DNA from: Acidobacteriota bacterium
Lineage (GTDB): Bacteria; Acidobacteriota; Blastocatellia; UBA7656
DNA length: 64,000 nucleotides
NCBI GenBank assembly: GCA_038040445.1
Contig: JBBPIG010000006.1
Location: 1-64,000, forward strand
Direction of reading: 5' to 3'
In this document: positions 1-64,000 of the stretch, piece after piece
Numbering within the stretch: the first letter of the stretch is position 1
Layout: the number at the start of each line of letters is the position of its first letter
The notes under the pieces: generated by a model
Database searches by the model: none
Told to the model about the DNA's origin: nothing
Seen by the model: the letters and a program-made list of their open reading frames with translations, nothing else
Position numbers and translations under genes: made by a program

Positions 1-72
1 TTTTTTCTTATTATCACTACAAAAACCCACCACCCGCCCCACCCCCCCCCCCCGCGCCGCAGTCCAAATAAA
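1..72. other. Low-complexity start of window, likely contig end
   Basis: A T-rich start is followed by a C-rich stretch that contains a run of 13 Cs. Base composition is unlike anything else in the window and no reading frame or motif is present. It looks like the frayed end of an assembled contig rather than biological sequence. That is inference; read coverage would decide. Confidence 0.5.
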
Positions 73-168
73 GTCTATGCTACTTGGAACCCGTTCGACA
101 CGCGCGGTGTCAAATCAAGAAGCAACACAACGCCAGAGCGCCTAACGCTAGAATCGAGGTGAAATGCT

Positions 169-585
169 TTGTCATTTCCAAAGGCCCGCGTACGCCCTGT
201 GTCCCCGCCACCCGTCATCAACGTGACCCCGTTAATCGATGTGCTGCTCGTGTTGCTAATCATCTTCATGGTGATCCAGCCGCACAAAGAAGCGAAGCTG
301 CCGGTTAAGGCTCCGGAGCGCGCGTCGGGCATTGAAGAACCGTCGCCCGAAACGCTGATGCTGACCGTAGCACACGATATGCGGCTTGAGCTTAACTCAA
401 AGCCTATTGAAGTAGGCGAGCTTCTCCCATTGTTGGCAGATTTGATGGAACAGCGCCCTCTCGATACAAGAACGCTTTTCATCAAGGCTCCGCCGATGCT
501 CGCTTACGGACCCGTCGTGCTGTTGATAGACCTCGCGAAGGGCGCAGGCGTAGTTACCGTCGGTTTGGTGAAGGACGAGGGCTGA
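169..585 (+). CDS. exbD: ExbD/TolR family biopolymer transport protein
   Basis: Predicted 138-residue inner-membrane protein of the ExbD/TolR family, which works with ExbB/TolQ to couple the proton-motive force to TonB- or TolA-dependent outer-membrane processes. One membrane helix lies at about residues 18-40 and carries the family signature VTPLIDVLLVLLIIF with the conserved Asp. A periplasmic domain follows and ends in the usual short beta strand (VVTVGLV). The start is TTG at 169: an in-frame stop lies at 160-162 and GAGGTGAA at 156-163 gives good spacing; the ATG at 164 is in another frame. The ExbB partner would lie left of the window. The stop codon abuts a long palindrome shared with convergent ribD. 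Confidence 0.9.
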   Translation: MSFPKARVRPVSPPPVINVTPLIDVLLVLLIIFMVIQPHKEAKLPVKAPERASGIEEPSPETLMLTVAHDMRLELNSKPIEVGELLPLLADLMEQRPLDTRTLFIKAPPMLAYGPVVLLIDLAKGAGVVTVGLVKDEG

Positions 586-586
586 C

Positions 587-682
587 CTGAAGTAACACCT
601 GGGAGCGCAGGCATCCCTGCCTGCTTTGCGTTGCGCTAGAAGAGGCAGGCAGGGATGCCTGCGCTCCCAGGTGTTACTTCAG
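587..682. repeat. Palindromic repeat family A, copy 1
   Basis: A 96-bp near-perfect palindrome. The core arms read CCTGGGAGCGCAGGCATCC and its reverse complement, and here they extend outward by CTGAAGTAACA. It fills the whole gap between convergent exbD and ribD and contains the ribD stop codon. It could act as a bidirectional transcription terminator. Related copies lie at 19881-19971 and 30502-30580, so this is a dispersed REP/MITE-like element. Confidence 0.85.
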
Positions 683-1765
683 TCGGCCGTCGAAAATGAC
701 GTCCGGGCCGAGCCTGCGTATCTTGACCGAGGAAAAAGTTATCGCGTCGCTGAGCCGGGTTATTTCCAGATCGCCGATCGCTTCAGTCCCCTGGCCGATT
801 ATCTTCGGAGCTATGACAACAACCAGGCGATCGACTGCTCGGGCCGCAAGCAGCGATGTGATGACGCCCTTTCCCCCTTCAACAAGCACCGATGCGACGC
901 CGCGACGCCCAAGCTCTTCAAGCAAGCGCGAGATATCGATTCCTGAGCGGTTCCGGGCGGCCGGTAGGCGGAGTATCTCGGCGCCAAGTTCCTGAATCTT
1001 GCTCGCGCGATTGGGATCGGCGGTGACGTCCGCCGCCACGAGCGTCCGCGGCGCCGCGCCGCCGGCGAGCACGCGCGAAGCGAGCGGTATGCGAAGTTTG
1101 CTGTCGATGATAACTCGTAGCGGATCGCGGCCTTTTATCAGCCTGACTGTCAATTGCGGGTCGTCGGCCAGCACCGTCCCTATGCCCACCAGGATCGCGT
1201 CGTGCTCGCGGCGCAGCTTGTGAGCCAGTTGCAGGGAAGGCGGTGCGCTTATCCATCGCGAATCGCCAGTCGAGGTGGCGATGCGGCCGTCGAGCGACTG
1301 AGCGAACTTTACCGTGACGAACGGAACACCGGTCGCAGAATACTTAAAGTACTTTTCATTCAGCGCGCGGCAAGCTTGCTCTAAGATGCCGGTCTCTACT
1401 TCGATGCTTTCAAGCTGATTGAGAATCCCACCGCCCGCGGGCTGAGATTGATCATTGTAGTCTCTTGCGCCGACGACAATGCGAGCGACGCGACTATCGA
1501 TCAATCGCCTCACACAGGATTCGTTTGGGGTATCGCGGCGCGGCTCGATGTTGGTGTACACGGTTGCGCCGCGGGCCAGCCCTCCGGCCTCGTCAACAGC
1601 GGCGACGACGGCGGGGGGCCCTCCTTCGCGGCAGTAGCCCCGACCCACCACGCGGCCATCGGCCACCACGAGAGCCCCAGCCAGTGGTTCGCGCGAAGGC
1701 CGATCAACGCCGCGCTCGGCAAGCCTGATCGCCATTCGCATGAACTTGTCATCGGTCGTTCGCAT
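674..1765 (-). CDS. ribD: RibD-like protein: pyrimidine reductase with degenerate deaminase domain
   Basis: About 363 residues with the two-domain RibD architecture for riboflavin synthesis: N-terminal cytidine-deaminase-like domain (about 1-135) and C-terminal reductase (about 145-363). The reductase is well preserved (VKFAQSLDGRIA, DSRWIS, ADDPQLTVR, VEGGKGV). The deaminase active site is not: the His-Ala-Glu motif is Pro-Ala-Val (GGPPAVVAAV, called residues 48-57), the first Cys ligand in the Leu-Glu-Pro-Cys motif is Arg (IEPRRD), and PNPxVG is altered; only the second Cys (NESC) remains. It is likely reductase-only, as in plant PyrR, so the deaminase step needs another protein. The start at 1765 matches the usual N-terminus; an upstream Met at 1795 is possible. 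Confidence 0.85.
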   Translation of the reverse strand: MRTTDDKFMRMAIRLAERGVDRPSREPLAGALVVADGRVVGRGYCREGGPPAVVAAVDEAGGLARGATVYTNIEPRRDTPNESCVRRLIDSRVARIVVGARDYNDQSQPAGGGILNQLESIEVETGILEQACRALNEKYFKYSATGVPFVTVKFAQSLDGRIATSTGDSRWISAPPSLQLAHKLRREHDAILVGIGTVLADDPQLTVRLIKGRDPLRVIIDSKLRIPLASRVLAGGAAPRTLVAADVTADPNRASKIQELGAEILRLPAARNRSGIDISRLLEELGRRGVASVLVEGGKGVITSLLAARAVDRLVVVIAPKIIGQGTEAIGDLEITRLSDAITFSSVKIRRLGPDVIFDGRLK

Positions 1766-1908
1766 GAATTGTTTCAGTCTATCGCAGCAGACCAACCACT
1801 GACTACTGACCGCTGAGTTGGGCAGTGTCCTAATCTTGTGTTGATATTTGCTAGTGTCCTAGATACCGTTTGCGGATTATTTCCGGTGGAAGCTAAGATT
1901 GATTCGCA

Positions 1909-2271
1909 ATGGTTGTCGAGCTTGTGAAAGAGTTCACGTTTGAAGCGGCTCACCGCTTACCCCGCGTTCCGCATGATCACAAATGCGCGCGGCTGCACGG
2001 ACATTCCTTCAGATGCGAGGTCGCCGTGCGCGGAGATGTTGATCCAACGACCGGATGGTTCATCGACTACGCCGAGATCTCCGACGCATTCGAGCCGCTG
2101 CGCCAGCGGCTGGACCACTATTACTTGAACGAGATAGATGGGCTCGACAACGCCACCAGCGAGAACCTCGCGCGCTGGATATGGGAGCGTTTAGAAGGCC
2201 GTCTGTCCGGGCTTCATCGAGTGACGATTCGGGAAACCTGCTCATCGCGATGCGATTACTTCGGGGAATGA
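1909..2271 (+). CDS. queD: 6-carboxytetrahydropterin synthase QueD / PTPS family
   Basis: A 120-residue member of the 6-pyruvoyl-tetrahydropterin synthase family. QueD makes 6-carboxy-5,6,7,8-tetrahydropterin from dihydroneopterin triphosphate, the second step towards queuosine and other 7-deazapurines. The zinc ligands are visible as His15 (FEAAHRL) and His30/His32 (LHGHSF). Cys26 is the catalytic Cys, and the C-terminal RETCSSRCDYF carries the substrate-binding Glu. queE lies 2.9 kb downstream on the same strand, which supports the queuosine assignment; queC is not in the window. Upstream, AGTGTCCTA occurs twice (1825-1833 and 1853-1861), 28 bp apart; its role is unknown. Confidence 0.9.
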   Translation: MVVELVKEFTFEAAHRLPRVPHDHKCARLHGHSFRCEVAVRGDVDPTTGWFIDYAEISDAFEPLRQRLDHYYLNEIDGLDNATSENLARWIWERLEGRLSGLHRVTIRETCSSRCDYFGE

Positions 2272-2312
2272 GAGAGCTACCGGGTAACGGGCGGGAAGGC
2301 GCTGACGGGACA

Positions 2313-4763
2313 TCACGCGGCACTGATCGATGCGGATATCGAAACTACTGCTTTCCTGCGAAGCTTATCCGCGGACATTGCGCGGTCGGCTGATAACAAT
2401 AACTCGTCGATAGATTCGCCGTCCGCGCCGAAGCAGGCCCACCCAACGCTTATGCCGGCGAATACGCTCGAACCGTTGGTTCCAAACGTGCGGTCGTCTA
2501 CGGCTTGCTGAATCCGATGAACCAACGCGCGCACCTCGATCGCCTCGATCTGCGCAAGTGCAATGAGCTCATCGCCAGCGTACCGGCTGAGAAAGTCTTC
2601 GGATCGGAATTGGCGCGTGAGCAAACCGGCTATTTCACGCACCGCGTCGTCACCCGCCCCGCCTGCAGGCGAGTCATTCACGCTCTCGAAGCCGTCGATA
2701 TCCATAATCAACAGCGCGAAGCTAGCACCATAGCGGCGCGCTCGATCTGCCTCTTGCTCGAAACGAAGCCTTAGCGCCCGCGCATTCGGCAGGCCGGTGA
2801 GCGGATCTGATAGTTGGGTTTCTGTTTCTTCGTGATGCACGGCGTTTGCTATGGCGTCGGCAGCGAGCTTGCCCACCGCTTCGACCAGCCGCAGATGGTC
2901 GGGTGAGTAGGCGTCGAGGTCGGCAGAATAGAGCGTGAGTGCGCCTAGCACGTCGTCGCCTTTCAGCAAAGGCACTGCGATCACCGTGCGGTAAGGCGTA
3001 TCGAGCTTGACCTGCGCGGCGTCGAAATCAAGCTGCGGATCACAGTTGTACATCGGCTGGCGGTTGGAGACGACCCAGCCTGTTATGCCGGATCCGAGTA
3101 TGATGCTCGCGCCCTTGAAGCGCTCGGCGTTGCGGCCGCTGACATGCACCGCTTCGACGTCAATCGAGTTCGACTTCCCAAGGTAAAGAACGCAGGTTGT
3201 GTGGCTGACGATATCCTGCAGCCTTGAAGAGAAGACCGCGAACATATCGCGCAGGTCCAGGCTCGTTCCAATTGTCTGGGCTATTTCGTAGAGTGCCGTA
3301 ACCTCGCGATGCGCGTTGCGAATGGGCTCGAACGCTATCTGGTGGCTGTCTATCTTTTGCGCGCCGGCATCCGGTCTGATTGCGAGCTTCGGCCCCGGCG
3401 CCTTGACCTCTCTCTTTTGCTGCTTTATTTCGGCTTCAAACTTCGGAAGGTGTTCGAGAAACAGCCGGACCACTTCAGGATCGTACATCGATCCGCTGCT
3501 GCTCTTGATCAGAGCGATTGCTTGCTCGCGAGTCATCGCCTTGCGATACTGCCGATCCTCGCGCACCGCGTCGAAGCAATCGACGACGGACAGGATGCGC
3601 GCAGTGACGGGTATCTGCTCGCCACGCAGCCCGTCGGGGTAACCGCGGCCGTCCCATCTCTCATGGTGGTGCCTCACCACCGGCACGACCGGATACGGAA
3701 ACGCGACTCGGCTTAGGATCTCCGCCCCGACTATTGTGTGAAGCTTCATCGTATCGAACTCGGCGGGCGTGAGCTTGTCTGGCTTGTTGAGGATATAGTC
3801 GGGCACGGCAAGCTTGCCGATGTCGTGAAGCAGCGCGCCGGCCTTCAACGCTTCGGTCTCCGGTTCACTCAGTCCGAAAAGACGGGCGAGTCCGGCCGCG
3901 TAGATCTGAACGCGATGGACATGGTCGTGAGTGACTTCGTCTTTTGCGTCGATCGCGATCGCCAGCGCCTCGATCGTTCGCAGATGCAGGTCGGTCATCT
4001 CTTCCACGTGGCGAATCGACGACTGCACCTTTTCGAGATAGTTCTTGTACGTCAGGAACGTGATCGCCAGGATCGGGACCGCGACAATGAAACCGTAGAA
4101 CGAGATTACTGTTATCAGCTTGAAGATCAGCGCGGCGGCGGCGGCTCCAGCGAAGTACGACATCCAGGTCCACAAAAACGATTCCCGCCACGTCCTCAGA
4201 ATGCCTCTGCCGTTTCGGAGCGAGGCTACAATGCTGTCCAGTGTGGAGCTCAACACATAGTGAACCAACGCCAGCGATTCTGCGGCCAGGATCAGGCGGC
4301 TCACGTCGGAAGCGACTTCATTGGGATTGCCGAATACAAGCGCAACCATCGAGCTTGACGCGAAGACGGACAGGCTCATCGCGCCCGCGCGGAACGGAGC
4401 AACCCTCCTGCGATTAGGATCGCGAAGCGAACACAATATGGCGTTGACTCCAGCAAGCACCACCGAGGGCCAAACGCCGTAGAGCAAGACTGAAAGGTAG
4501 ATGAAGGTGTTATCCAGCGAGACGGTGCTATCAGTCCTGGGAATTCGAATGCTCGTGCGTCCGACTACCAGCGTGGTGGCAAGGCCGAGCAGAATCCAAT
4601 CGACGCTCAGCTCGCCAGTCGCGACGACATAGGCGGCGTAAACAAAGACGCTCAACCCCGCCGCCGAGACCGCGCTCATGAAGGCGCTCGCCGCGTCGTT
4701 CTCCGATCTCCTGACCCGATGTTCAATCGCTTCAGCCAAGGCCTTTTGACACTCCCGGCGCAT
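2313..4763 (-). CDS. Membrane-anchored HD-GYP / GAF / degenerate GGDEF signalling protein
   Basis: An 816-residue cyclic-di-GMP signalling protein. The N-terminal ~245 residues hold several hydrophobic helices (membrane sensor region). An HD-GYP phosphodiesterase domain spans about 255-440 with intact HDIGK (313-317), HHHERWDGRGYPDG and the GYP triad. A GAF domain spans about 490-645. A C-terminal GGDEF domain (650-810) carries AGDEL in place of GGDEF. The HD-GYP half should hydrolyse c-di-GMP. The GGDEF half may be weakly active, or may only bind nucleotide. HD-GYP before GAF before GGDEF is less usual than GGDEF-first fusions. It sits between queD and queE, convergent with queD and divergent from queE. 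Confidence 0.88.
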   Translation of the reverse strand: MRRECQKALAEAIEHRVRRSENDAASAFMSAVSAAGLSVFVYAAYVVATGELSVDWILLGLATTLVVGRTSIRIPRTDSTVSLDNTFIYLSVLLYGVWPSVVLAGVNAILCSLRDPNRRRVAPFRAGAMSLSVFASSSMVALVFGNPNEVASDVSRLILAAESLALVHYVLSSTLDSIVASLRNGRGILRTWRESFLWTWMSYFAGAAAAALIFKLITVISFYGFIVAVPILAITFLTYKNYLEKVQSSIRHVEEMTDLHLRTIEALAIAIDAKDEVTHDHVHRVQIYAAGLARLFGLSEPETEALKAGALLHDIGKLAVPDYILNKPDKLTPAEFDTMKLHTIVGAEILSRVAFPYPVVPVVRHHHERWDGRGYPDGLRGEQIPVTARILSVVDCFDAVREDRQYRKAMTREQAIALIKSSSGSMYDPEVVRLFLEHLPKFEAEIKQQKREVKAPGPKLAIRPDAGAQKIDSHQIAFEPIRNAHREVTALYEIAQTIGTSLDLRDMFAVFSSRLQDIVSHTTCVLYLGKSNSIDVEAVHVSGRNAERFKGASIILGSGITGWVVSNRQPMYNCDPQLDFDAAQVKLDTPYRTVIAVPLLKGDDVLGALTLYSADLDAYSPDHLRLVEAVGKLAADAIANAVHHEETETQLSDPLTGLPNARALRLRFEQEADRARRYGASFALLIMDIDGFESVNDSPAGGAGDDAVREIAGLLTRQFRSEDFLSRYAGDELIALAQIEAIEVRALVHRIQQAVDDRTFGTNGSSVFAGISVGWACFGADGESIDELLLSADRAMSADKLRRKAVVSISASISAA

Positions 4764-5131
4764 AGTCCAACTTCAAACCGAGTCTTCTTCAATTCAATGC
4801 TCGTGCCGCGATAGCGATGGAATTCGAATGCCGGCGTTGATCGGAGAAACGCTACCCGCTCGGCGGGCAGGCGGGTCGTCGGGCTCGCAAATGCCTTGGA
4901 GAAGAAGGGGTTGACTTCGCACTCCGCGGGCCCATTGGATAACGAGGCAACAGCGAACTCTTTGGGTGAGTCCCGGTGCGCAGGTTTATTGGGGCAGAAT
5001 CGGTCAGAATGAAGGAAGCAGTCACGGTCAATCTCACTCAACGAGTTTCGGCAGCCCGCGCCGACGCTCGTCTGTCACAGCCTCGCGCGGGTTATGGAAG
5101 CGGGCTAGAATGTTCTGTGAAAACCGAGAAG
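4764..5131. other. Divergent intergenic region upstream of HD-GYP gene and queE
   Basis: A 368-bp region between two divergent genes, so it should hold promoters in both directions. TTGACT occurs near 4910 and TAGAAT near 5104, but neither has a convincing partner at normal spacing. No repeat, riboswitch or extra gene was recognised. Confidence 0.4.
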
Positions 5132-5767
5132 ATGCGAATCACCGAAATCTATCAGAGCATTCAGGGCGAATCGAGCTACGCGGGGTTGCCGTGCGTGTTC
5201 GTTCGCACCACTGGCTGCGATCTGAGGTGTAGCTGGTGCGATTCGGAGTTCACCTTCACCGGCGGCACGACGATGACGCTCGATCAGATCCTGAGCGAGG
5301 TCGAGAAGTATGACTGCGAGCTGGTGGAGCTTACCGGCGGCGAGCCGTTGCTGCAATCGGAGATCTACGCGCTTGCGGCGAGGCTCGCGGATGCGGGACA
5401 TACGGTGCTTATCGAAACCGGTGGACATCGCGATATATCAAGGCTCGACCCTCGAGTCGTTCGCATTATGGATTTGAAGTGTCCGGCTTCGGGCGAGTGT
5501 GAAAAGAACCTCTGGTCTAATCTCGAACATCTGCGCCCCTTTGATGAGGTTAAGTTTGTCATTGCAGATCGAGCCGACTACGACTGGTCGCTCGAGACAA
5601 TTCGTGAGCACCGATTAGAAGATCGCGTGAAGCTCTTGATTTCGACAGCGTTTGGAATGATCGAGCCGGAGGAGGTCGTCGCGTGGATGCTCGAGGATAA
5701 ATTGCGCGGGCGGTTTCAGCTACAGCTTCACAAATACATCTGGCCGCCGGAAGCGAGGGCGCGGTAG
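5132..5767 (+). CDS. queE: 7-carboxy-7-deazaguanine synthase QueE (radical SAM)
   Basis: A 211-residue small radical SAM enzyme that converts 6-carboxytetrahydropterin to 7-carboxy-7-deazaguanine in queuosine synthesis. The cluster motif CX3CX2C is Cys29, Cys33 and Cys36 (CDLRCSWC). The N-terminus ITEIYQSIQGES is the QueE signature, GGEP follows at 69-72, and the C-terminus QLQLHKYIWPP is also typical. The start at ATG 5132 fits homologues; a GTG at 5117 and longer in-frame extensions to 4976 exist but lack family sequence. With queD it supplies two of the three preQ0 steps in this region. Confidence 0.93.
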   Translation: MRITEIYQSIQGESSYAGLPCVFVRTTGCDLRCSWCDSEFTFTGGTTMTLDQILSEVEKYDCELVELTGGEPLLQSEIYALAARLADAGHTVLIETGGHRDISRLDPRVVRIMDLKCPASGECEKNLWSNLEHLRPFDEVKFVIADRADYDWSLETIREHRLEDRVKLLISTAFGMIEPEEVVAWMLEDKLRGRFQLQLHKYIWPPEARAR

Positions 5768-5797
5768 GCAAAAGGCACTGCCTTCCGCCTTCCGATT

Positions 5798-6565
5798 CTA
5801 CATACCCATTATGTTATAGCCGCAATCTACGTGAAGGACTTCGCCGGTGACCCCGCGCGACAAGTTGGAAAGCAAGAATAGCGCGGCGTCGGCGACTTCG
5901 GATTGATCGATGTTGCGGCGGAGCGGAGCGCGGTTGCGCATGTGCTCGAGGATCTTTGAGAAACCGCCGATGCCCGCCGAGGCCAGAGTCTTCACAGGAC
6001 CCGCGGAGATGGCGTTCACTCTAATGTTCTGCGGGCCGAGATTCGCAGCGAGATACTTCATGCTCATATCGAGCGCGGCCTTCGCCACACCCATAACGTT
6101 GTAGCCTGGAATCACTCGCTCGCCGCCAAAATAGGTGAGCGTCACGATGCTGCCTCCATGTTCTTCCATTAGCGGCGCGGCTTCTCTCGCGATCGCGGCC
6201 AACGAGTAGACGCTGACGTCTTGCGCGACCCGGTACCCCTCACGCGAGGTGTTGAGATATTCGCCTTCCAGTTCTTCGCGAAGCGCGTAACCTATTCCAT
6301 GCACCACGAAATCGAGCGTGCCAAATTCTTTCTTGACCGCCTGAAACACGGCAGTGATGTCTTCGTCACGAGTCACATCGCACGGAAGCACGAGCGGATC
6401 TTTCAACGACCCGGCAAGCTCTCGCGCGTTCTCTTCGAGCCTCTCACCTTGATAGGTCAGAGCGATGCGCGCGCCCTCTTCCGCCGCGCGGCGTGCGATC
6501 GCCCAGGCCAGGCTTCGCTTGTTGGCCACGCCGAACACGATGCCGGTCTTTCCCTCCAGGAGCAT
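5798..6565 (-). CDS. fabI: Enoyl-[acyl-carrier-protein] reductase FabI
   Basis: A 255-residue NADH-dependent enoyl-ACP reductase of the last fatty-acid elongation step. The FabI-type cofactor-binding motif is near the N-terminus (GIVFGVANKRSLAWAI), and the catalytic residues Tyr145, Tyr155 and Lys162 have FabI spacing (Tyr-x6-Lys). The C-terminus VLHVDCGYNIMGM is characteristic. The start is placed at 6565 because AGAGG lies six bases upstream; an in-frame Met at 6589 has no such site. It is transcribed away from an AT-rich repeat block, and its 3' end faces queE 30 bp away. Confidence 0.96.
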   Translation of the reverse strand: MLLEGKTGIVFGVANKRSLAWAIARRAAEEGARIALTYQGERLEENARELAGSLKDPLVLPCDVTRDEDITAVFQAVKKEFGTLDFVVHGIGYALREELEGEYLNTSREGYRVAQDVSVYSLAAIAREAAPLMEEHGGSIVTLTYFGGERVIPGYNVMGVAKAALDMSMKYLAANLGPQNIRVNAISAGPVKTLASAGIGGFSKILEHMRNRAPLRRNIDQSEVADAALFLLSNLSRGVTGEVLHVDCGYNIMGM

Positions 6566-6585
6566 CTGGTTCCTCTTCTCAAGCC

Positions 6586-6695
6586 GCAATTGAAAATTGA
6601 AAATTGAAAATTAGAAATTGCAAATTGAGATCGAGCGCCGCGCGATGTCGTTCAATTTTCATTTTGCAATTTTCAATTCTCAATTTTCAATGCAG
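6586..6695. repeat. AT-rich inverted block of TTGAAAA-type units
   Basis: The left arm (6586-6629) has tandem AAAATTG units and the right arm (6651-6695) has the complementary CAATTTT units, with a short GC-rich centre. The block stands out sharply from the GC-rich surroundings. It lies between the fabI start and the M28 peptidase stop, and could shape a promoter or hairpin for fabI or be a dispersed extragenic repeat. Confidence 0.8.
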
Positions 6696-6721
6696 TTTCA
6701 TTCAGTTTCAACTAAGACTTT

Positions 6722-8623
6722 TCACTGCCGCTTTTCGGGAGTGATCTTCATCGTCATCTCTTTACCATCGCGGCGTATCACGGCTTCGACTTCTTCGCCC
6801 CCTCGCATCTCGCCAAGCGCGTAGGTGTAGTCGTACACGTTCTTGATCGGCATCTTTCCCAGCTTCACTACGATATCGCCCGCACGCAGGCCCGCTTTTT
6901 CAGCAGGCGAGCCGGCCCGCACTCCGTCCAGTTTCAGACCGTCGCTTTGATCGGAGTAGTTGGGCACGGTTCCCAGATAAACGCGAAACCCTCGCCCGGT
7001 TGGCCTCTGTTCCACTTTCACCTTGGTAAACGCGATGCGTTGCGGTTCATTGGCAACAGAGATGGCAATCTCGCGAACAAACTCGGCGACCTGCTTTAAC
7101 CCTTCGGCGTTGATCTTGTCCGCAGTATCCGAGGGTTTGTGATAATCGTCGTGCGTGCCGGTGAAGAAGAACAATACGGGTACATCGCGCACGTAGAAGG
7201 ACTGGTGATCGCTCGGTCCGAAGCCGTCCTCGCCGAAGCCTAGTTGAAAGCGAGGTGGATTTGCAGCCGCGCTCGCTGTTGCCTGGGTTGTTACCTGGGT
7301 TGTGCCGTTCAGCTTCTCGAGCAGTGGCTTCCACGCGGGCGACGTGCCGACTCCGCCAACAAACAACGAACCGTTGCGAAGCCTGCCGATCATGTCCATG
7401 TTCAGCATCGCGACAGTCGAAGCCAGTGGAACGACCGGGGTCTTCGTGTATGCGCCTGAGCCAAGCAATCCGAGCTCTTCACCGCTGAAGGCGATGAACA
7501 TTATGCTGCGTTTGATCTTGCCGCGTTCGGCTGCGAGCACTCGCGCAAGCTCGAGCAACCCCGTAGTGCCCGAGGCGTTGTCGTCGGCGCCGTGATGGAC
7601 CTGCCCTTCTGGATTTGCCGCGAGCGACTCGGGCCCGCCGAGTCCCAGATGATCGTAATGAGCGCCGATGACGACGTATTCGGACGCGAGCTGCGGGTCA
7701 CTGCCCCCAAGCACGCCGACGACGTTCGCGCTCTTACCATTGACCTTGACGACGTCCGTCTTAAAGTCGGCGGTTACCCCGGCTATTAGTCGAGAAGAGC
7801 CGGCATCCTTTGCTTTCGCCTCAGCGTCGGCCAGCGACACATTGCTCGAAGCCAGAATTGCTGTTGCCGAATCGCGACTGACGACCACTGTCGGAATTCC
7901 CGAGTCCAGAAAGTTCAGATCGTGCCGCAGGCGCGACAAGCGGTCTTCGCGAAAGTCCTTTTCCGCGCTTACGAAGATCACACCGCGAGCGCCTTTCTCC
8001 CTCGCCTTCAGCGTTTTGTTCTGAATCTCGAGTCCCGGCTGAGTGAAGGCGGCGAAGCGCCCGTGTGGGTTGTCACCATCGGAACTGCCTCGCAGCATCA
8101 TCACGATCTTTCCCTTTGGATCGACGCCCGCGTAGCTGTCGAATTGCAGTTCCGGCGCGCTGATGCCGTAACCCACGAACACGACTTCGCCCGCAACCGG
8201 CGCCGAGGGCGAGAACGCGAGAGGCATGAATTCCTCTTTTACCTTGAGCGATCGAGCGCCGCTTGCGGTCTTCAATTGAAAGCTGTTGCTATCGCCGAGC
8301 TTGACCGCCGCGACGAATGTAAACGGTTGAAGAAAGCCGGCCGCCGATGAAGGCTTGAGTCCATAGCTGCGAAATTCTTTTTCGATGTAAGCGGCCGCTT
8401 CGTCTGCGAACGAGGTTCCGGCGCGCCGGCCTTGCAATTTGTCAGAGGCGAGAAACCCGACGTGTTTGCTGATTCGCTCGGCGGACAGTTGCGCTTTGCT
8501 TTCGGCGCGCGCGCTGCTCAGCGCGGGAGCAACCGCTGCGCCTCCGGAGGTGAACGTGAGCGCCGAGCTAAAGAGTAAGAGTGCGGTTGTGAGGATGAAC
8601 AGGCTTGCTTTTCGGATTAACAT
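6722..8623 (-). CDS. Secreted M28 family zinc aminopeptidase with C-terminal PDZ domain
   Basis: About 633 residues. An N-terminal signal peptide (hydrophobic ~8-25) precedes a PA-like domain and an M28 catalytic domain. Metal-site motifs are present: GAHYDHLG, HHGADDNASG, FSGEELGLLGS, NMDMIGR and a final THDDYHKPSDTADKIN. A PDZ domain occupies the last ~95 residues (GSPAEKAGLRAGDIVVKLG). The family removes N-terminal amino acids from peptides; here it acts in the periplasm or outside the cell. The start at 8623 is fixed by GAGGGGAG upstream; the in-frame Met at 8653 lies before that site. A second M28 enzyme is at 28743-30479, without PDZ. Confidence 0.93.
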   Translation of the reverse strand: MLIRKASLFILTTALLLFSSALTFTSGGAAVAPALSSARAESKAQLSAERISKHVGFLASDKLQGRRAGTSFADEAAAYIEKEFRSYGLKPSSAAGFLQPFTFVAAVKLGDSNSFQLKTASGARSLKVKEEFMPLAFSPSAPVAGEVVFVGYGISAPELQFDSYAGVDPKGKIVMMLRGSSDGDNPHGRFAAFTQPGLEIQNKTLKAREKGARGVIFVSAEKDFREDRLSRLRHDLNFLDSGIPTVVVSRDSATAILASSNVSLADAEAKAKDAGSSRLIAGVTADFKTDVVKVNGKSANVVGVLGGSDPQLASEYVVIGAHYDHLGLGGPESLAANPEGQVHHGADDNASGTTGLLELARVLAAERGKIKRSIMFIAFSGEELGLLGSGAYTKTPVVPLASTVAMLNMDMIGRLRNGSLFVGGVGTSPAWKPLLEKLNGTTQVTTQATASAAANPPRFQLGFGEDGFGPSDHQSFYVRDVPVLFFFTGTHDDYHKPSDTADKINAEGLKQVAEFVREIAISVANEPQRIAFTKVKVEQRPTGRGFRVYLGTVPNYSDQSDGLKLDGVRAGSPAEKAGLRAGDIVVKLGKMPIKNVYDYTYALGEMRGGEEVEAVIRRDGKEMTMKITPEKRQ

Positions 8624-9069
8624 TTGGAACTCCCCTCTGCGATGAAGAATCAAGGCTCCGTTTGAGGAAGAATCATGCGCCGCTCACGCGTCAAAGCTTT
8701 GTGATCCGCATGGGCCGACGCTGAATCATATCGAGCGCTGTGAATCAGTGTCAATGGGTGTCATCATGCCCTTCGGTGTGAAGGGGGCCTGGGAAGCGCC
8801 CCAACACTTCAAACCGCTGTAGCCGCGCGTTAAAAACTTTCGCGAGTCGATCGAGCGCGCTCCGAGAGCTAGCGTGGGACTCAATCGTCAGACGAAACCT
8901 GTTGCTAGCCACATCCGGTTAGGGTTATGGTTAGGCCATCCTGGGTGGCCCAAGGTGGTTCAGCGGCCAAAGTTTCTCGAGTACCAAGCGAGGTAGGTGT
9001 GAAAGCGCTCTCGTTCGGCGTGAACGTGTCGCACATCTGGACCGAGATCGAACAAAGAGGACATCAAAG
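8624..9069. other. Intergenic region upstream of the SBBP gene and M28 peptidase
   Basis: A 446-bp divergent gap. I see no gene, RNA or strong repeat; a short TTAGGGTTATGGTTAGG motif occurs near 8918. It presumably contains the two divergent promoters, which I could not locate with confidence. Confidence 0.4.
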
Positions 9070-12000
9070 ATGAAGAACGTTACCAAGAGATCTGTGGCTT
9101 TGTTCATTGGCCTCGCGAGCATGGCGCCAGTTTTCCCCACGGGAAGTCCCTTTCTTGAGTCTGGCCGCGCGACGTTGCCCACGGGAGCACGTAGCCTCTA
9201 CAAACGTCCGGCGAAACTGCTGGACGCTGAAAGCTCTCGGTCGCTTGCAACCGTAGACAAGGAAACCAACGCGCGGGTGAATCAGGTCTACGGCAAGCTT
9301 CCGATGAGTTTCGAAGCGAACGATGGACAGACGGATTCGCGCGTGAAGTTCATTTCTCGTTGGGGCGGCCAGACGCTGTTCCTGACTTCGACCGAAGCGG
9401 TGTTTAGACTGGAAGGCCCGAACCAAACACCAGCACCTGAAGGAAGACCAACCCTCTCAGTGGATGCTAGCAGCGCGCGCCGTTCGCCGGTTGAATCGAC
9501 GAACTCGGTGTTGCGAATGAAGCTGGTGGGCGGGAACACTTCGGCAAAAGTAACAGGCCTCGATAAGCTGCCGGGCAAGAGCAACTACTTCATCGGGAAC
9601 GATCCGAAGAAGTGGCGAACGAATGTCCCGAACTACGCGAAGGTGAAGTATGAGCAGGTCTACCCTGGCGTCGATCTTGTGTACTACGGCAACCAGCGCC
9701 AGCTTGAGTACGACTTGATAGTAGCGCCCGGAGCCGATCCCAACCGTATCAGGCTCACATTTGAAGGCGCTCAGAAAATGCGAATAGATGAGGCAGGCGA
9801 TCTGGTGCTGAGCACAACCGCGGGCGAGACGCGTCAGAGGAGTCCAATTGTTTATCAAGAACTGAATAAAAAGAGAGAACGCGTACGTGCTGGATACGCG
9901 AAGCAAGGCGAGAATGAAGTAGCTTTTGAGCTAGGACGATACGATGCGAGCCGGCCGCTGGTGATCGATCCGGTACTGGTGTACTCCACTTATCTGGGAG
10001 GTAGTTTTGGCGAGTCCGGCAACAGCATTGCTGTAGACCCGGCGGGCTTTGCCTACATAACCGGTTTCACCAATTCAAATGATTTTCCGACCGCAAACCC
10101 TTTGCAGCCGAACAACGCCTCCTTCTGTTGTGCGGGCGACGTGTTCGTGACTAAGTTGAATGCCGCCGGATCCGCCCTCGTCTACTCGACATATATCGGC
10201 GGCGGCGAGACGGATCAGGCCAGCGCGATTGCTGTTGACCCATTTGGCAATGCATACGTCACCGGCACAACCAGTTCTACCGATTTCCCGACAGCGAACG
10301 CGTTCAGTCCTAATCTCGCCGGGGTAGCCAACGACGCGTTTGTTGCTAAACTGAACTCGGCGGGAAGCGCATTCGTGTATTCCACGTATCTAGGAGGCAG
10401 CCTCGGCGAGACTGCCACAAGCATAGCCGTAGATGCGAGCGGAAACGCTTACGTGACTGGTTCAACCGGCTCGACCGACTTCCCCACATCAAATCCGTTG
10501 CAGGGGAATATTAGCGCCGGGTCCGACGGCTTCATAACGAAGTTCAACGCCACAGGCACATCGCTCGTCTATTCCACGTATTTGGGAGGTGTTGGCGCAG
10601 ATTCTGGCAACGGCATCGCGGTGGATGCCACCGGCAATGCCTACGTTGCGGGCACAACAAGCTCGCCTGATTTTCCATTAGTGAATCCGGTGCAGTCGGA
10701 GATCACCGACAAAACAGCCTTTAAGAGCATCGATGGAGCCGCCACTTGGGCTGCAATCAACAATGGTCTGCCCGCTCGATTCTCGGTTAACACAATAGCG
10801 ATTGATCCGGGTGCTCCGAACACTCTTTATATCGGCACGACCGGCGGTGGAGTCTTCAAGAGCACCGATGCCGGGAGCAGTTGGATTGCTTCGAACAACG
10901 GGTTGTTTACTCTTGCCATGGACCAGCTATTGATAGACCCGAAGACAACCTCGACGCTGTATGGCATCAGCGGGAGGAGTCTTACCAGGAGCACAGATGC
11001 GGGAATGAGCTGGAACACGATCCCTCTTCTTGGCGGAGCAGAAGTAGTTGCGTTAGATCCGAGCGCGCCACAAACGCTTTATGCGGCGAGGGGGCAGTTG
11101 GTCTTCAAGAGCATCGATAGCGGGGCAACCTGGAGCGGAGTTACAGTAAGAGACCCGCTTGGGAACATCGCCAGCACCTTGCATGGTCTTGTGGTGGACC
11201 CGAGGACGCCCACCACAATCTATGCCGCGGATTCCGGCGGAGTGTTTAAGAGTATTAACGGCGGGACCGTCTGGAGGGGAAGGCTTGGCACCCCTTCAGG
11301 CGCCCGAAGCATCGCTATTGACCCGGTCAATACGGCCTCGCTCTATGTGTGGTCTATCGGCGGCGGGATTTCGAAAAGCACGGATGGCGCACAAACCTGG
11401 AGTCTGATCAACTCAGGTCTTCCCAGCAAGGCTGTTCGGGTTGTTGCTATTGATCCGATTGCGACGAATACCCTTTATGCCGGCACGGATCACGGCATAC
11501 AGAAGAGCACCGATGGAGGAGTCAGTTGGATGACCACCGTAAGCAGGGTGACCAACGCTCCCGCTAACGCAATAGCCATTGACCCGAGAGTTACATCGAC
11601 GCTCTACGCTGGGGCTTCCGCCACTTTCGACTGTTTTGTTGCGAAGCTAAACTCACAAGGCACTGCACTCCTTTACTCCACCTATCTAGGCGGTGATACA
11701 GCCGACGTCGCTTCGGGCATTGCTGTAGATGCGTTTGGAAATGCTTACGTGGCGGGCGCTACAACATCGGCCGGTTTTCCGACGAGGAACCCGATGCAAT
11801 CATTCGGCGGCGGGCTTCTAGACGGCTTTGTTGCAAAACTCGACACCGTACACGCTGAACTTGTTTACTCCACACACCTCGGCGGCGGCAGCTTCGACAG
11901 TTGTCGAGGAATAGCCGTGAACACGGCTGGCAACGCCTATGTCACGGGTCAGACTTCTTCAACAGACTTTCCAACGGTGGTCCCCTTGCAAGGCTCGCTA

Positions 12001-12564
12001 GCCGACGCTGAAAGCGACCCCTTCGTGGCAAAGCTTAACGCGACAGGATCGGCACTCGTCTTCTCAACTTATTTGGGTGGAGGTGAAGGAGCCCTTCACT
12101 CTAGTGGTTTTGATTTCGCGAACGCGATCGCGATTGACAATGCAGGAAGCGCTTACATAACCGGGTCCACCACGTCCGACAACTTTCCAACTACGCCGGG
12201 CGCTTTCCAACTAGCCAAACGAGGCAATAGCATCACAGCTTTCGTCGCCAAGATTTCCGACCCTCCCCCTTTCGATGCGTGCCTGCAAGACGACAGCAAC
12301 GGCAACTTGCTGCTCGTCAACACAAACACTGGAGATTATCAGTTCATCAATTGCGGTGTCCTTACCTTGAGTGGAAAAGCTGCAATAAGTAAGAAGGGCT
12401 GCCTCGTCACTCTTCAAGTGAGCGGGCCTGATCGCAGATTGCTCGCGAGGATTGATACTTGCCGGGGGACCGGAACTGCTTCAATGCAGGTTTTCTCTCA
12501 AGGCAGAACATTTACTATCCTGGACAGGAATACAGCCAACAGTGCTTGTGCTTGTTCGAGATAG
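9070..12564 (+). CDS. Giant secreted SBBP-repeat protein with inserted beta-propeller block
   Basis: An 1164-residue predicted extracellular protein. After a signal peptide comes an N-terminal domain typical of SBBP proteins (about 70-300; FEANDGQTDSRVKF). Seven SBBP repeats follow the pattern VYSTYLGG...SIAVD..GNAYVTG.T.S.DFPT: four before and three after an inserted block. The block (about 10710-11628) contains seven repeats of the pattern IDP....TLY.G..GGVFKS.D.G..W, as in BNR/sortilin-like propellers. A Cys-containing C-terminal domain ends the protein (CLQDDSNGN, CACSR). The family is common in Acidobacteria and Planctomycetes but its function is not established; surface binding is a guess. 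It lies alone between divergent and convergent neighbours. Confidence 0.88.
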   Translation: MKNVTKRSVALFIGLASMAPVFPTGSPFLESGRATLPTGARSLYKRPAKLLDAESSRSLATVDKETNARVNQVYGKLPMSFEANDGQTDSRVKFISRWGGQTLFLTSTEAVFRLEGPNQTPAPEGRPTLSVDASSARRSPVESTNSVLRMKLVGGNTSAKVTGLDKLPGKSNYFIGNDPKKWRTNVPNYAKVKYEQVYPGVDLVYYGNQRQLEYDLIVAPGADPNRIRLTFEGAQKMRIDEAGDLVLSTTAGETRQRSPIVYQELNKKRERVRAGYAKQGENEVAFELGRYDASRPLVIDPVLVYSTYLGGSFGESGNSIAVDPAGFAYITGFTNSNDFPTANPLQPNNASFCCAGDVFVTKLNAAGSALVYSTYIGGGETDQASAIAVDPFGNAYVTGTTSSTDFPTANAFSPNLAGVANDAFVAKLNSAGSAFVYSTYLGGSLGETATSIAVDASGNAYVTGSTGSTDFPTSNPLQGNISAGSDGFITKFNATGTSLVYSTYLGGVGADSGNGIAVDATGNAYVAGTTSSPDFPLVNPVQSEITDKTAFKSIDGAATWAAINNGLPARFSVNTIAIDPGAPNTLYIGTTGGGVFKSTDAGSSWIASNNGLFTLAMDQLLIDPKTTSTLYGISGRSLTRSTDAGMSWNTIPLLGGAEVVALDPSAPQTLYAARGQLVFKSIDSGATWSGVTVRDPLGNIASTLHGLVVDPRTPTTIYAADSGGVFKSINGGTVWRGRLGTPSGARSIAIDPVNTASLYVWSIGGGISKSTDGAQTWSLINSGLPSKAVRVVAIDPIATNTLYAGTDHGIQKSTDGGVSWMTTVSRVTNAPANAIAIDPRVTSTLYAGASATFDCFVAKLNSQGTALLYSTYLGGDTADVASGIAVDAFGNAYVAGATTSAGFPTRNPMQSFGGGLLDGFVAKLDTVHAELVYSTHLGGGSFDSCRGIAVNTAGNAYVTGQTSSTDFPTVVPLQGSLADAESDPFVAKLNATGSALVFSTYLGGGEGALHSSGFDFANAIAIDNAGSAYITGSTTSDNFPTTPGAFQLAKRGNSITAFVAKISDPPPFDACLQDDSNGNLLLVNTNTGDYQFINCGVLTLSGKAAISKKGCLVTLQVSGPDRRLLARIDTCRGTGTASMQVFSQGRTFTILDRNTANSACACSR

Positions 12565-12704
12565 GTTGCGCGCTCGCGAGGAGAGCGCTCGACGGTTCGT
12601 CTGCCGGCGTCGAAATTGTCTTACGCCATGGCGAGTCGCCGGTGAAGAGTGAATCGTACTCTTCCAGTTCGGCTACTCCTTGAGACTGCGGGACGGAGGC
12701 GCCT

Positions 12705-13166
12705 TCAAAGCTTCTGGATCGAGCCGCGTTGAAACATTCGCGGCGCGCCCGCCAGCAAAGCCAGCAACACGAACGCGAGAAGAACTGCCGGGGTGCTGAC
12801 CCCGGCAGTGGTCGCTAACATGACTGCGCGAAGGAGCGACAAAAACTGCGACACTCCGAGTGAAGCCAGCAGCGCCCACCACGCCCATCGCTCGCCGCGT
12901 CGATACGGCACCCACGTTACGGCGATTGCCAGCAGCGCATACGCGAGCGCAAAGGTCGCCGCTGTAGCGCGCCGCCCTCTGAATGCCTTGACCGCCTGGT
13001 CGCCACCCTGTTCTCCAATCTGGGTAAGCGTGTACTCCGGGGTGAGGGAGTCCGGCTTCCCGGTGTAGGCGACCCACAGCGATTGGGCAGAGATAAGAAC
13101 GATGGCTACCGAGACTACCAGCAGAATTACCCAGCTTGTCATGAACAACAGGTGTGAACCTCTCAT
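12705..13166 (-). CDS. Small four-helix membrane protein of unknown function
   Basis: A 153-residue protein with four hydrophobic segments, at about 8-30, 70-88, 95-115 and 123-142. The loop after helix 1 is soluble (KPDSLTPEYTLTQIGEQ). No catalytic motif or named family was recognised. A clear GGAGG lies a few bases before ATG 13166. The next gene on the same strand is the M20 peptidase, separated by an inverted repeat. Function unknown. Confidence 0.7.
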   Translation of the reverse strand: MRGSHLLFMTSWVILLVVSVAIVLISAQSLWVAYTGKPDSLTPEYTLTQIGEQGGDQAVKAFRGRRATAATFALAYALLAIAVTWVPYRRGERWAWWALLASLGVSQFLSLLRAVMLATTAGVSTPAVLLAFVLLALLAGAPRMFQRGSIQKL

Positions 13167-13181
13167 TTTGCCTCCTACGTA

Positions 13182-13293
13182 GATGTACCGTAGACTGTCC
13201 AGTCTGCGGGTGTTTCCACATCAGCCTATCTTCATCCGACGCCATGCGCAGACCGGACAGCGCCATCGCAGACTGGACAGTCTACGCTACATC
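13182..13293. repeat. Inverted repeat with GTAGACTGTCCAGTCTGC arms
   Basis: Arms of about 27 bp (13182-13208 and 13267-13293) are nearly complementary; the inner 18 bp read GTAGACTGTCCAGTCTGC and its complement. A third, partial copy (GCGCAGACCGGACAG) lies inside at 13247. It ends two bases before the M20 stop codon and begins in the leader of the small membrane protein. It is likely a dispersed palindromic element and may also work as a terminator or attenuator. Confidence 0.8.
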
Positions 13294-13294
13294 C

Positions 13295-14530
13295 TTATTT
13301 TTCGGTCAGCGCGATCTCGAGCAAGATCAGCTTCTTTATCCCGCGATAGATCGGCTCGATTTGGCACCACTCGCCCAGCGAGTGATCGCCGCCGCACGGA
13401 GCACAGCCGGTAGAGATCGCAGGCAAGCCAGCCAGTAACGCGACGTTCGAGTTGTTCGAGGCACTGTTGCCCACAGTCACATTCTCAAATCCAATTGCTC
13501 GATGCACCGCCTCCGCCATTCTCACGGTAAACGACTCGCGGCTCCCCGGGATCTGGGCGGCCGGAACTTTTTCCTCGGGCAGCTCGGTCTTCACCTGCAT
13601 GCCAACTCGACCGGCTTCTTCGAGGAGTATCTGCGCGATCTTCTGCTCGAAGTCATCGATCAGTTTCTGATTGGTGGATCGCAGATCGACCGTGAACCAC
13701 GCATCCGCCGCTTTGGCGTTCACGACGTCAGCTCCGCCGAGCATCCCGATGTTCAAGTGCACCACCGGATCCTTTGGCAGCTCGAGCGAATAGATACGCG
13801 TGATCGCCCGCGCGGCCGCAAGCGTCGCCGAATATGGCGGCGCTTTTGAAGTCGTATGGCCGCCCGTGCCGATGAAGTGGTGCTTGTACCAATTGATCCC
13901 TATGCCGCCGTAGTTCAAGCCCTCGTATCCGCCGTCGAGCGCGACGTACTGCCCGATTCGCTCCCTGTTCTCGGAGATGAAATGCTTTACTCCCCCGAAC
14001 GACGTTTCTTCTTCAACCGTGAACACGAAGATCAGATCGGCTCTGGTTTTGATCCCAGCATTATCAAGCGCGCGAATCGAGGCCAGGATCGCTTCGACAT
14101 TTCGCGTATCGTCCCCAACACCCGGGGCGAAGATCTTTCCATCGCGAATCTCGGCTTTGATCTTCAAGCCTTCTTGAAACACCGTGTCGAGATGCGCGTC
14201 AAACACGACGGGCTTCGAGCCGCCGGTGCCTTTGCGAACGGCGATGAGGTTACCCTTGGAGTCGTAGTAGACTTTGTCCAGGTTGAGAGACTGCAACGCT
14301 CTTCGCACTGCTTCGGCTCGCTCGCGTTCTTTCCCGGACGGCGCGTTGATCTCCGTGAGCGCTATCCACTCAGCTAGTATCTGATCTTTATGCGCATCGA
14401 CATAATCGAACGCGCGTCTCACGTCTGCGCGTTCCATGATTTGTCGGGCCTCGCCGGTCAGATCCTGCGCGGTTACACTGGCACCCAGCAGTAGCGCCGC
14501 GCATGCAAGCGCCGCCATTCTTCCCCTCAT
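13295..14530 (-). CDS. Secreted M20 family metallopeptidase
   Basis: A 411-residue exopeptidase of the M20/PepT-like group. A signal peptide (about 1-21) indicates export. Zinc-site motifs are visible: VVFDAHLDTVF with the metal His and Asp, GVGDDTRNVEA, VFTVEEETSFGG with the catalytic Glu pair, and a final GDHSLGEWCQIEP. A dimerisation-type insert (GTGGHTTSKAPPYSA) sits in the middle. The start is supported by GGAG eight bases upstream. It is one of four exported hydrolases in the window, pointing to growth on peptides. Confidence 0.92.
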   Translation of the reverse strand: MRGRMAALACAALLLGASVTAQDLTGEARQIMERADVRRAFDYVDAHKDQILAEWIALTEINAPSGKERERAEAVRRALQSLNLDKVYYDSKGNLIAVRKGTGGSKPVVFDAHLDTVFQEGLKIKAEIRDGKIFAPGVGDDTRNVEAILASIRALDNAGIKTRADLIFVFTVEEETSFGGVKHFISENRERIGQYVALDGGYEGLNYGGIGINWYKHHFIGTGGHTTSKAPPYSATLAAARAITRIYSLELPKDPVVHLNIGMLGGADVVNAKAADAWFTVDLRSTNQKLIDDFEQKIAQILLEEAGRVGMQVKTELPEEKVPAAQIPGSRESFTVRMAEAVHRAIGFENVTVGNSASNNSNVALLAGLPAISTGCAPCGGDHSLGEWCQIEPIYRGIKKLILLEIALTEK

Positions 14531-14589
14531 GAACGTTCTCCGTTGGATGGCTGTCTAACGACGAAGGCCTATTCTAAGTCGCAGGTGAT

Positions 14590-14840
14590 CGATAAAGCAA
14601 AAGTGAAGCAAAGGCGTGTGGAGAGCGCCGCCCGGTCAGCAACCCGCATAGCGACACAGTTGGCGGCGCTTTGGCTTCTGTGGATTGCGCCGCCCCGGTC
14701 GGCGATCTCCCAGGTTATGTTTTGGCGGCGCTTTGGCTGAGTGGGTGAAACTCACGATGCCGAAGACGTTGCTAGTGGGAGCTGAAGCAAAGCGCCGCCG
14801 CCTCTAACCAAGAGCTTGGTCGCGCAAGAGGCGGCGCAGT
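14590..14840. repeat. Cluster of GC-rich inverted and direct repeats
   Basis: Fills most of the 317-bp gap between the M20 peptidase and the HEAT protein. GGCGGCGCTTTGGCT occurs twice (14662-14676 and 14723-14737) and an inverted partner AGCAAAGCGCCGCC at 14785. A hairpin with arms CGCCGCCTCT and AGAGGCGGCG (14795-14837) sits just before the HEAT stop codon. No gene is seen. The hairpin may end transcription of the HEAT gene. Confidence 0.65.
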
Positions 14841-14847
14841 CCAAACA

Positions 14848-16284
14848 TTACGGGTTCGAGGCGCGCCGCGGACGCTCGCGTTGCAAGACGCTGTCGCTCG
14901 CGCGAGGCCGGCCCGAGATGCGCCACTCGATTCGCTTGATTGCAACTGTGGCCGTATCCGCCGTCGAAGCGCTCGACGTGCGCACCACCGGCTCCAGCTC
15001 CTTTATTGTTTCCTGGTCGCCAATGCGTCCGAGTATCTCGATTACTTTTTGCCGGACTTCCTTGCTGCTCGAGCGAATGTAAGGAAAGAGATCCGCCGGA
15101 CTCGTGGCGTCCATCAAGTAAGCGCGAGCCTGATCTTCCTGATCGGTCTCGAGCTTGCGCACGATGTACTGGATGTTTGTGGTGCCGCCCATCTTGTACA
15201 TCGCCCAATACTCGGCGAGCTTCACATCGTTGTTTTTCTCGGTTAGCACCAGCCGGGATATCTGGTCCTGATAGCGCGGGTCGGCTATTCGCGCCAGCCC
15301 CTCGATCGCGTATTGGCGGCGGTCTGCATCGTTGTCAGTCATGTTCTCGACGAAGGTCTGCTCTGCCTTCTCGTCGCCTATCAAAGACAACGCCCACAGC
15401 GCAGCTTCGTCGCGCGCCGGCAGGTAGCTCAAGCTTCCTTTCACCCTGTCGCCGACCTTCTTGAGGGCGCCTTTCTTCTCGGGACCCAAACCGTAGACCG
15501 AAAGCAGCGGCTCGACCGCCGGCTTGTATTTGAGCATGCCGGCCGCGACCATCGCCTGCGTTCGCACCTTCTGATCCGAGTCGCGAAAGAAGGGTATCAG
15601 GTAAGTGCCGGCCGACTGATCTCCGATCTTGATAAACGCTCGAAGCACCTCCATGCGCAGATCCTGATCCGCGCTGAGCGCGTCGGCAAGATGTGGGATC
15701 GCGGCCGTACCTCTCAAAACGCCGAGCGCGCGAATGGCGGATATTCGAACATTGCGCTCGCGGTCACCTCGAGCCGATTCTCCGATCGCTGTGACGATTG
15801 TGGGATCGACCGCAACGTAAGGCTCGACTATTTCGTGATCGTTTGTGTCGAGAAACGGATTGAACAGGTTCCAACCGGAGCGACGGTTGGTTATGAAATC
15901 TATGTCGTGCTCGGTGTACAGCGCCACCAACGATCTTATTGCCACGCCGCGCACATTCGAGTTCGGGTCCTTGAGCGCGTCGAGCATCTCGGGCAGCGCC
16001 GAGAAGTCCTTGATCATTCCCAGCGACCGAAGCGCTTCGGCGCGCACGTCGTAGTCTTCATCTTTGCGAGCCGCCACCGCGAGCGCTTCGACCGCGAGTT
16101 GATTGCGGACCCGGCGTTCACCCAGCTTGTGCGCCGCGTCCTGTCGCGTGCTCGCGTTGGGACTCTTCAGATAGGCGAGCAAGGTCTCAAGCGATTGAGT
16201 CTCGCCGCGCACGGCAAAGACGAACGTTAGCAACACGACGAGAAGCGTCACTATCTGGACGAACATTTTCCTATTTGAAGGCAT
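14848..16284 (-). CDS. Exported HEAT-repeat protein
   Basis: A 478-residue protein with a signal peptide (hydrophobic ~8-24) and tandem HEAT/PBS-lyase-type repeats through about residue 440 (for example SIRALGVLRGTAAIPHLADAL and EILGRIGDQETIKELEPVV). The C-terminus is basic and Arg-rich. Such repeats form scaffolds for protein binding; no enzymatic motif is seen. GAGGAG precedes ATG 16284. It lies downstream of the VWA gene on the same strand with a 159-bp gap, so co-transcription is possible. Function unknown. Confidence 0.8.
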   Translation of the reverse strand: MPSNRKMFVQIVTLLVVLLTFVFAVRGETQSLETLLAYLKSPNASTRQDAAHKLGERRVRNQLAVEALAVAARKDEDYDVRAEALRSLGMIKDFSALPEMLDALKDPNSNVRGVAIRSLVALYTEHDIDFITNRRSGWNLFNPFLDTNDHEIVEPYVAVDPTIVTAIGESARGDRERNVRISAIRALGVLRGTAAIPHLADALSADQDLRMEVLRAFIKIGDQSAGTYLIPFFRDSDQKVRTQAMVAAGMLKYKPAVEPLLSVYGLGPEKKGALKKVGDRVKGSLSYLPARDEAALWALSLIGDEKAEQTFVENMTDNDADRRQYAIEGLARIADPRYQDQISRLVLTEKNNDVKLAEYWAMYKMGGTTNIQYIVRKLETDQEDQARAYLMDATSPADLFPYIRSSSKEVRQKVIEILGRIGDQETIKELEPVVRTSSASTADTATVAIKRIEWRISGRPRASDSVLQRERPRRASNP

Positions 16285-16443
16285 GGCAAACTCCTCAGAG
16301 AAGAAACTGCTTGTCCTGCGGGAAACGAAACTGGGGGCTTAAGTGGGGAACCTGTCCTTTCGCTGACATTCTTGTCCGCATAGGCGGTTTAGTCAAGCTG
16401 CAAATAAGCAAGGTTTCTCGTCAACGGTATGGGCTAGAGCCAG

Positions 16444-17454
16444 CTATGACTTCAGCGCCCAGTAGCCTTTTCGGGCCCGCGTCATCAGCCCGGGACGCGT
16501 AACACCCACGCTGAGCTTGCGCCAACGGCCGTCGCGCTTTTGATTAGTGGGGTAGTAGGTCAGTGTGTATTGATTTCTTAGCTCATCCACGATGTTTGTG
16601 AATGCTTCTTCAAGCTTGTCGCCCTGCGGCGTATAAACATATCGCCCGCCGGTCTGCGAGGCGAACTCTTTCATCTCGGTTTGCCCGCGCCTCAGTCCCA
16701 GGATCCAACTTGCGTTCCCGATCCGCGAGTTATCATCGATCAGGTCAACCGTGTAGATCATTATCCCGGCGGCGAGCGCCTTTTTTAACACCGAATCGAA
16801 CGACGCCTTGCGGCTCGTCGTGTCCCAGCCGTCTGAGATCAACACAATCGCCCGGCGCTTCTCGGGCCGGTTCTCCAATGCGGTGACTGCTTCCGCCGCG
16901 CAGTCGTACAGCCGAGTGTTGTCTTCGGCTTTGGCGTCCCAAACGTAGTCCGAGATGTCGCGTACATCCGAAAAATCCTGAAAAAGTTTGACGTTGTTGT
17001 TGAAGCCGTAGACCGCGACCTGGTCGTTGTCTCGAATGTGATCCACAAACGAAGCCGCTGCCCCTCGCGCCAGGCCAAACTTGTAGTCCATGCTTCCGCT
17101 CATATCGATGAGTATCGCCGCGGCGAACGAAGCTTCTTCGCTAAGAAAAGAATTGATCGACTGCGGAGCGTTGTCTTCCAGCACGGTGAAGTCTTTCGCC
17201 TTTAGTCCGTGGGCGTATTGCCCCGCGGCATCGGTAACAATCAGGTTTACGACCACAAGATCCGAATGCAGCCGCACCGTGTCATCATCGCGGCGCTGGG
17301 CCTCATCCTGCTTCGCCTTCTTTTCCTGGCCGTAAGAACTTGGATGCGCGGGACTGGAAAGGAGGAGCGCGAACACAGCCGCGATGAAACCGGCCGTCAA
17401 TTTCCGCTTAGCGGAAGACGCGCTGGTTGACGGGTTGCTTCTGGTGGCGGGCAT
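16444..17454 (-). CDS. Acidobacterial-type VWFA-domain protein, exported
   Basis: A 336-residue protein with a basic N-terminus, a signal-type hydrophobic segment at about 20-37, and a VWA domain from about 110. The metal-ion-dependent adhesion site is intact (DMSGS at 117-121, with later Thr and Asp in LISDGWDTTSRKA). The segment before it (LVVVNLIVTDAAGQYAHGL..DFTVLEDN) is the hallmark of the VWFA-related proteins expanded in Acidobacteria. The role is probably adhesion or protein-protein contact at the cell surface. Its ATG overlaps the upstream gene's TGA (ATGA), so translation is likely coupled. Confidence 0.9.
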   Translation of the reverse strand: MPATRSNPSTSASSAKRKLTAGFIAAVFALLLSSPAHPSSYGQEKKAKQDEAQRRDDDTVRLHSDLVVVNLIVTDAAGQYAHGLKAKDFTVLEDNAPQSINSFLSEEASFAAAILIDMSGSMDYKFGLARGAAASFVDHIRDNDQVAVYGFNNNVKLFQDFSDVRDISDYVWDAKAEDNTRLYDCAAEAVTALENRPEKRRAIVLISDGWDTTSRKASFDSVLKKALAAGIMIYTVDLIDDNSRIGNASWILGLRRGQTEMKEFASQTGGRYVYTPQGDKLEEAFTNIVDELRNQYTLTYYPTNQKRDGRWRKLSVGVTRPGLMTRARKGYWALKS

Positions 17455-17996
17455 CAGTCTGCTTTCTGGCGTCGTATGAAGCGAGCGAGGCTGATCACTT
17501 CGTTGGAATTGGCGATGACGGTTGCCGAAACGACGAAGCGGGTCTCGGCCGTCATTTCTTTTCTGATGTTGGCAGCCGTGGCGCTCAGCTTATCGATGGC
17601 GTCAGCCAGCGGCATGCGTTCGTCCGTATCGGACTTCCGGTCGACCTCTTCGCCTCCGGCGTTAGTCAACACGCGCTTGGCGAGCTTTTCGATCGTGCCG
17701 AGCTTTCTCAGATCATCGGCTGAAAGCTGCTTGCGCTCCCCATAGCCCCTGGCGATTTCGCCAGACAGATTGCTCAACTTCTCCACGTCTTCGAGCACCT
17801 TCTTATGCTCGCCCTCGGCGCGGGCAATGGCCATCTTGATACGCATATCCGACGGAAGGCCTCCCTCCTGGTCGGCGTCCGTAGGGAATTTGTCGAGAAT
17901 CTTGCCTTCCGGTGGCTTCACTGCAGGGCGGGTCTGTGCCGTAGCGCCAGGCGCCGAGAGAAGGATGATTGCGAACAAGAAAAATACTCTGAACAT
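17454..17996 (-). CDS. Small exported protein coupled to the VWA gene
   Basis: A 180-residue protein with a signal peptide (MFRVFFLFAIILLSAPGATA) and a mostly helical, charged remainder. No family was recognised. The start at 17996 follows GGGAAGAG; a longer in-frame start at 18017 would precede that site. The stop overlaps the VWA start as ATGA, which argues for a two-gene unit and perhaps a physical complex between the two exported proteins. The partnership is inference from gene arrangement only. Confidence 0.75.
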   Translation of the reverse strand: MFRVFFLFAIILLSAPGATAQTRPAVKPPEGKILDKFPTDADQEGGLPSDMRIKMAIARAEGEHKKVLEDVEKLSNLSGEIARGYGERKQLSADDLRKLGTIEKLAKRVLTNAGGEEVDRKSDTDERMPLADAIDKLSATAANIRKEMTAETRFVVSATVIANSNEVISLARFIRRQKAD

Positions 17997-18147
17997 CAAT
18001 AGCTCTTCCCGCGGCAATATTTCGTGTATTTAGGTTTTAGCACAATCGCAAGGTCAACTCAATTGCGATATGGTCTGCCGTTGACTTCCGTACTGAAACT
18101 TCATACCGTGAATATTCGCCAAATTCGAACGAGGAGCTGATGGAACG

Positions 18148-19134
18148 ATGAGAGTTGGGATATCGCTGCCGCAACTAGGTCCGCAGGCTTCACCGGAGAA
18201 TCTGATCAAAGTCGCCCGCCGCGCCGAAGAGCTTGATTATGATTCCGTGTGGGTGCTCGAGCGGCTGTTGTGGCCGCTCAACCCGAAGGAACCTTATCCA
18301 GCAACGCCAGACGGCAAATTGCCTGAAACCTATCAGACAGTCTTCGATCCGATTGAGACTCTGACTTTCGTGGCGGCCCATACGAAGAGAGTACAACTCG
18401 GAACAAGCGTAGTAGTGCTGCCCTACCACACGCCGATTCAGCTTGCGCGCCGCATCGCTACGCTCGATGTGCTATCAGGCGGCCGCGCGCTGGTGGGAGT
18501 GGGTGCCGGGTGGTCGCGCGATGAGTTCGAAGCGGCGGGCACTCCGTTCGAGCGGCGGGGCGCGCGCTGCGACGAGTTTCTCCGGGCGATGATCGAACTG
18601 TGGACCACGGACCCGGTGAAGTTCGAAGGCCAGTTCTATCACATCCCTGAATCGAGAGTCGGACCGAAGCCGGTTCAAAAACCGCATCCGCCGATCTATA
18701 TCGCGGGCTTCGGGCAATACACGTTCGACCGCGCGGTCAAGTTCGGGAGCGGATGGAATCCGGCGGGCATCCCGAGCTTCGAGTGGCTGGAAGGAATGAT
18801 AAACCAGTTTCGTCAGACCGCTGCGCGAGCAGGCCGGGGCGAGATGGAAGTCGTCTTGCGAGCTTTCGCGATTGTTTTGCCCGCGGGCGGACGCGCTCCG
18901 TCGTCCGCGGGCGGGGGCGCTCCGTCGCACGCGGGCGGGGGCGCTCCGTCGCACGCGGGCGGGCGCGCACCGATGATGGGCACGCTCGATGAGTTGCGCG
19001 AGGATACACGGCGGCTGCGGGATATGGGCGTTACTCACCTGATTCAATCACCGCCGGCCATCGGTTTCGATCCGAGCGCAAGCATCGATGATATGCTCGC
19101 GGTGATGGAGCAGTTGATAGAAGTGTCGAAGTGA
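18148..19134 (+). CDS. LLM-class F420-dependent oxidoreductase with repeat insert
   Basis: A 328-residue TIM-barrel protein of the luciferase-like monooxygenase superfamily. Family motifs: MRVGISLPQLG at the N-terminus, LGTSVVVLPYHTPI, LVGVGAGWSRDEFEA and FYHIPESRVGPKP. The nearby cofG, cofH and split-barrel genes support F420 rather than FMN as cofactor. Residues ~246-275 are a low-complexity insert of four 8-residue units (AGGGAPSH type) encoded by a 24-bp tandem repeat, in a loop before the conserved LDELREDTRRLRDMGVTHLI. Substrate unknown. It starts a run of plus-strand genes reaching cofH. Confidence 0.85.
   Translation: MRVGISLPQLGPQASPENLIKVARRAEELDYDSVWVLERLLWPLNPKEPYPATPDGKLPETYQTVFDPIETLTFVAAHTKRVQLGTSVVVLPYHTPIQLARRIATLDVLSGGRALVGVGAGWSRDEFEAAGTPFERRGARCDEFLRAMIELWTTDPVKFEGQFYHIPESRVGPKPVQKPHPPIYIAGFGQYTFDRAVKFGSGWNPAGIPSFEWLEGMINQFRQTAARAGRGEMEVVLRAFAIVLPAGGRAPSSAGGGAPSHAGGGAPSHAGGRAPMMGTLDELREDTRRLRDMGVTHLIQSPPAIGFDPSASIDDMLAVMEQLIEVSK
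18883..18972 (+). repeat. In-frame 24-bp tandem repeat inside the LLM gene
   Basis: About 3.75 copies of a 24-bp unit (18883-18906, 18907-18930, 18931-18954, partial 18955-18972). Copies 2 and 3 are identical. Because the unit is a multiple of three it adds eight residues per copy (AGG-R/G-APS-S/H) and keeps the frame. The homogeneity suggests recent expansion. Confidence 0.9.
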
Positions 19135-19423
19135 TGCGTGATGCGTGATCCGTGATGCGTGATGCGTAAAGAATGATGCGTTGGGAGTGATGTCCGAGGG
19201 GGTGAAAGGCGGTGCGTGATTCATGAACTTGCACAGCGACCGGTCGGTTGACCCGGATCACAGGTTGGGAAGGGTGGCTTGCCCCCGCGTTCGCAGCCAA
19301 TTCCTTGAAAGACAAGAGCGGGGGCAAGCCCACCTTCCCGACCTGTGATCCTGCCCATTGATCCTTGACCGCCATGTTCATGCATCACGAATCACGGATC
19401 ACGCATCACGGATCACGCATCGG
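19132..19423. repeat. Nested palindromes: 7-bp repeat arms around palindrome family B copy 1
   Basis: The outer arms are tandem 7-mers (CGTGATG/CGTGATC) at 19132-19166 and their complement at 19389-19423. Inside lies a second palindrome, 19255-19351, with 34-bp arms starting GGATCACAGGTTGGGAAGGG and returning as the complement, family B. A second family-B copy is at 53172-53273. The whole 297-bp gap between the LLM and split-barrel genes is made of these elements and no gene is present. Confidence 0.85.
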
Positions 19424-19431
19424 GTCCTGGT

Positions 19432-19869
19432 ATGCCGCTCAATATCGATGAAAGCACGCAAGAGTTCATCCGCGGGCATCGCGTAGCTCGTTTAGCAACC
19501 AGCGACGCACTTGGACAGCCGGCGGTTGTTCCCATCTGTTATGCGTTCGACGGGGAGAGCTTTTACGTGGCGCTCGACGAGAAAGCAAAGAGCGTCGCGG
19601 ATCAAGAGCTGAAGCGCGTGAGAAACATTCGCGCCAATTCGCGGGTCGCGCTTATCATTGACGACTACTCGGAGGACTGGAGCAAGCTGGTGTACGTTCT
19701 CATAAGCGGCGCCGGAATGATTATCTCGCCGGCGGAGAACGCTTCCGAGCACGCGCGCGCGGTCGAACTATTGCGCGAAAAATATCCGCAGTACCGTTCG
19801 ATGGCGATTGACGAAAGACCGATGATCAAGATCACGCCTACGAGATTTAAGCTGTGGAGCGCTCGCTGA
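19432..19869 (+). CDS. F420/FMN split-barrel protein, Rv0121-like PPOX class
   Basis: A 145-residue split beta-barrel protein of the pyridoxamine-5'-phosphate-oxidase-like superfamily. The N-terminal pattern (FIRGHRVARLATSDALGQPAVVPICYAF) and C-terminal TPTRFKLWSA resemble the Rv0121-type F420-dependent group. Such proteins reduce or oxidise small molecules with F420 or bind flavin or heme. Its position next to cofG and the LLM oxidoreductase supports F420 use, but substrate and cofactor are inferred. It is followed by a family-A palindrome before cofG. Confidence 0.78.
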   Translation: MPLNIDESTQEFIRGHRVARLATSDALGQPAVVPICYAFDGESFYVALDEKAKSVADQELKRVRNIRANSRVALIIDDYSEDWSKLVYVLISGAGMIISPAENASEHARAVELLREKYPQYRSMAIDERPMIKITPTRFKLWSAR

Positions 19870-19880
19870 AAGAGGGAGAC

Positions 19881-19971
19881 CCTGGGAGCGCAGGCATCCT
19901 TGCCTGCCGGCCTCACGCAACCAGACCCTCTCCAAAGAAAAGGGGGAAGCACTCAAGCCTGCGCTCCCAGG
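19881..19971. repeat. Palindromic repeat family A, copy 2 (rearranged)
   Basis: The left arm begins CCTGGGAGCGCAGGCATCC as in copies 1 and 3. The right arm is shortened to AAGCCTGCGCTCCCAGG, and the centre holds about 45 bp of unrelated sequence in place of the usual loop. It lies between the split-barrel gene and cofG, 10 bp before the cofG start, so it may also affect cofG expression. Confidence 0.8.
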
Positions 19972-19981
19972 CTTAAAGGTT

Positions 19982-21166
19982 ATGCAGGTTCTTACTTCAA
20001 CGGCTCATTTGATATTTGACGACGCGCTTGCTGCGGCGCGCGAAGGCGAAGTCACTCCCAGCATCGCGCGCGCTCTCATACGCGCACGCGACGGCGCTGA
20101 GCTTGACTCGTTGATGGCTGGGGCGGCTGAGCTGCGCAATCGCGTCACGGGTCGTCGCATTACCTACTCGAAGAAAGTTTTCATACCGCTAACGAACCTC
20201 TGCCGCGACTATTGTGGCTACTGCACGTTTCGTAAGGATCCTGGCCAGCCCGGCGCGCTAACGATGACCCCCGACGAAGTGCTCGCGGTAGCGGAAGCGG
20301 GAGCGCGATTGGGCTGCAAAGAAGCGCTGTTCAGTCTTGGCGATCGGCCCGAGGCAATCTTCCCCGAGATGCGCGAGACGCTCGCCGGGCTCGGTCATCG
20401 AACAACGTTGTCTTATCTAGCCGAGATGTGCGAGCGAGTGTTGAATGAAACAGGACTGCTGCCGCATGCGAACCCCGGCCTGATGGGAAGGAGAGATCTG
20501 GAGACTCTTCGCCGGTTCAACCCGAGTATGGGTCTGATGCTTGAAAACGTAAGCGAGCGGCTGACTCTTCCCGGCATGCCTCACGACAACGCGCCGGACA
20601 AACCGCCGTCGCTCCGGCTCAAGACAATTGAAGTCGCCGGCCGGTTGAATATCCCATTCACGACCGGAATCCTGATCGGCATCGGCGAGACCCTGGATGA
20701 ACGAGTTGATGCGCTTTTCGCGATACGCGAGCTGCACGAGCGCTACGGTCACATTCAGGAAGTGATCGTTCAGAACTTCCGCGCGAAGCCTGAAATCCCG
20801 ATGCGTGATCATCCGGAACCGAGCCAGTCGGATCACGCACGAACCATTGCAGTCGCCCGGCTGGTGCTCGGTTCAATGAACGTGCAAGCGCCGCCGAATC
20901 TTTCGGACGACGACTATCCGTTCTTGCTCAAAGCCGGGTTGAATGATTGGGGCGGAATTTCGCCGCTGACGCCTGACTTCATCAATCCCGAAAAACCGTG
21001 GCCTCACATTGAGAAGCTCGCCGAGCGAACCGCGGCTGAAGGCTTCGAGTTAACAGAGCGGCTCAGTATTTATCCTGAGTTTATTTGCCGGGATGAATTC
21101 ATCGACGAGGGGCTTCGCCGCCGGGTGCGGTGGATGTCCGACGATCAGGGATACGCGAGGCGTTGA
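19982..21166 (+). CDS. cofG: 7,8-didemethyl-8-hydroxy-5-deazariboflavin synthase subunit CofG
   Basis: A 394-residue radical SAM protein, one half of FO synthase, which joins a ribityl-aminouracil and tyrosine to form the F420 chromophore. The cluster motif is Cys74, Cys78 and Cys81 (CRDYCGYC). Other CofG features are TYSKKVFIPLTNLC before the motif, TGILIGIGET, QNFRAKP and WGGISPLTPDFINPE. The length fits single-subunit CofG of bacteria that keep CofG and CofH separate. cofH lies 3.9 kb downstream on the same strand with methionine-salvage genes in between. The start ATG follows a family-A palindrome; the ribosome-binding site is weak. Confidence 0.95.
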   Translation: MQVLTSTAHLIFDDALAAAREGEVTPSIARALIRARDGAELDSLMAGAAELRNRVTGRRITYSKKVFIPLTNLCRDYCGYCTFRKDPGQPGALTMTPDEVLAVAEAGARLGCKEALFSLGDRPEAIFPEMRETLAGLGHRTTLSYLAEMCERVLNETGLLPHANPGLMGRRDLETLRRFNPSMGLMLENVSERLTLPGMPHDNAPDKPPSLRLKTIEVAGRLNIPFTTGILIGIGETLDERVDALFAIRELHERYGHIQEVIVQNFRAKPEIPMRDHPEPSQSDHARTIAVARLVLGSMNVQAPPNLSDDDYPFLLKAGLNDWGGISPLTPDFINPEKPWPHIEKLAERTAAEGFELTERLSIYPEFICRDEFIDEGLRRRVRWMSDDQGYARR

Positions 21167-21237
21167 TTAAGAGAAAGATCGATGAAGGTAACGAACTGCG
21201 AACGGGCGGTTAGTTCAGGGAGGCAATCCGGGTGTAC

Positions 21238-21288
21238 GTCAGGTTTTCGCGCATCACCTCTGACAGAGGTGATGCGCGAAAGTCTGAC
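21238..21288 (+). promoter_or_regulatory. Long perfect hairpin in the leader of the SMR gene
   Basis: A 17-bp perfect stem (21245-21261 with 21265-21281, 3-nt loop) is extended by GTCAG/CTGAC after a small symmetric bulge. AGGCAAT-CC occurs on both sides of it, near 21221 and 21297. It lies 46 bp before the efflux gene, the usual place for a riboswitch or attenuator, but the conserved cores of guanidine riboswitch classes I-III are not seen. It may be an unclassified leader RNA or just a terminator of cofG. Confidence 0.6.
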
Positions 21289-21333
21289 GCGCGCCTAGGC
21301 AATTCCACCGGGGTTTTGTAGACGAGGACAACT

Positions 21334-21657
21334 ATGACGTGGCTATATCTGGCGCTGGCAATACTGCTCGAAGTGTCGGGCACAACGTGCATGAAATTGT
21401 CTGAAGGTTTCACGAAGGTGGTTCCTTCGATCTTGCTGTTTGTGTTTTACACTCTGAGCTTCGGTATGCTGACGTTGGCGCTGAAGAAGCTTGACGTGAG
21501 CGTCGCATACGCAGTGTGGTCCGGGGTGGGAACCGCTTTGATCGCCACGATCGGGGTGCTCTGGTTCAAGGAGCCGGCTACGGCGCTGAAGCTGATCTCA
21601 CTCGGCTTGATCATAATCGGAGTCGTCGGATTGAACCTCAGCGGCGGAGCACACTAA
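21334..21657 (+). CDS. Small multidrug resistance (SMR) efflux transporter, EmrE-like
   Basis: A 107-residue, four-helix membrane protein of the SMR family, which exports quaternary ammonium compounds or guanidinium in exchange for protons. The essential Glu lies in helix 1 (LLEVSGTTCMK), the GTT-MK-SEGFT pattern is close to EmrE rather than the Gdx/SugE type, and AYAVWSGVGTA is the helix-3 signature. It probably works as a homodimer because no second SMR gene is adjacent. An orphan HicB-like gene follows 13 bp downstream. Confidence 0.9.
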   Translation: MTWLYLALAILLEVSGTTCMKLSEGFTKVVPSILLFVFYTLSFGMLTLALKKLDVSVAYAVWSGVGTALIATIGVLWFKEPATALKLISLGLIIIGVVGLNLSGGAH

Positions 21658-21670
21658 TTGGAGATTGAGC

Positions 21671-21889
21671 ATGAAGGACTATCACATCAACATCTTCTAC
21701 AGCGAAGAGGACGGCGGTTACATCGCCGACATCCCCGACCTTGAGGCGTGTTCAGCGTTTGGAATCACACCTGAAGACGCGCTCAAGGAAGTGCAGATCG
21801 CCAAGGACGCGTGGATTGAAGCCGCGCGCTCGGAGGGCAAGCCGATTCCGAGTCCAAGGTACCGGCCCGCTATTTACCAGGTAGCATGA
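21671..21889 (+). CDS. HicB-like antitoxin-fold protein without HicA
   Basis: A 72-residue protein with the HicB/UPF0150 fold. The pattern YSEEDGGYIADIPDLEACSAFG-TPEDALKEVQIAKDAWIEAA is classic. The C-terminal part has no added helix-turn-helix or ribbon-helix-helix domain. No HicA (dsRBD-like toxin) gene lies on either side, so this is an orphan, possibly a stand-alone regulator. The start is ATG 21671; a TTG six bases earlier is less likely. Being 13 bp after the SMR stop, it is probably co-transcribed. Confidence 0.85.
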   Translation: MKDYHINIFYSEEDGGYIADIPDLEACSAFGITPEDALKEVQIAKDAWIEAARSEGKPIPSPRYRPAIYQVA

Positions 21890-21937
21890 TTTCGGCTTAG
21901 CGGAGAAACTGACATCGACACAGCTCCTTTCAAAGAA

Positions 21938-22534
21938 TTGGCCGTAAGCCTTGCTCGACTCGGCCCTCACTTCCATAGTCGCGGATGGGTGCTCGGGACA
22001 AGCGGCAACTTCAGCGCGGTGGTGAGCCGCGACCCGCTGCGCCTGGCCATCACTTCCAGCAGCGTCGATAAAGGCGAGCTCACCGCCGATCACATTCTTC
22101 AGATTGATGGCGACGCCAATGTACTCGAGGGCGCGGGCCGGCCCTCGGCTGAAACCTTGCTACATCTCACAGTCGCGCGCCTCCGTGGCGCCGGCGCCGT
22201 GTTGCACACCCATTCGGTTTGGAGCAATATTCTTTCCGGCGCGACCGAGCATGGCCTGAGCATTGAGGGGTACGAAATGCTCAAAGGGCTTGAAGGAGTT
22301 TCGACGCACGAGCATCGCGAGTGGCTGCCGATAATCGACAACTCGCAGGATATGGCTCAACTCGCGAGATCGGTCGAAACCACATTGAACGAGCATCCGC
22401 ACGCGCACGGTTTCCTGTTGCGCCGGCACGGACTCTACACCTGGGGCGCGGACATAGCGGAAGCGAAGCGCCACGTTGAGATTCTGGAGTTCTTATTGGA
22501 AGTGTTAGGGCGAACCTACAGCACCTCGAGATGA
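21938..22534 (+). CDS. mtnB: Methylthioribulose-1-phosphate dehydratase MtnB
   Basis: A class II aldolase-family protein of about 200 residues that dehydrates 5-methylthioribulose-1-phosphate in the methionine salvage pathway. Diagnostic parts: [14 protein letters not shown] near the N-terminus, zinc site [18 protein letters not shown] and HEHREWLPI, and the third ligand in [10 protein letters not shown]. The TTG at 21938 is the only canonical start in frame, but homologous sequence (PFKELA) continues upstream to an ATC at 21914, eight bases after a good GGAG; no ATG, GTG or TTG is available there. It heads the mtnB-mtnD-unknown-mtnC order. Confidence 0.9.
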
Positions 22535-22558
22535 GCGCGAAGTTCGGAGGAAGAAGTA

Positions 22559-23125
22559 ATGGCCATCGTCACAATCACCGGCGAGAATCGCACGCTGCGA
22601 GATCGAGAAGCTATCACCGGCTACCTGGCAAGCATCGGAATCGAATACGAGCGATGGGACTCGTCGCGCGATATTTCTTCCAATGCGCCTGCGGACGAGA
22701 TCCTTGGCGCTTACTCTGACGAGATTGAAGAGCTCAAAGCCCGGGGAGGCTACGTCACCGCGGACGTGATCGACGTGAACCCGCAGACGCCCGGACTGGA
22801 AGCGATGCTGGCAAAGTTCAATCGCGAGCACTGGCACGACGAAGACGAGGTTCGCTTCATCATTCACGGCCGCGGGGTGTTTCACATCCATCCGCCTGAC
22901 GGCGCGGTCGTGGCCATCGAGGTCGAAGCCGGCGATTTGATCCGCGTCCCGCGAGGCACCTGGCATTGGTTCAACCTGTGCGAGACCCGCGAGATCAGAG
23001 CGATCCGCTTGTTCCAGGACCCGGCGGGCTGGGCCCCTAACTACACCGAGAGCGGAGTGGATGCCGGGTATGAGCCGATGTGTTTCGGACCTTCGCATGT
23101 CCCGTCGCAAAGTGCAATCAACTAG
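22559..23125 (+). CDS. mtnD: Acireductone dioxygenase MtnD
   Basis: A 188-residue cupin that oxidises the acireductone intermediate of methionine salvage, giving the keto-acid precursor of methionine with Fe(II), or an off-pathway product with Ni(II). Metal ligands His91, His93, Glu97 (EHWHDEDE) and His136 (PRGTWHWF) are all in place. GGAGGAAGTA lies just before ATG 22559. It is 24 bp after mtnB and probably in the same transcript. Confidence 0.94.
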
Positions 23126-23150
23126 GGGTATCCGCGCAAATCAGTCGAAT

Positions 23151-23217
23151 CAGTGTCATCCGTGGTCTATGCGTCACCGGCAATACGAATCTCACGAACA
23201 AATCGACCACGGACGAC
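23151..23217. repeat. Inverted repeat family C, copy 1 (CAGTGTCATCCGTGG)
   Basis: Left arm GTCATCCGTGGTC (23155-23167) pairs with GACCACGGACGAC (23205-23217), one mismatch. The longer left string CAGTGTCATCCGTGGTCTATG recurs with one change at 26909-26929. It lies in the 141-bp gap between mtnD and the next gene and is likely a dispersed intergenic element. Confidence 0.7.
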
Positions 23218-23266
23218 GCGGGTTTGGACGCGGGTTTGACGGATTCGCACCGATCAAGAGATGACT

Positions 23267-23722
23267 ATGCCGACTCCTTTCGAGAACGCGCAGTTGAATC
23301 TTCAGCTCTTCGAGCTGCGCCGCGAGCCGGTGCTTCGGCAGGCGCGCGACTGGTTCCTGCGCGAATTCAACCCGGAGAGCTTCACCGAACTCGTCACGAT
23401 CGTGAGCGGCGAGCGAAACGCGTTCTTCCGCATGGTGATTGGTTATTGGGACATGGCAGCCTCGCTGGTGACAACCGGCGCCATTGATGGCGACGCGTTC
23501 CGCGCGGCGCACGGGGAGATATTTGCAACCTTCAGCAAGATTCAACCCTATCTGGCCGAGCTACGCGCCGCGAGTGGAGAACCCGATATCTGTAAGCACA
23601 TGGAAGCTGTCATCTTTGCCGACCCTACTGCGGAGGCAATCCTCGCACGCCGCCGCGAAGCGCTGCGCGACGCCGCTGCAAAGGCGCGTGGATCAAAAAG
23701 CCCGCGGTTGGCAAACGCATAG
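23267..23722 (+). CDS. Uncharacterised helical protein in the methionine-salvage cluster
   Basis: A 151-residue, probably all-helical soluble protein (LRREPVLRQARDWFLREF; later LARRREALRDAAAKARG). I do not recognise a family; it vaguely recalls DUF4760-like helical proteins, with low confidence. ATG 23267 is preferred over ATG 23261 because AAGAG abuts the latter but is six bases from the former. It lies between mtnD and mtnC on the same strand; a role in the pathway cannot be claimed from position alone. Confidence 0.7.
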   Translation: MPTPFENAQLNLQLFELRREPVLRQARDWFLREFNPESFTELVTIVSGERNAFFRMVIGYWDMAASLVTTGAIDGDAFRAAHGEIFATFSKIQPYLAELRAASGEPDICKHMEAVIFADPTAEAILARRREALRDAAAKARGSKSPRLANA

Positions 23723-23828
23723 GACGCTGCAGCCGGCGAGAACCGCGGCGCGTCTAGCTGATTTGAGAGTAGCGCCGGCGGCTTGCGGAAGGAGCCGCAG
23801 GCCGTAGCTTCAGTTCTCGACTCTTATC

Positions 23829-24581
23829 GTGACGTCGCCTTTCACAAAACCCGTCAAAGTCCTTCTTCTCGACATCGAGGGCACAACCACTCCGATTGAT
23901 TTCGTTTACAAAATACTTTTCCCCTACGCGCGAAAAAATGTGAAGCCTTATCTTGCGGCCCATCGATCGTCGCCCGAAGTGCAGCCGGACATTCGCGCCT
24001 TGCTCGAGGAAAACGCGGAAGACGCCAGGTGTGAGCTTGATCCGCCGCTGTTGAAGGGACCTGCTGAACACGTCCCGGTCGATCGGGTCGCCGCATATGT
24101 GCAATGGCTGATGGATCGCGATAGAAAGTCGACGCCGTTGAAATCACTTCAAGGAAAACTTTGGGAAGAAGGATATGGAAACGGCGAGCTGCGCAGTCAG
24201 ATCTTCGAAGACGTGACGCGCGCATTCAAGCGGTGGCGCGAGCAGAACAAAGAGATTTGCATTTACTCGTCGGGCAGCGTGCTTGCGCAAAGGCTGTTGT
24301 TCGCGAACACCGAAGCGGGCGACCTCACTTCGTTCATCAGCGGCTACTTCGACACTAACATCGGTGCAAAGCAAGACCCGGAGAGCTACCGCCGCATTGC
24401 AAACTCGCTCGAGCGGCTGCCGGACGAAATAGTTTTTGTGTCTGATGTGACCGCTGAGTTGGACGCCGCCGCGTCCGCTGGTTTCGAAACGTTGCTATGC
24501 GTGCGGCCGGGAAATCCTATTCAAGGACCATCGCCCAGCCACGCGGTGATTCACAGTTTTGACGAAATATCGCCGAATTGA
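23829..24581 (+). CDS. mtnC: 2,3-diketo-5-methylthiopentyl-1-phosphate enolase-phosphatase MtnC
   Basis: A 250-residue HAD-superfamily enzyme that enolises and dephosphorylates the diketo intermediate to acireductone, the substrate of MtnD. Motif I is the MtnC-specific LLLDIEGTTTPI (Asp15, Glu17); motif II is IYSSGSV; the final acidic motif is FVSDVTAELDAA. KILFPYARKN and LWEEGYGNGEL are also characteristic. The start is GTG 23829. With mtnB and mtnD it covers three consecutive salvage steps; mtnA, mtnK/mtnN and the final transaminase are not here. Confidence 0.95.
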   Translation: MTSPFTKPVKVLLLDIEGTTTPIDFVYKILFPYARKNVKPYLAAHRSSPEVQPDIRALLEENAEDARCELDPPLLKGPAEHVPVDRVAAYVQWLMDRDRKSTPLKSLQGKLWEEGYGNGELRSQIFEDVTRAFKRWREQNKEICIYSSGSVLAQRLLFANTEAGDLTSFISGYFDTNIGAKQDPESYRRIANSLERLPDEIVFVSDVTAELDAAASAGFETLLCVRPGNPIQGPSPSHAVIHSFDEISPN

Positions 24582-24668
24582 CTCGAATGGCTATGACACC
24601 AGTGACGTGCTAGATTTCACATTGAGTAAATCGTCACCCAAACTGATTTTTTGGTCCTTTCAAAACTG

Positions 24669-25088
24669 ATGAAGAGATTACCTCCAAAGCTCAAAGAGTT
24701 CTGCCAGAAACAGGAGCTGTTGCGCCTTGCTTACATTGACCGTGGCCAGCCGCGAGTAGTTCCGGTGTGGTTTGTAGTCATCGGGCGCGACTACTACGCC
24801 GGCACCTACGCCAACAGTCCGAAGTGGAAGGCCCTCAAACGCAAAGCGCGCGTCGCGTGGGTAATCGACGGTGGGAAGCAAGGCAAGTATAAAGGCGTTT
24901 CGATGTTTGGCGCTGCCGAAGAGGTAACCGATAAAAAGCTGCGAGCCAGGATCTACCGTGCGTTGGGCGAGAAATACTTCGCTTCGGCCGTTCATCCGAA
25001 ACACATCGAGATATGGGGCGAGGCCGATGATCCCTCGCCGGCTTACATGCGGCTGAAGGCTGAAGACGGATTCTGGTGGGAGTACTGA
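24669..25088 (+). CDS. Split-barrel flavin/F420-binding protein (PPOX-like)
   Basis: A 139-residue predicted split beta-barrel protein of the pyridoxamine-phosphate-oxidase-like superfamily (RLAYIDRGQPRVVPVWFVV, ARVAWVIDGG, GVSMFGAAEEV). It differs clearly from the protein at 19432. ATG 24669 is chosen; a start at 24651 is possible. The gene ends one base before cofH begins, so the two are almost certainly translated from one mRNA, which favours an F420-linked role. Substrate unknown. Confidence 0.75.
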   Translation: MKRLPPKLKEFCQKQELLRLAYIDRGQPRVVPVWFVVIGRDYYAGTYANSPKWKALKRKARVAWVIDGGKQGKYKGVSMFGAAEEVTDKKLRARIYRALGEKYFASAVHPKHIEIWGEADDPSPAYMRLKAEDGFWWEY

Positions 25089-25089
25089 G

Positions 25090-26256
25090 ATGACTTCGCT
25101 GAACGACATTCAGTGGGACGCGCCTGGCAGGCTGGACAATCTGCTGGCGAAGATTGATCCGGCGGTGACGCGCGTCCTCGAAGCAGCGCTGAACGGGGAA
25201 GATCTCGGCTTTGACGACGGGTTGATTCTGGCGCGCACCAGCGGCCACGAGTTGGAGGCGCTGGTGCTTGCGGCAGATCGCATCAGGCGCGAGCGCGTTG
25301 GCGATGTGATTACCTACGTCGTGAATCGAAACATCAACTTCACCAACATTTGTTTTATCGGGTGCCGCTTCTGCGCGTTCAGCCGCGCGCCTCGCGAGAA
25401 GGACGCTTACTTCCACTCATTCGAAGAAATCGGGCGTCGATCCATCGAAGCGTGGGAGCGAGGCGCTCGCGAAGTATGCGTGCAAGGCGGGCTGCCTCGC
25501 GATCTCGATCCGTTCTACTATCGCGACCTGCTTCACGCAATCAAGCAGGCAACTCCGCAGATGCACATCCACGCGTTCTCTCCGATGGAAGTCGCGTACG
25601 GCGTCGAGCTGACCGGGATGCCGCTCCCGGATTACCTGGCGATGTTGAAAGATGCCGGGCTTGGAACGTTGCCCGGCACCGCGGCTGAAATCCTGGACGA
25701 TGGTGTTCGCCATCAGATCGAGCGGATCAAGCTCAAGGTGTCCGAGTGGCTCGACGTGATAAAAACGGCGCATAGACTCGGCATACGCACTACGTCGACG
25801 ATGATGTACGGTCATACCGAAAACGAGGAACACTGGGTTCGTCACTTGATGCTGCTGCGGGACGTTCAGAAGGAGACCGGCGGCTTCACCGAGTTCGTTC
25901 CCCTCGGATTCGTTCACGAGTTCACGCAGTTGTATCGATCGGGTGATGCGCGCCCCGGACCAACCGTCGATGAACATCTGAAGGTTCATGCGCTGTCGCG
26001 GCTGATGCTCCAAGGTTGGATAGACAACATTCAGGTTTCGTGGGTAAAGATGTCGCGCGAGGTAACTCAAGCCTGTTTGCGCGCGGGAGCAAACGACTAC
26101 GGCGGAACGCTGATGAACGAGAACATCTCTCGGCTAGCCGGCGCGACTTCGGGTGAGTATCTTTCGCCTGAAGACTTTCACGGGCGCATTCGCGAGCTGG
26201 GGCGAGTCCCCGCGGAGCGAACAACGCTCTACAAGATAGTGGAGATTTACGGTTAG
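25090..26256 (+). CDS. cofH: 5-amino-6-(D-ribitylamino)uracil-L-tyrosine 4-hydroxyphenyl transferase CofH
   Basis: A 388-residue radical SAM protein, the second half of FO synthase. The cluster motif is Cys88, Cys92 and Cys95 (CFIGCRFC), preceded by VVNRNINFTN. Other CofH/MqnC-family motifs are VCVQGGLPRDLDP, HAFSPMEV, GLGTLPGTAAEIL and GANDYGGTLMNENISR near the C-terminus. Presence of a separate cofG supports CofH over the menaquinone enzymes MqnC/MqnE. It starts one base after the upstream stop. A diverged 115-bp copy of its 3' part (26046-26160) lies at 26763-26877. Confidence 0.93.
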   Translation: MTSLNDIQWDAPGRLDNLLAKIDPAVTRVLEAALNGEDLGFDDGLILARTSGHELEALVLAADRIRRERVGDVITYVVNRNINFTNICFIGCRFCAFSRAPREKDAYFHSFEEIGRRSIEAWERGAREVCVQGGLPRDLDPFYYRDLLHAIKQATPQMHIHAFSPMEVAYGVELTGMPLPDYLAMLKDAGLGTLPGTAAEILDDGVRHQIERIKLKVSEWLDVIKTAHRLGIRTTSTMMYGHTENEEHWVRHLMLLRDVQKETGGFTEFVPLGFVHEFTQLYRSGDARPGPTVDEHLKVHALSRLMLQGWIDNIQVSWVKMSREVTQACLRAGANDYGGTLMNENISRLAGATSGEYLSPEDFHGRIRELGRVPAERTTLYKIVEIYG

Positions 26257-26343
26257 AAAGCTCGAACCGATTCTGCAAAGCGCGTAGCGCGCTCACAGGA
26301 AAGAAACCTCGCTCGATATCTCTGAAGAAAAAAGGAATTTATC

Positions 26344-26730
26344 ATGAAGACCAGCCGAAATAACCGGGTCATTGTGGTTGTGCTGATCGGTGGCATGATC
26401 CTCGCCGGGGCGATATTTGTCTCCAAGGATAGCAACCAGCAGCCAGCCACGGTGGTTGCTCCGCTCGATTCAGGTGCTGCCGGTTCGCCTCAGCCGGAAG
26501 GCGTTCCGGGTTCGCCTCAGCCGCCAGGCCCTGCTCCGGCAGGGAAGGTCTGGAATACCGAGCACGGCCATTGGCATGTCGCGCCCGGTGCTCCGGCAGC
26601 TTCGGGAGCCGGGGGCCAGCCAGGTGCGGCTCAGCCAGCGTTTCAACCGGGTCCCCAACCGCCAGGCCCGGTTCCCGCAGGCAAAATCTGGTCTGCCGAG
26701 CACGGGCACTGGCACGACGCACCGAAATGA
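26344..26730 (+). CDS. Small membrane-anchored Pro-rich protein with two EHGHWH repeats
   Basis: A 128-residue protein with an N-terminal membrane anchor (about 9-25, VIVVVLIGGMILAGAIFV) and a Pro/Gly/Ala-rich outside segment. Two copies of the motif PPGP-PAGK-W--EHGHWH-AP occur at about 60-80 and 106-128, each with three His in a six-residue core, which suggests metal binding; this is inference. AAGGAA precedes the start. It lies between cofH and the duplicated cofH fragment. Function unknown. Confidence 0.75.
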   Translation: MKTSRNNRVIVVVLIGGMILAGAIFVSKDSNQQPATVVAPLDSGAAGSPQPEGVPGSPQPPGPAPAGKVWNTEHGHWHVAPGAPAASGAGGQPGAAQPAFQPGPQPPGPVPAGKIWSAEHGHWHDAPK

Positions 26731-26762
26731 CGCACCGACGAATAAGAGGGTCGTCCTCATTG

Positions 26763-26877
26763 AAAGATGTCGCGCGAGGTAACCCAAGCCTGTTTGTGTG
26801 CGGGAGCAAACGACTACGGCGGTTCGCTGATGAACGAGAACATCTCTCGATTGGCCGGCCCGACTTCGGGTGAGTAT
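26763..26877 (+). pseudogene. Duplicated 3' fragment of cofH
   Basis: These 115 bases align without gaps to cofH positions 26046-26160 with nine differences (about 92% identity) and encode SREVTQACLCAGANDYGG plus the following NENISRLAG. Homology stops abruptly at both ends, and the frame runs into unrelated sequence. It is a remnant, not a gene. The two copies flank the EHGHWH gene as a direct repeat, which suggests that a recombination or insertion event created the arrangement. Confidence 0.9.
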
Positions 26878-26908
26878 TGGGTACGAAATCCGTGCGAACC
26901 CGTCAAAC

Positions 26909-26979
26909 CAGTGTCATCGGTGGTCTATGAGTTCGCAAGAATCGCATTGCCAGCGCCGCATAGCCCACGGATAACACTG
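26909..26979. repeat. Inverted repeat family C, copy 2
   Basis: CAGTGTCATCGGTGGTCTATG (26909-26929) is mirrored by a 21-bp arm at 26959-26979 whose complement starts CAGTGTTATCCGTGGG. It closely matches the left arm at 23151-23171. It follows the cofH remnant directly, within a 347-bp stretch (26731-27077) that has no intact gene. Confidence 0.75.
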
Positions 26980-27000
26980 ATCGCTTGTTAGCTTGGAGTC

Positions 27001-27081
27001 TTAGAGTCCTTTGCGAGTCTTAGCGACTTTGCGCGAAACCCGTTGCTCGCAAAGAACGCAAAGACTCGCAAAGGTCTCTAA
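27001..27081. repeat. Inverted repeat with CTTTGCGAGTCTT arms
   Basis: Arms of 21 bp (27001-27021 and 27061-27081) pair with one mismatch, and a shorter inner GACTTTGCG/CGCAAAG pairing extends the stem. The right arm contains the amidohydrolase stop codon. It may terminate transcription from either side; no long T run follows. Confidence 0.75.
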
Positions 27082-27935
27082 GAACTCTTCAGCTTCAGGA
27101 GCTTCGCCGCATTGTCGTGCAGGATCTTCTGTCGCACTTCCGGTGAAAACCCTTCCAGCGCGTCGAAGTCCGCTAGCCACCGCTGCGGCGTGATGAACGG
27201 ATAGTCGCTCCCGAACAGTATTCGATCCTGCAACCGCCCTCGAGCCTCGTCCATTATCGCTTTGGGAACGTACTTCGGAGACCAGCCCGACAGATCCATA
27301 AACACGTTAGACTTGTGCCCGATGATCGCGAGCATCTCTTCGTGCCACGGCCAGGCCGGGTGCGCTCCGATGATCGTAAGCTGGGGAAAATCGGCGGCAA
27401 CGTGATCCAGATAGATGGGCCGCGTGTAGTCGAGCTTTATTCCCATCCCTCCCGGCGTTCCTGCTCCAAGCCCGTTCGTGCCGGTATGAAACAACGCCGG
27501 TACGCCAAGCTCGGCAATCTTTTCGTAAAGCGGGTAGAACCGTGAGTCGTTCGGATAAAAGGCCTGTATGCCGGGATGAAACTTCGCTCCGATCAACCCA
27601 AGCTCACTGATGGCGCGCTGCATCTCCGCGACCGCGCGCTTGCCCTTCCACGGATCTACGCTGGCGAAGCCGACAAATTGTTTCGGGTACTTCTTGACGA
27701 CATCAGCAACTTCATCATTTGTAAGAGGCGGCAGTCCGGTTGCGGTCTCAGCGTCCCACGCCAACAGCACTGCGACGATGTCGAGTTCTTCGTAGACGCG
27801 CGCGACTTCGTCCATCTCGCGCACGGGGACTTTGCTTCGAAAGAACGCCTCCGCCGGTTCCTTGAATGGCTTGACCGAACCGTCGAGGAAGCTCGCCGTC
27901 GGCAGGTGGACGTGTATGTCGATCGCGTTTGGCAT
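27078..27935 (-). CDS. Amidohydrolase family 2 (TIM-barrel) protein
   Basis: A 285-residue metal-dependent hydrolase of the Amidohydrolase_2 type (decarboxylase/hydrolase group). Motifs: N-terminal IDIHVHLP, the metal/catalytic His in FHTGTNG and GAHPAWPWHEEM, and the final Asp in RILFGSDYPFITPQRW. The substrate cannot be told; related enzymes decarboxylate or hydrolyse aromatic or cyclic acids. The start at 27935 follows GAAAGG; an in-frame Met at 27977 gives a basic extension without family sequence. Confidence 0.85.
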   Translation of the reverse strand: MPNAIDIHVHLPTASFLDGSVKPFKEPAEAFFRSKVPVREMDEVARVYEELDIVAVLLAWDAETATGLPPLTNDEVADVVKKYPKQFVGFASVDPWKGKRAVAEMQRAISELGLIGAKFHPGIQAFYPNDSRFYPLYEKIAELGVPALFHTGTNGLGAGTPGGMGIKLDYTRPIYLDHVAADFPQLTIIGAHPAWPWHEEMLAIIGHKSNVFMDLSGWSPKYVPKAIMDEARGRLQDRILFGSDYPFITPQRWLADFDALEGFSPEVRQKILHDNAAKLLKLKSS

Positions 27936-28090
27936 TGGTTTCGCCTTTCTTCGCTTTTCGGATGTCCTTGCCTTCAAGAGAGTAGACGCAACCGCTCAAT
28001 CAATACAACTCCTGCTCCGTCCCACGAAAACTTCGCCTCATTGAGAATAGCGGCCTGCTACTGGCGTGTGGTATTCTCTCCGTCAGGTTC

Positions 28091-28398
28091 ATGATCCTGG
28101 ACACAGTAGATTCGATCAATGGTGTTGCTATCCGCCTAACCGAAGAGCGCTGGGATCACATAGTTGGTCGAAGGCCTTACATGGCGACTTATTACGAGAA
28201 GGTGCTCGATGCTGTGCAGAATCCCTCTTTCATTCTTCGAGGTGCGCGGGGATCGCTTGTCGCAGTACTAGCGCTCGGACGGAGAAGATACTGTTGGTGT
28301 TCTACAGAGAGGTCAGTAAGCTCGACGGCTTCATCATCACAGCGTACATCGATGATGCTGTCGACCGGAGCAAGATCATATGGCGCGCAGACCGATAG
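28091..28398 (+). pseudogene. Frameshifted toxin-like gene (PBECR/DUF4258-like) beside DUF2283
   Basis: The first part (28091 to about 28270) encodes IRLTEERWDHIVGRRP and VLDAVQNPSFILRG. The second part, from about 28285 in a different frame, encodes KILLVFYREVSKLDGF and ITAYIDDAVDRSKIIWR, ending at 28398. Joined, they resemble small RelE/barnase-like nuclease domains often paired with DUF2283. A single frameshift near 28265-28290 separates them. It could be a real mutation, an assembly error or, less likely, programmed frameshifting. Family assignment is tentative. Confidence 0.65.
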
Positions 28399-28658
28399 GA
28401 GCTAGCCCGAGCCGCTTGCTTGTTAGCGCCGCCCAGCGCATACAGATTCCCACCTTGCCAGTTCGGGTCGAGTACGACGCCGATGTCGATACCTTGTACC
28501 TGCGGTTTAGAGAAGGCGTAGCTCCCACTCGCAGCAAGGGCGATATCGAGAAAGGTGTGGTCTACGATTACCGCGGGAAGGAACTCATAGGCATCGAGAT
28601 CCTAAACGCATCACAACCTTCCGAGTCACAGCCCGACTCCGAACAAAACACCAGATAG
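28380..28658 (+). CDS. DUF2283 domain protein, putative antitoxin
   Basis: A 92-residue protein whose centre (VRVEYDADVDTLYLRF, then GVVYDYRGKELIGIEIL) is the DUF2283 pattern. An N-terminal extension of about 25 residues precedes it. DUF2283 genes commonly accompany DUF4258-like genes in presumed toxin-antitoxin pairs, and this one overlaps the end of the frameshifted upstream gene by 19 bp. If the upstream gene is dead, this is a relic antitoxin. Confidence 0.8.
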   Translation: MARRPIGASPSRLLVSAAQRIQIPTLPVRVEYDADVDTLYLRFREGVAPTRSKGDIEKGVVYDYRGKELIGIEILNASQPSESQPDSEQNTR

Positions 28659-28670
28659 AGCACGAAGAAA

Positions 28671-28719
28671 GGGTGCAACGGATTCTCACTGATCCGATCC
28701 GTGAGAATCCGTCGCACCC
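28671..28719. terminator. Bidirectional hairpin between convergent genes
   Basis: 19-bp arms (GGGTGCAACGGATTCTCAC and GTGAGAATCCGTCGCACCC) with one mismatch and an 11-nt loop. It lies between the DUF2283 stop and the M28 peptidase stop, which face each other. There is no T run, so it may act as a Rho-independent-like barrier or as a repeat element. Confidence 0.65.
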
Positions 28720-28742
28720 GTTCGATTCGTGGTCGATTCTGG

Positions 28743-30479
28743 TTACTGCCCCGTTCGAGCCACGGCCTGACCCGGAAGCGGCTTGCGCGGAAGCTTCTTG
28801 TCGCGCATCGCCGTGTTGTACACGAACGCGGCCATGATCGTAGCCGCCTGTTTCATGTCGTCCTCTTGGATGCGATCATACACGTCCATATTCGAGTGGT
28901 GAGTTCTTGTCTCGTACTCGATCTGGTCCTGTATGAACTGAAATCCCGGCAGCCCCACACCATCGAATGACTGATGGTCGGTTCCCCCGGTATTCGCAAT
29001 CGATATCGTCGCCACCGGCAACTCCCTCGGCGTCGCGGCCTTTGGATCCGGCGCAGGCCCCGCTCCGATCATATCTCTGAACGGAGCGAACCATGCCCTG
29101 AAGATCGTTCGCATTTCCTCGTTGCCTTGCAGGTAAATCCCTCGAATCTTGCCCGTACCATTGTCGAGATTGAAGTAGCCGGCAAACTTATCGTGATCGG
29201 GTTTGAGCTCGAACTGAGGAGGCGCCTGTTGGGCGGGTGGAGTCTGATCGGCGCCTGTGCCGAAGCGAGGGTCGGGACCGAGGCGTTTGCCGAAGTGTTC
29301 GGCCACGTAAGCGCGCGAGCCCAGCAGCCCCTGCTCTTCGCCGCTCCAGAGTCCGATCCGAATCGTTCGACGAGGCTGCAAACCAAGCGTCTTAAGTATT
29401 CGCAGCGCTTCCATGCACACAGCCGAACCCGCGGCGTTGTCTGTAGCGCCGGTGCCGCTATGCCACGAGTCGAAGTGCGCTCCGAGCATCACGATCTCGT
29501 CCTTCAGGTCCGTTCCCGGAATCTCGGCGATAACGTTATGGCTCATCAGGTCCTGATCGTAGTACTTCGTCGAGACGTTGAACTCGAGAGTGACCGGCGC
29601 TCCTCGCTGAATCATTCGAATGATCCGGTTGTAGTGTTCGGCGGCAACTACGACTTGAGGAACAAATGGCGGCGCGTCTTTGTCTCGAATCGTTTTCTGC
29701 TTCTCTCGCGGCGTGTCCGCCGGATAGACGAGAGTGGCGGATTGAACGAACATCGTTCCGCCGTCGCCGCGCCCAGGCTCGAGCACCAACGCCGCGCCTT
29801 CCTGCTGTAGCATCAACCACTTCTTAGTCAGAAGCGCGGCGGCTGCTCGCTGCTCGTCGGTCATCCGAAAATTTCTACCTCCGCCCTGGCCTCCTGCGCC
29901 GGGCGGTTCGGCATTCGCGAGCCTCAATAACTCTTCGTCGGTTTGACGACGGCTGAGCGCTTCAAAATGTGCTTTGAGTTCGCGAGGAGCCGTGAGCAGA
30001 ACTATCGCGCCCTTGAGTTTGCCTGTGAAGTTGGCGAGGTCGGCCTCAGTCTTTGCGTTGAAGTATACCGGCTGAGCGCGAACTACTCCGTTGGTGCCGG
30101 GTGACCAGGCCTTCGGATACGCAATCAGCGGAGCGTAGTTGGGTTTGATCATGCTGGCCGAAAACCCTTCAAGCGACCAGCCTCGCCCGAACGGCCCCCA
30201 CGCTTCGAGGCGCGCGTTCTGCAAGCCCCACGAGGCGAGCTTCTGTTTGGCCCACTCCTGCGCCGCCCGAATGCCCGGCGAGCCGGTGAGCCGCGGCCCC
30301 GGGACATCGGTGAGGTAACTGAGAGTTTCCATCACCTGTGAGCGCTTCATTCCCTCTTCTTTGATCTTGGTGATCGCTTCCTGATCAAACTTCTCCTGGG
30401 GCGCTCCGGCGCTGACTGCGACGCCTGAGGCCAACGAGGTCACGATCGTTAGCAGGATAGCCGTGTATCTCTTGAACAT
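28743..30479 (-). CDS. Secreted M28 family peptidase
   Basis: About 578 residues with a signal peptide ([20 protein letters not shown]), a PA-like inserted domain ([15 protein letters not shown]) and an M28 zinc peptidase domain: [46 protein letters not shown] and a final [12 protein letters not shown]. It is the type with a large cap resembling plasma glutamate carboxypeptidase relatives. The start at 30479 is fixed by GGAGGAAG; the longer in-frame start at 30596 would run through a family-A palindrome. It lies downstream of penicillin acylase on the same strand. Confidence 0.92.
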
Positions 30480-30501
30480 TTCTTCCTCCGTGTGAGATCG
30501 A

Positions 30502-30580
30502 GGCCTGGGAGCGCAGGCATACCTGCCTGCTTGGCGTTGTGCTAGAGGAGGCAGGCAGGGATGCCTGCGCTCCCAGGGCC
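30502..30580. repeat. Palindromic repeat family A, copy 3
   Basis: Same 5' and 3' arms as the copy at 587-682 (CCTGGGAGCGCAGGCAT and complement), with the loop TTGGCGTTGTGCTAGAGGA close to the loop of copy 1. It lies in the 126-bp gap between penicillin acylase and the M28 peptidase, ending 22 bp before the M28 start in transcription direction. Confidence 0.85.
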
Positions 30581-30605
30581 ATGTACCCAACCGCAATCGA
30601 TGCGG

Positions 30606-33044
30606 TTACTGTTTTGTAGCTGCCTGGCCCGCGCGCTTTGGTTCGAGCAGCAGGCGCTCGGCCGTGTGCTTCTCTACTTTCTCGCGAGTGAACAGCAGCG
30701 GGAAGTATCTGCCTTCCGCCCAAAGCTGCAACAGGTCGCCATAGTGCGGGCTTCCCGGTTGCCCCGATTGACCCGGCACGTTGATCGCGACCGAGTTGTC
30801 CCAGTCGCTGAGATCGAGTATCTCGCGAAACGATGCGCCGCTTCGTTGAATGAACCTCGCGCCGGCTGTAGCGTTGACCGTGTTCCCGTCGCCTCCGCGA
30901 GAGACAGGCTTCAGATCGAACACCGCGCGTCTCGCATCATCAGTCGAGAGCAGATGCTTGAACTCCGCTAAGTGAAGATCACCCCATCGCCATTTTTTCA
31001 TGTCTTGCCCGAATCGCGCCCGGAGCTCGGTCACGGCTTCGTCGAAGCTGGCGGATATGAGCACGGCCGCTTTAGCTTGCGCGTTGGCTCCCAAGGTCTT
31101 CTCGTCGGGAAGTCGCAGCACTCGTATCATCCGGGTGAACAAGGACGCGCCGCTCACCAGACTCTTAGCTTCTGAAGGAACAACTCGACTGGCAAAGTTT
31201 GAACTGAGTTTCTGAAGCCACACTTCGAAAATCGCCGCGGCTGCGGAGTCTTTTGCCAGCACGCAGTCCCATCTAAGCATAAACTCGGCTGCTTCTTGCG
31301 TGCTGACGGCAAACTCGACCAGCTTCCCTCTCAGCAACGGCACAAGCTCGCGCGCCGGGAGAGACGTCTCGTCATGTTGCAAGCGCTCGAAGTCTTCGAT
31401 CGTAAACTTGCCGCCCTTCCCCAGGACTTCCTCGATGCGATGAAACCGAAACGGCGCCGCCCATTCGAAGTTGATCTCGTGCTTGTAGCCTTCGGGGATG
31501 ATCTTGTGATTCGCAGTCGCGATGAAATTCTTCGACGGGTTGTAAGCGCGCGGCAGCTCCGAAAGCGGAAGCCATCCTTTCCACTCGTAACGGCCCGAGC
31601 TGCCGGGCACGGGAAGCAACCCCGACCATCCCTCTCGTAGCGGCGCCGACCCCGCGGCTTGCCATCCGATGTTGCCGTCCACATCCGCGTACACCAGATT
31701 CTCGGACGGAACGCGCCATCGCTCGAGCGCTTTCAAGAACTCTTTCCAGTTCTTCGCGCGGTCGAGCGAGAGCGACGCGAGATAGCCCGCCGATCCCGGC
31801 TCGCTGCCGACCCAGCGTAGCGCATACGCGCGATGAAGCTTCGGGTCCTCGTAGATCACAGGTCCGTGACGGGTGAAGCGAAGCTCGACTTCGACGGCCG
31901 CGGGCTTACCCTTTACCTCGATCATCTCGCGCTCGATCTTCATCTTCTCCCAGTTGTTCTTGTAGCGATACTGCGTTGGATCTTGTGGGTTGGTCTGTTC
32001 GACATATAGGTCTTGCTGATCGATGCCGACGATTGTGAATCCGAAGCCGACTCGCTCGTTGTGACCTGCCGCGACTCCCGGCAGCGTCGGCTCTCCGGCG
32101 CCGATCACGTTCCAGCCCGGACCGACGAGATGAACAAGGTACCGAAGCGACGGCAGGCTAATGTTTCGATGAGGATCGTTCGCGAGAATAGGCTTGCCGG
32201 TTTTGGTGAGGGCGCCGCTGACTACCCAGTTGTTAGAGCCTTCGCTTGAATTGCCAAACGACACCTGTCCGCTGGCGGCGTTCGCGGCCGCTAGAATCTT
32301 GCCATCGATTCCGTTCAGATCCAGGCCCTCGGGCACTTCGAGCTTCTTGAAGGGATCGGTCTCTACAAGCTCGCTGGTCTTGTCGGTTCCGAGCATTCGC
32401 GCGAGTTGCGCGCGCAAGACTTCGCTCGACGCGTTGCGAGTCATGATGTAACCGGCCATTCGAGTCAGGCAGGCTTCGGGCGTCCACGGCTCGGGGCGTG
32501 TTCCGGTCAGTTGAAACTCAATCGGCAAACGCTCGCGGCTGATCTCAATGAAGGCGTTCACTCCCCGGACGAATGATTCGATGATCGTCTTCGCGTCCGG
32601 CGCGTAGCTCTTCCACTCGGCTTCCATATCGCCGCGATAGCGCATCAGCCGCGCGAACTTGTCTCGCTCGATTGCTGAAGGCCCAAGGATTTCGGCGAGC
32701 TTTCCTTCGCCGGTTCGCCGCCATATTTCCATCTGCCACAGCCGGTCTTGAGCTGCGACGAAGCCTTGAGCGAAAAACAAATCTTCTTGAGTCTGTGCGT
32801 ATATGTGCGCGACTCCCCAGGTGTCGCGTAGCACCTCGACCGGCTTCGACAACCCTTCCATCTCGATGCGCCCGGAAGTTTGAGCCAGCGCCGCGCGAGC
32901 TTGCCTGGCAAGGTCCGAACGGGCGTAGACTTTAGTCTGCGCAGCACTTACTGAGGAATCATTTGTCCAGGTCGAAAGGTTCTGGCTCGAGCCAATCGCA
33001 ACCAATAAACCCAGACCGAGAGCTATCGCGGCGAGTTTTCTCAT
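30606..33044 (-). CDS. Penicillin acylase family amidase (Ntn hydrolase)
   Basis: An 812-residue precursor with a signal peptide (about 1-20), an alpha chain, and a beta chain starting at the nucleophile Ser270 in [12 protein letters not shown]. Family motifs [22 protein letters not shown] and [11 protein letters not shown] are present. These enzymes mature by self-cleavage in the periplasm and hydrolyse N-acyl compounds: penicillins, or acyl-homoserine lactones and lipopeptides. The natural substrate is not predictable. TTGACG and TAGCAT with a 17-bp spacer lie upstream. Confidence 0.94.
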
Positions 33045-33117
33045 AAGCCTGCCATCACTGGAGAGTTCTATTGGCGTGAAAGCTCACTGAATTCCACTGC
33101 GCGCCTGGAAGACCGAT

Positions 33118-33146
33118 ATGCTATTGCGGTGAGCGGCTGGCGTCAA
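33118..33146 (-). promoter_or_regulatory. Predicted sigma70-type promoter of the penicillin acylase gene
   Basis: On the minus strand TTGACG (33146-33141), a 17-bp spacer and TAGCAT (33123-33118) lie about 74 bp before the start codon at 33044. Pattern match only. Confidence 0.45.
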
Positions 33147-33182
33147 CCTTTGGCGGCGAAAAAGAATCCACTCAGGCGAGGA

Positions 33183-33210
33183 TTGCTTACCGCACAAGCG
33201 AGAGTATAAT
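33183..33210 (+). promoter_or_regulatory. Predicted sigma70-type promoter of radC
   Basis: TTGCTT (33183-33188), a 16-bp spacer and a perfect TATAAT (33205-33210) lie 60 bp before the radC start. The consensus -10 box in GC-rich DNA makes it credible; no experiment supports it. Confidence 0.55.
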
Positions 33211-33269
33211 CGCTGGTACTTCCTGGGTAATCATTCGTTTGAACATCGCGACCGCACTGGAGCTGTCAG

Positions 33270-33950
33270 ATGGAAGACAAGCCCGATTACCTGGAACACC
33301 GAAAGAGGCTCCGCGAGAAATTCCTTAAAGCGGGTGCCGAGGCACTTCACGATTACGAGCTAGTCGAGCTGCTGCTGACCTACGCAATTCCCCGACTCAA
33401 CGTCAAACCTTCAGCGAAAGCTTTGATGAAGCGCTTTGGCACGCTGAACGGGGTGCTCGATGGCGCTCAAGACGAGCTCGAGGAGGTCCCCGGCGTTGGC
33501 GCGGCGTCTGCCGTCTTGATTCGACTGGTCAAGGGACTCTTCGAGGCTTATCTGAAGGAGCGGATGGAGAGCAAGGACGTGCTCTCGTCACCGAGCGCCG
33601 TGATCGATTTCGCTCGCGTGAAACTGGCCGGGCTTCCGCACGAAGCTTTCATGGTTATCTACTTGAACGTCAAGAACCGGGTGATCGACCACGAGGTGCT
33701 TCAAGAGGGAACGGTCGACCGAGCGATAGTCTATCCTCGCCAAATAATCAAAGCTGCGCTGACTCACAAGGCGGCAGGATTGATCTTGAGCCACAACCAT
33801 CCAAGCGGCGACCCGGAGCCTTCGCAGGAGGACAAGCACCTGACGCGGTCAGTCGTCGAAGCGGCGCGCACGATTGAGATCAGGGTGCTGGATCATATCA
33901 TCGTCGGAAAGAACGGGTATTTTAGTTTTCAAGAGAACCGGTTGTTGTGA
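33270..33950 (+). CDS. radC: RadC family JAMM/MPN+ protein
   Basis: A 226-residue RadC/YeeS-type protein. Helix-hairpin-helix region at about 55-85 (EEVPGVGAASAVL) and a C-terminal JAMM metalloprotease-like domain with His175, His177 and Asp188 in SHNHPSGDPEPSQED. Despite the name, the role in DNA repair is not firmly established; an isopeptidase-like function is possible from the fold. It has its own likely promoter and is followed by a block of 9-bp tandem repeats. Confidence 0.94.
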   Translation: MEDKPDYLEHRKRLREKFLKAGAEALHDYELVELLLTYAIPRLNVKPSAKALMKRFGTLNGVLDGAQDELEEVPGVGAASAVLIRLVKGLFEAYLKERMESKDVLSSPSAVIDFARVKLAGLPHEAFMVIYLNVKNRVIDHEVLQEGTVDRAIVYPRQIIKAALTHKAAGLILSHNHPSGDPEPSQEDKHLTRSVVEAARTIEIRVLDHIIVGKNGYFSFQENRLL

Positions 33951-33961
33951 AGACGGTGAAT

Positions 33962-34015
33962 AGGACCTATTGGACGTATTGGACCTATTCGGCCTATTGG
34001 GAGTATTCCTACTAT
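33962..34015 (+). repeat. 9-bp tandem repeats (TGGACCTAT type) before the four-helix-bundle gene
   Basis: About six units of 9 bp (AGGACCTAT, TGGACGTAT, TGGACCTAT, TCGGCCTAT, TGGGAGTAT, TCCTACTAT) run right into the start codon at 34014, leaving no ribosome-binding site. Three related units in reverse orientation occur inside the following gene (34370-34405). Confidence 0.85.
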
Positions 34016-34565
34016 GAACCAAGACAAACTAATCCCCGCCCACGGCGGCTATCGTCAACTAAAATCCTTCCAGCACGCCGAGCTGGTCTATGACGCCACT
34101 GTTAAGTTTTGCGATCGGTTCATCGACAAGCGCTCGCGGACGCACGACCAGATGGTGCAGGCCGCGCGCAGCGGACGACAGAACATCGCTGAGGGAAGCC
34201 AGGCCTCCGGAACCTCGAAGAAATTCGAGTTGAAACTGGTTGGTGTGGCACGCGCAAGCCTCGAAGAACTCTTGCTGGACTACGAGGACTTCCTACGGCA
34301 GCGCGGTTTGGCGCTGTGGGGCAAGAACCATCCTACCGCCCAAGCGGTGCGCCGCCTGGCCTATGAAAAGAATAGGTCTTATTTGACGTATAGGTCCTAT
34401 ATTGAGGAATCCCCACCAGAGGTAGCCGCAAACATATTGGTGTGCCTCATCCACCAGACCAATTACCTTCTGGACCAACAACTGCGGCAGCTTGAACAGG
34501 CTTTCCTCAAGGAGGGTGGCTTCACAGAGCGGCTCTATCAGGCCCGCTCCAGGAGTAGAAAATAA
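34014..34565 (+). CDS. Four-helix-bundle (S23-like) protein with suffix domain
   Basis: A 183-residue protein of the S23/IVP-like four-helix-bundle group (FCDRFIDKRSRTHDQMVQAARS, QNIAEGSQASGTSKKFELKL). Members are named after proteins encoded by 23S rRNA intervening sequences, but most, like this one, stand alone and have no known function. The C-terminal third (residues ~120-183) is the suffix region. Residues 120-132 (NRSYLTYRSYIEE) are encoded by the same 9-bp repeat that forms the leader, in reverse orientation. No Shine-Dalgarno sequence is visible. Confidence 0.82.
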   Translation: MNQDKLIPAHGGYRQLKSFQHAELVYDATVKFCDRFIDKRSRTHDQMVQAARSGRQNIAEGSQASGTSKKFELKLVGVARASLEELLLDYEDFLRQRGLALWGKNHPTAQAVRRLAYEKNRSYLTYRSYIEESPPEVAANILVCLIHQTNYLLDQQLRQLEQAFLKEGGFTERLYQARSRSRK

Positions 34566-34868
34566 TCCGGGTGGTTGGGCACGAGATCGACGGGTTATTG
34601 CGCGGGGAACTCGACGCCTTCGTAGAGGCTATTCAGCGCGACGGGGTATTCCGCAGTCTTCACACATTCTCGCCGGCGCCGGGCGTGATTGCTCACCACT
34701 CTGACCCTGTGCTATAAGCCTTGAGCCATCGCAATTGAGAATCACCACACGGGCGATGGTTATCCTGCGCAGCGGCGGCAAGGTACACGGAAGTCTGGCG
34801 TGCGCGCCGATGACTCAGACTGCGCTCCGCGACTGAACGCGCTCTCCTGCGCTGATTGGAACAAAACA
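34566..34868. other. Intergenic region before the symporter gene
   Basis: A 303-bp gap between the four-helix-bundle gene and the symporter. I see no supported gene, RNA or strong repeat. It should hold the symporter promoter, which I could not identify. Confidence 0.35.
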
Positions 34869-36305
34869 ATGGCCGACGAAAAAGACGAAGAGCGTCTGGC
34901 GATCCCCGCGCAAGACCCCGATGCCTATGAGCGAGAAGAGACGACAGATCTGAAGGACGAGACGCCGGATCGCCCGAAAGGCATGCCCCTGCACACCCGC
35001 ATCCTGATAGGCCTGATTGTGGGCGTCAGCGCCGGAATTGCAACCAACTATTTCTGGGGCGGCGATAATGCTCGCGTCAACTGGGTCGTCACAAATATCA
35101 CCGAGCCCGTAGGCCAGCTCTTTCTTCGCTTGCTATTGATGACCGTAATACCGCTGGTCTTCTCGTCGCTGGTGATAGGCGTTGCGGGTATCGGAGATGT
35201 GCGCAAGCTCGGCCGCGTTGGCCTGAAATGTCTGGCCTACACTGTAGTCATTTCCGCGATCTCAGTCGTCATCGGGCTGACTCTGGCCAACACCGTCAAG
35301 CCCGGCAAGCGCATTGATCCCGGGACCGCGGCGGCGCTCCAGGCGCGCTACGGATCAGACGCCACCAAGCAAGTGGAAGAGGCGCAAAAACCAGGGGCGT
35401 CGGACTCGGTGCTGATGACGGTGGTAAAGACCATCGTGCCGACCAATCCCATTGCAGCCATTGCCGGCGTAAAGCGTGATCCGAAAGAAGGCGACACGCC
35501 GAACATGATTCATCTGATGTTCTTCGCTCTGATTCTGGGTGTCGCGACGACGATGATCTCGACTTCGGTGTCCGCGCCGTTCGTGCGGGTGCTCGAGGCA
35601 GTCTATGAGATCTCTGCCAAGATCATAGACATCATCATGAAGTTCGCGCCGTTCGCGGTTGCGTGTTTGCTGTTCAATAACACGGCGCGCTTTGGGCTGG
35701 ATTTGCTGTGGGCGCTCGCTTGGTTTGTGGCGACGGTTCTGGCTGGCCTGGCGATTCACATGTTTGGTGTCTACTCGCTATCGGTCTATTTCCTTTCTCG
35801 CTTGTCGCCTCTCGATTTTTTCCGCCGGATCAAGACCGTGATGCTGACGGCGTTTTCGACTTCGTCTTCCAACGCAACACTGCCCACCGCTTTGCGAGTG
35901 TCGGAGGAGAATCTGGGGGTGCCGCGCGAGATCAACAGCTTTGTGTTGACGGTTGGCGCTACTGCCAATCAAAACGGCACCGCTCTCTATGAAGGCGTCA
36001 CCGTGTTGTTTCTCGCGCAGCTTGCCGGAATTGATCTTACGCTGGGCCAGCAAGTAATGGTGGCGTACCTGGCCATCCTCGGAGGCATAGGAACAGCAGG
36101 AGTGCCATCGGGCTCAATCCCGTTCATAGTTGTTGTGCTGGTGACTATCGGGGTCAACCCCGCGCTGATCGCGATCATTTTAGGTGTGGACCGCATACTT
36201 GATATGTGCCGCACGACCTTGAATGTGGTCGGCGATATAACGGCGGCGACCTACGTCGCCCGCTCGGAAGGGTATGAACTCCTAAGACCGCCCCGGCACG
36301 CGTAG
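34869..36305 (+). CDS. Dicarboxylate/amino acid:cation symporter (DAACS family)
   Basis: About 478 residues with the fold of glutamate/aspartate and C4-dicarboxylate symporters (GltP/DctA family). A charged N-terminus of ~45 residues precedes eight membrane helices and two re-entrant hairpins. Signature parts: LLLMTVIPLVFSSLVIG, the Ser-rich hairpin FSTSSSNATLPTAL, GATANQNGTALYEGV and the final VDRILDMCRTTLNVVGD, which bind substrate and Na+/H+. It imports glutamate, aspartate or C4 acids; which one cannot be told. The start is ATG 34869. Confidence 0.92.
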   Translation: MADEKDEERLAIPAQDPDAYEREETTDLKDETPDRPKGMPLHTRILIGLIVGVSAGIATNYFWGGDNARVNWVVTNITEPVGQLFLRLLLMTVIPLVFSSLVIGVAGIGDVRKLGRVGLKCLAYTVVISAISVVIGLTLANTVKPGKRIDPGTAAALQARYGSDATKQVEEAQKPGASDSVLMTVVKTIVPTNPIAAIAGVKRDPKEGDTPNMIHLMFFALILGVATTMISTSVSAPFVRVLEAVYEISAKIIDIIMKFAPFAVACLLFNNTARFGLDLLWALAWFVATVLAGLAIHMFGVYSLSVYFLSRLSPLDFFRRIKTVMLTAFSTSSSNATLPTALRVSEENLGVPREINSFVLTVGATANQNGTALYEGVTVLFLAQLAGIDLTLGQQVMVAYLAILGGIGTAGVPSGSIPFIVVVLVTIGVNPALIAIILGVDRILDMCRTTLNVVGDITAATYVARSEGYELLRPPRHA

Positions 36306-36308
36306 ATC

Positions 36309-36341
36309 GCCAGCCAAACTCCGTCCAACGGAGTTGTGGCG
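36309..36341 (+). terminator. Possible terminator of the symporter gene
   Basis: AACTCCGT and ACGGAGTT (36317-36324 and 36328-36335) with flanking GCC/GGC pairing form a compact hairpin a few bases after the stop codon, followed only by a weak GCTTTC. Confidence 0.4.
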
Positions 36342-36554
36342 CTTTCATACTCAGCCTACACGGACGCGAGGCGCCGGTCCCGACGTGTTCACTGGCAATT
36401 CCACCACCCCCAGTTGGGGGGCCACGAACTGCATTGGTGGATGCACCTCTGTGAAGTTGAGGCGTTGATCAAACCAATCACCTGTGCCGGGACAAACAAC
36501 GATGCTGTCTCTCACTTAGCGCGTTATGCTAATATGGCGCCGCGAGGTTTGGTT

Positions 36555-37106
36555 ATGTCATCGAGAACCAGTGCGACAATCGAAGACCTCTACAACATAC
36601 CCGAAAACGGCAAGGCTGAGATCATCAACGGAGAGGTTGTACGAATCAGGCCAACCGGTGGAATCCCAGGGCGTGCGAGCGGCAACGTGTTCTTCAGCTT
36701 GCGTAGCTACGAAAGAAAGATGGGCGGCAGCTATGCAGTACCCGACAACGTAGGATTCATTGTTGACTTACCGAATCGCCAGTCCTTCAGCCCCGATGCC
36801 GCCTGGTACACGGGTGAACTCGAAGGCTTGAAGTTTGCTGACGGTGCTCCCGCTTTTGCTGTCGAGGTCAGAAGCGAGAATGACTACGGACCGGCAGCAG
36901 AACGAGAGCTAGCCGCGAAGCGACGCGACTACTTTGCCGCCGGAACTCTCGTTGTGTGGGACGTAGACCTGCTCGGCGACGATGTGATCAAAGTCTACCG
37001 ATTCACCGATCCAGAAACCCCGACATTCTACAAACGTGGTGACATTGCAGGGGCAGAACCGGCAGTACCCGGCTGGACGATGCCCGTTGATGAACTGTTC
37101 GACTAA
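36555..37106 (+). CDS. Uma2 family (DUF820) endonuclease-like protein
   Basis: A 183-residue protein with the restriction-endonuclease-like Uma2 fold: AEIINGEVVRI near the N-terminus, PDAAWYTGE, AFAVEVRSENDYG with the catalytic Asp/Glu-x-Lys-type site partly altered, and KRRDYFAAGTLVVWDVD. The family is expanded in cyanobacteria and some soil bacteria and its role is unknown. ATG 36555 is chosen because GAGG lies eight bases upstream; in-frame Mets at 36534 and 36336 give extensions without family sequence. Confidence 0.85.
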   Translation: MSSRTSATIEDLYNIPENGKAEIINGEVVRIRPTGGIPGRASGNVFFSLRSYERKMGGSYAVPDNVGFIVDLPNRQSFSPDAAWYTGELEGLKFADGAPAFAVEVRSENDYGPAAERELAAKRRDYFAAGTLVVWDVDLLGDDVIKVYRFTDPETPTFYKRGDIAGAEPAVPGWTMPVDELFD

Positions 37107-37143
37107 CTCCCACTACTTCGAAAGCAGGCATCAGCCATATCAT

Positions 37144-39960
37144 TCATCTCGATCGATGCCCATTGAGCAGCGGGCGAAGCGCCTGGCCAGTGTAAGACTT
37201 CTTCGAGCGGGCGACGTCTTCGGGCGTGCCTTCGGCGACCACCTTGCCGCCGTCCTCGCCGCCTTCGGGTCCCAGGTCGATGACCCAATCCGCGCTCTTG
37301 ATCACGTCGAGGTTGTGCTCTACCACAAGGACTGTGTTGCCGAGCGAGACCAATTGATGAAGCACGTCGAGCAGCTTACGAACGTCCTCGAAGTGCAATC
37401 CGGTTGTCGGCTCGTCAAGAATGTACAACGTGCGTCCGGTGGCTCGCTTCGACAGCTCCTTGGCCAGCTTGATGCGCTGTGCCTCGCCGCCTGAAAGCGT
37501 CGTCGCCGACTGGCCGAGCTTGATGTAGCCCAGCCCGACGTCGATCAGCGTCTGAAGCTTCACTTTGACCTGCGGAATATTCTCGAGCACCGGCAACCCT
37601 TCGTCGACCGTCGTGTCCAACAGGCCCGCTATCGAGTAGCCCTTGTACTTCACCGAAAGCGTCTCGCGATTGTAGCGCGCGCCGCGGCACACGTCACACA
37701 TCACGTACACGTCGGGCAGAAAGTTCATCTCGATGCGCTTCATTCCGTCGCCCTGGCAGGTTTCGCATCTGCCCCCCTTTACGTTGAACGAGAAGCGGCC
37801 CGGCTTGTAGCCACGCTCCCGCGACTCGGGCAGCATCGCGTACAGCTCGCGGATGGGAGTGAACACGCCCGTGTAGGTCGCCGGGTTCGAGCGAGGTGTG
37901 CGGCCGATGGGTGACTGGTCGATCTCGATGATCTTGTCTATGTGCTCGAGCCCGGTCACTTCACGGTGCGCCCCTGGATCGTTCAAGCTGCGATAGAGTT
38001 TGCGGGCCAGGCTTCGATAAAGAATGTCGTCGACCAGCGTCGATTTGCCCGAACCCGAAACACCAGTCACTACGATGAACAATCCAAGAGGAAACCTGAC
38101 GTCTATGTTCTTGAGGTTATTCGCGCGCGCGCCGAGCACCTCGATCGCCTTGCCGTTCGTACTCCGTCGCTCGGACGGAACTGCAATCGACAAGTCGCCG
38201 GCGATGTACCGCCCAGTGAGAGACGCAGAATTGCGGGCGATGTCCTCGGGAGTACCTTGCGCGACCACGAAGCCGCCGTGGGCGCCGGCGCCAGGACCCA
38301 GATCGACCACGTGATCGGCGCGGCGAATCGTCTCTTCGTCGTGCTCGACGACCAGCACGGTGTTTCCCAAGTCGCGAAGATGCTCGAGCGTGTCGAGCAG
38401 CTTGCGATTGTCGCGAGGGTGAAGCCCAATCGAAGGCTCGTCCAGCACGTACAGAACGCCTCGCAGTTGAGAGCCGATTTGCGTTGCAAGCCTGATGCGC
38501 TGGCCTTCACCGCCTGAGAGCGTGGACGAAGGTCTATCGAGCGTGATGTAGCCGAGCCCGACTGTGTCCAGAAAACTCATTCGCTGGCGAATCTCTCGCA
38601 AGATCAGTCCCGCGATTTTCTCCTCTCTGGCGTTCAGCTTGATTGCATTAAAGACTTTGACTGCTTGCGAGATGGGAATCGCAGTGTAGTCGGCGATGGC
38701 TCGGCCGCCAACTCGGACCGCAAGCGACGCAGGTTGAAGCCTGCGGCCCTGGCAAGCGGGACAAACGGTCGGCGATATTAGCGCTTCGAACGCCGCGATG
38801 CCGCTCTCGCTCTTCATATCTTCGGCGCGCGCCATCAGATACGGAACGGCGCCTTTCCAATCAGTCTTGTACTCATAAGCACCGTAACGCAGCGACAGTC
38901 TTTCTTTCGAGCCGTAGAAAAATGAGTCCTGCACCTTCTGCGGCAAGTCGGCGAACGCTTTGTCGGGCGAGATGCCCGCTTGCTTGGCCATCGATTTCAG
39001 CACATCGCGCAGGTAGTTGCTGATGTTCGTGTCGGGAGGAAACGGATCCTGATCGCTGATCGGAAGCTGCGGATCAGCGACGATCTTCGCCGGATCGATT
39101 TCCGCGCGGCTCCCCAGACCGTGACAATCGCGGCATGCGCCGTAGATGCTGTTGAATGAGAAGGAACGCGGCTCGAGGGTCGGAACCGAGATGCCGCACT
39201 CGGGGCAGGCCATCTTCTCCGAGTACAGGCGCTCTTCGCCGTCGACGATCGAGACCATTACCAGTCCGTCGGTGAGCTTCGCCGCAAGATGCACCGATTC
39301 ATCGAGCCGCTTCTGCACGCCGTGTTTGATCAGCAGCCGGTCGACGACCACTTCGATCGTGTGGTTGCGGCGTTTGTCCAGTTTGATCTCTTCGTCGAGT
39401 TGGCGAATCTCGCCGTCTATGCGAGCCCGGTTGAATCCGGAGCGCGCGAGTTTCTCGATTTCCTTTTTGAATTCGCCTTTCCGCCCGCGAACGATTGGCG
39501 CGAGGATCATTACGCGCTCGCCTTCGGGCAGCGTCGCCATTTGTTGAACGATCTGATCGATCGATTGGCGTGAGATTGGGCGGCCGCACTTTGGACAATG
39601 CGGCAGACCGATCGAGGAGAACAACAGCCGCAGGTAGTCGTAGACTTCGGTCACAGTGCCCACGGTCGAGCGCGGGCTGCGCATCGTGGTCTTCTGCTCG
39701 ATCGATATCGCCGGTGAGAGCCCTTCGATCGAATCGACGTCGGGCTTTTCAAGCTGGTCCAGAAACTGGCGTGCATAGGCGGACAGCGATTCGACGTAGC
39801 GGCGCTGGCCTTCGGCGTAGATGGTGTCGAAGGCCAGGCTCGACTTGCCCGAGCCTGAGAGACCGGTCACGACGGTCAGGCGATTGCGCGGAATCTCGAG
39901 ACTTACGTCTTTTAGGTTGTGCTGGCGAGCGCCGCGAATTGTTATCTTATCTATCGCCAT
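37144..39960 (-). CDS. uvrA: Excinuclease ABC subunit A
   Basis: A 938-residue UvrA, the damage-sensing ATPase of nucleotide excision repair. Both ABC modules are complete: Walker [21 protein letters not shown] and [16 protein letters not shown], two LSGGE signatures and matching Walker B ([24 protein letters not shown]). Zinc modules are visible as CPKCG/CPECG with CRDC and as CETC with CDVC. Length is normal. A likely promoter lies 50-80 bp upstream; no LexA-type box was recognised. Confidence 0.98.
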
Positions 39961-40009
39961 TCAGACCGAGCCCGCATAGAGAAGAATCCGCCTGGGTCGA
40001 GAACCTTTC

Positions 40010-40039
40010 ATTGTACCCGGCGCCTGAGGAGACGTTCAA
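40010..40039 (-). promoter_or_regulatory. Predicted sigma70-type promoter of uvrA
   Basis: On the minus strand TTGAAC (40039-40034), an 18-bp spacer and TACAAT (40015-40010) lie 50 bp before the uvrA start codon. Good fit by eye; not tested. Confidence 0.5.
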
Positions 40040-40141
40040 GGTGAGTCGATGTTGGATGGTGAGGCATTAGTGTGTTGCTAGGTGATCGAAAGGGCGTACT
40101 TTCATATGGCGTTAGGCCGCGCCCCAGTCATAGTCGGTTAT

Positions 40142-40732
40142 TCATCTACATCTTGAGAGATCCTTGTAGATCTTTGAGTGCTGGAATGGATAGTTCTTCC
40201 ATCGGCGGCGGGATGTGACAACAAACCTAGAACCGCGCAATTGATATACCTTTCTTTCGGTATACTCAGGGCAGCAATGCGGGACTCGAACATGTTCATC
40301 AGTCCATGAAGCAGCGGTGATAATTAAGGACCGCCCATTAATACACAGTCCCTTCGGCCCTTCTTGCGATTCGTGAAATATCTGCCTCACTGATCCCTCA
40401 TGAAATTCATAGACAAAATAGTCCATACTGATTGGCCCGCTCCCCGGCTCCAGATCGCGGATAGCAATAACAGCCTCTTCTCTTCCATCGCCATTCAAAT
40501 CAACATACCTTAGTAGTATCAGTCTCTCTTCGCTAAACATGCGCGGTATCGGTTCCTCTCGCGACAGTCCCTTGCGCAAAGCTATTTTGTTCGAAGGACC
40601 TGTGTCGTAGGTGAAGTTGTAGAAGTCGACAGATCGTATGCTAGTTTTGGTCTGTGCGAAGATCGGCCTCGTCTTGGGAAAGTACAGGAGGTTAGCCAAA
40701 ACGAATAGGACGGTCATCCTGCAAAGGGTCAT
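40142..40732 (-). CDS. Exported protein of unknown function with an FG-GAP-like motif
   Basis: A 196-residue protein with a signal peptide (about 1-26, VLFVLANLLYFPKTRPIFAQ). LRYVDLNGDGREEAVIAI resembles the calcium-binding loop of FG-GAP/VCBS repeats. Several Cys and aromatic residues follow. No family was recognised. The DNA appears less GC-rich than its neighbours, which may hint at transfer. It lies downstream of the acp gene on the same strand with a 71-bp gap. Confidence 0.65.
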   Translation of the reverse strand: MTLCRMTVLFVLANLLYFPKTRPIFAQTKTSIRSVDFYNFTYDTGPSNKIALRKGLSREEPIPRMFSEERLILLRYVDLNGDGREEAVIAIRDLEPGSGPISMDYFVYEFHEGSVRQIFHESQEGPKGLCINGRSLIITAASWTDEHVRVPHCCPEYTERKVYQLRGSRFVVTSRRRWKNYPFQHSKIYKDLSRCR

Positions 40733-40803
40733 GATCGTTCACCCAGAGAACAGCTCGCAATTATTGAAATGAGGACGCTTCGTTATTGAATGCAGGACTC
40801 GTA

Positions 40804-41067
40804 TTACTGAGCGGCATGTGCCAAGTGTTCGTTAACGCCATGAACAATGTCGCCCACGGTTAGAAATCGTGGAATGGCGTCGTCGGGAATCTTGATTCTG
40901 AATCGCTCTTCAAGAAGAAGGGCGATGTTGAGCGCGTCCAGCGAGTCGGCGCCCAGGTCTTTCATCAAATGCGTGCTGGGTCCCAGTTGACTGCGGTCCA
41001 CGCGAAGCTCAGCGACGATGATGCTCTTCACGGCGTCTTCAATAGACTCAACAGCTTCTCTGGTCAT
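40804..41067 (-). CDS. Acyl carrier protein, specialised
   Basis: An 87-residue ACP. The phosphopantetheine attachment Ser is in LGADSLDALNIALLLEERF, a variant of the usual DSLDxVEL. It is diverged from housekeeping AcpP (no canonical VEL-MALEE core), and sits after a KAS II-like gene and an SPT-like gene, so it probably serves a dedicated lipid pathway. The start at 41067 follows GAGGAAAAGAG; the in-frame Met at 41082 is before this site. Confidence 0.88.
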   Translation of the reverse strand: MTREAVESIEDAVKSIIVAELRVDRSQLGPSTHLMKDLGADSLDALNIALLLEERFRIKIPDDAIPRFLTVGDIVHGVNEHLAHAAQ

Positions 41068-41118
41068 AGCTCTTTTCCTCAACCTGATCTACTGCGGCCC
41101 AGATTTGAAGCCTTGATA

Positions 41119-42363
41119 CTACTGCACACACGCGCGGACAACAAGCACCGCGTTGTTCCCGCCGAAGCCGAACGAGTTCGAGATCGCAGTCCTGAGCGGC
41201 GTCGTGCGTCCCACTCGGCGCGCGCCCTCGGTGACATAATCAAGATCGCACTGCGGATCCTGCTCTTCGTAGTTAATCGTCGGCGGGATGGTCTGGTTTT
41301 CAATCGCAAGCACAGTCGCGATGAATTCGATCGCGCCGGCTGCGCCCATCGAATGTCCGAGCATTGACTTGATCGAACTAACGGGGATCTCATAGGCGCG
41401 GCTCCCGAACACCCGCTTGATGGCCTCTGTCTCGGATGCGTCGTTCAGCTTGGTCGCCGTTCCGTGCGCGTTGATGTAGTCGATCTCCTTTGGATCGACG
41501 CCCGCATCTTTTAACGCGCGGGTTATCGCGTGCGCTTCGCCGTCGGGATCCGGGAACGTAATATGCGAAGCATCCGCCGTCGAGCCGTATCCGATGACCT
41601 CAGCATAGACGTGCGCTCCGCGCGCTCGGGCCGTTTCCAGATCCTCGAGGACGACGATCCCTGCGCCCTCGGCGAGCACGAATCCATCGCGGTTCGCGCT
41701 GAATGGCTTGCACGCGCGTTCGGGCGGTTCATTCTTCGTCGAGAGCACTCGCATTTCCTTCCACGCATCCATGACGACCGGAGTGATCGGAGCATCCACG
41801 CCCCCAGCTATCATTCGATCGGCGTGTCCGTAGCGAATCAGATGGAACGCTTGACCGATCGCGTTGGCGCCCGACGAACATGCCGTGGTCACGGTTATGT
41901 TTGGCCCGCGAGTTTTGAAGCGTATCGCAATGTTCGAAGACGAGGCGTTATACATCGACTTCGGTATCGCGATGGCCGACCGGCGGCCTTTTCCGTTCGA
42001 GAAAAACGCGCCGCAGAACTCCTCAATCGAGCTTTGGCCTCCAAACCCGGTCCCGAGGTAGACCCCGGCATCGTAACTATCGAGTTGCCCGTTGGTGAGG
42101 CCTGCTTCGCGCGTCGCCATACCGGTCGCCGCAATCGCCAGTTGAGATACGCGGTCAAGCCTCGACATCTCACGCTCGTCGAAGAGTTCCTCGGGCCGAA
42201 AGTCGCGGCAGACGCCGGCGATGTTGGTCTTGAGGTTCGTTGTATCAAAGTCTTCGATGTGCGATATACCGCTGCGCCCTTCGGCAAGCGCCTGCCAGAC
42301 GCGCTCGCGCCCGACGCCAGTCGGCGCGATTATCCCGATTCCGGTTACAGCGATTCGCCTCAT
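41119..42363 (-). CDS. Beta-ketoacyl-[acyl-carrier-protein] synthase II-like (FabF family)
   Basis: A 414-residue condensing enzyme with an intact Cys-His-His triad: Cys162 in VTTACSSGANAIG, His in NAHGTATKLND and His in MLGHSMGAAG. GTGFGG and FGFGGNNAVLV are also typical. It could elongate fatty acyl chains or act in a dedicated pathway with the neighbouring ACP. There is no Shine-Dalgarno site; a G/C-rich palindrome lies immediately upstream, so translation may depend on that structure or on the upstream gene. I leave the symbol open because a second housekeeping FabF is likely elsewhere. Confidence 0.92.
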   Translation of the reverse strand: MRRIAVTGIGIIAPTGVGRERVWQALAEGRSGISHIEDFDTTNLKTNIAGVCRDFRPEELFDEREMSRLDRVSQLAIAATGMATREAGLTNGQLDSYDAGVYLGTGFGGQSSIEEFCGAFFSNGKGRRSAIAIPKSMYNASSSNIAIRFKTRGPNITVTTACSSGANAIGQAFHLIRYGHADRMIAGGVDAPITPVVMDAWKEMRVLSTKNEPPERACKPFSANRDGFVLAEGAGIVVLEDLETARARGAHVYAEVIGYGSTADASHITFPDPDGEAHAITRALKDAGVDPKEIDYINAHGTATKLNDASETEAIKRVFGSRAYEIPVSSIKSMLGHSMGAAGAIEFIATVLAIENQTIPPTINYEEQDPQCDLDYVTEGARRVGRTTPLRTAISNSFGFGGNNAVLVVRACVQ

Positions 42364-42369
42364 AACGAA

Positions 42370-42437
42370 GTGGGGGATAGGGGCCGGGGATTGGGGGTAG
42401 GCTTCTCATCCAACCCCCGGCCCCTAACGCCCAACCC
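42370..42437. repeat. G-rich inverted repeat with quadruplex potential
   Basis: Plus strand 42372-42397 has four G runs (5, 4, 4, 5) with loops of 2-3 bases. The C-rich arm at 42410-42437 mirrors it, so the minus strand (the mRNA sense of the flanking genes) also carries G runs (GGGG, GGG, GGGG, GGGGG). It fills the gap between the SPT-like and fabF-like genes, directly before the latter's start codon. Confidence 0.75.
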
Positions 42438-43664
42438 CTAATTAATCAGCTCCAGCTTTTTACCTATGCGATACATGGATTCGAGCAGGCGCTCGGCCTG
42501 CTCGTCGGAGTGCGTTGCCATGCAGCTTATCCGCACCAGGCTGTGCGACACGGCGGGAGCGAGAACGGGATTCGTGTATATGCCCTCGCTCATCAACTCC
42601 CAGAAGAATTTGCAGACCAGCACTTCGTCATCCACGACAACCGGGATGATCGGGGTGAACCCCTCGAGCAGCTTGAAGCCGAGCCGCACCAGCTCGCGCC
42701 GTAACGATGCGCTCAACTCGCGCAAGCGCTGGCGCCGTTCCGGCTCGCGCTCGATTATTTCGATGGCTTTCAGCACGGCCGCCGCGTTTGCGGGAGCAAG
42801 TGAAGCCGAGTAGACAAATGCTCGACTGTGGTGCTTGATGAACTCGATAACGTCGCGCCTCGACGCTACAAAGCCGCCGATCGATGCGAACGACTTCGAG
42901 AAGGTCCCCATGACGACGTCGACGTCGGTTTCAACTCCGAAGTGTTCGGCGGAGCCACGGCCGTTGCTGCCAAGAACGCCGATGGCGTGCGCTTCGTCGA
43001 CATAAATTCGCGCGCTGTACTTGCGAGCCAGCCGCACGATCTCAGGCAGATTGGCGGTGTCGCCTTCCATCGAAAAGACGCCGTCGACCACGATCATCCT
43101 GCCCTCATCGCTTTGAAGGCTTGCAAGCACCTTCTCGAGATCGGCCATGTCATTGTGGCGAAACCGGGTCGTTCGCGCGAATGATGCCAGACACCCGTCC
43201 AGTATAGAAGCGTGTATGTTGCGGTCCGCAATGATAACGTCGCCCTTTTGAGCGATCGTTGAAAGTGCTCCCAGATTCGTCTGAAACCCCGTACCAAAGA
43301 CGAGCGCGTCCTCGCGCTTCATGAAGCGGGCGAGCGCCTTTTCCAGCTTCACGTGCAGATCCATTGTCCCGTTGAGCATCCGCGAGCCCGAGCAGCCTGT
43401 TCCATACAGGTCTATTGCTTGTTTAGCGGCAGCTTTGACTTCAGGGTTGGTGGTCAGCCCAAGGTAATTGTTCGAGCCGAACATGAGGATGCGGCGGTCA
43501 CCCATCATCACTTCGGCTTCGCCTGAATCCGCGCCGCTGGAAAACTCGGTGAAATAGGGGTAGAGTCCCGCTCGCCGGAACTCGTCAGCCTTGGTGAATC
43601 CCACAGCCTTCTCGAACACGTCCTTCGTTACTGCGGGCGACCGCTGCTGCATAATAGACCTCAC
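42438..43664 (-). CDS. Serine palmitoyltransferase-like alpha-oxoamine synthase
   Basis: A 408-residue PLP enzyme of the AOS family (KBL, BioF, HemA, SPT). Cofactor residues: Lys257 in GTFSKSFASIGGF, His151 in NIHASILDGC and the DEAH in YVDEAHAIG. The N-terminal YPYFTEFSSG segment, FSKSFAS around the Lys and FIKHHSRAFVYSASLAPA are closer, from memory, to bacterial SPT than to KBL or BioF. SPT condenses serine with an acyl thioester to start sphingolipid synthesis. The adjacent ACP and condensing-enzyme genes on the same strand support a lipid role. ATG 43652 is an alternative start. Confidence 0.75.
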   Translation of the reverse strand: MRSIMQQRSPAVTKDVFEKAVGFTKADEFRRAGLYPYFTEFSSGADSGEAEVMMGDRRILMFGSNNYLGLTTNPEVKAAAKQAIDLYGTGCSGSRMLNGTMDLHVKLEKALARFMKREDALVFGTGFQTNLGALSTIAQKGDVIIADRNIHASILDGCLASFARTTRFRHNDMADLEKVLASLQSDEGRMIVVDGVFSMEGDTANLPEIVRLARKYSARIYVDEAHAIGVLGSNGRGSAEHFGVETDVDVVMGTFSKSFASIGGFVASRRDVIEFIKHHSRAFVYSASLAPANAAAVLKAIEIIEREPERRQRLRELSASLRRELVRLGFKLLEGFTPIIPVVVDDEVLVCKFFWELMSEGIYTNPVLAPAVSHSLVRISCMATHSDEQAERLLESMYRIGKKLELIN

Positions 43665-43904
43665 TCCACTGACTTTTGATATTACCGCTACCCCGTGTCA
43701 CAAGGGACCCTGCCCGACTCTAAGCTCTCTGCAATGCGGAGATTATATATGAAAACATCGCGAGGGCAAGCTGAATAAGTAGTTAGCGGTCAGGGGTCAG
43801 GGCGGCAGTTGTTAGGCGCTTAAGTCCGGTGTTACAAGCGCGCTCGGGCGCCCAATCGAGTGCTACGACCGTCGGCAAGTAATGCCGAGACAACGGGCTA
43901 CCGG

Positions 43905-45056
43905 CTACCGATTCTGAACTTTCGCCGGCAGATAGACCCGTGGAACCCGGTCGCTTATTCCGCAGGTCACTTCATATGAAAGGGTCCCGATTTGGGCGGC
44001 GACTTCTTCGACCGTTATTTGACTTGACCCCTGGCCGCCGATGATCACAACTTCGTCGCCCCGTGCTGCGCCCTCGACGCCGGTTACGTCGACCAGGGTC
44101 AGGTCCATGCTCACGCGGCCTACAATCGGCGCCAACTGGCCGCGCACAATTACCTTGCCCCGGTTCGAGAGAGCCCGCCGCAACCCGTCCTCGTAGCCGA
44201 TCGCCAGAGTCGCGATTCGACTCTCGCGTGCCGTCACGAAGGTTCCGCCGTAGCCCAGCGCAGCGCCCGCCGGAACGGTCTTCAAAAGCATGATCCGCGT
44301 CCGCAAAGACATCACCGGACGCCAGTCCAACGACTCGATTGAGGAATTGGTTACGTCGCGCCACAGACCGTAGAGCACCCCGCCCAGCCTCACCAGGTTT
44401 CCGCGCGATCGGGGATAAGCGTGCGCGCCCGCGCTATTGGCTTCGTGGATCCATACCGGCGTGTGTCCTCTGGCGCGCACCGACTCGACTGCGTTTTCGA
44501 ATAAGCGCATCTGTCGCAGGGTGAATTCATCCTTGTCGGGACAATCCGCGGACGCCAGATGTGTCATGACGCCGTCGAGCCGGACGTTCTCGAATCGCGC
44601 AGCGCCTTCAAGAAAGCTTCCCAGTTCGGCACACGGCACACCGAGTCGTCCCATTCCCGTGTCAACCTTGAGGTGATAATCGGCAACCAGGCCCGCGGCC
44701 CGCGCCGCTCGATTGAGTCTCTCAAGAGTATCCAATCGAAAGACGGCAGGGGTCAGTTGATGAGAAATGATCGACTCTTCTTGCCCGTCCCAGAAACCGC
44801 CGAGACATAGAATGGAGCTTGTGATGCCGGAGTCTCTCAGCGTGACTCCCTCCTCAGGCAGCGCGACGCCAAACCACTTGGCGCCGGCCTTTTCGAGAGC
44901 GCTCGCGCACTCAACGGCGCCGTGGCCGTAGGCATCGGATTTCACCGCAGCCATGATCGCTACACCAGGGCCCACGGCTGCGCTGGTTACGCGATAGTTG
45001 TGGATCAGGTTGTCGAGATTGATCTCAGCCCAGGTAGGCCGCTGTGATCGGCTCAT
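43905..45056 (-). CDS. alr: Alanine racemase
   Basis: A 383-residue PLP enzyme making D-alanine for peptidoglycan. The PLP Lys is Lys39 in AAVKSDAYGHG, the second catalytic Tyr is in GAALGYGGTF, and HLKVDTGMGRLG and YEVTCGISDRVPRVY are typical. Its start overlaps the stop of the small upstream gene by 4 bp, so translation is probably coupled. The 240-bp gap after it (43665-43904) holds no recognised feature. Confidence 0.96.
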   Translation of the reverse strand: MSRSQRPTWAEINLDNLIHNYRVTSAAVGPGVAIMAAVKSDAYGHGAVECASALEKAGAKWFGVALPEEGVTLRDSGITSSILCLGGFWDGQEESIISHQLTPAVFRLDTLERLNRAARAAGLVADYHLKVDTGMGRLGVPCAELGSFLEGAARFENVRLDGVMTHLASADCPDKDEFTLRQMRLFENAVESVRARGHTPVWIHEANSAGAHAYPRSRGNLVRLGGVLYGLWRDVTNSSIESLDWRPVMSLRTRIMLLKTVPAGAALGYGGTFVTARESRIATLAIGYEDGLRRALSNRGKVIVRGQLAPIVGRVSMDLTLVDVTGVEGAARGDEVVIIGGQGSSQITVEEVAAQIGTLSYEVTCGISDRVPRVYLPAKVQNR

Positions 45057-45253
45057 CGATGCATAGCCTCTGCGCGGCGGAGCATGACACGGTCGGACTC
45101 GCGGAGCAAAGCGTCCAACTCGCGGCGCTCAGTGCGCGTGAGTCGTCGCCCTTTACTCTCGCTCAGTAGTTCTTCGGCTCGTACCTGTTTCTCTTTAGAC
45201 ACCCGGTACGGTGGCCCGAGCGCGTCAAGCTGTTGTCCGATGGAATAGAACAC
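45053..45253 (-). CDS. Small conserved-type helical protein overlapping alr
   Basis: A 66-residue charged helical protein (EELLSESKGRRLTRTERRELDALLRESDRVMLRRAEAM). This pattern occurs in small proteins of cyanobacteria and other bacteria that often accompany toxin or nuclease genes, but no partner is present here. It ends in a 4-bp overlap with alr and begins 5 bp after the preceding Pro-rich protein gene, so it appears to be part of one transcript. Function unknown. Confidence 0.65.
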   Translation of the reverse strand: MFYSIGQQLDALGPPYRVSKEKQVRAEELLSESKGRRLTRTERRELDALLRESDRVMLRRAEAMHR

Positions 45254-45258
45254 GATCG

Positions 45259-46857
45259 CTACTTTTGTCCTGGCATTCGGAACTTCACCTCAGTCCCATT
45301 GCTCAAAAGCCGGGTGATCTTGTAACCCGTAAAGCCTGTGTCGCGCTTTCCGTCGTACTCAAACTCGAATGTTCCCCTCTGGCCCGGCGGCAGCGGGTTT
45401 GGGACGACCGAAACGTTGCGAATCTCCGGCGGCGTATCGGCCCCGCGTTGCAGCGACACTTCTATGGACAGGTTCTCGAGCGGTTCGTCTGAAATGTTGT
45501 CGACGGCGCCTCTCGCCGTCACCATATTCTTATTCACTTCGGGTCTGTATGACGGGATGATCTGAGCTCTTTGCTTCATCGCGGCCTCGCGCGCCGCCTG
45601 GGTGTCGGTCCCGCGCAGGTTCGCTACGTAAGCCCCGACTCGTGAGTGAACCGAAGGAACAAAGAGGTACAACAGCACCGCGCCGCCGAGCAGAACCACC
45701 ACCGCCAGGAGAGCGATCGTTCCGGTGCGGCCACCCCTCGGACCGACGTCCTTTCCATAGTTTGACAACGCCCCTATGCCGGCATCGCGTGAGTCACGGA
45801 CAGGATCGCCAAAGATCAAGGGCTGCTGTGATCGCTCAGCGGGCAGACCTAAAACAGAACCGGCGGGTGGCTTGTGCGCGTAAGCGCCGGCAATGGATGG
45901 GACAGATGGCTGGGGCACCCTCACTGACGTCGCTCGAATTGATTCGGCCGCGAGTTCACGGGTGCCGCTATCGACGCGCGCAGGTTCAGCCGGCGCAGCG
46001 GCGCCGGAAGCGCTCGACAAAGAACCAAACAATCCAGTAGCCGCCGGGCGCTTTTGGCCGAAGTCTCCGCTTGGTTCCTCAACCTGAGGCGGCCGCGCCG
46101 ACCGCAATTCCCGGGTCGCCGCGGCTTGCTCGCGCGGAGTAAGCGGCTCTATGCGAGGCGGCTCATAAGGCTCGCGGTGCATGATGCGCTCTATGCGAGG
46201 CGGCTCGAAAGGCTCGCGATGCGAACGCTCGTCGACTCGCGCGTCGCGGAGCAGCTCGGGTGCCGGCGGCAACGGCGTTGGTGTAGCTGACTCCTCTTGC
46301 GCAATGATCGGCTGCTCGGCCACCTCCAAACCAGCCCATACCTCATCGTCAAATGCGGCAGGTTCGGGTTCTACTTCGGTCTCCGCTGCAGGTTCCTTGG
46401 GTGAAGGGCTCGCCAAAAGCTCCGTGGGGCGAGGCTCGGGCGAAGGTTCAACTGGTGGCGCCGGCTGAATGGGTTCTTGAGACGGTGAGGTCTCGACTTG
46501 TAGCTCCGCCTCGGCTGTCGTCGAATGCGCGGACGGCGGCAACTCAACTTCGGTTGCGAGCTCACGCGTACCGCCAGTCTGAATCGAAGATGCTTCCGGA
46601 ACTGGCACGCCGACTTCGGCGGTCACCGCGCCGACGGGTTCTTCGGCCTGCTGTACCGGTGGCGCAACGTTCACAAAGAGGCTGCGCCGGGACATGTCCC
46701 AATCTTCTTCGGGCTCTTTCTCCATCCTCTTGTAGCGGCGGAAAAAGTAGACCAGCAGTGAGACGCCCACAATGAATACAAGCACGGCGCCGACGATCAC
46801 CGCTCGGGATAAGCGGGGCTGTTGTGGCTGAAGGAGGTTTAAGAGTAAAAACATCAT
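45259..46857 (-). CDS. Two-helix membrane protein with Pro/Glu-rich linker and FxLYD-like C-terminal domain
   Basis: A 532-residue protein. One membrane helix at about 18-38 (AVIVGAVLVFIVGVSLLVYF) and another at about 385-405 (TIALLAVVVLLGGAVLLYLF). Between them lies a long, presumably disordered Pro/Glu/Ala-rich cytoplasmic region with a repeated HREPYEPPRIE motif. The last ~110 residues form a beta-sandwich-like domain (ARGAVDNISDEPLENLSIEV). It may be an envelope-associated protein, with no known function. It starts a run with the 66-residue gene and alr. Confidence 0.7.
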   Translation of the reverse strand: MMFLLLNLLQPQQPRLSRAVIVGAVLVFIVGVSLLVYFFRRYKRMEKEPEEDWDMSRRSLFVNVAPPVQQAEEPVGAVTAEVGVPVPEASSIQTGGTRELATEVELPPSAHSTTAEAELQVETSPSQEPIQPAPPVEPSPEPRPTELLASPSPKEPAAETEVEPEPAAFDDEVWAGLEVAEQPIIAQEESATPTPLPPAPELLRDARVDERSHREPFEPPRIERIMHREPYEPPRIEPLTPREQAAATRELRSARPPQVEEPSGDFGQKRPAATGLFGSLSSASGAAAPAEPARVDSGTRELAAESIRATSVRVPQPSVPSIAGAYAHKPPAGSVLGLPAERSQQPLIFGDPVRDSRDAGIGALSNYGKDVGPRGGRTGTIALLAVVVLLGGAVLLYLFVPSVHSRVGAYVANLRGTDTQAAREAAMKQRAQIIPSYRPEVNKNMVTARGAVDNISDEPLENLSIEVSLQRGADTPPEIRNVSVVPNPLPPGQRGTFEFEYDGKRDTGFTGYKITRLLSNGTEVKFRMPGQK

Positions 46858-46937
46858 TCTGTTCTGTTCCTAACTAAGCATAGCGGCTCTGTTGTTGTTG
46901 CGCGGCGAACCCTGGAGTCTCGAAGTTCATGTTGCGG

Positions 46938-48377
46938 TCATGCCGATACCTCGACGGATGCGGCGGTCTCCGCCGTAGGTTGCACGAGCGCGGCAATCGC
47001 GTCGAGGATGATCGCCTCTTCTTCGACCGCAACCGTGCGCAGATCAATCAATACGCGATCGCGCTCGGTGCGGGTGATGATCGGAATCCGGTGGCCTCGA
47101 AGCCGCTCTTCGAGCATGGCCGCGGTCGCCGAGGTGTCCTGCAAAGCAACCAGCACCGTCGGAAGCTTGACGTCCGGCGCTGAGCCGCCGCCGATAACCG
47201 ACGCCCCGTCCTCGAGGCTCACTTTCAACCTGCCGCTTGCCAATTCCTCGATTAATTCGACGAACCGTGCCGCGCGTTCGGCTATCTGTTCGCGAGTCGT
47301 CGCGATGGTACGGATCACCGGTACTTCCGAGAGAGCGGCGCCTCGCTCATAAAGCCTTAGCGTTGCCTCGAGGGCCGCATATGTCATTTTGTCGGACCGC
47401 ATCGCTCGCATCAACGGGTTCTTTCGCACTCGATCAACGATCCCCAGTTGGCCCGCGACGATGCCCGCTTGCGGGCCGCCCAACATCTTGTCGCCGCTGA
47501 AAGAAACCACCGAGATACCGGACTTGAACGAGTCGGCAACCACCGGCTCATCCTTCACCCCGTAAGGCGAAAGATCAATCAAGCAGCCAGAGCCCAGGTC
47601 TTCAAACGACGGGATGCCCGTTCGCCCGGCGAGTTCGGCTATCTCCCGCGCACTCGGGCGCTCGGTGAACCCGATGATGCGATAGTTCGACGGATGCACC
47701 CGCAGTATCAACCTCGTGCGCTCGTTGATCGCTCGCTCGTAGTCGGCTATTCGAGTGCGATTCGTCGTGCCGACTTCGCGGAGGGTCGCGCCGCTTTTCT
47801 CCATCACATCAGGAATTCGGAAGCTGCCGCCGATCTCGATCAACTCTCCGCGGGAGACGATCACCTCGCCGCCTTCTGCCAGCGTGTTGAGCACCAGCAG
47901 CACGGCGGCGGCGTTGTTATTGACGACCACCGCGGCTTCGCTTCCCGCCAGCCGCGCCAGCAACTCCTGACAATGTGTCTCGCGTTGGCCGCGCTCGCCA
48001 CGCTGCAGATCGTATTCGAGATTCGAATAGTGTGCGGCGGCTTCTGAGACTGCTTCTACCGCCTCGAGAGCAAGCGGCGCGCGGCCGAGATTCGTATGAA
48101 TGATGACTCCGGTAGCATTGATGATCCGGCGAAGCGATGGCTGGGCGCACTGGGCAGCTCGCACATTGAGCCTGCGCTCGACCTCTTCAGTTAACGACTG
48201 AGGACTGAGTGCTGAGGAATGAGTTGCGCTGGCGAGTTGTTCACGCAGCTCGTCTGTGATCTCACGAAGCAGGTCTCGCACGCGCTCGCGGCTGAGGGCA
48301 GCGGACAGTTGCGACGCCAACGGCCTCTCCAACAGCCGCTCGATCGAGGGCAGCGATCTAAGCAGGTGATTCGGCAT
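46938..48377 (-). CDS. selA: L-seryl-tRNA(Sec) selenium transferase
   Basis: A 479-residue PLP enzyme converting seryl-tRNA(Sec) to selenocysteinyl-tRNA(Sec). The PLP Lys is Lys297 in VSFSGDKMLGGPQAG; INATGVIIHTNLGRAPL and VVNNNAAAVLL are typical. It implies that the organism makes selenoproteins, although selB, selD and tRNA-Sec are not in this window. The genes on both sides are unrelated. No selenoprotein was recognised nearby. Confidence 0.95.
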   Translation of the reverse strand: MPNHLLRSLPSIERLLERPLASQLSAALSRERVRDLLREITDELREQLASATHSSALSPQSLTEEVERRLNVRAAQCAQPSLRRIINATGVIIHTNLGRAPLALEAVEAVSEAAAHYSNLEYDLQRGERGQRETHCQELLARLAGSEAAVVVNNNAAAVLLVLNTLAEGGEVIVSRGELIEIGGSFRIPDVMEKSGATLREVGTTNRTRIADYERAINERTRLILRVHPSNYRIIGFTERPSAREIAELAGRTGIPSFEDLGSGCLIDLSPYGVKDEPVVADSFKSGISVVSFSGDKMLGGPQAGIVAGQLGIVDRVRKNPLMRAMRSDKMTYAALEATLRLYERGAALSEVPVIRTIATTREQIAERAARFVELIEELASGRLKVSLEDGASVIGGGSAPDVKLPTVLVALQDTSATAAMLEERLRGHRIPIITRTERDRVLIDLRTVAVEEEAIILDAIAALVQPTAETAASVEVSA

Positions 48378-48464
48378 GTGATTTCCGTTGACACCGGTCA
48401 GTGTCTGACGTACATTCTAACACAACCCCCACACGTTACAGCCAAGCCCTCCCAGAGTCAGTTA

Positions 48465-49028
48465 ATGGAACCAAAGATAGACAGTCCTATAGACCAGGAC
48501 CTTGATCGGCTCGAGTACGAGATTCGACGATTGAAGGTTGAGTACGACATCTACTTCAATGGCGGAACGCTGCGGCCGCCTATCGACACGAAGGGACGCG
48601 TCGAGACCGCCATCAAGCGCATCTACGACATGCGCGGGTTGTCATTCGGACAGCGGTTTCGTTACAACAGCCTGGTTGCGCGCTACAACGTCATGCGCGA
48701 GCTGTGGCGGCGGCACACTCAAAGCCGCGAAGAGAGCGGCCGGCCTCCAACGCCTGAGGCGCTAACCGCGCTACGCGAACAGGTGGCAGTGATTCGATGT
48801 CACGATCCACAGCTCGAACCCGAAAAGGTCAGCGAGCTTTACGACCAACTCGTAGCCGCAAAGCGAAAGTGCGGTGAGAAAATAGGCGTACTGAGTCTCG
48901 AAGTATTCACACAATTCCTCACCTCGCGAGCCGAGCACATCAAAGACAACCTGGCGACCGATGCAGTCGATTTCGTCGTTGGAGTCGACAACGGCCGCGT
49001 CAAATTCGCCGCCCGCCCCGCCCGCTGA
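48465..49028 (+). CDS. Conserved helical protein resembling the MXAN_5187 C-terminal domain
   Basis: A 187-residue soluble, mostly helical protein: a coiled-coil start (LDRLEYEIRRLKVEYDIYFNGG), RFRYNSLVARYNVMRELWRRH in the middle and a C-terminal domain ending VDFVVGVDNGRVKFAARP. I recall a similar domain at the C-terminus of MXAN_5187-type proteins of myxobacteria; this is a memory-based match. ATG 48465 is chosen; a longer in-frame reading to 48219 lies inside selA. It is divergent from selA. Confidence 0.7.
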   Translation: MEPKIDSPIDQDLDRLEYEIRRLKVEYDIYFNGGTLRPPIDTKGRVETAIKRIYDMRGLSFGQRFRYNSLVARYNVMRELWRRHTQSREESGRPPTPEALTALREQVAVIRCHDPQLEPEKVSELYDQLVAAKRKCGEKIGVLSLEVFTQFLTSRAEHIKDNLATDAVDFVVGVDNGRVKFAARPAR

Positions 49029-49179
49029 TAAGCCGCTCCGCACACAAGACCGTCTCCGGCCCACTAAAGTTGCATTGCCGTGGCCGGCTTCCGAACGCTC
49101 GAGGTCTACCCTGGGTCGAAGCGTGAACGACTGCGACCTCAGTGAGGAGATTCCGCCGAAGCTGGGAGCGTCGACATGT

Positions 49180-50997
49180 TTACCGATCATCAGGGCTTAG
49201 TGCTACTTGCGTGATCTGGAGCAGCGCCATCACTCGCATCTCCGGGCGTTGGAGTCGATCAGCCGCCAATCTGGCGCGGTCGTAATCATTGCGTGAGAGC
49301 GAGGCCAACATTTGCGCCGACTCTTGAGCAACCGTGTTCATCGGATTGCCGCTGTTGATAACGAACTCGCCGTCCCTGAAGTACTGTTGGATGTCGAACC
49401 CGTTCAACACAAGCGCCGCGCTGGCAAGCTCGTTGAGCTGATCGATCACTCGCTCGACAATCGCCGCGCTCCTGCCCGCATCGAGCTGCTCGTATGCACT
49501 GGCGATCTGAATCTGTGTTTGCAGTTGCGGGTAGCTCAGCGCTCGATCGCCGATCATCGCCTGAGCTTCGGCCAAAAGCTCAAGCGCAGTCGACTTGTCG
49601 CCTTTCGCCGCCGCGCTGGCCCCCAATTGAGTTAAGATACCAGCCCGCTCTTCCAGCGAGGGAAGCCGCGATAGTAGCGCACGCCCTTCCGCAAGCTTCT
49701 GTTGCTCGCTGGCGCGATTTACCAAATGGCGATCCAGGTTCAGGGTCATCTCCCGACGCTGTTGGGGGTCCGCAATTTGTCCGACAATCTCGCGGGCGCT
49801 CTTTTCGTCTCCTTGATTCAACGCCTTCCACGCCGCTTGCTGAACGAGATTATTCGCAACTTCCGGAGGCGCAGTTTTCGAAGCTTCAATCAACTCGCTG
49901 GCCGTGCCGTTCTGAAGAAGCTCCTGATACTTTGCCCAGGGTCCCTGCTGTATCTGGTTTGACCTGTCCATCTCCGCAATCCGCTCGCCTAAGGCGGCAA
50001 TCTGATTGGGAGACAGCCTTTCGATATCCGGCAACATCGGCTTTAGCTGCTGTAGAATTCCAACCACCTGTCCCGGATACGAGCGAAAAGATCGGCCGCC
50101 GTGAATGACCAGTGAGCCAACCGCGACCCCGGTGAAGCCGGCCGGGGCGTTGTTGAACACCGTTTTGATGAGGATGTTACTCAGCTCTCGCGCGGTCTGC
50201 TCGTCCAACTTCGCAAGCGAAAGGTGGACAGTGGAGCGCTGCCCTGACTGGTCAGACGCAGGTCGGTTACTTTCGATCCAGGTGCGCAAGAGTACGATGG
50301 CGATGTTCACCGACTCCGGGCTCCTGCTGAAGTCATCGCTCCGAAGCCGGGTCAAGATGCATCCAAGAAACTTCTCCGCAAGCGCTTTGTCCTGGGAATG
50401 AAGCCTGTAAAGCATGTTCATCGCCCCATTATCAATCGCGATCTTTAACGAATCCTCGGCAAGCGAAAACGCTTGCTGGGGTTCCTTTGCCGCGAGCTGC
50501 TCAGCGAGCCTCATCTGGAGTTGCGCTTCGAAAGCCGGTTGCGCATAAGACCGCTGCTCGGAAGAAGCTGGACGCGAGGCCCGTAAGAAATCAAGGGCTA
50601 GTTTGGGGTCGTGGTTTGCAACAACCTGGAGGATCTCCTGCCGCAGTTGCTGAGGCACGTCAGTCAGGTTTGGATACTCCCGATCCCCGCTGTCGACCGC
50701 CGCGGTCATCTCGCTCAGACTTGCTGCCGCCGATTTGAACAGCGAGCGAGCGCGCTTTTCATCTCGATCCCAAAGAGATCCTGCCAGAGCTATGTCGATC
50801 CGAATGCGATTCTCAGGCAGCCTGAGCGATTGCGCCACCTTGATGATCTCGTCTGCCAGCGCGAGCGCTTTCTTCTCGCGCTCCTCGCGAGCCTTTCTCT
50901 TTTCAGCTTCGCCAGAAGCTGATTGAGCTGATTGAGCTCGGACGCTCGGGATCACTAGGATGAGAATGAAGAGAAGCCTTGCGAGCTTTGAAGCCAT
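49180..50997 (-). CDS. Exported helical-repeat protein of unknown function
   Basis: A 605-residue protein with a signal peptide (ASKLARLLFILILVIPSVRA) and an otherwise helical structure of charged repeats similar in style to TPR/SEL-type arrays (AKEPQQAFSLAEDSLKIAI, AAAKGDKSTALELLAEAQ). No family was recognised. ATG 50997 is chosen because the signal peptide follows directly; an in-frame Met at 51078 adds 27 non-hydrophobic residues. It is monocistronic by position. Confidence 0.75.
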   Translation of the reverse strand: MASKLARLLFILILVIPSVRAQSAQSASGEAEKRKAREEREKKALALADEIIKVAQSLRLPENRIRIDIALAGSLWDRDEKRARSLFKSAAASLSEMTAAVDSGDREYPNLTDVPQQLRQEILQVVANHDPKLALDFLRASRPASSEQRSYAQPAFEAQLQMRLAEQLAAKEPQQAFSLAEDSLKIAIDNGAMNMLYRLHSQDKALAEKFLGCILTRLRSDDFSRSPESVNIAIVLLRTWIESNRPASDQSGQRSTVHLSLAKLDEQTARELSNILIKTVFNNAPAGFTGVAVGSLVIHGGRSFRSYPGQVVGILQQLKPMLPDIERLSPNQIAALGERIAEMDRSNQIQQGPWAKYQELLQNGTASELIEASKTAPPEVANNLVQQAAWKALNQGDEKSAREIVGQIADPQQRREMTLNLDRHLVNRASEQQKLAEGRALLSRLPSLEERAGILTQLGASAAAKGDKSTALELLAEAQAMIGDRALSYPQLQTQIQIASAYEQLDAGRSAAIVERVIDQLNELASAALVLNGFDIQQYFRDGEFVINSGNPMNTVAQESAQMLASLSRNDYDRARLAADRLQRPEMRVMALLQITQVALSPDDR

Positions 50998-51424
50998 GTA
51001 AACACCTCGTTCTTGTCTGGATAGTATCGACCACGGGGGCCGCTGTGCCCGGTCCGGATCCCGAAAGCTTCGCGTCAATTACTGAATTCCTGGAGGCTTT
51101 TAACGCTTGTGCTTCCCGGATGTTCCTATGCCAGCGGCGTTCGACTGCTCTTCGCTTGCTGTTCGTAAGAACGTTGCGGGCAACCATGTTTGCGAAGATC
51201 AAGTTGCCGAATGTCGGACAAACTTCAGTTTATTCGTGGGACCTGAATGCCGCGCGTCACCAAGCGCGCGACAAGCTGAAGTTGTCGGACATCGTTCACA
51301 GGAGAGAAGACCAGTGGCTCTAGAACCGGATTGAATTCGCCGATTGACATGGAACTCGCAGGGAATTCGCAGGGAGTTTGCCAACTGGTCAGCGCTGGCT
51401 TGTTGCTAGTCTGGCCCTGCAAAT
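50998..51424. other. Gene-poor gap
   Basis: A 427-bp gap. It contains an imperfect inverted repeat (TGTCGGACAAACTTCAG near 51215 and CTGAAGTTGTCGGACA near 51278) and a possible 45-codon reading frame at 51187-51323 that I do not call a gene. GGGAATTCGCAGGGA-like duplications occur near 51360. Confidence 0.45.
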
Positions 51425-51454
51425 CAAAAAGGCCCCGCTCCGACGAGCGGGGCC
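51425..51454 (-). terminator. Rho-independent terminator of the cold-shock gene
   Basis: GGCCCCGCTC and GAGCGGGGCC form a perfect 10-bp stem with a 4-nt loop, followed on the minus strand by TTTTTG. It lies 24 bp after the csp stop codon. Confidence 0.9.
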
Positions 51455-51477
51455 GTCGTATGCGCCTGATTGATTTG

Positions 51478-51684
51478 TTAAAGCCGTTTCACGGCTTCCG
51501 CCTGGGGTCCCTTCGGTCCTTCAACTACTTCGAACTCGACGGTCTCGCCCTGCTTGAGCGACTTGTAGCCGTCTTCCTGTATGGCCGAATAGTGCACAAA
51601 CACATCGGCTCCGCCCGGTTGCTCGATGAACCCATAGCCCTTTGCATTACTGAACCACTTGACCTTGCCTTGTGACATCGACAT
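51478..51684 (-). CDS. Cold-shock domain protein (CspA family)
   Basis: A 68-residue single-domain RNA/DNA chaperone. RNP1 is KGYGFI and RNP2 is [21 protein letters not shown] at the N-terminus and [11 protein letters not shown] at the end are typical. ATG 51684 is preceded by GGAGGAGG, a very strong ribosome-binding site; a longer in-frame reading to 51777 lacks family sequence. The gene is bracketed by two terminators, so it is likely expressed alone at a high level. Confidence 0.97.
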
Positions 51685-51765
51685 ACATCCTCCTCCGATA
51701 GTCTCAAAGTTTCGCGCGCCCGGGGCAGCGTCACCTGACGCTATCGTCCGCCCGTAACTTGAAAC

Positions 51766-51813
51766 AAAAAGCCGCAAAGCGACGCTCGCAACCTGCGAGC
51801 ATCCCTTTGCGGC
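51766..51813 (-). terminator. Hairpin terminator upstream of csp, after mdh
   Basis: GCCGCAAAG (51771-51779) pairs with CTTTGCGGC (51805-51813), with an inner GCTCGCA/TGCGAGC stem; read on the minus strand it ends in TTTTTG. It lies 223 bp after the mdh stop. The rest of the 351-bp gap between csp and mdh shows nothing else. Confidence 0.75.
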
Positions 51814-52035
51814 TTCCTATCAAGCTTTCACTGCGTTGCCCAAGACTTCTAGTCGCTCTGGGTAAATCTTCTAAGCCTACGCGAAGCGGGCCGCATACTA
51901 GCGCAACGACTAAACAGAGTCAAGAAAAAACGACGCCAAGCCAGGACTACTCTTTGCGGTGAGTGATCGTCTGACTCTTTGGGTTAAATAAGCGCCCGCC
52001 CGAGCTCGATGCACTGCGCCTTCTGGCGGTTTGCG

Positions 52036-53016
<981 letters not shown>

Positions 53017-53037
53017 TCAGAGGATGAGCGGACCGAA

Positions 53038-53066
53038 ATTCTATACGACGGGTTGAGAATCGTCCA
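53038..53066 (-). promoter_or_regulatory. Predicted promoter of mdh
   Basis: On the minus strand TGGACG (53066-53061), a 17-bp spacer and TAGAAT (53043-53038), 73 bp before the start codon. A moderate match to sigma70 boxes. Confidence 0.4.
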
Positions 53067-53171
53067 CGAACCGCGTCTCGAGCCGCTTATCGAAGACGGT
53101 GAGCTATCGCCGCCTGGGTGAAAGGCCGACTCGAAGCGCTGCACCGAACTCTAACGCGCCCTCTTGCAACA

Positions 53172-53273
53172 GCGGGGGCAAGCTACCCTTCCCGACCTGT
53201 GATCCTTCTAGTGATCCTGCAAACGATCAATATCAAAATAGGATACAGGTCGGGAAGGGTGGCTTGCCCCCGC
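53172..53273. repeat. Palindromic repeat family B, copy 2
   Basis: GCGGGGGCAAGCTACCCTTC (start of the left arm, 53172-53205) is mirrored by a 33-bp right arm at 53241-53273 ending GGCTTGCCCCCGC. The arms match those of copy 1 (19255-19351) but in the opposite order. It lies between mdh and the APC permease, 10 bp after the permease stop in transcription direction. Confidence 0.85.
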
Positions 53274-53282
53274 CTTGCCAGC

Positions 53283-55193
53283 TCATCCGCCGACGTGAAT
53301 CGCCGGACGGCGTTCCGGGTCGGGCTCAGCCTGGCGCAGAACTTCGCGGGTCACCGGAGCCGTCTCGCCTTCACCGAAGATCAAGTACTTCAGCAGGTAC
53401 GTTAGCGGGTTGCCTTCGCTCCAAGCGAAATAAGCGTGGGGGATCTTGCCGGTCGTGTCGCGCAGGTAGAGAAGAAGCGCCGCGATCGCGTTTGGTACCG
53501 CCGCGCTCTCTCCCCTGAGCACCCGGTAACCGTCTACCTCGACGCCCTTCACACAGAGTTCATCACTGAACTCCGAAGCATCGCCGATGTCGACTTCCAG
53601 AAACAGTATCGGATCACCTTTTGGAATGTGGTTGTCCTCGCGCTGCTCTTTTTCTTTGAATCGATACTCGCCCGCATCGCCTGCTTGCCGGCAGTTGGCG
53701 ACGATTCGAATCTCGTGACTGCGTGCGACCTCCTCGATAAAAGCGCGCGCCTTCTCGTCAAGCTCGACTCGCTCGATGCGCAGCTCAGTCGTCCGCATCA
53801 CCCTCGACACAAACGAAGCGGCGATGATTGACCCGATGAAGAACGACGCGATCTTTATGCCTTCGGGCCGCTCGATGATGTTCAGCACCGTCGTGTACGC
53901 GAACACCAGCGAGATCAGCACGAAGGCCCAGCCGTGTTTGCGGCGGCGAAAGGCTGAAAGCGTCACCGCAACCGCGCCCGAGCTCATCAGCACCAGAACG
54001 CCGGTCGCGTAAGCCCCGCCCTGTGCTTCGACGTCCGCTTTGAAAATCAGCGTCACAGCAAACGCGATCGCAGTGTACACGAGCACCAGCGGTCTGACGG
54101 CAGCGGCCCACTTGGGCGCCATTCCATACTTGGGCAAGTACCTCGGGACTATGTTTACCAATCCGGCCATCGCCGACGCGCCCGCGAAGGAAAGAATGAG
54201 AATCGTGCTCAGATCGTAGGCGGTGCCAAAGACACTGCCGAGGTATTTGTGCGCAATGTAGGCGAGCGCGCGGCCGTTTGCCTGTCCACCCTTCGCAAAC
54301 TCGGCGGCGGGGATCAGCGTCGCCGTCACCACGCTGCTGGCGATCAGCATCGCGCTCATGATCAAAGCCGCCGTGCGAAGCAGCTTGCGCGTATTGGCGA
54401 TTCTTCCGACGGGATTCTCTTCAGTATCCGTTTCATATCCTTTGACCAGCGGCATCACGACCACGCCCGTTTCGAATCCCGAGAGTCCCAGGGCGAGTTT
54501 CGGAAACACGATCAACGCCACGCCGATCATCGCAAGCGGGCTTCCGTGAGCGCTGATCAAAGCGTTCTTCCAATCTGACAGCGCAGCCGGATGAGTTGCG
54601 AGCTCGTAGAATCCCACGCCTACGACAATGCAGTTCAACAGCAGGTAAGCCCCGACCAGCAACACCGACACGCCGATCGCTTCTCTGAATCCCTTAAGAA
54701 AAATCGCGCCCAGGAAAGCGACTAAGAACAGCGTTATTGCGATGCGGTTGTGCAGGAAATGCGGAGTGAAAGGATTCTCGACAATGTGAGCCGTAGCGTC
54801 GGCCGCCGATAGCGTGATGGTGATGATGAAATCCGTTGCCACGAAGCCCAGCAGCACAAGCACAAACAGCTTGGCTTGCCATCCGGGCAGCAAGTGCTCG
54901 AGCATCGAGATCGAGCCGTTGCCGTGCGGACTCTCTGCTGCCACTCGATTGTAGATCGGCAGCGCTCCCAGGAGCGTGAGCAAGACCAGCACCAGCGTGG
55001 CAATTGGTGAGAGTGCGCCGGCCGCCAGGAACGCAATGCCCGGTTGATACCCCAGCGTCGAAAAATAGTCGACGCCGGTCAGACACATCACCTTCCACCA
55101 CGGATGCTGGTGCTCCTGGTTTTTAGACGAGGAGTCAGTGGGCTCGCCCATCCGCAGTCTTAGCAACCATTGGTGAAAAGTGCTTCTCGCCAT
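53283..55193 (-). CDS. APC-superfamily permease, possible potassium/amino-acid transporter
   Basis: About 636 residues: 12 or so membrane helices followed by a ~140-residue cytoplasmic C-terminal domain. The helix-1 region [20 protein letters not shown] and [10 protein letters not shown] are APC/KUP-like. The substrate is not readable from sequence; potassium is suggested only by the adjacent Kdp genes and the second permease with a USP-like tail. ATG 55193 is a conservative start; an in-frame reading to 55322 adds an Arg/Cys-rich segment without family sequence. It is 143 bp after the second permease. Confidence 0.75.
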
Positions 55194-55336
55194 GGACGGC
55201 AGAAGTGTAGCGAGTGATTGAGAGGTCGTACAGGCGCGACGGGCAGGTGCGCTACAACACAGGCGTCTGGAAACTCTTGACGTTCGGCGAATCCGCCACC
55301 AACGCAGGTGGTCGGAACTCAATGACGCCTCGAGAA

Positions 55337-57742
55337 CTACAGCTTAGTCCGTCCGGCATTCGCGACATCTTTACCGTCTTTGTCGGAGCCCGGTTCCTGC
55401 ACACCTTTTCGCTCGACTTTGTAAAAGTCCAGCATCACATCGGTGTTCCCGCGTAGTTCTCGCTCGAGCCGCTCGAGGGCCACCCGCACAACATCACGGT
55501 GATGAACGCGGCGTCGTGCTGGAAGCTGGCTCACTTGCAGCCAGATCTTGTGGATCAAGCTAATGTCATCCTCGGTGAGGTCGGGAGCATGCGCACCAAG
55601 CGAGACGCTGTGTTCGCGATTTCCTGGCTCCACGATCCTGCACCACACTTGACGGCGTGGTGTTTCGGCCAGGCGTTCCCACGCGCGGCCCAGTTCGCGC
55701 GTCTGCTCATTGGCGGTCATCTTGGAGGAAAGACCGGCGACGATCTCGGCAGAGTCCAGACGCAGAGCGGTCTGTGCCACGGCGTCAAAGAGGTTGGTCG
55801 CCGGAACGACAACCAACTCGACCGGTTTGCCATGCTTTTCGGCAAGCGCAACGACTCGCGTAAACAGGCGTTGCTCGTAATCCGTAAACAGATTGGAGTC
55901 ATAGAGGTCACGCTCGCCTGCGTCCGGGCCTCTCATCAACCGCGCGGTCATCACCAATATGTCTTGCGCTTCGGTGTTGGTTCGCCCCAACACGTAATCG
56001 AGATGCGAGAGCGTGTTGTAGTCTCGCACGGCAACGAGCACGCTGCCGGGCCGCGCGCGGACAGTATCAAGGCTCACGTCAGGCTGATAGTTGAGTGTGA
56101 ACTGGTCAAGGGCCGCAGTTGATCTGTCGAGTTTTCTCTGATTGATGCGCTCGGAGACCGTAAAGACTATGAAAAACACAATCGTGAACGCGACTCCCGC
56201 TATGGTCGCCACTTCCTTGGTGATCAGATTGATTCCGGCGACGGAAAACAGCAACACCGCGATTATCCCCAGCCCAACCGGGATCTCCTTGCCGCGCACA
56301 TTTATATTGAAAGGTACTCTCCACTCGCGATGCGATTTGTCCTTGAAGCGCAGCACCAGCATCGCCAGGCCGTTGAAGGTAAACGCCCAGATGACACCGA
56401 AGGCGTAAGCCTCCCCCAGCAAATAGGTGTTGCCGCCCGAGGCTATGATCGCCAACAGTTGCAAGAGCACTATCAGATTGATCATTCGGTACGTCGTGCC
56501 AAATCTCTTATGCGGCGCCCGGAACCAGTCGGTCATCACTCCGTCTTCTGAGACACGATTCAGCACTCCGTTAGATCCGATGATCGAAGTATTGATGGCG
56601 CCTGACAGCATCAGGCATCCGACGATCACAATGAACGCTTGAAACAAGAGCTTCAACGGCAATGGGCCGGCAAGATACATAGCAATGCCGCTGATTAAGT
56701 TGTCCCTATAAGTCATCCTGACGCCATCTGGAATAAGCGCGTACGCGAAGAAAGAAACAAGCGATGTGAACAGCACCGAAAAAACGAAGATCACAAACCC
56801 GGCGCGCATGAGATTCTTGTGCTTCGGGTGTTCGAGTTCGCGGTTGACCTGGGCGAGTGACTCTTCGCCGGACATCGCAAGAAAGGAATGCCCGAATGCC
56901 ATCAGTATCCCGATCAGACCCAACAGGGCTCCCGCGTTGGCCACAATGCCGAGGCGTGGCTCAGTCTCCTTTTGCTCGGGCTCGGTGGCCGACGCCGTTT
57001 CGGGTGGCAGCTCACGCAATGCGCCGGGGGCGATGGCCGGCAACCAGCCGACTGCGTCGCGATTGAACGACAAATTGTGCGGTACCGGCGCCGGAGGCAA
57101 TCTCTGTTTGTCCGGCTGGGTGATGATACTGTAGCCGGCCCACAGAATAAGCATGACAACCATCGCCGTTGTCACGTACATGATCCGCAGTGCATCCCCC
57201 GATGATTCATGCATCCCCATGGTGTTGCGCCACCAGAAATAAATTGTTACGAGAATGGCGATGCCTGCTGCCAGATAATTCGTCGTTGATGGCGATGGAT
57301 TCCATGGATGGCCGAAGTAAGTCACGGTTTGCGCGACGAGCCCGACGACGTATTGCCCGGCTGAGACGCCGGAGATCGGGCCTGTCAAAATGTAGTCGAA
57401 CATCAACGCCGAGACCGAGAGCTTCGCGAGCGTCCCACCCATCGATTCTTTGACTACGCGGTAAACTCCACCTCGCGTGAACATCACGCATGATTCGACA
57501 TACACAGAGCGCACTGCATAAGAGAAGAGCATAACGCCCAGAACGAACCAGGGAGCCGCTCGCCCGACTGCTTGCTCCGCGATGCCGCCGACGTAATAGG
57601 CCGACGACCCAAGGTCATTGAGCACAATAGCCGCCGCGCGCCAGAACGAGATGAACGACAGCAGTACAGTTGTAGCTACAACGACCCTGACGCGAGTGGG
57701 ATTCTTTACGCCGTTCTTAGACGTGACCGCATCTATTGGCAT
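55337..57742 (-). CDS. APC-superfamily permease with USP-like C-terminal domain
   Basis: About 801 residues. Twelve or more membrane helices (for example [18 protein letters not shown]) are followed by a cytoplasmic part of ~250 residues that resembles a universal-stress-protein fold ([27 protein letters not shown]). A long hydrophilic loop of ~60 residues sits between helices 5 and 6. APC permeases with USP tails include the potassium importer KimA, so a K+ role is plausible here beside kdp. ATG 57742 begins 8 bp after the zinc-ribbon stop, in the same transcript. Confidence 0.75.
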
Positions 57743-57749
57743 AAGCGTT

Positions 57750-58034
57750 TCAGTTTCTCCGCCGCGACTCGACGCTCTGCCGCTCATCGTCCACGCTTTG
57801 TTGCATTGTGTCCGGCGGAACCGATGGGATGCGCGGCCTAAACGCGAGCACTTTTCCTTTTGAAGCTAAGTCGAAGCTGCCGCATTCAGGACATCGGTAG
57901 GCGTACAGGTAGATCTCGGTCTGGTTGATCCTTACCAGCCCGGCCGGTAGCTCGACGCCGCGGCCTTGCCAGGCGCATTTGCGGCAGAGGAGGTTTTTGG
58001 TTTCTATATTGATTTCGCGACCGACCGATAACAT
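57750..58034 (-). CDS. Small zinc-ribbon protein
   Basis: A 94-residue protein with two Cys pairs, C17-R-K-C20 and C48-P-E-C51, spaced like a zinc ribbon. An Arg/Ser-rich tail follows. No family was recognised. It is the first gene after the 11-bp repeat operator and ends 8 bp before the USP-type permease, so it may regulate or assist it. That is inference from position. Confidence 0.7.
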   Translation of the reverse strand: MLSVGREINIETKNLLCRKCAWQGRGVELPAGLVRINQTEIYLYAYRCPECGSFDLASKGKVLAFRPRIPSVPPDTMQQSVDDERQSVESRRRN

Positions 58035-58123
58035 AAGCGCCAGAGGCTTCTTTGTTTACTCGGCCGTAACCAGCGGAGCGATTGGCGGCTCACAGAAGTC
58101 TCAGTGTCATCGTACTGCCCTCA

Positions 58124-58169
58124 ACATAAGAATGGCATAAAAGGTCTATAAAGGTTTCATAAAGACGAG
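58124..58169 (-). promoter_or_regulatory. OmpR/PhoB-type operator (KdpE-like): three 11-bp direct repeats
   Basis: On the plus strand ATAAAAGGTCT (58137-58147), ATAAAGGTTTC (58148-58158) and ATAAAGACGAG (58159-58169) are contiguous; on the minus strand each ends in TTTAT. The period is exactly 11 bp. A TTATGT candidate -10 (58129-58124) would put the -35 inside the box, the geometry of PhoB-type activation. The genes served are the zinc-ribbon and two permease genes starting at 58034. KdpE is the obvious candidate because kdp genes are adjacent. Confidence 0.65.
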
Positions 58170-58176
58170 GTGTGTA

Positions 58177-59343
58177 CTACTCATCTTGAAGCGGAACAAC
58201 CTGGACGGTCGCGCCGCGCACTTCACTCAGAAAGCGATTGATTACCGAGCCATGAAGCAGGATGTTCCATCGCGAGCGAGCCGATTGCCCGAACACCACA
58301 TGAGTGATGCCCTCGCGCCGGGCGAATTCGATAAGGGCGTCGGCAACGCGCCGCTCCCTCAGCTTCACTACATTCGCCCCGAGTTCCTCGGCGAGCTTGA
58401 TGTTCTCGATCAGAGCAGCGTGATCCGCCGGATTCATCCGGCCGGGTTCCTCGCGCGGCGTTTCGACGTAGACCGCGTACCAGTCCGACGCCAGCCGTCC
58501 CGCGATGCGCGAGCCCGTTCGCAGCAGCTTCTTTGCGCTGCCGCGTGACGCCATGCACACCATAACTTTTTCTGGAATCGCGGCCTGCTCGAGTCCTTCT
58601 CGTTCGCGATAGTCGTGGGCCTTTGCCGCTTGATCTTCGGCCACTTGGCGCAAAGCCAGCTCGCGAAGGGCTGACAGATTCCCTTTGCGGAAAAAGTTAG
58701 TCAGCGCCTGTTCGATCTTCTCGACGCTGTAAATCTTCCCCTGGCGGAGCCGCGTTCGCAGCGTGTCGACCGAGACATCCACGTTGACTACTTCGTCGGC
58801 GCGGCGCAGGAAATAATCGGGAATGGTTTCGCGCACTCGGACGCCGGTTATGCGGGCGATCGCGTCGTTTAGGGATTCAATGTGCTGAACGTTCACCGCA
58901 CTGATTACTGAGATACCGGCGTCGAGGATCTCGAGCACATCCTCGTAGCGCTTGCGATGCTTCGAGCCAGGGACGTTCGAGTGCGCGAGCTCATCGACTA
59001 GAACTAAGGCGGGCCGGCGCGCGATGACCCCGTCCACGTCCATCTCTTCCAGCGTTACGCCCCGATAATCTATGCGGCGCAGCGGTATGCGCTCGAGGCC
59101 GCCTATCAGTGTCTCAGTTTCTGCGCGGCCGTGCGGCTCGATGAAACCGATTACGATGTCGACGCCCTGACGCTTGAGCAAGTGCGCCTCTTCGAGCATC
59201 TGATAGGTCTTGCCCACGCCTGGCGCGGCGCCCAGATAAATGCGCAGCCGGGCGCGGCCCGCTTGCTGTTGTTTGGCGAGCAGCGACTCGGCGCTCGGCC
59301 GCGCGCCGGCCAATCGATCCGTTGTTGCCTCGTGGGAGACCAT
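58177..59343 (-). CDS. kdpD: KdpD N-terminal sensor protein without kinase (KdpD + USP domains)
   Basis: A 388-residue protein equal to the cytoplasmic N-terminal half of KdpD. The KdpD domain (about 30-240) has Walker A GAAPGVGKT (38-46) and LVDELAHSNVPGS. A USP domain (about 257-385) follows with the ATP-loop FGQSARSRWNILLHGSV. There are no membrane helices or histidine-kinase domains. It starts 6 bp after the sensor kinase stop. Together they look like KdpD cut into two polypeptides with the order reversed. It should sense K+/ionic stress or c-di-AMP, as full-length KdpD does. Confidence 0.93.
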   Translation of the reverse strand: MVSHEATTDRLAGARPSAESLLAKQQQAGRARLRIYLGAAPGVGKTYQMLEEAHLLKRQGVDIVIGFIEPHGRAETETLIGGLERIPLRRIDYRGVTLEEMDVDGVIARRPALVLVDELAHSNVPGSKHRKRYEDVLEILDAGISVISAVNVQHIESLNDAIARITGVRVRETIPDYFLRRADEVVNVDVSVDTLRTRLRQGKIYSVEKIEQALTNFFRKGNLSALRELALRQVAEDQAAKAHDYREREGLEQAAIPEKVMVCMASRGSAKKLLRTGSRIAGRLASDWYAVYVETPREEPGRMNPADHAALIENIKLAEELGANVVKLRERRVADALIEFARREGITHVVFGQSARSRWNILLHGSVINRFLSEVRGATVQVVPLQDE

Positions 59344-59349
59344 ATGAAC

Positions 59350-61209
59350 TTACGCGGTATGTCTAATGCTTGCCGGGCCTCCTGTGGTCAGCGCAAAAGT
59401 AAAGGTCGCGCCGCTACCCGGACGGCTCTCGACGCTGACTTGTCCTCCTTGAGCCTCCACAAGCCGCCTCACCAGCGCAAGTCCCAAACCTGTGCCGTCC
59501 GCCCTGTCACCAACGCGATTGAACCGGCTGAAGATAGTCGGAAGGTACTGCTCGGGTATGCCCTCGCCGGTGTCCCGCACGCTGAAGTAAACGCGCCCGA
59601 CCTGCTCGTTTGCTTCAATCGCGACGCTGCCGCCGCGATCGGTATGACGTATGGCGTTCGACAGCAGGTTATCGAGAATGCTGGCAATCGCCCGCCGGTC
59701 CCCAACCACCCAGGACAGGTCCGGCCAGATTTTGTTCTCCAGTTTGATCTGCCTGCTGTCGGCGGAGGCGCGAAACCGCTCGACTGCTTCACGCGCAAGA
59801 TCGATGGGCCGCAACCTTTCCATCGAAAGCCGCCGCGCGCCCGAGTCGATCTCTGCGAGCTCGAGCAAATCGCTGATCAGCTCATCCAGCTTGTCCGCGT
59901 TCTCTCGGGCGCTTCTGAGCATTTCGTTCTGCTGTTCAGTCGCCTCGCCGACATACCCTTCGATGACCGCGTGAAGCGCGAGCCGCAGCGAATGAAGCGG
60001 CTCACGCAGCTTGCTCGACGCGACCGAGATGAACGCTGTTTTCAGCTTATCTACTTCGGTGATAGCGGTGATGTCTTCAAGCAAGGTGACCGCGCCAAGC
60101 AGCCGGCCTTCCGAGTCTCGCATCGGAGTCGCGCGCAGGCGGAAGTCGCGCTCCGCCCCGCCCAGCTTGATGGGAACGATCGCGGCTTCGCCGTCCACGG
60201 CAACCGGCCGCTGCATGGAAACGGCATCACGTACCGCGCGCAAGATCCGCTCGCCTCCTTCGAGGCTTTCCAGATCGGCGCCGTCGCCATCGCCGCTCAG
60301 GAAACTGCCGAACAGTTGCCGGGCCGCGCGATTGATTTTGATTACACGATTGTGCGAGTTGGTTACTATCACCGGCTCGCCAATGGAATCGATGACCGCG
60401 TCAGACTTCTTTTGCTCGATCAACAATCTGCCGAAGTCAGACTTGCGCAGGTCACGAAGGCGGACGAGCATCCGGTTGAATTCCGTGGCAAGCACGCCTA
60501 TTTCATCCTTGGAAGAAACGCTTATGTGCTGATCGAAGTCGCCCTCGCCGATGCGCTTTGCCTTTTCGGCAAGCATAGAAATCGGATCGACGACATACCG
60601 GGTGAATCTCCAGGCGAAGAAGAGAGCCAGGGTAATCGCCAGCACAGCCGTGACGGCGGTGGATATCTCTCCTCGCCTGGAAACAGAAACGGCGCGGTCG
60701 TTTGCAGCGACCATCGCCCGCTGATTCAGGTGCAGCAAATCGTCGAGCCGGTTCTTGAGAGAAAGAAACTGCGGCTCCAGCCGCTCAAAATAAGTGTTGG
60801 ATAGCTCGACGGTTTGTCTGGGTGGGGCTCGGCTGAGAAAGCTCTCGAGGTCCTTCTTGTATGCCTGATACTTGAGGCTTATGTCGGCGACGATTTCGGA
60901 TTCGCCTGCCTCGGTAATATTGCCCTGAGCGATCTCGAACTGCTCGGCGAACCTCTGGCTATTTGTTTCGAACTGCTCGCGTGCTTTGTTGCCGTGGCTG
61001 GCGATGAAGAACATCGCGGCCGAGTCCTGTCGTTCGAGCGCCTCCTTCATGTTCTCCGCTGCCGTGATGCTCTTGTAGTTGTTGACCAGGATTACATCGA
61101 CCGCTCGCCCCAGTTGCACAAGATGGTAGATGCTCCACGCGCTGACTGCGAGGATGATGATGATCAGCAGTCCGTAGCTGAATGCGAGTTTTCGTCTCAG
61201 GCTGTTCAT
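59350..61209 (-). CDS. Membrane sensor kinase of the kdp locus, phospho-acceptor His replaced by Ser
   Basis: About 619 residues: helix at ~10-28, extracytoplasmic helical sensor domain ~30-180, second helix ~182-200, HAMP (~202-255), PAS (~265-385), HisKA-like (~388-455) and HATPase (~500-610). The ATP site is intact (DNLLSNAIRHT, DTGEGIP, GTGLGLALVRRL). In the HisKA box FxxxxSHELRTPL the sequence is FISVASSKLREPL: Ser399 (codon 60015-60013) stands where His should be. Such a protein could act as a dominant partner, or phosphorylate in an unusual way. The start is taken at ATG 61209; a Met at 61272 is upstream. Confidence 0.9.
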   Translation of the reverse strand: MNSLRRKLAFSYGLLIIIILAVSAWSIYHLVQLGRAVDVILVNNYKSITAAENMKEALERQDSAAMFFIASHGNKAREQFETNSQRFAEQFEIAQGNITEAGESEIVADISLKYQAYKKDLESFLSRAPPRQTVELSNTYFERLEPQFLSLKNRLDDLLHLNQRAMVAANDRAVSVSRRGEISTAVTAVLAITLALFFAWRFTRYVVDPISMLAEKAKRIGEGDFDQHISVSSKDEIGVLATEFNRMLVRLRDLRKSDFGRLLIEQKKSDAVIDSIGEPVIVTNSHNRVIKINRAARQLFGSFLSGDGDGADLESLEGGERILRAVRDAVSMQRPVAVDGEAAIVPIKLGGAERDFRLRATPMRDSEGRLLGAVTLLEDITAITEVDKLKTAFISVASSKLREPLHSLRLALHAVIEGYVGEATEQQNEMLRSARENADKLDELISDLLELAEIDSGARRLSMERLRPIDLAREAVERFRASADSRQIKLENKIWPDLSWVVGDRRAIASILDNLLSNAIRHTDRGGSVAIEANEQVGRVYFSVRDTGEGIPEQYLPTIFSRFNRVGDRADGTGLGLALVRRLVEAQGGQVSVESRPGSGATFTFALTTGGPASIRHTA

Positions 61210-61261
61210 ATCAAGCTTGATAGCAATGGTACGCCGGAGGCGGCGAAAGCCTCTCCTGCGT

Positions 61262-61437
61262 ACCATACCCACCTCGTGAGAGGTGGGTTCGTGATGTTGT
61301 AGCCTACAAAAGGAGCGCGCTCGACTATCTTGGGCACCATACCCACCTCGTGAGAGGTGGGTTCGTAATGTTGTAGCCTACAAAAGGCTGCGCTCTCGAC
61401 CATCTTGGGCACCATACCCACCTCGTGAGAGGTGGGT
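61262..61437. repeat. 74/75-bp tandem repeat with internal hairpin between kdpC and the kinase
   Basis: Units start at 61262, 61336 and 61411 (periods 74 and 75; the last is cut short after 27 bp). Each begins with ACCATACCCACCTCGTGAGA, in which CCCACCTC and GAGGTGGG pair. The rest (GTTGTAGCCTACAAAAGG etc.) is conserved, with small changes. It lies in the 254-bp gap between the kinase and kdpC genes, where no gene is called. Confidence 0.85.
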
Positions 61438-61463
61438 ATTCAAACCACGTAGGTGTTGCCTCA

Positions 61464-62042
61464 TCACTTGAGTTCGCCCCTTCTATCGAGCGCCAGGTTC
61501 AACTCAAGCACGTTAACGCGTGGCTCCCCGAGAATGCCGAACTGTCGCCCCTCGGCATGCTCGCGCACGATCCGTCGGACCTCATCTTCACTCAAGCCGC
61601 GCTCGCGGGCAACGCGCGGAACTTGAAACGCAGCCGCCGCCGGGGTGATATGAGGATCGAGCCCCGATGCGGAAGCCGTTACCATGTCGATCGGTACAGG
61701 CGAGCCGGGATTCTCTTCTCGCAATGATTCCGCGGCAGTCTTGACGTTGTCCATCAGCTTCTGACTGGTCGGCCCAAGATTCGTTCCGGCAGAAGCGGTC
61801 GCGTCGTACCCGCTTCCCGCCGCAGAAGGCCGCGAATGAAAATAGCCCGGCCCGGTGAAGGGCTGGCCGATCAAGCTCGATCCAATGATCTTGCCGTCCT
61901 TTTCGATCAGGCTGCCGCCTGCCTTCGCGGGGAACATCACCTGCGCGAGTCCGGTGACAACCAGAGGGTAAATGATTCCGAGCAGCACCGTGAGCACAAC
62001 GGTCATTGCAATCGCTGGGTAAATCTGTTTCAAGATATTCAT
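61464..62042 (-). CDS. kdpC: Potassium-transporting ATPase subunit KdpC
   Basis: A 192-residue accessory subunit of the KdpFABC high-affinity K+ pump. One N-terminal membrane helix ([20 protein letters not shown]) and the conserved soluble part: [41 protein letters not shown] and [17 protein letters not shown] precedes ATG 62042; an in-frame Met at 62063 is upstream of it. It follows kdpB by 52 bp in the same transcript. Confidence 0.96.
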
Positions 62043-62094
62043 CGACTCTCTCCTGGCCCACACTGTGTGCGGGCGAGACGCTTGCGCTCCCGGC

Positions 62095-64000
62095 TCAGGC
62101 GAGCCCTAACGCGTGAATGATCACATCTATGACTTTTATCCCGATGAACGGGATGATGATTCCACCGAACCCGTAGATCCACAGATTGCGCCGAAGCACC
62201 GCTGCCGCGCCCATCGGGCGATACTTTATACCGCGAAGCGCAAGCGGAATCAGAGCGACGATGATCAGCGCGTTGAAGATCACCGCCGATAGAATCGCCG
62301 ATTGGGGCGTCTCGAGCCGCATGACGTTGAGCGCCGCGAGAGGACCGGACTTCGCGCCGGTCAGCGCATACAACGTCGAGAACATCGCCGGGATGATGGC
62401 GAAGTACTTGGCGACGTCGTTGGCAATCGAGAATGTAGTCAACGCGCCGCGGGTCATCAGCAACTGCTTGCCGATCTCGACGATTTCGATCAGCTTGGTC
62501 GGGTTCGAATCAAGATCAACCATGTTGCCGGCTTCCTTGGCCGCCATCGTTCCTGTGTTCATCGCGACGCCGACGTCGGCTTGAGCCAGAGCTGGAGCGT
62601 CGTTGGTGCCGTCACCGGTCATCGCCACGAGCTTGCCCTCGCCCTGCTCGCGTTTTATCAAAGCCATCTTGTCTTCGGGCTTGGCTTCGGCGAGAAAGTC
62701 ATCAACGCCGGCTTCGCGCGCGATGGCTGCGGCGGTCAGCGGGTTGTCGCCGGTTATCATGACGGTCTTGATGCCCATCCTTCTGAGCTGATCGAAGCGC
62801 TCTTTCATCCCGCCTTTGACTATGTCCTTCAGGTGGATGATGCCCAGCGCCCGGCTGTGATCGGCGACTGCCAGCGGCGTGCCTCCCGACCTCGCAATAC
62901 GCTCGACTGTCTCCTTCATTTCAGGCGGGACTACGCCGCCTTCGGTGTTGATGAACTGAGTAATCGCGTCGACTGCACCTTTGCGAATCACGCGGCCATC
63001 GATGTCAACTCCTGACATGCGAGTCTGCGCGGAGAACGGAATAAAATGGGCTTCGCGCTCGGAGAGCTCGCGCCCTCTCAAGCTGTATTTCGACTTCGCG
63101 AGCACGACTATCGACCGGCCCTCGGGTGTTTCATCCGACAGGCTCGAAAGCTGAGCCGCATCGGCAAGCTCTGTTTCGGAAACTCCATTCATCGAGATGA
63201 ACTCGACCGCTTGCCGATTGCCCAGCGTGATCGTTCCGGTCTTGTCGAGCAGCAGCGTGTTGACATCGCCTGCTGCTTCGACCGCGCGGCCGGACATCGC
63301 CAGCACGTTGTGTTGAATCAACCGGTCCATTCCCGCGATGCCGATCGCGGAGAGCAGGCCGCCGATCGTGGTGGGGATCAAACAGACAAGCAACGCGACA
63401 AGCACCGTGATGGTCGGAGGTGATGACGGAGCGAATCCGGCCCCGGGATCCGAAGCGTTCACGCTGTAGATCGCATAGGGCAAAAGCGTGACGACAGCCA
63501 GCAAGAAAATAATCGTCAGTCCCGCGAGCAGGATGTTCAGCGCGATCTCATTCGGAGTCTTCTGACGTTCCGCGCCTTCCACCAGCACAATCATTCGATC
63601 GAGAAATGTCTCTCCAGGGTTCGAAGTGATTCGCACCTTGATCCAGTCGGAGATTACTTTCGTGCCGCCAGTGACCGCGGAGCGGTCGCCGCCGGACTCA
63701 CGAATTACTGGCGCGCTCTCACCGGTGATTGCTGATTCGTCTACGGAAGCAACGCCGTCAATGATCTCGCCGTCTCCGGGGATGAACTCGCCGGCGTGAA
63801 CGAGCACAACGTCGTCTTTGCGAAGTTGTGGCGCGGGAACTTGCTCGGTCTTCACCCCCTCGACGCCGGCGCTAACCTCCCCGATGACGCGATTGGCGAT
63901 TGCCTCCGTCTTAGCCTTGCGAAGCGTCTCGGCCTGAGCTTTGCCTCGGCCTTCAGCCATCGCTTCAGCGAAGTTCGCAAACAACACCGTGAACCACAGC
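62095..64000 (-). CDS. kdpB: Potassium-transporting ATPase subunit KdpB (5' part outside the window)
   Basis: P-type ATPase subunit; at least 635 residues are visible and the N-terminal part (about 50 residues) is missing beyond the right edge. The reading frame is open to the last base ([20 protein letters not shown]). Motifs: TGES actuator loop (ITGESAPV), phosphorylated Asp in [24 protein letters not shown] and [16 protein letters not shown]. The final helices (FALTGAK-like and [14 protein letters not shown]) are typical KdpB. kdpA and perhaps kdpE presumably lie to the right. Confidence 0.97.

Follow-up and report, generated by a model that had tools for sequence, protein, structure and literature searches.

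A candidate KdpE-regulated promoter in front of APC permease genes in the Blastocatellia (Acidobacteriota)

Results and Discussion

In the window (the whole stretch of 64,000 nucleotides analyzed here), positions 58109 to 58163 of the minus strand carry an array of 11-bp direct repeats followed by a −10 box, which we interpret, with a probability of roughly 0.88, as a KdpE-regulated promoter that activates a zinc-ribbon-like gene (ZnR), the APC-superfamily permease gene APC1 and possibly a second permease gene, APC2, under K+ limitation. The array, the −10 box, their specificity and conservation and the link to kdpE are read from the sequence, whereas the binding and activation by KdpE, the K+ signal, the transcript and the transported substrate are predicted from it.

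Structure of the array and its promoter

The array consists of four units set at 11-bp steps, TTTATGAAACC, TTTATAGACCT, TTTATGCCATT and CTTATGTTGAG, running from 58163 down to 58120 on the minus strand, with the half-sites TTTATG, TTTATA, TTTATG and CTTATG. Unit 1 (58153 to 58163) corresponds to the class consensus TTTACGAACTT, unit 2 (58142 to 58152) to TTTATAAAnCC, unit 3 (58131 to 58141) to TTTACCCCATC, and unit 4 (58120 to 58130) to (C/T)TTATGC. An earlier note on this DNA had placed ATAAA at 58137, 58148 and 58159, spaced by 11 bp, and all three positions are exact, representing TTTAT units on the minus strand; its count of three units has to be raised to four, with a further ATAA(G) in phase at 58126. 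When up to three mismatches were allowed, the three-unit pattern gave two overlapping matches in the window, compared with a mean of 0.18 in shuffled sequences, and the exact three-unit pattern occurred only once in the 6.75-Mb genome. Triple TTTAY arrays at other periods (6 to 10 and 12 to 15 bp) were absent from the window.

Downstream of the array, the −10 box TACGAT (58109 to 58114, minus strand) is in register with alignment columns 50 to 55 (TANNNT) of the related arrays described below, in which the first T was conserved in 29 of 30 sequences, and the A and the final T in all 30; it is at these three positions that −10 boxes are best conserved. The hexamer TTATGT (58129 to 58124), previously proposed as the −10 box, turned out to be part of the fourth repeat unit; the accompanying proposal that the array covers the −35 position of a TTATGT promoter holds for the −35 place and fails for TTATGT as the −10. 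A generic sigma-70 scan of 57900 to 58400 yielded no match, the −10 being weak and the array occupying the −35 place. Transcription would be expected to start near 58102, so that some 68 bases of leader would precede the start codon, ATG, at 58034.

Genes around the array

The unit under putative control begins with ZnR (57750 to 58034, minus strand), which encodes a 94-aa zinc-ribbon-like protein scoring below the Pfam cutoff. Its end is overlapped by APC1 (55337 to 57787, minus strand), an 816-aa, putatively KimA-like APC-superfamily permease with a predicted C-terminal cytoplasmic alpha/beta domain, and APC2 (53283 to 55322, minus strand), a second APC-type permease, follows 15 bp after APC1 as annotated, with its true start probably near codon 46. 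Control of APC2 would depend on cotranscription with ZnR and APC1, which we assume; a scan for terminator-like sites listed none in the gap from APC1 to APC2, such scans being weak evidence.

On the other side, the array lies 14 bp past the final kdp-operon gene, which encodes a KdpD N-terminal domain joined to Usp (58177 to 59343, minus strand) and ends at 58177, just upstream of the operator. The same operon contains kdpC (61464 to 62063, minus strand) and kdpB (minus strand, from 62095 to past the window end, with most of the gene inside the window). Just outside the window lie kdpA, a porin gene and a second operator (contig positions 68657 to 68708), as well as kdpE (contig positions 69236 to 69937), which together with the C-terminal half of kdpD spans 69236 to 71169.

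Several features of this neighborhood were observed in passing. KdpD is split, with the N-terminal KdpD plus Usp gene in the kdp operon (58177 to 61272 region) and, beside kdpE, a kinase that corresponds to the C-terminal portion of the protein (contig positions 69236 to 71169; L028 13236 to 15169), and this split recurs in relatives. The kdp operon also contains a further histidine kinase gene, of HAMP/PAS type and lacking a KdpD domain, and a small unlisted ORF before kdpA, MNLEYIVSGFIALALLAYLMYALIRPEKF (contig positions 66292 to 66381; L028 10292 to 10381), is likely kdpF.

A profile of kdp-linked arrays singles out two sites in the genome

A sequence-only profile was trained on 30 kdp- or kdpDE-linked arrays, all from other Blastocatellia (Acidobacteriota), with this genome and the arrays upstream of APC genes left out of the training. 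The 30 arrays aligned gap-free across 59 columns, each unit with its own consensus. A search of the whole 6.75-Mb genome returned two matches only, namely, the window site (E value of 2.0e-8), where the match covers 58109 to 58163 and includes the −10 box, and the genome's own kdp promoter at 68657 to 68708 (E value of 7.3e-6), which lies between kdpE and the porin-kdpF-kdpABC genes. By weight matrix, the window site scored 50.4, compared with −6.2 for the second-best place in the 64 kb and with leave-one-out scores of 32 to 75 for the training sites. The site had earlier been described as preceding the ZnR and APC genes rather than kdp; its position before ZnR and APC is borne out, whereas the separation from kdp is not, the kdp operon having the same operator.

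Across the class, TTTAY-N6 arrays lie mostly directly after kdpE, upstream of kdpF/A or of a porin gene. The earlier note had suggested looking in relatives for the array upstream of kdpA and of the permeases, its lack of conservation there counting against the proposal; the array was found between kdpE and kdpA in many relatives, and also before homologues of both APC1 and APC2. In another class of the Acidobacteriota (one family; L223 to L228), TTTAY arrays pointing in either direction were also observed next to kdpE and kdpA; downstream, these have ATCAAAT or TCCAATC in place of the TANNNT box.

That the repeats are a functionless A+T-rich stretch arisen by chance is extremely improbable. 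Intergenic regions do have a higher A+T content, and the array is missing before APC1 in some relatives, but the exact three-unit array has no second copy in the genome, the profile match extends to the −10 box, and the operator recurs before eight APC1 orthologues (see below), so that we regard chance as statistically refuted.

KdpE as the likely regulator

The operator was detected in 69 of the 147 class genomes, 68 of which also encode a KdpE orthologue. KdpE without a detected operator was found in 15 genomes, while 63 of the 64 genomes without KdpE had neither. For this co-occurrence over 147 genomes, the Fisher P value is ∼1e-25, a statistic that ignores shared ancestry. The sole operator-bearing genome without a KdpE orthologue (G005) keeps kdpE remnants beside the operator. 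On its contig C135 (L044 10914 to 12996), the kdp operon has apparently been deleted; the operator and the porin gene remain, and around them only short pieces of kdpE, of kdpA and of the gene for the KdpD N-terminal domain are left.

Among solved structures, the best match of the KdpE encoded by this genome was Escherichia coli KdpE (4kny). R193, R200 and T215 of the E. coli protein, which are required for DNA binding (PMC3264566), are conserved in it. The site mapped for KdpE in E. coli reads TTTATA-N5-TTTACA (PMC3264566), and the window array matches it in half-sites and in the 11-bp step. The kdp-trained profile, the co-occurrence with KdpE and these half-sites all support the KdpE-type operator suggested in the earlier note, and the assignment of the window array as a KdpE operator is a strong prediction from sequence.

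Another response regulator of the OmpR/PhoB family that reads 11-bp direct repeats could in principle own the array, considering that such repeats are common to the family and that the genome holds many OmpR-family candidates (77 listed at first look). We consider this very improbable, as the operator adjoins kdpE in most genomes, also precedes kdp, and tracks KdpE across the class, and its half-sites equal those mapped for KdpE in E. coli.

Operators in front of permease homologues in related genomes

Including the window, the operator was found within about 600 bp upstream, and on the same strand, of eight APC1 orthologues (G000, the genome of the window, and G002, G004, G082, G115, G116, G121 and G128), and in G002 and G004, too, a ZnR homologue separates the operator from APC1. 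This association does not merely reflect proximity to kdpE, because kdpE sits on another contig in G004 and G082. Against the proposed control of APC1 stands the patchy distribution of the operator: a same-genus genome had none before APC1, and no KdpE was detected in it either; no array was found at the second APC1 copies of this genome and of G002, the former (G000:C10, L192 703 to 2976) being ∼67% identical to APC1. The APC1 tree requires three or more gains or losses of the operator.

APC2 homologues occur in 120 of the 147 class genomes. The operator was found upstream of them in G012, G069, G105, G112 and G138; in G024 and G087, APC2 has an operator of its own, which sits back to back with the one on the kdp side; and G095 has a shorter array before its APC2 homologue. 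Among the 29 APC2 homologues examined for arrays within 700 bp, 26 had none. Operator pairs, one per direction, were observed between divergent kdp-side genes and APC2 at L172 (4705 to 4842) and L039 (4040 to 4131). In addition, kdpDE and the operator are directly linked to an APC permease at G002:C55 (L191 and L206), G128:C18 (L148), G115:C74 (L231), L174 and L176, and kdpFABC was not seen within the sequence read in those stretches. The KdpD N-terminal gene was looked for in G002 and G012 and was not found.

These arrangements also bear on the direction of control. KdpE might bind the window site and repress the APC genes, or block or restart transcription where the kdp operon ends, given that the site lies 14 bp past the last kdp-operon gene and that an operator placed at −35 may serve for repression as well as for activation. 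However, its placement relative to the −10 box is the same as at the kdp promoters, which KdpE activates in E. coli, and in G002, G004 and G082 the operator stands before ZnR-APC1 or APC1 with no kdp genes directly upstream, making a role in repression or restart improbable and activation of the permease genes the preferred reading.

What the permeases may carry

APC1 carries the Pfam domain AA_permease_2, and NCBIfam offered no useful name for either permease. Searches of PDB sequences by phmmer and hmmsearch with APC1, APC2 and their profiles gave no matches, KimA included. An AlphaFold model of APC1 (12 sequences) was of low confidence, with a mean pLDDT of 55; the three best structural matches of this low-confidence model were all Bacillus subtilis KimA (6s3k, 8b70 and 8b71; Foldseek E value of ∼4e-13), which aligned to the model (pLDDT 55) with a Z score of 22 across 489 to 513 residues, spanning both the membrane and the cytoplasmic domains. 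Cation-chloride cotransporters and amino acid transporters ranked next. KimA imports K+ in bacteria, and a KimA-like APC1 would fit a K+ regulon; as a lead from this low-confidence model, APC1 probably imports K+ as KimA does. The APC2 model, built from two sequences, reached a pLDDT of 40. A relation between APC1 and APC2 was sought by profile comparison as well, and the result (E value of 0.024, probability of 2%) was unusable.

It is quite possible, though not our favored view, that the KdpE operator is real while APC1 and APC2 carry another substrate, such as an amino acid, ammonium, a chloride-coupled cation or a compatible solute, as part of an osmotic response. The AA_permease_2 match, the transporter families ranking after KimA and the low pLDDT of the APC2 model would all allow this, whereas the top rank of KimA, with coverage of the membrane and cytoplasmic domains of a low-confidence model, and the nature of the regulon as a K+ regulon argue for K+ as the substrate.

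Comparison with known systems

Like the E. coli kdpFABC operator (PMC3264566), the window array is composed of T-rich TTTAY direct repeats with an 11-bp start-to-start distance, to be read by an OmpR/PhoB-family regulator with conserved DNA-contact residues. The two differ in the number of units (four here and two in E. coli), in position (the last unit here adjoins the −10 box; in E. coli, the site occupies −72 to −50) and in the genes that follow, which here include APC permease genes as well as kdp. Tandem 11-bp direct repeats able to stand in for a −35 element are shared with PhoB/OmpR operators generally, from which the array is set apart by its KdpE-type half-site, TTTAY. In Mycobacterium smegmatis, the KdpE site is a 22-bp, A-rich sequence reported to be unlike other KdpE motifs (PMC5401905); a KdpE-dependent kdp promoter would be common to both systems, but in sequence the array of the Acidobacteriota is of the kind known from E. 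coli.

The low-confidence APC1 model resembles B. subtilis KimA in its predicted APC fold and C-terminal cytoplasmic domain, and differs in having 17 to 18% identity to it (on a low-confidence model) and in its gene being preceded by a KdpE operator, with no Rfam riboswitch (e.g., c-di-AMP) at the gathering score in 50000 to 64000. According to a 2017 paper, KdpE sites had been identified in four species only, all at the kdp promoter (PMC5401905). Judging by titles and abstracts, we found no report of KdpE control of KimA-like or other APC permeases in the open-access literature.

Proposed mechanism and implications

In the mechanism that we propose, the KdpD kinase would sense low K+ and lead to phosphorylation of KdpE, two head-to-tail dimers of which would then occupy all four half-sites. 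Bound to the array in the −35 place, with the last unit just upstream of the −10 box, KdpE would recruit RNA polymerase, and ZnR and APC1 would be transcribed from near 58102, with APC2 reached by read-through. With two dimers instead of one, the response may be steeper or stronger than at the E. coli operator with its two half-sites. As the kdp operon, 10 kb upstream, would be driven by the same operator, kdpFABC and the APC permeases would form one K+-limitation regulon.

A four-unit version of the KdpE operator is thus defined for the class, where it tracks kdpE over 147 genomes. By the evidence of these operators, the kdp regulon probably extends to APC transporter genes, such that the low-K+ response of this soil bacterium would turn these on too. 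We put at even odds the broader proposal that KdpDE in the Acidobacteriota is a general regulator of K+ supply that has repeatedly recruited APC/KimA-like K+ importers, with the permease perhaps replacing the Kdp pump in some genomes. The finding would place uncharacterized APC permeases of the Blastocatellia in a K+-limitation regulon and predicts, for these permease families, both the signal (low K+) and the substrate (K+), predictions that are directly testable.
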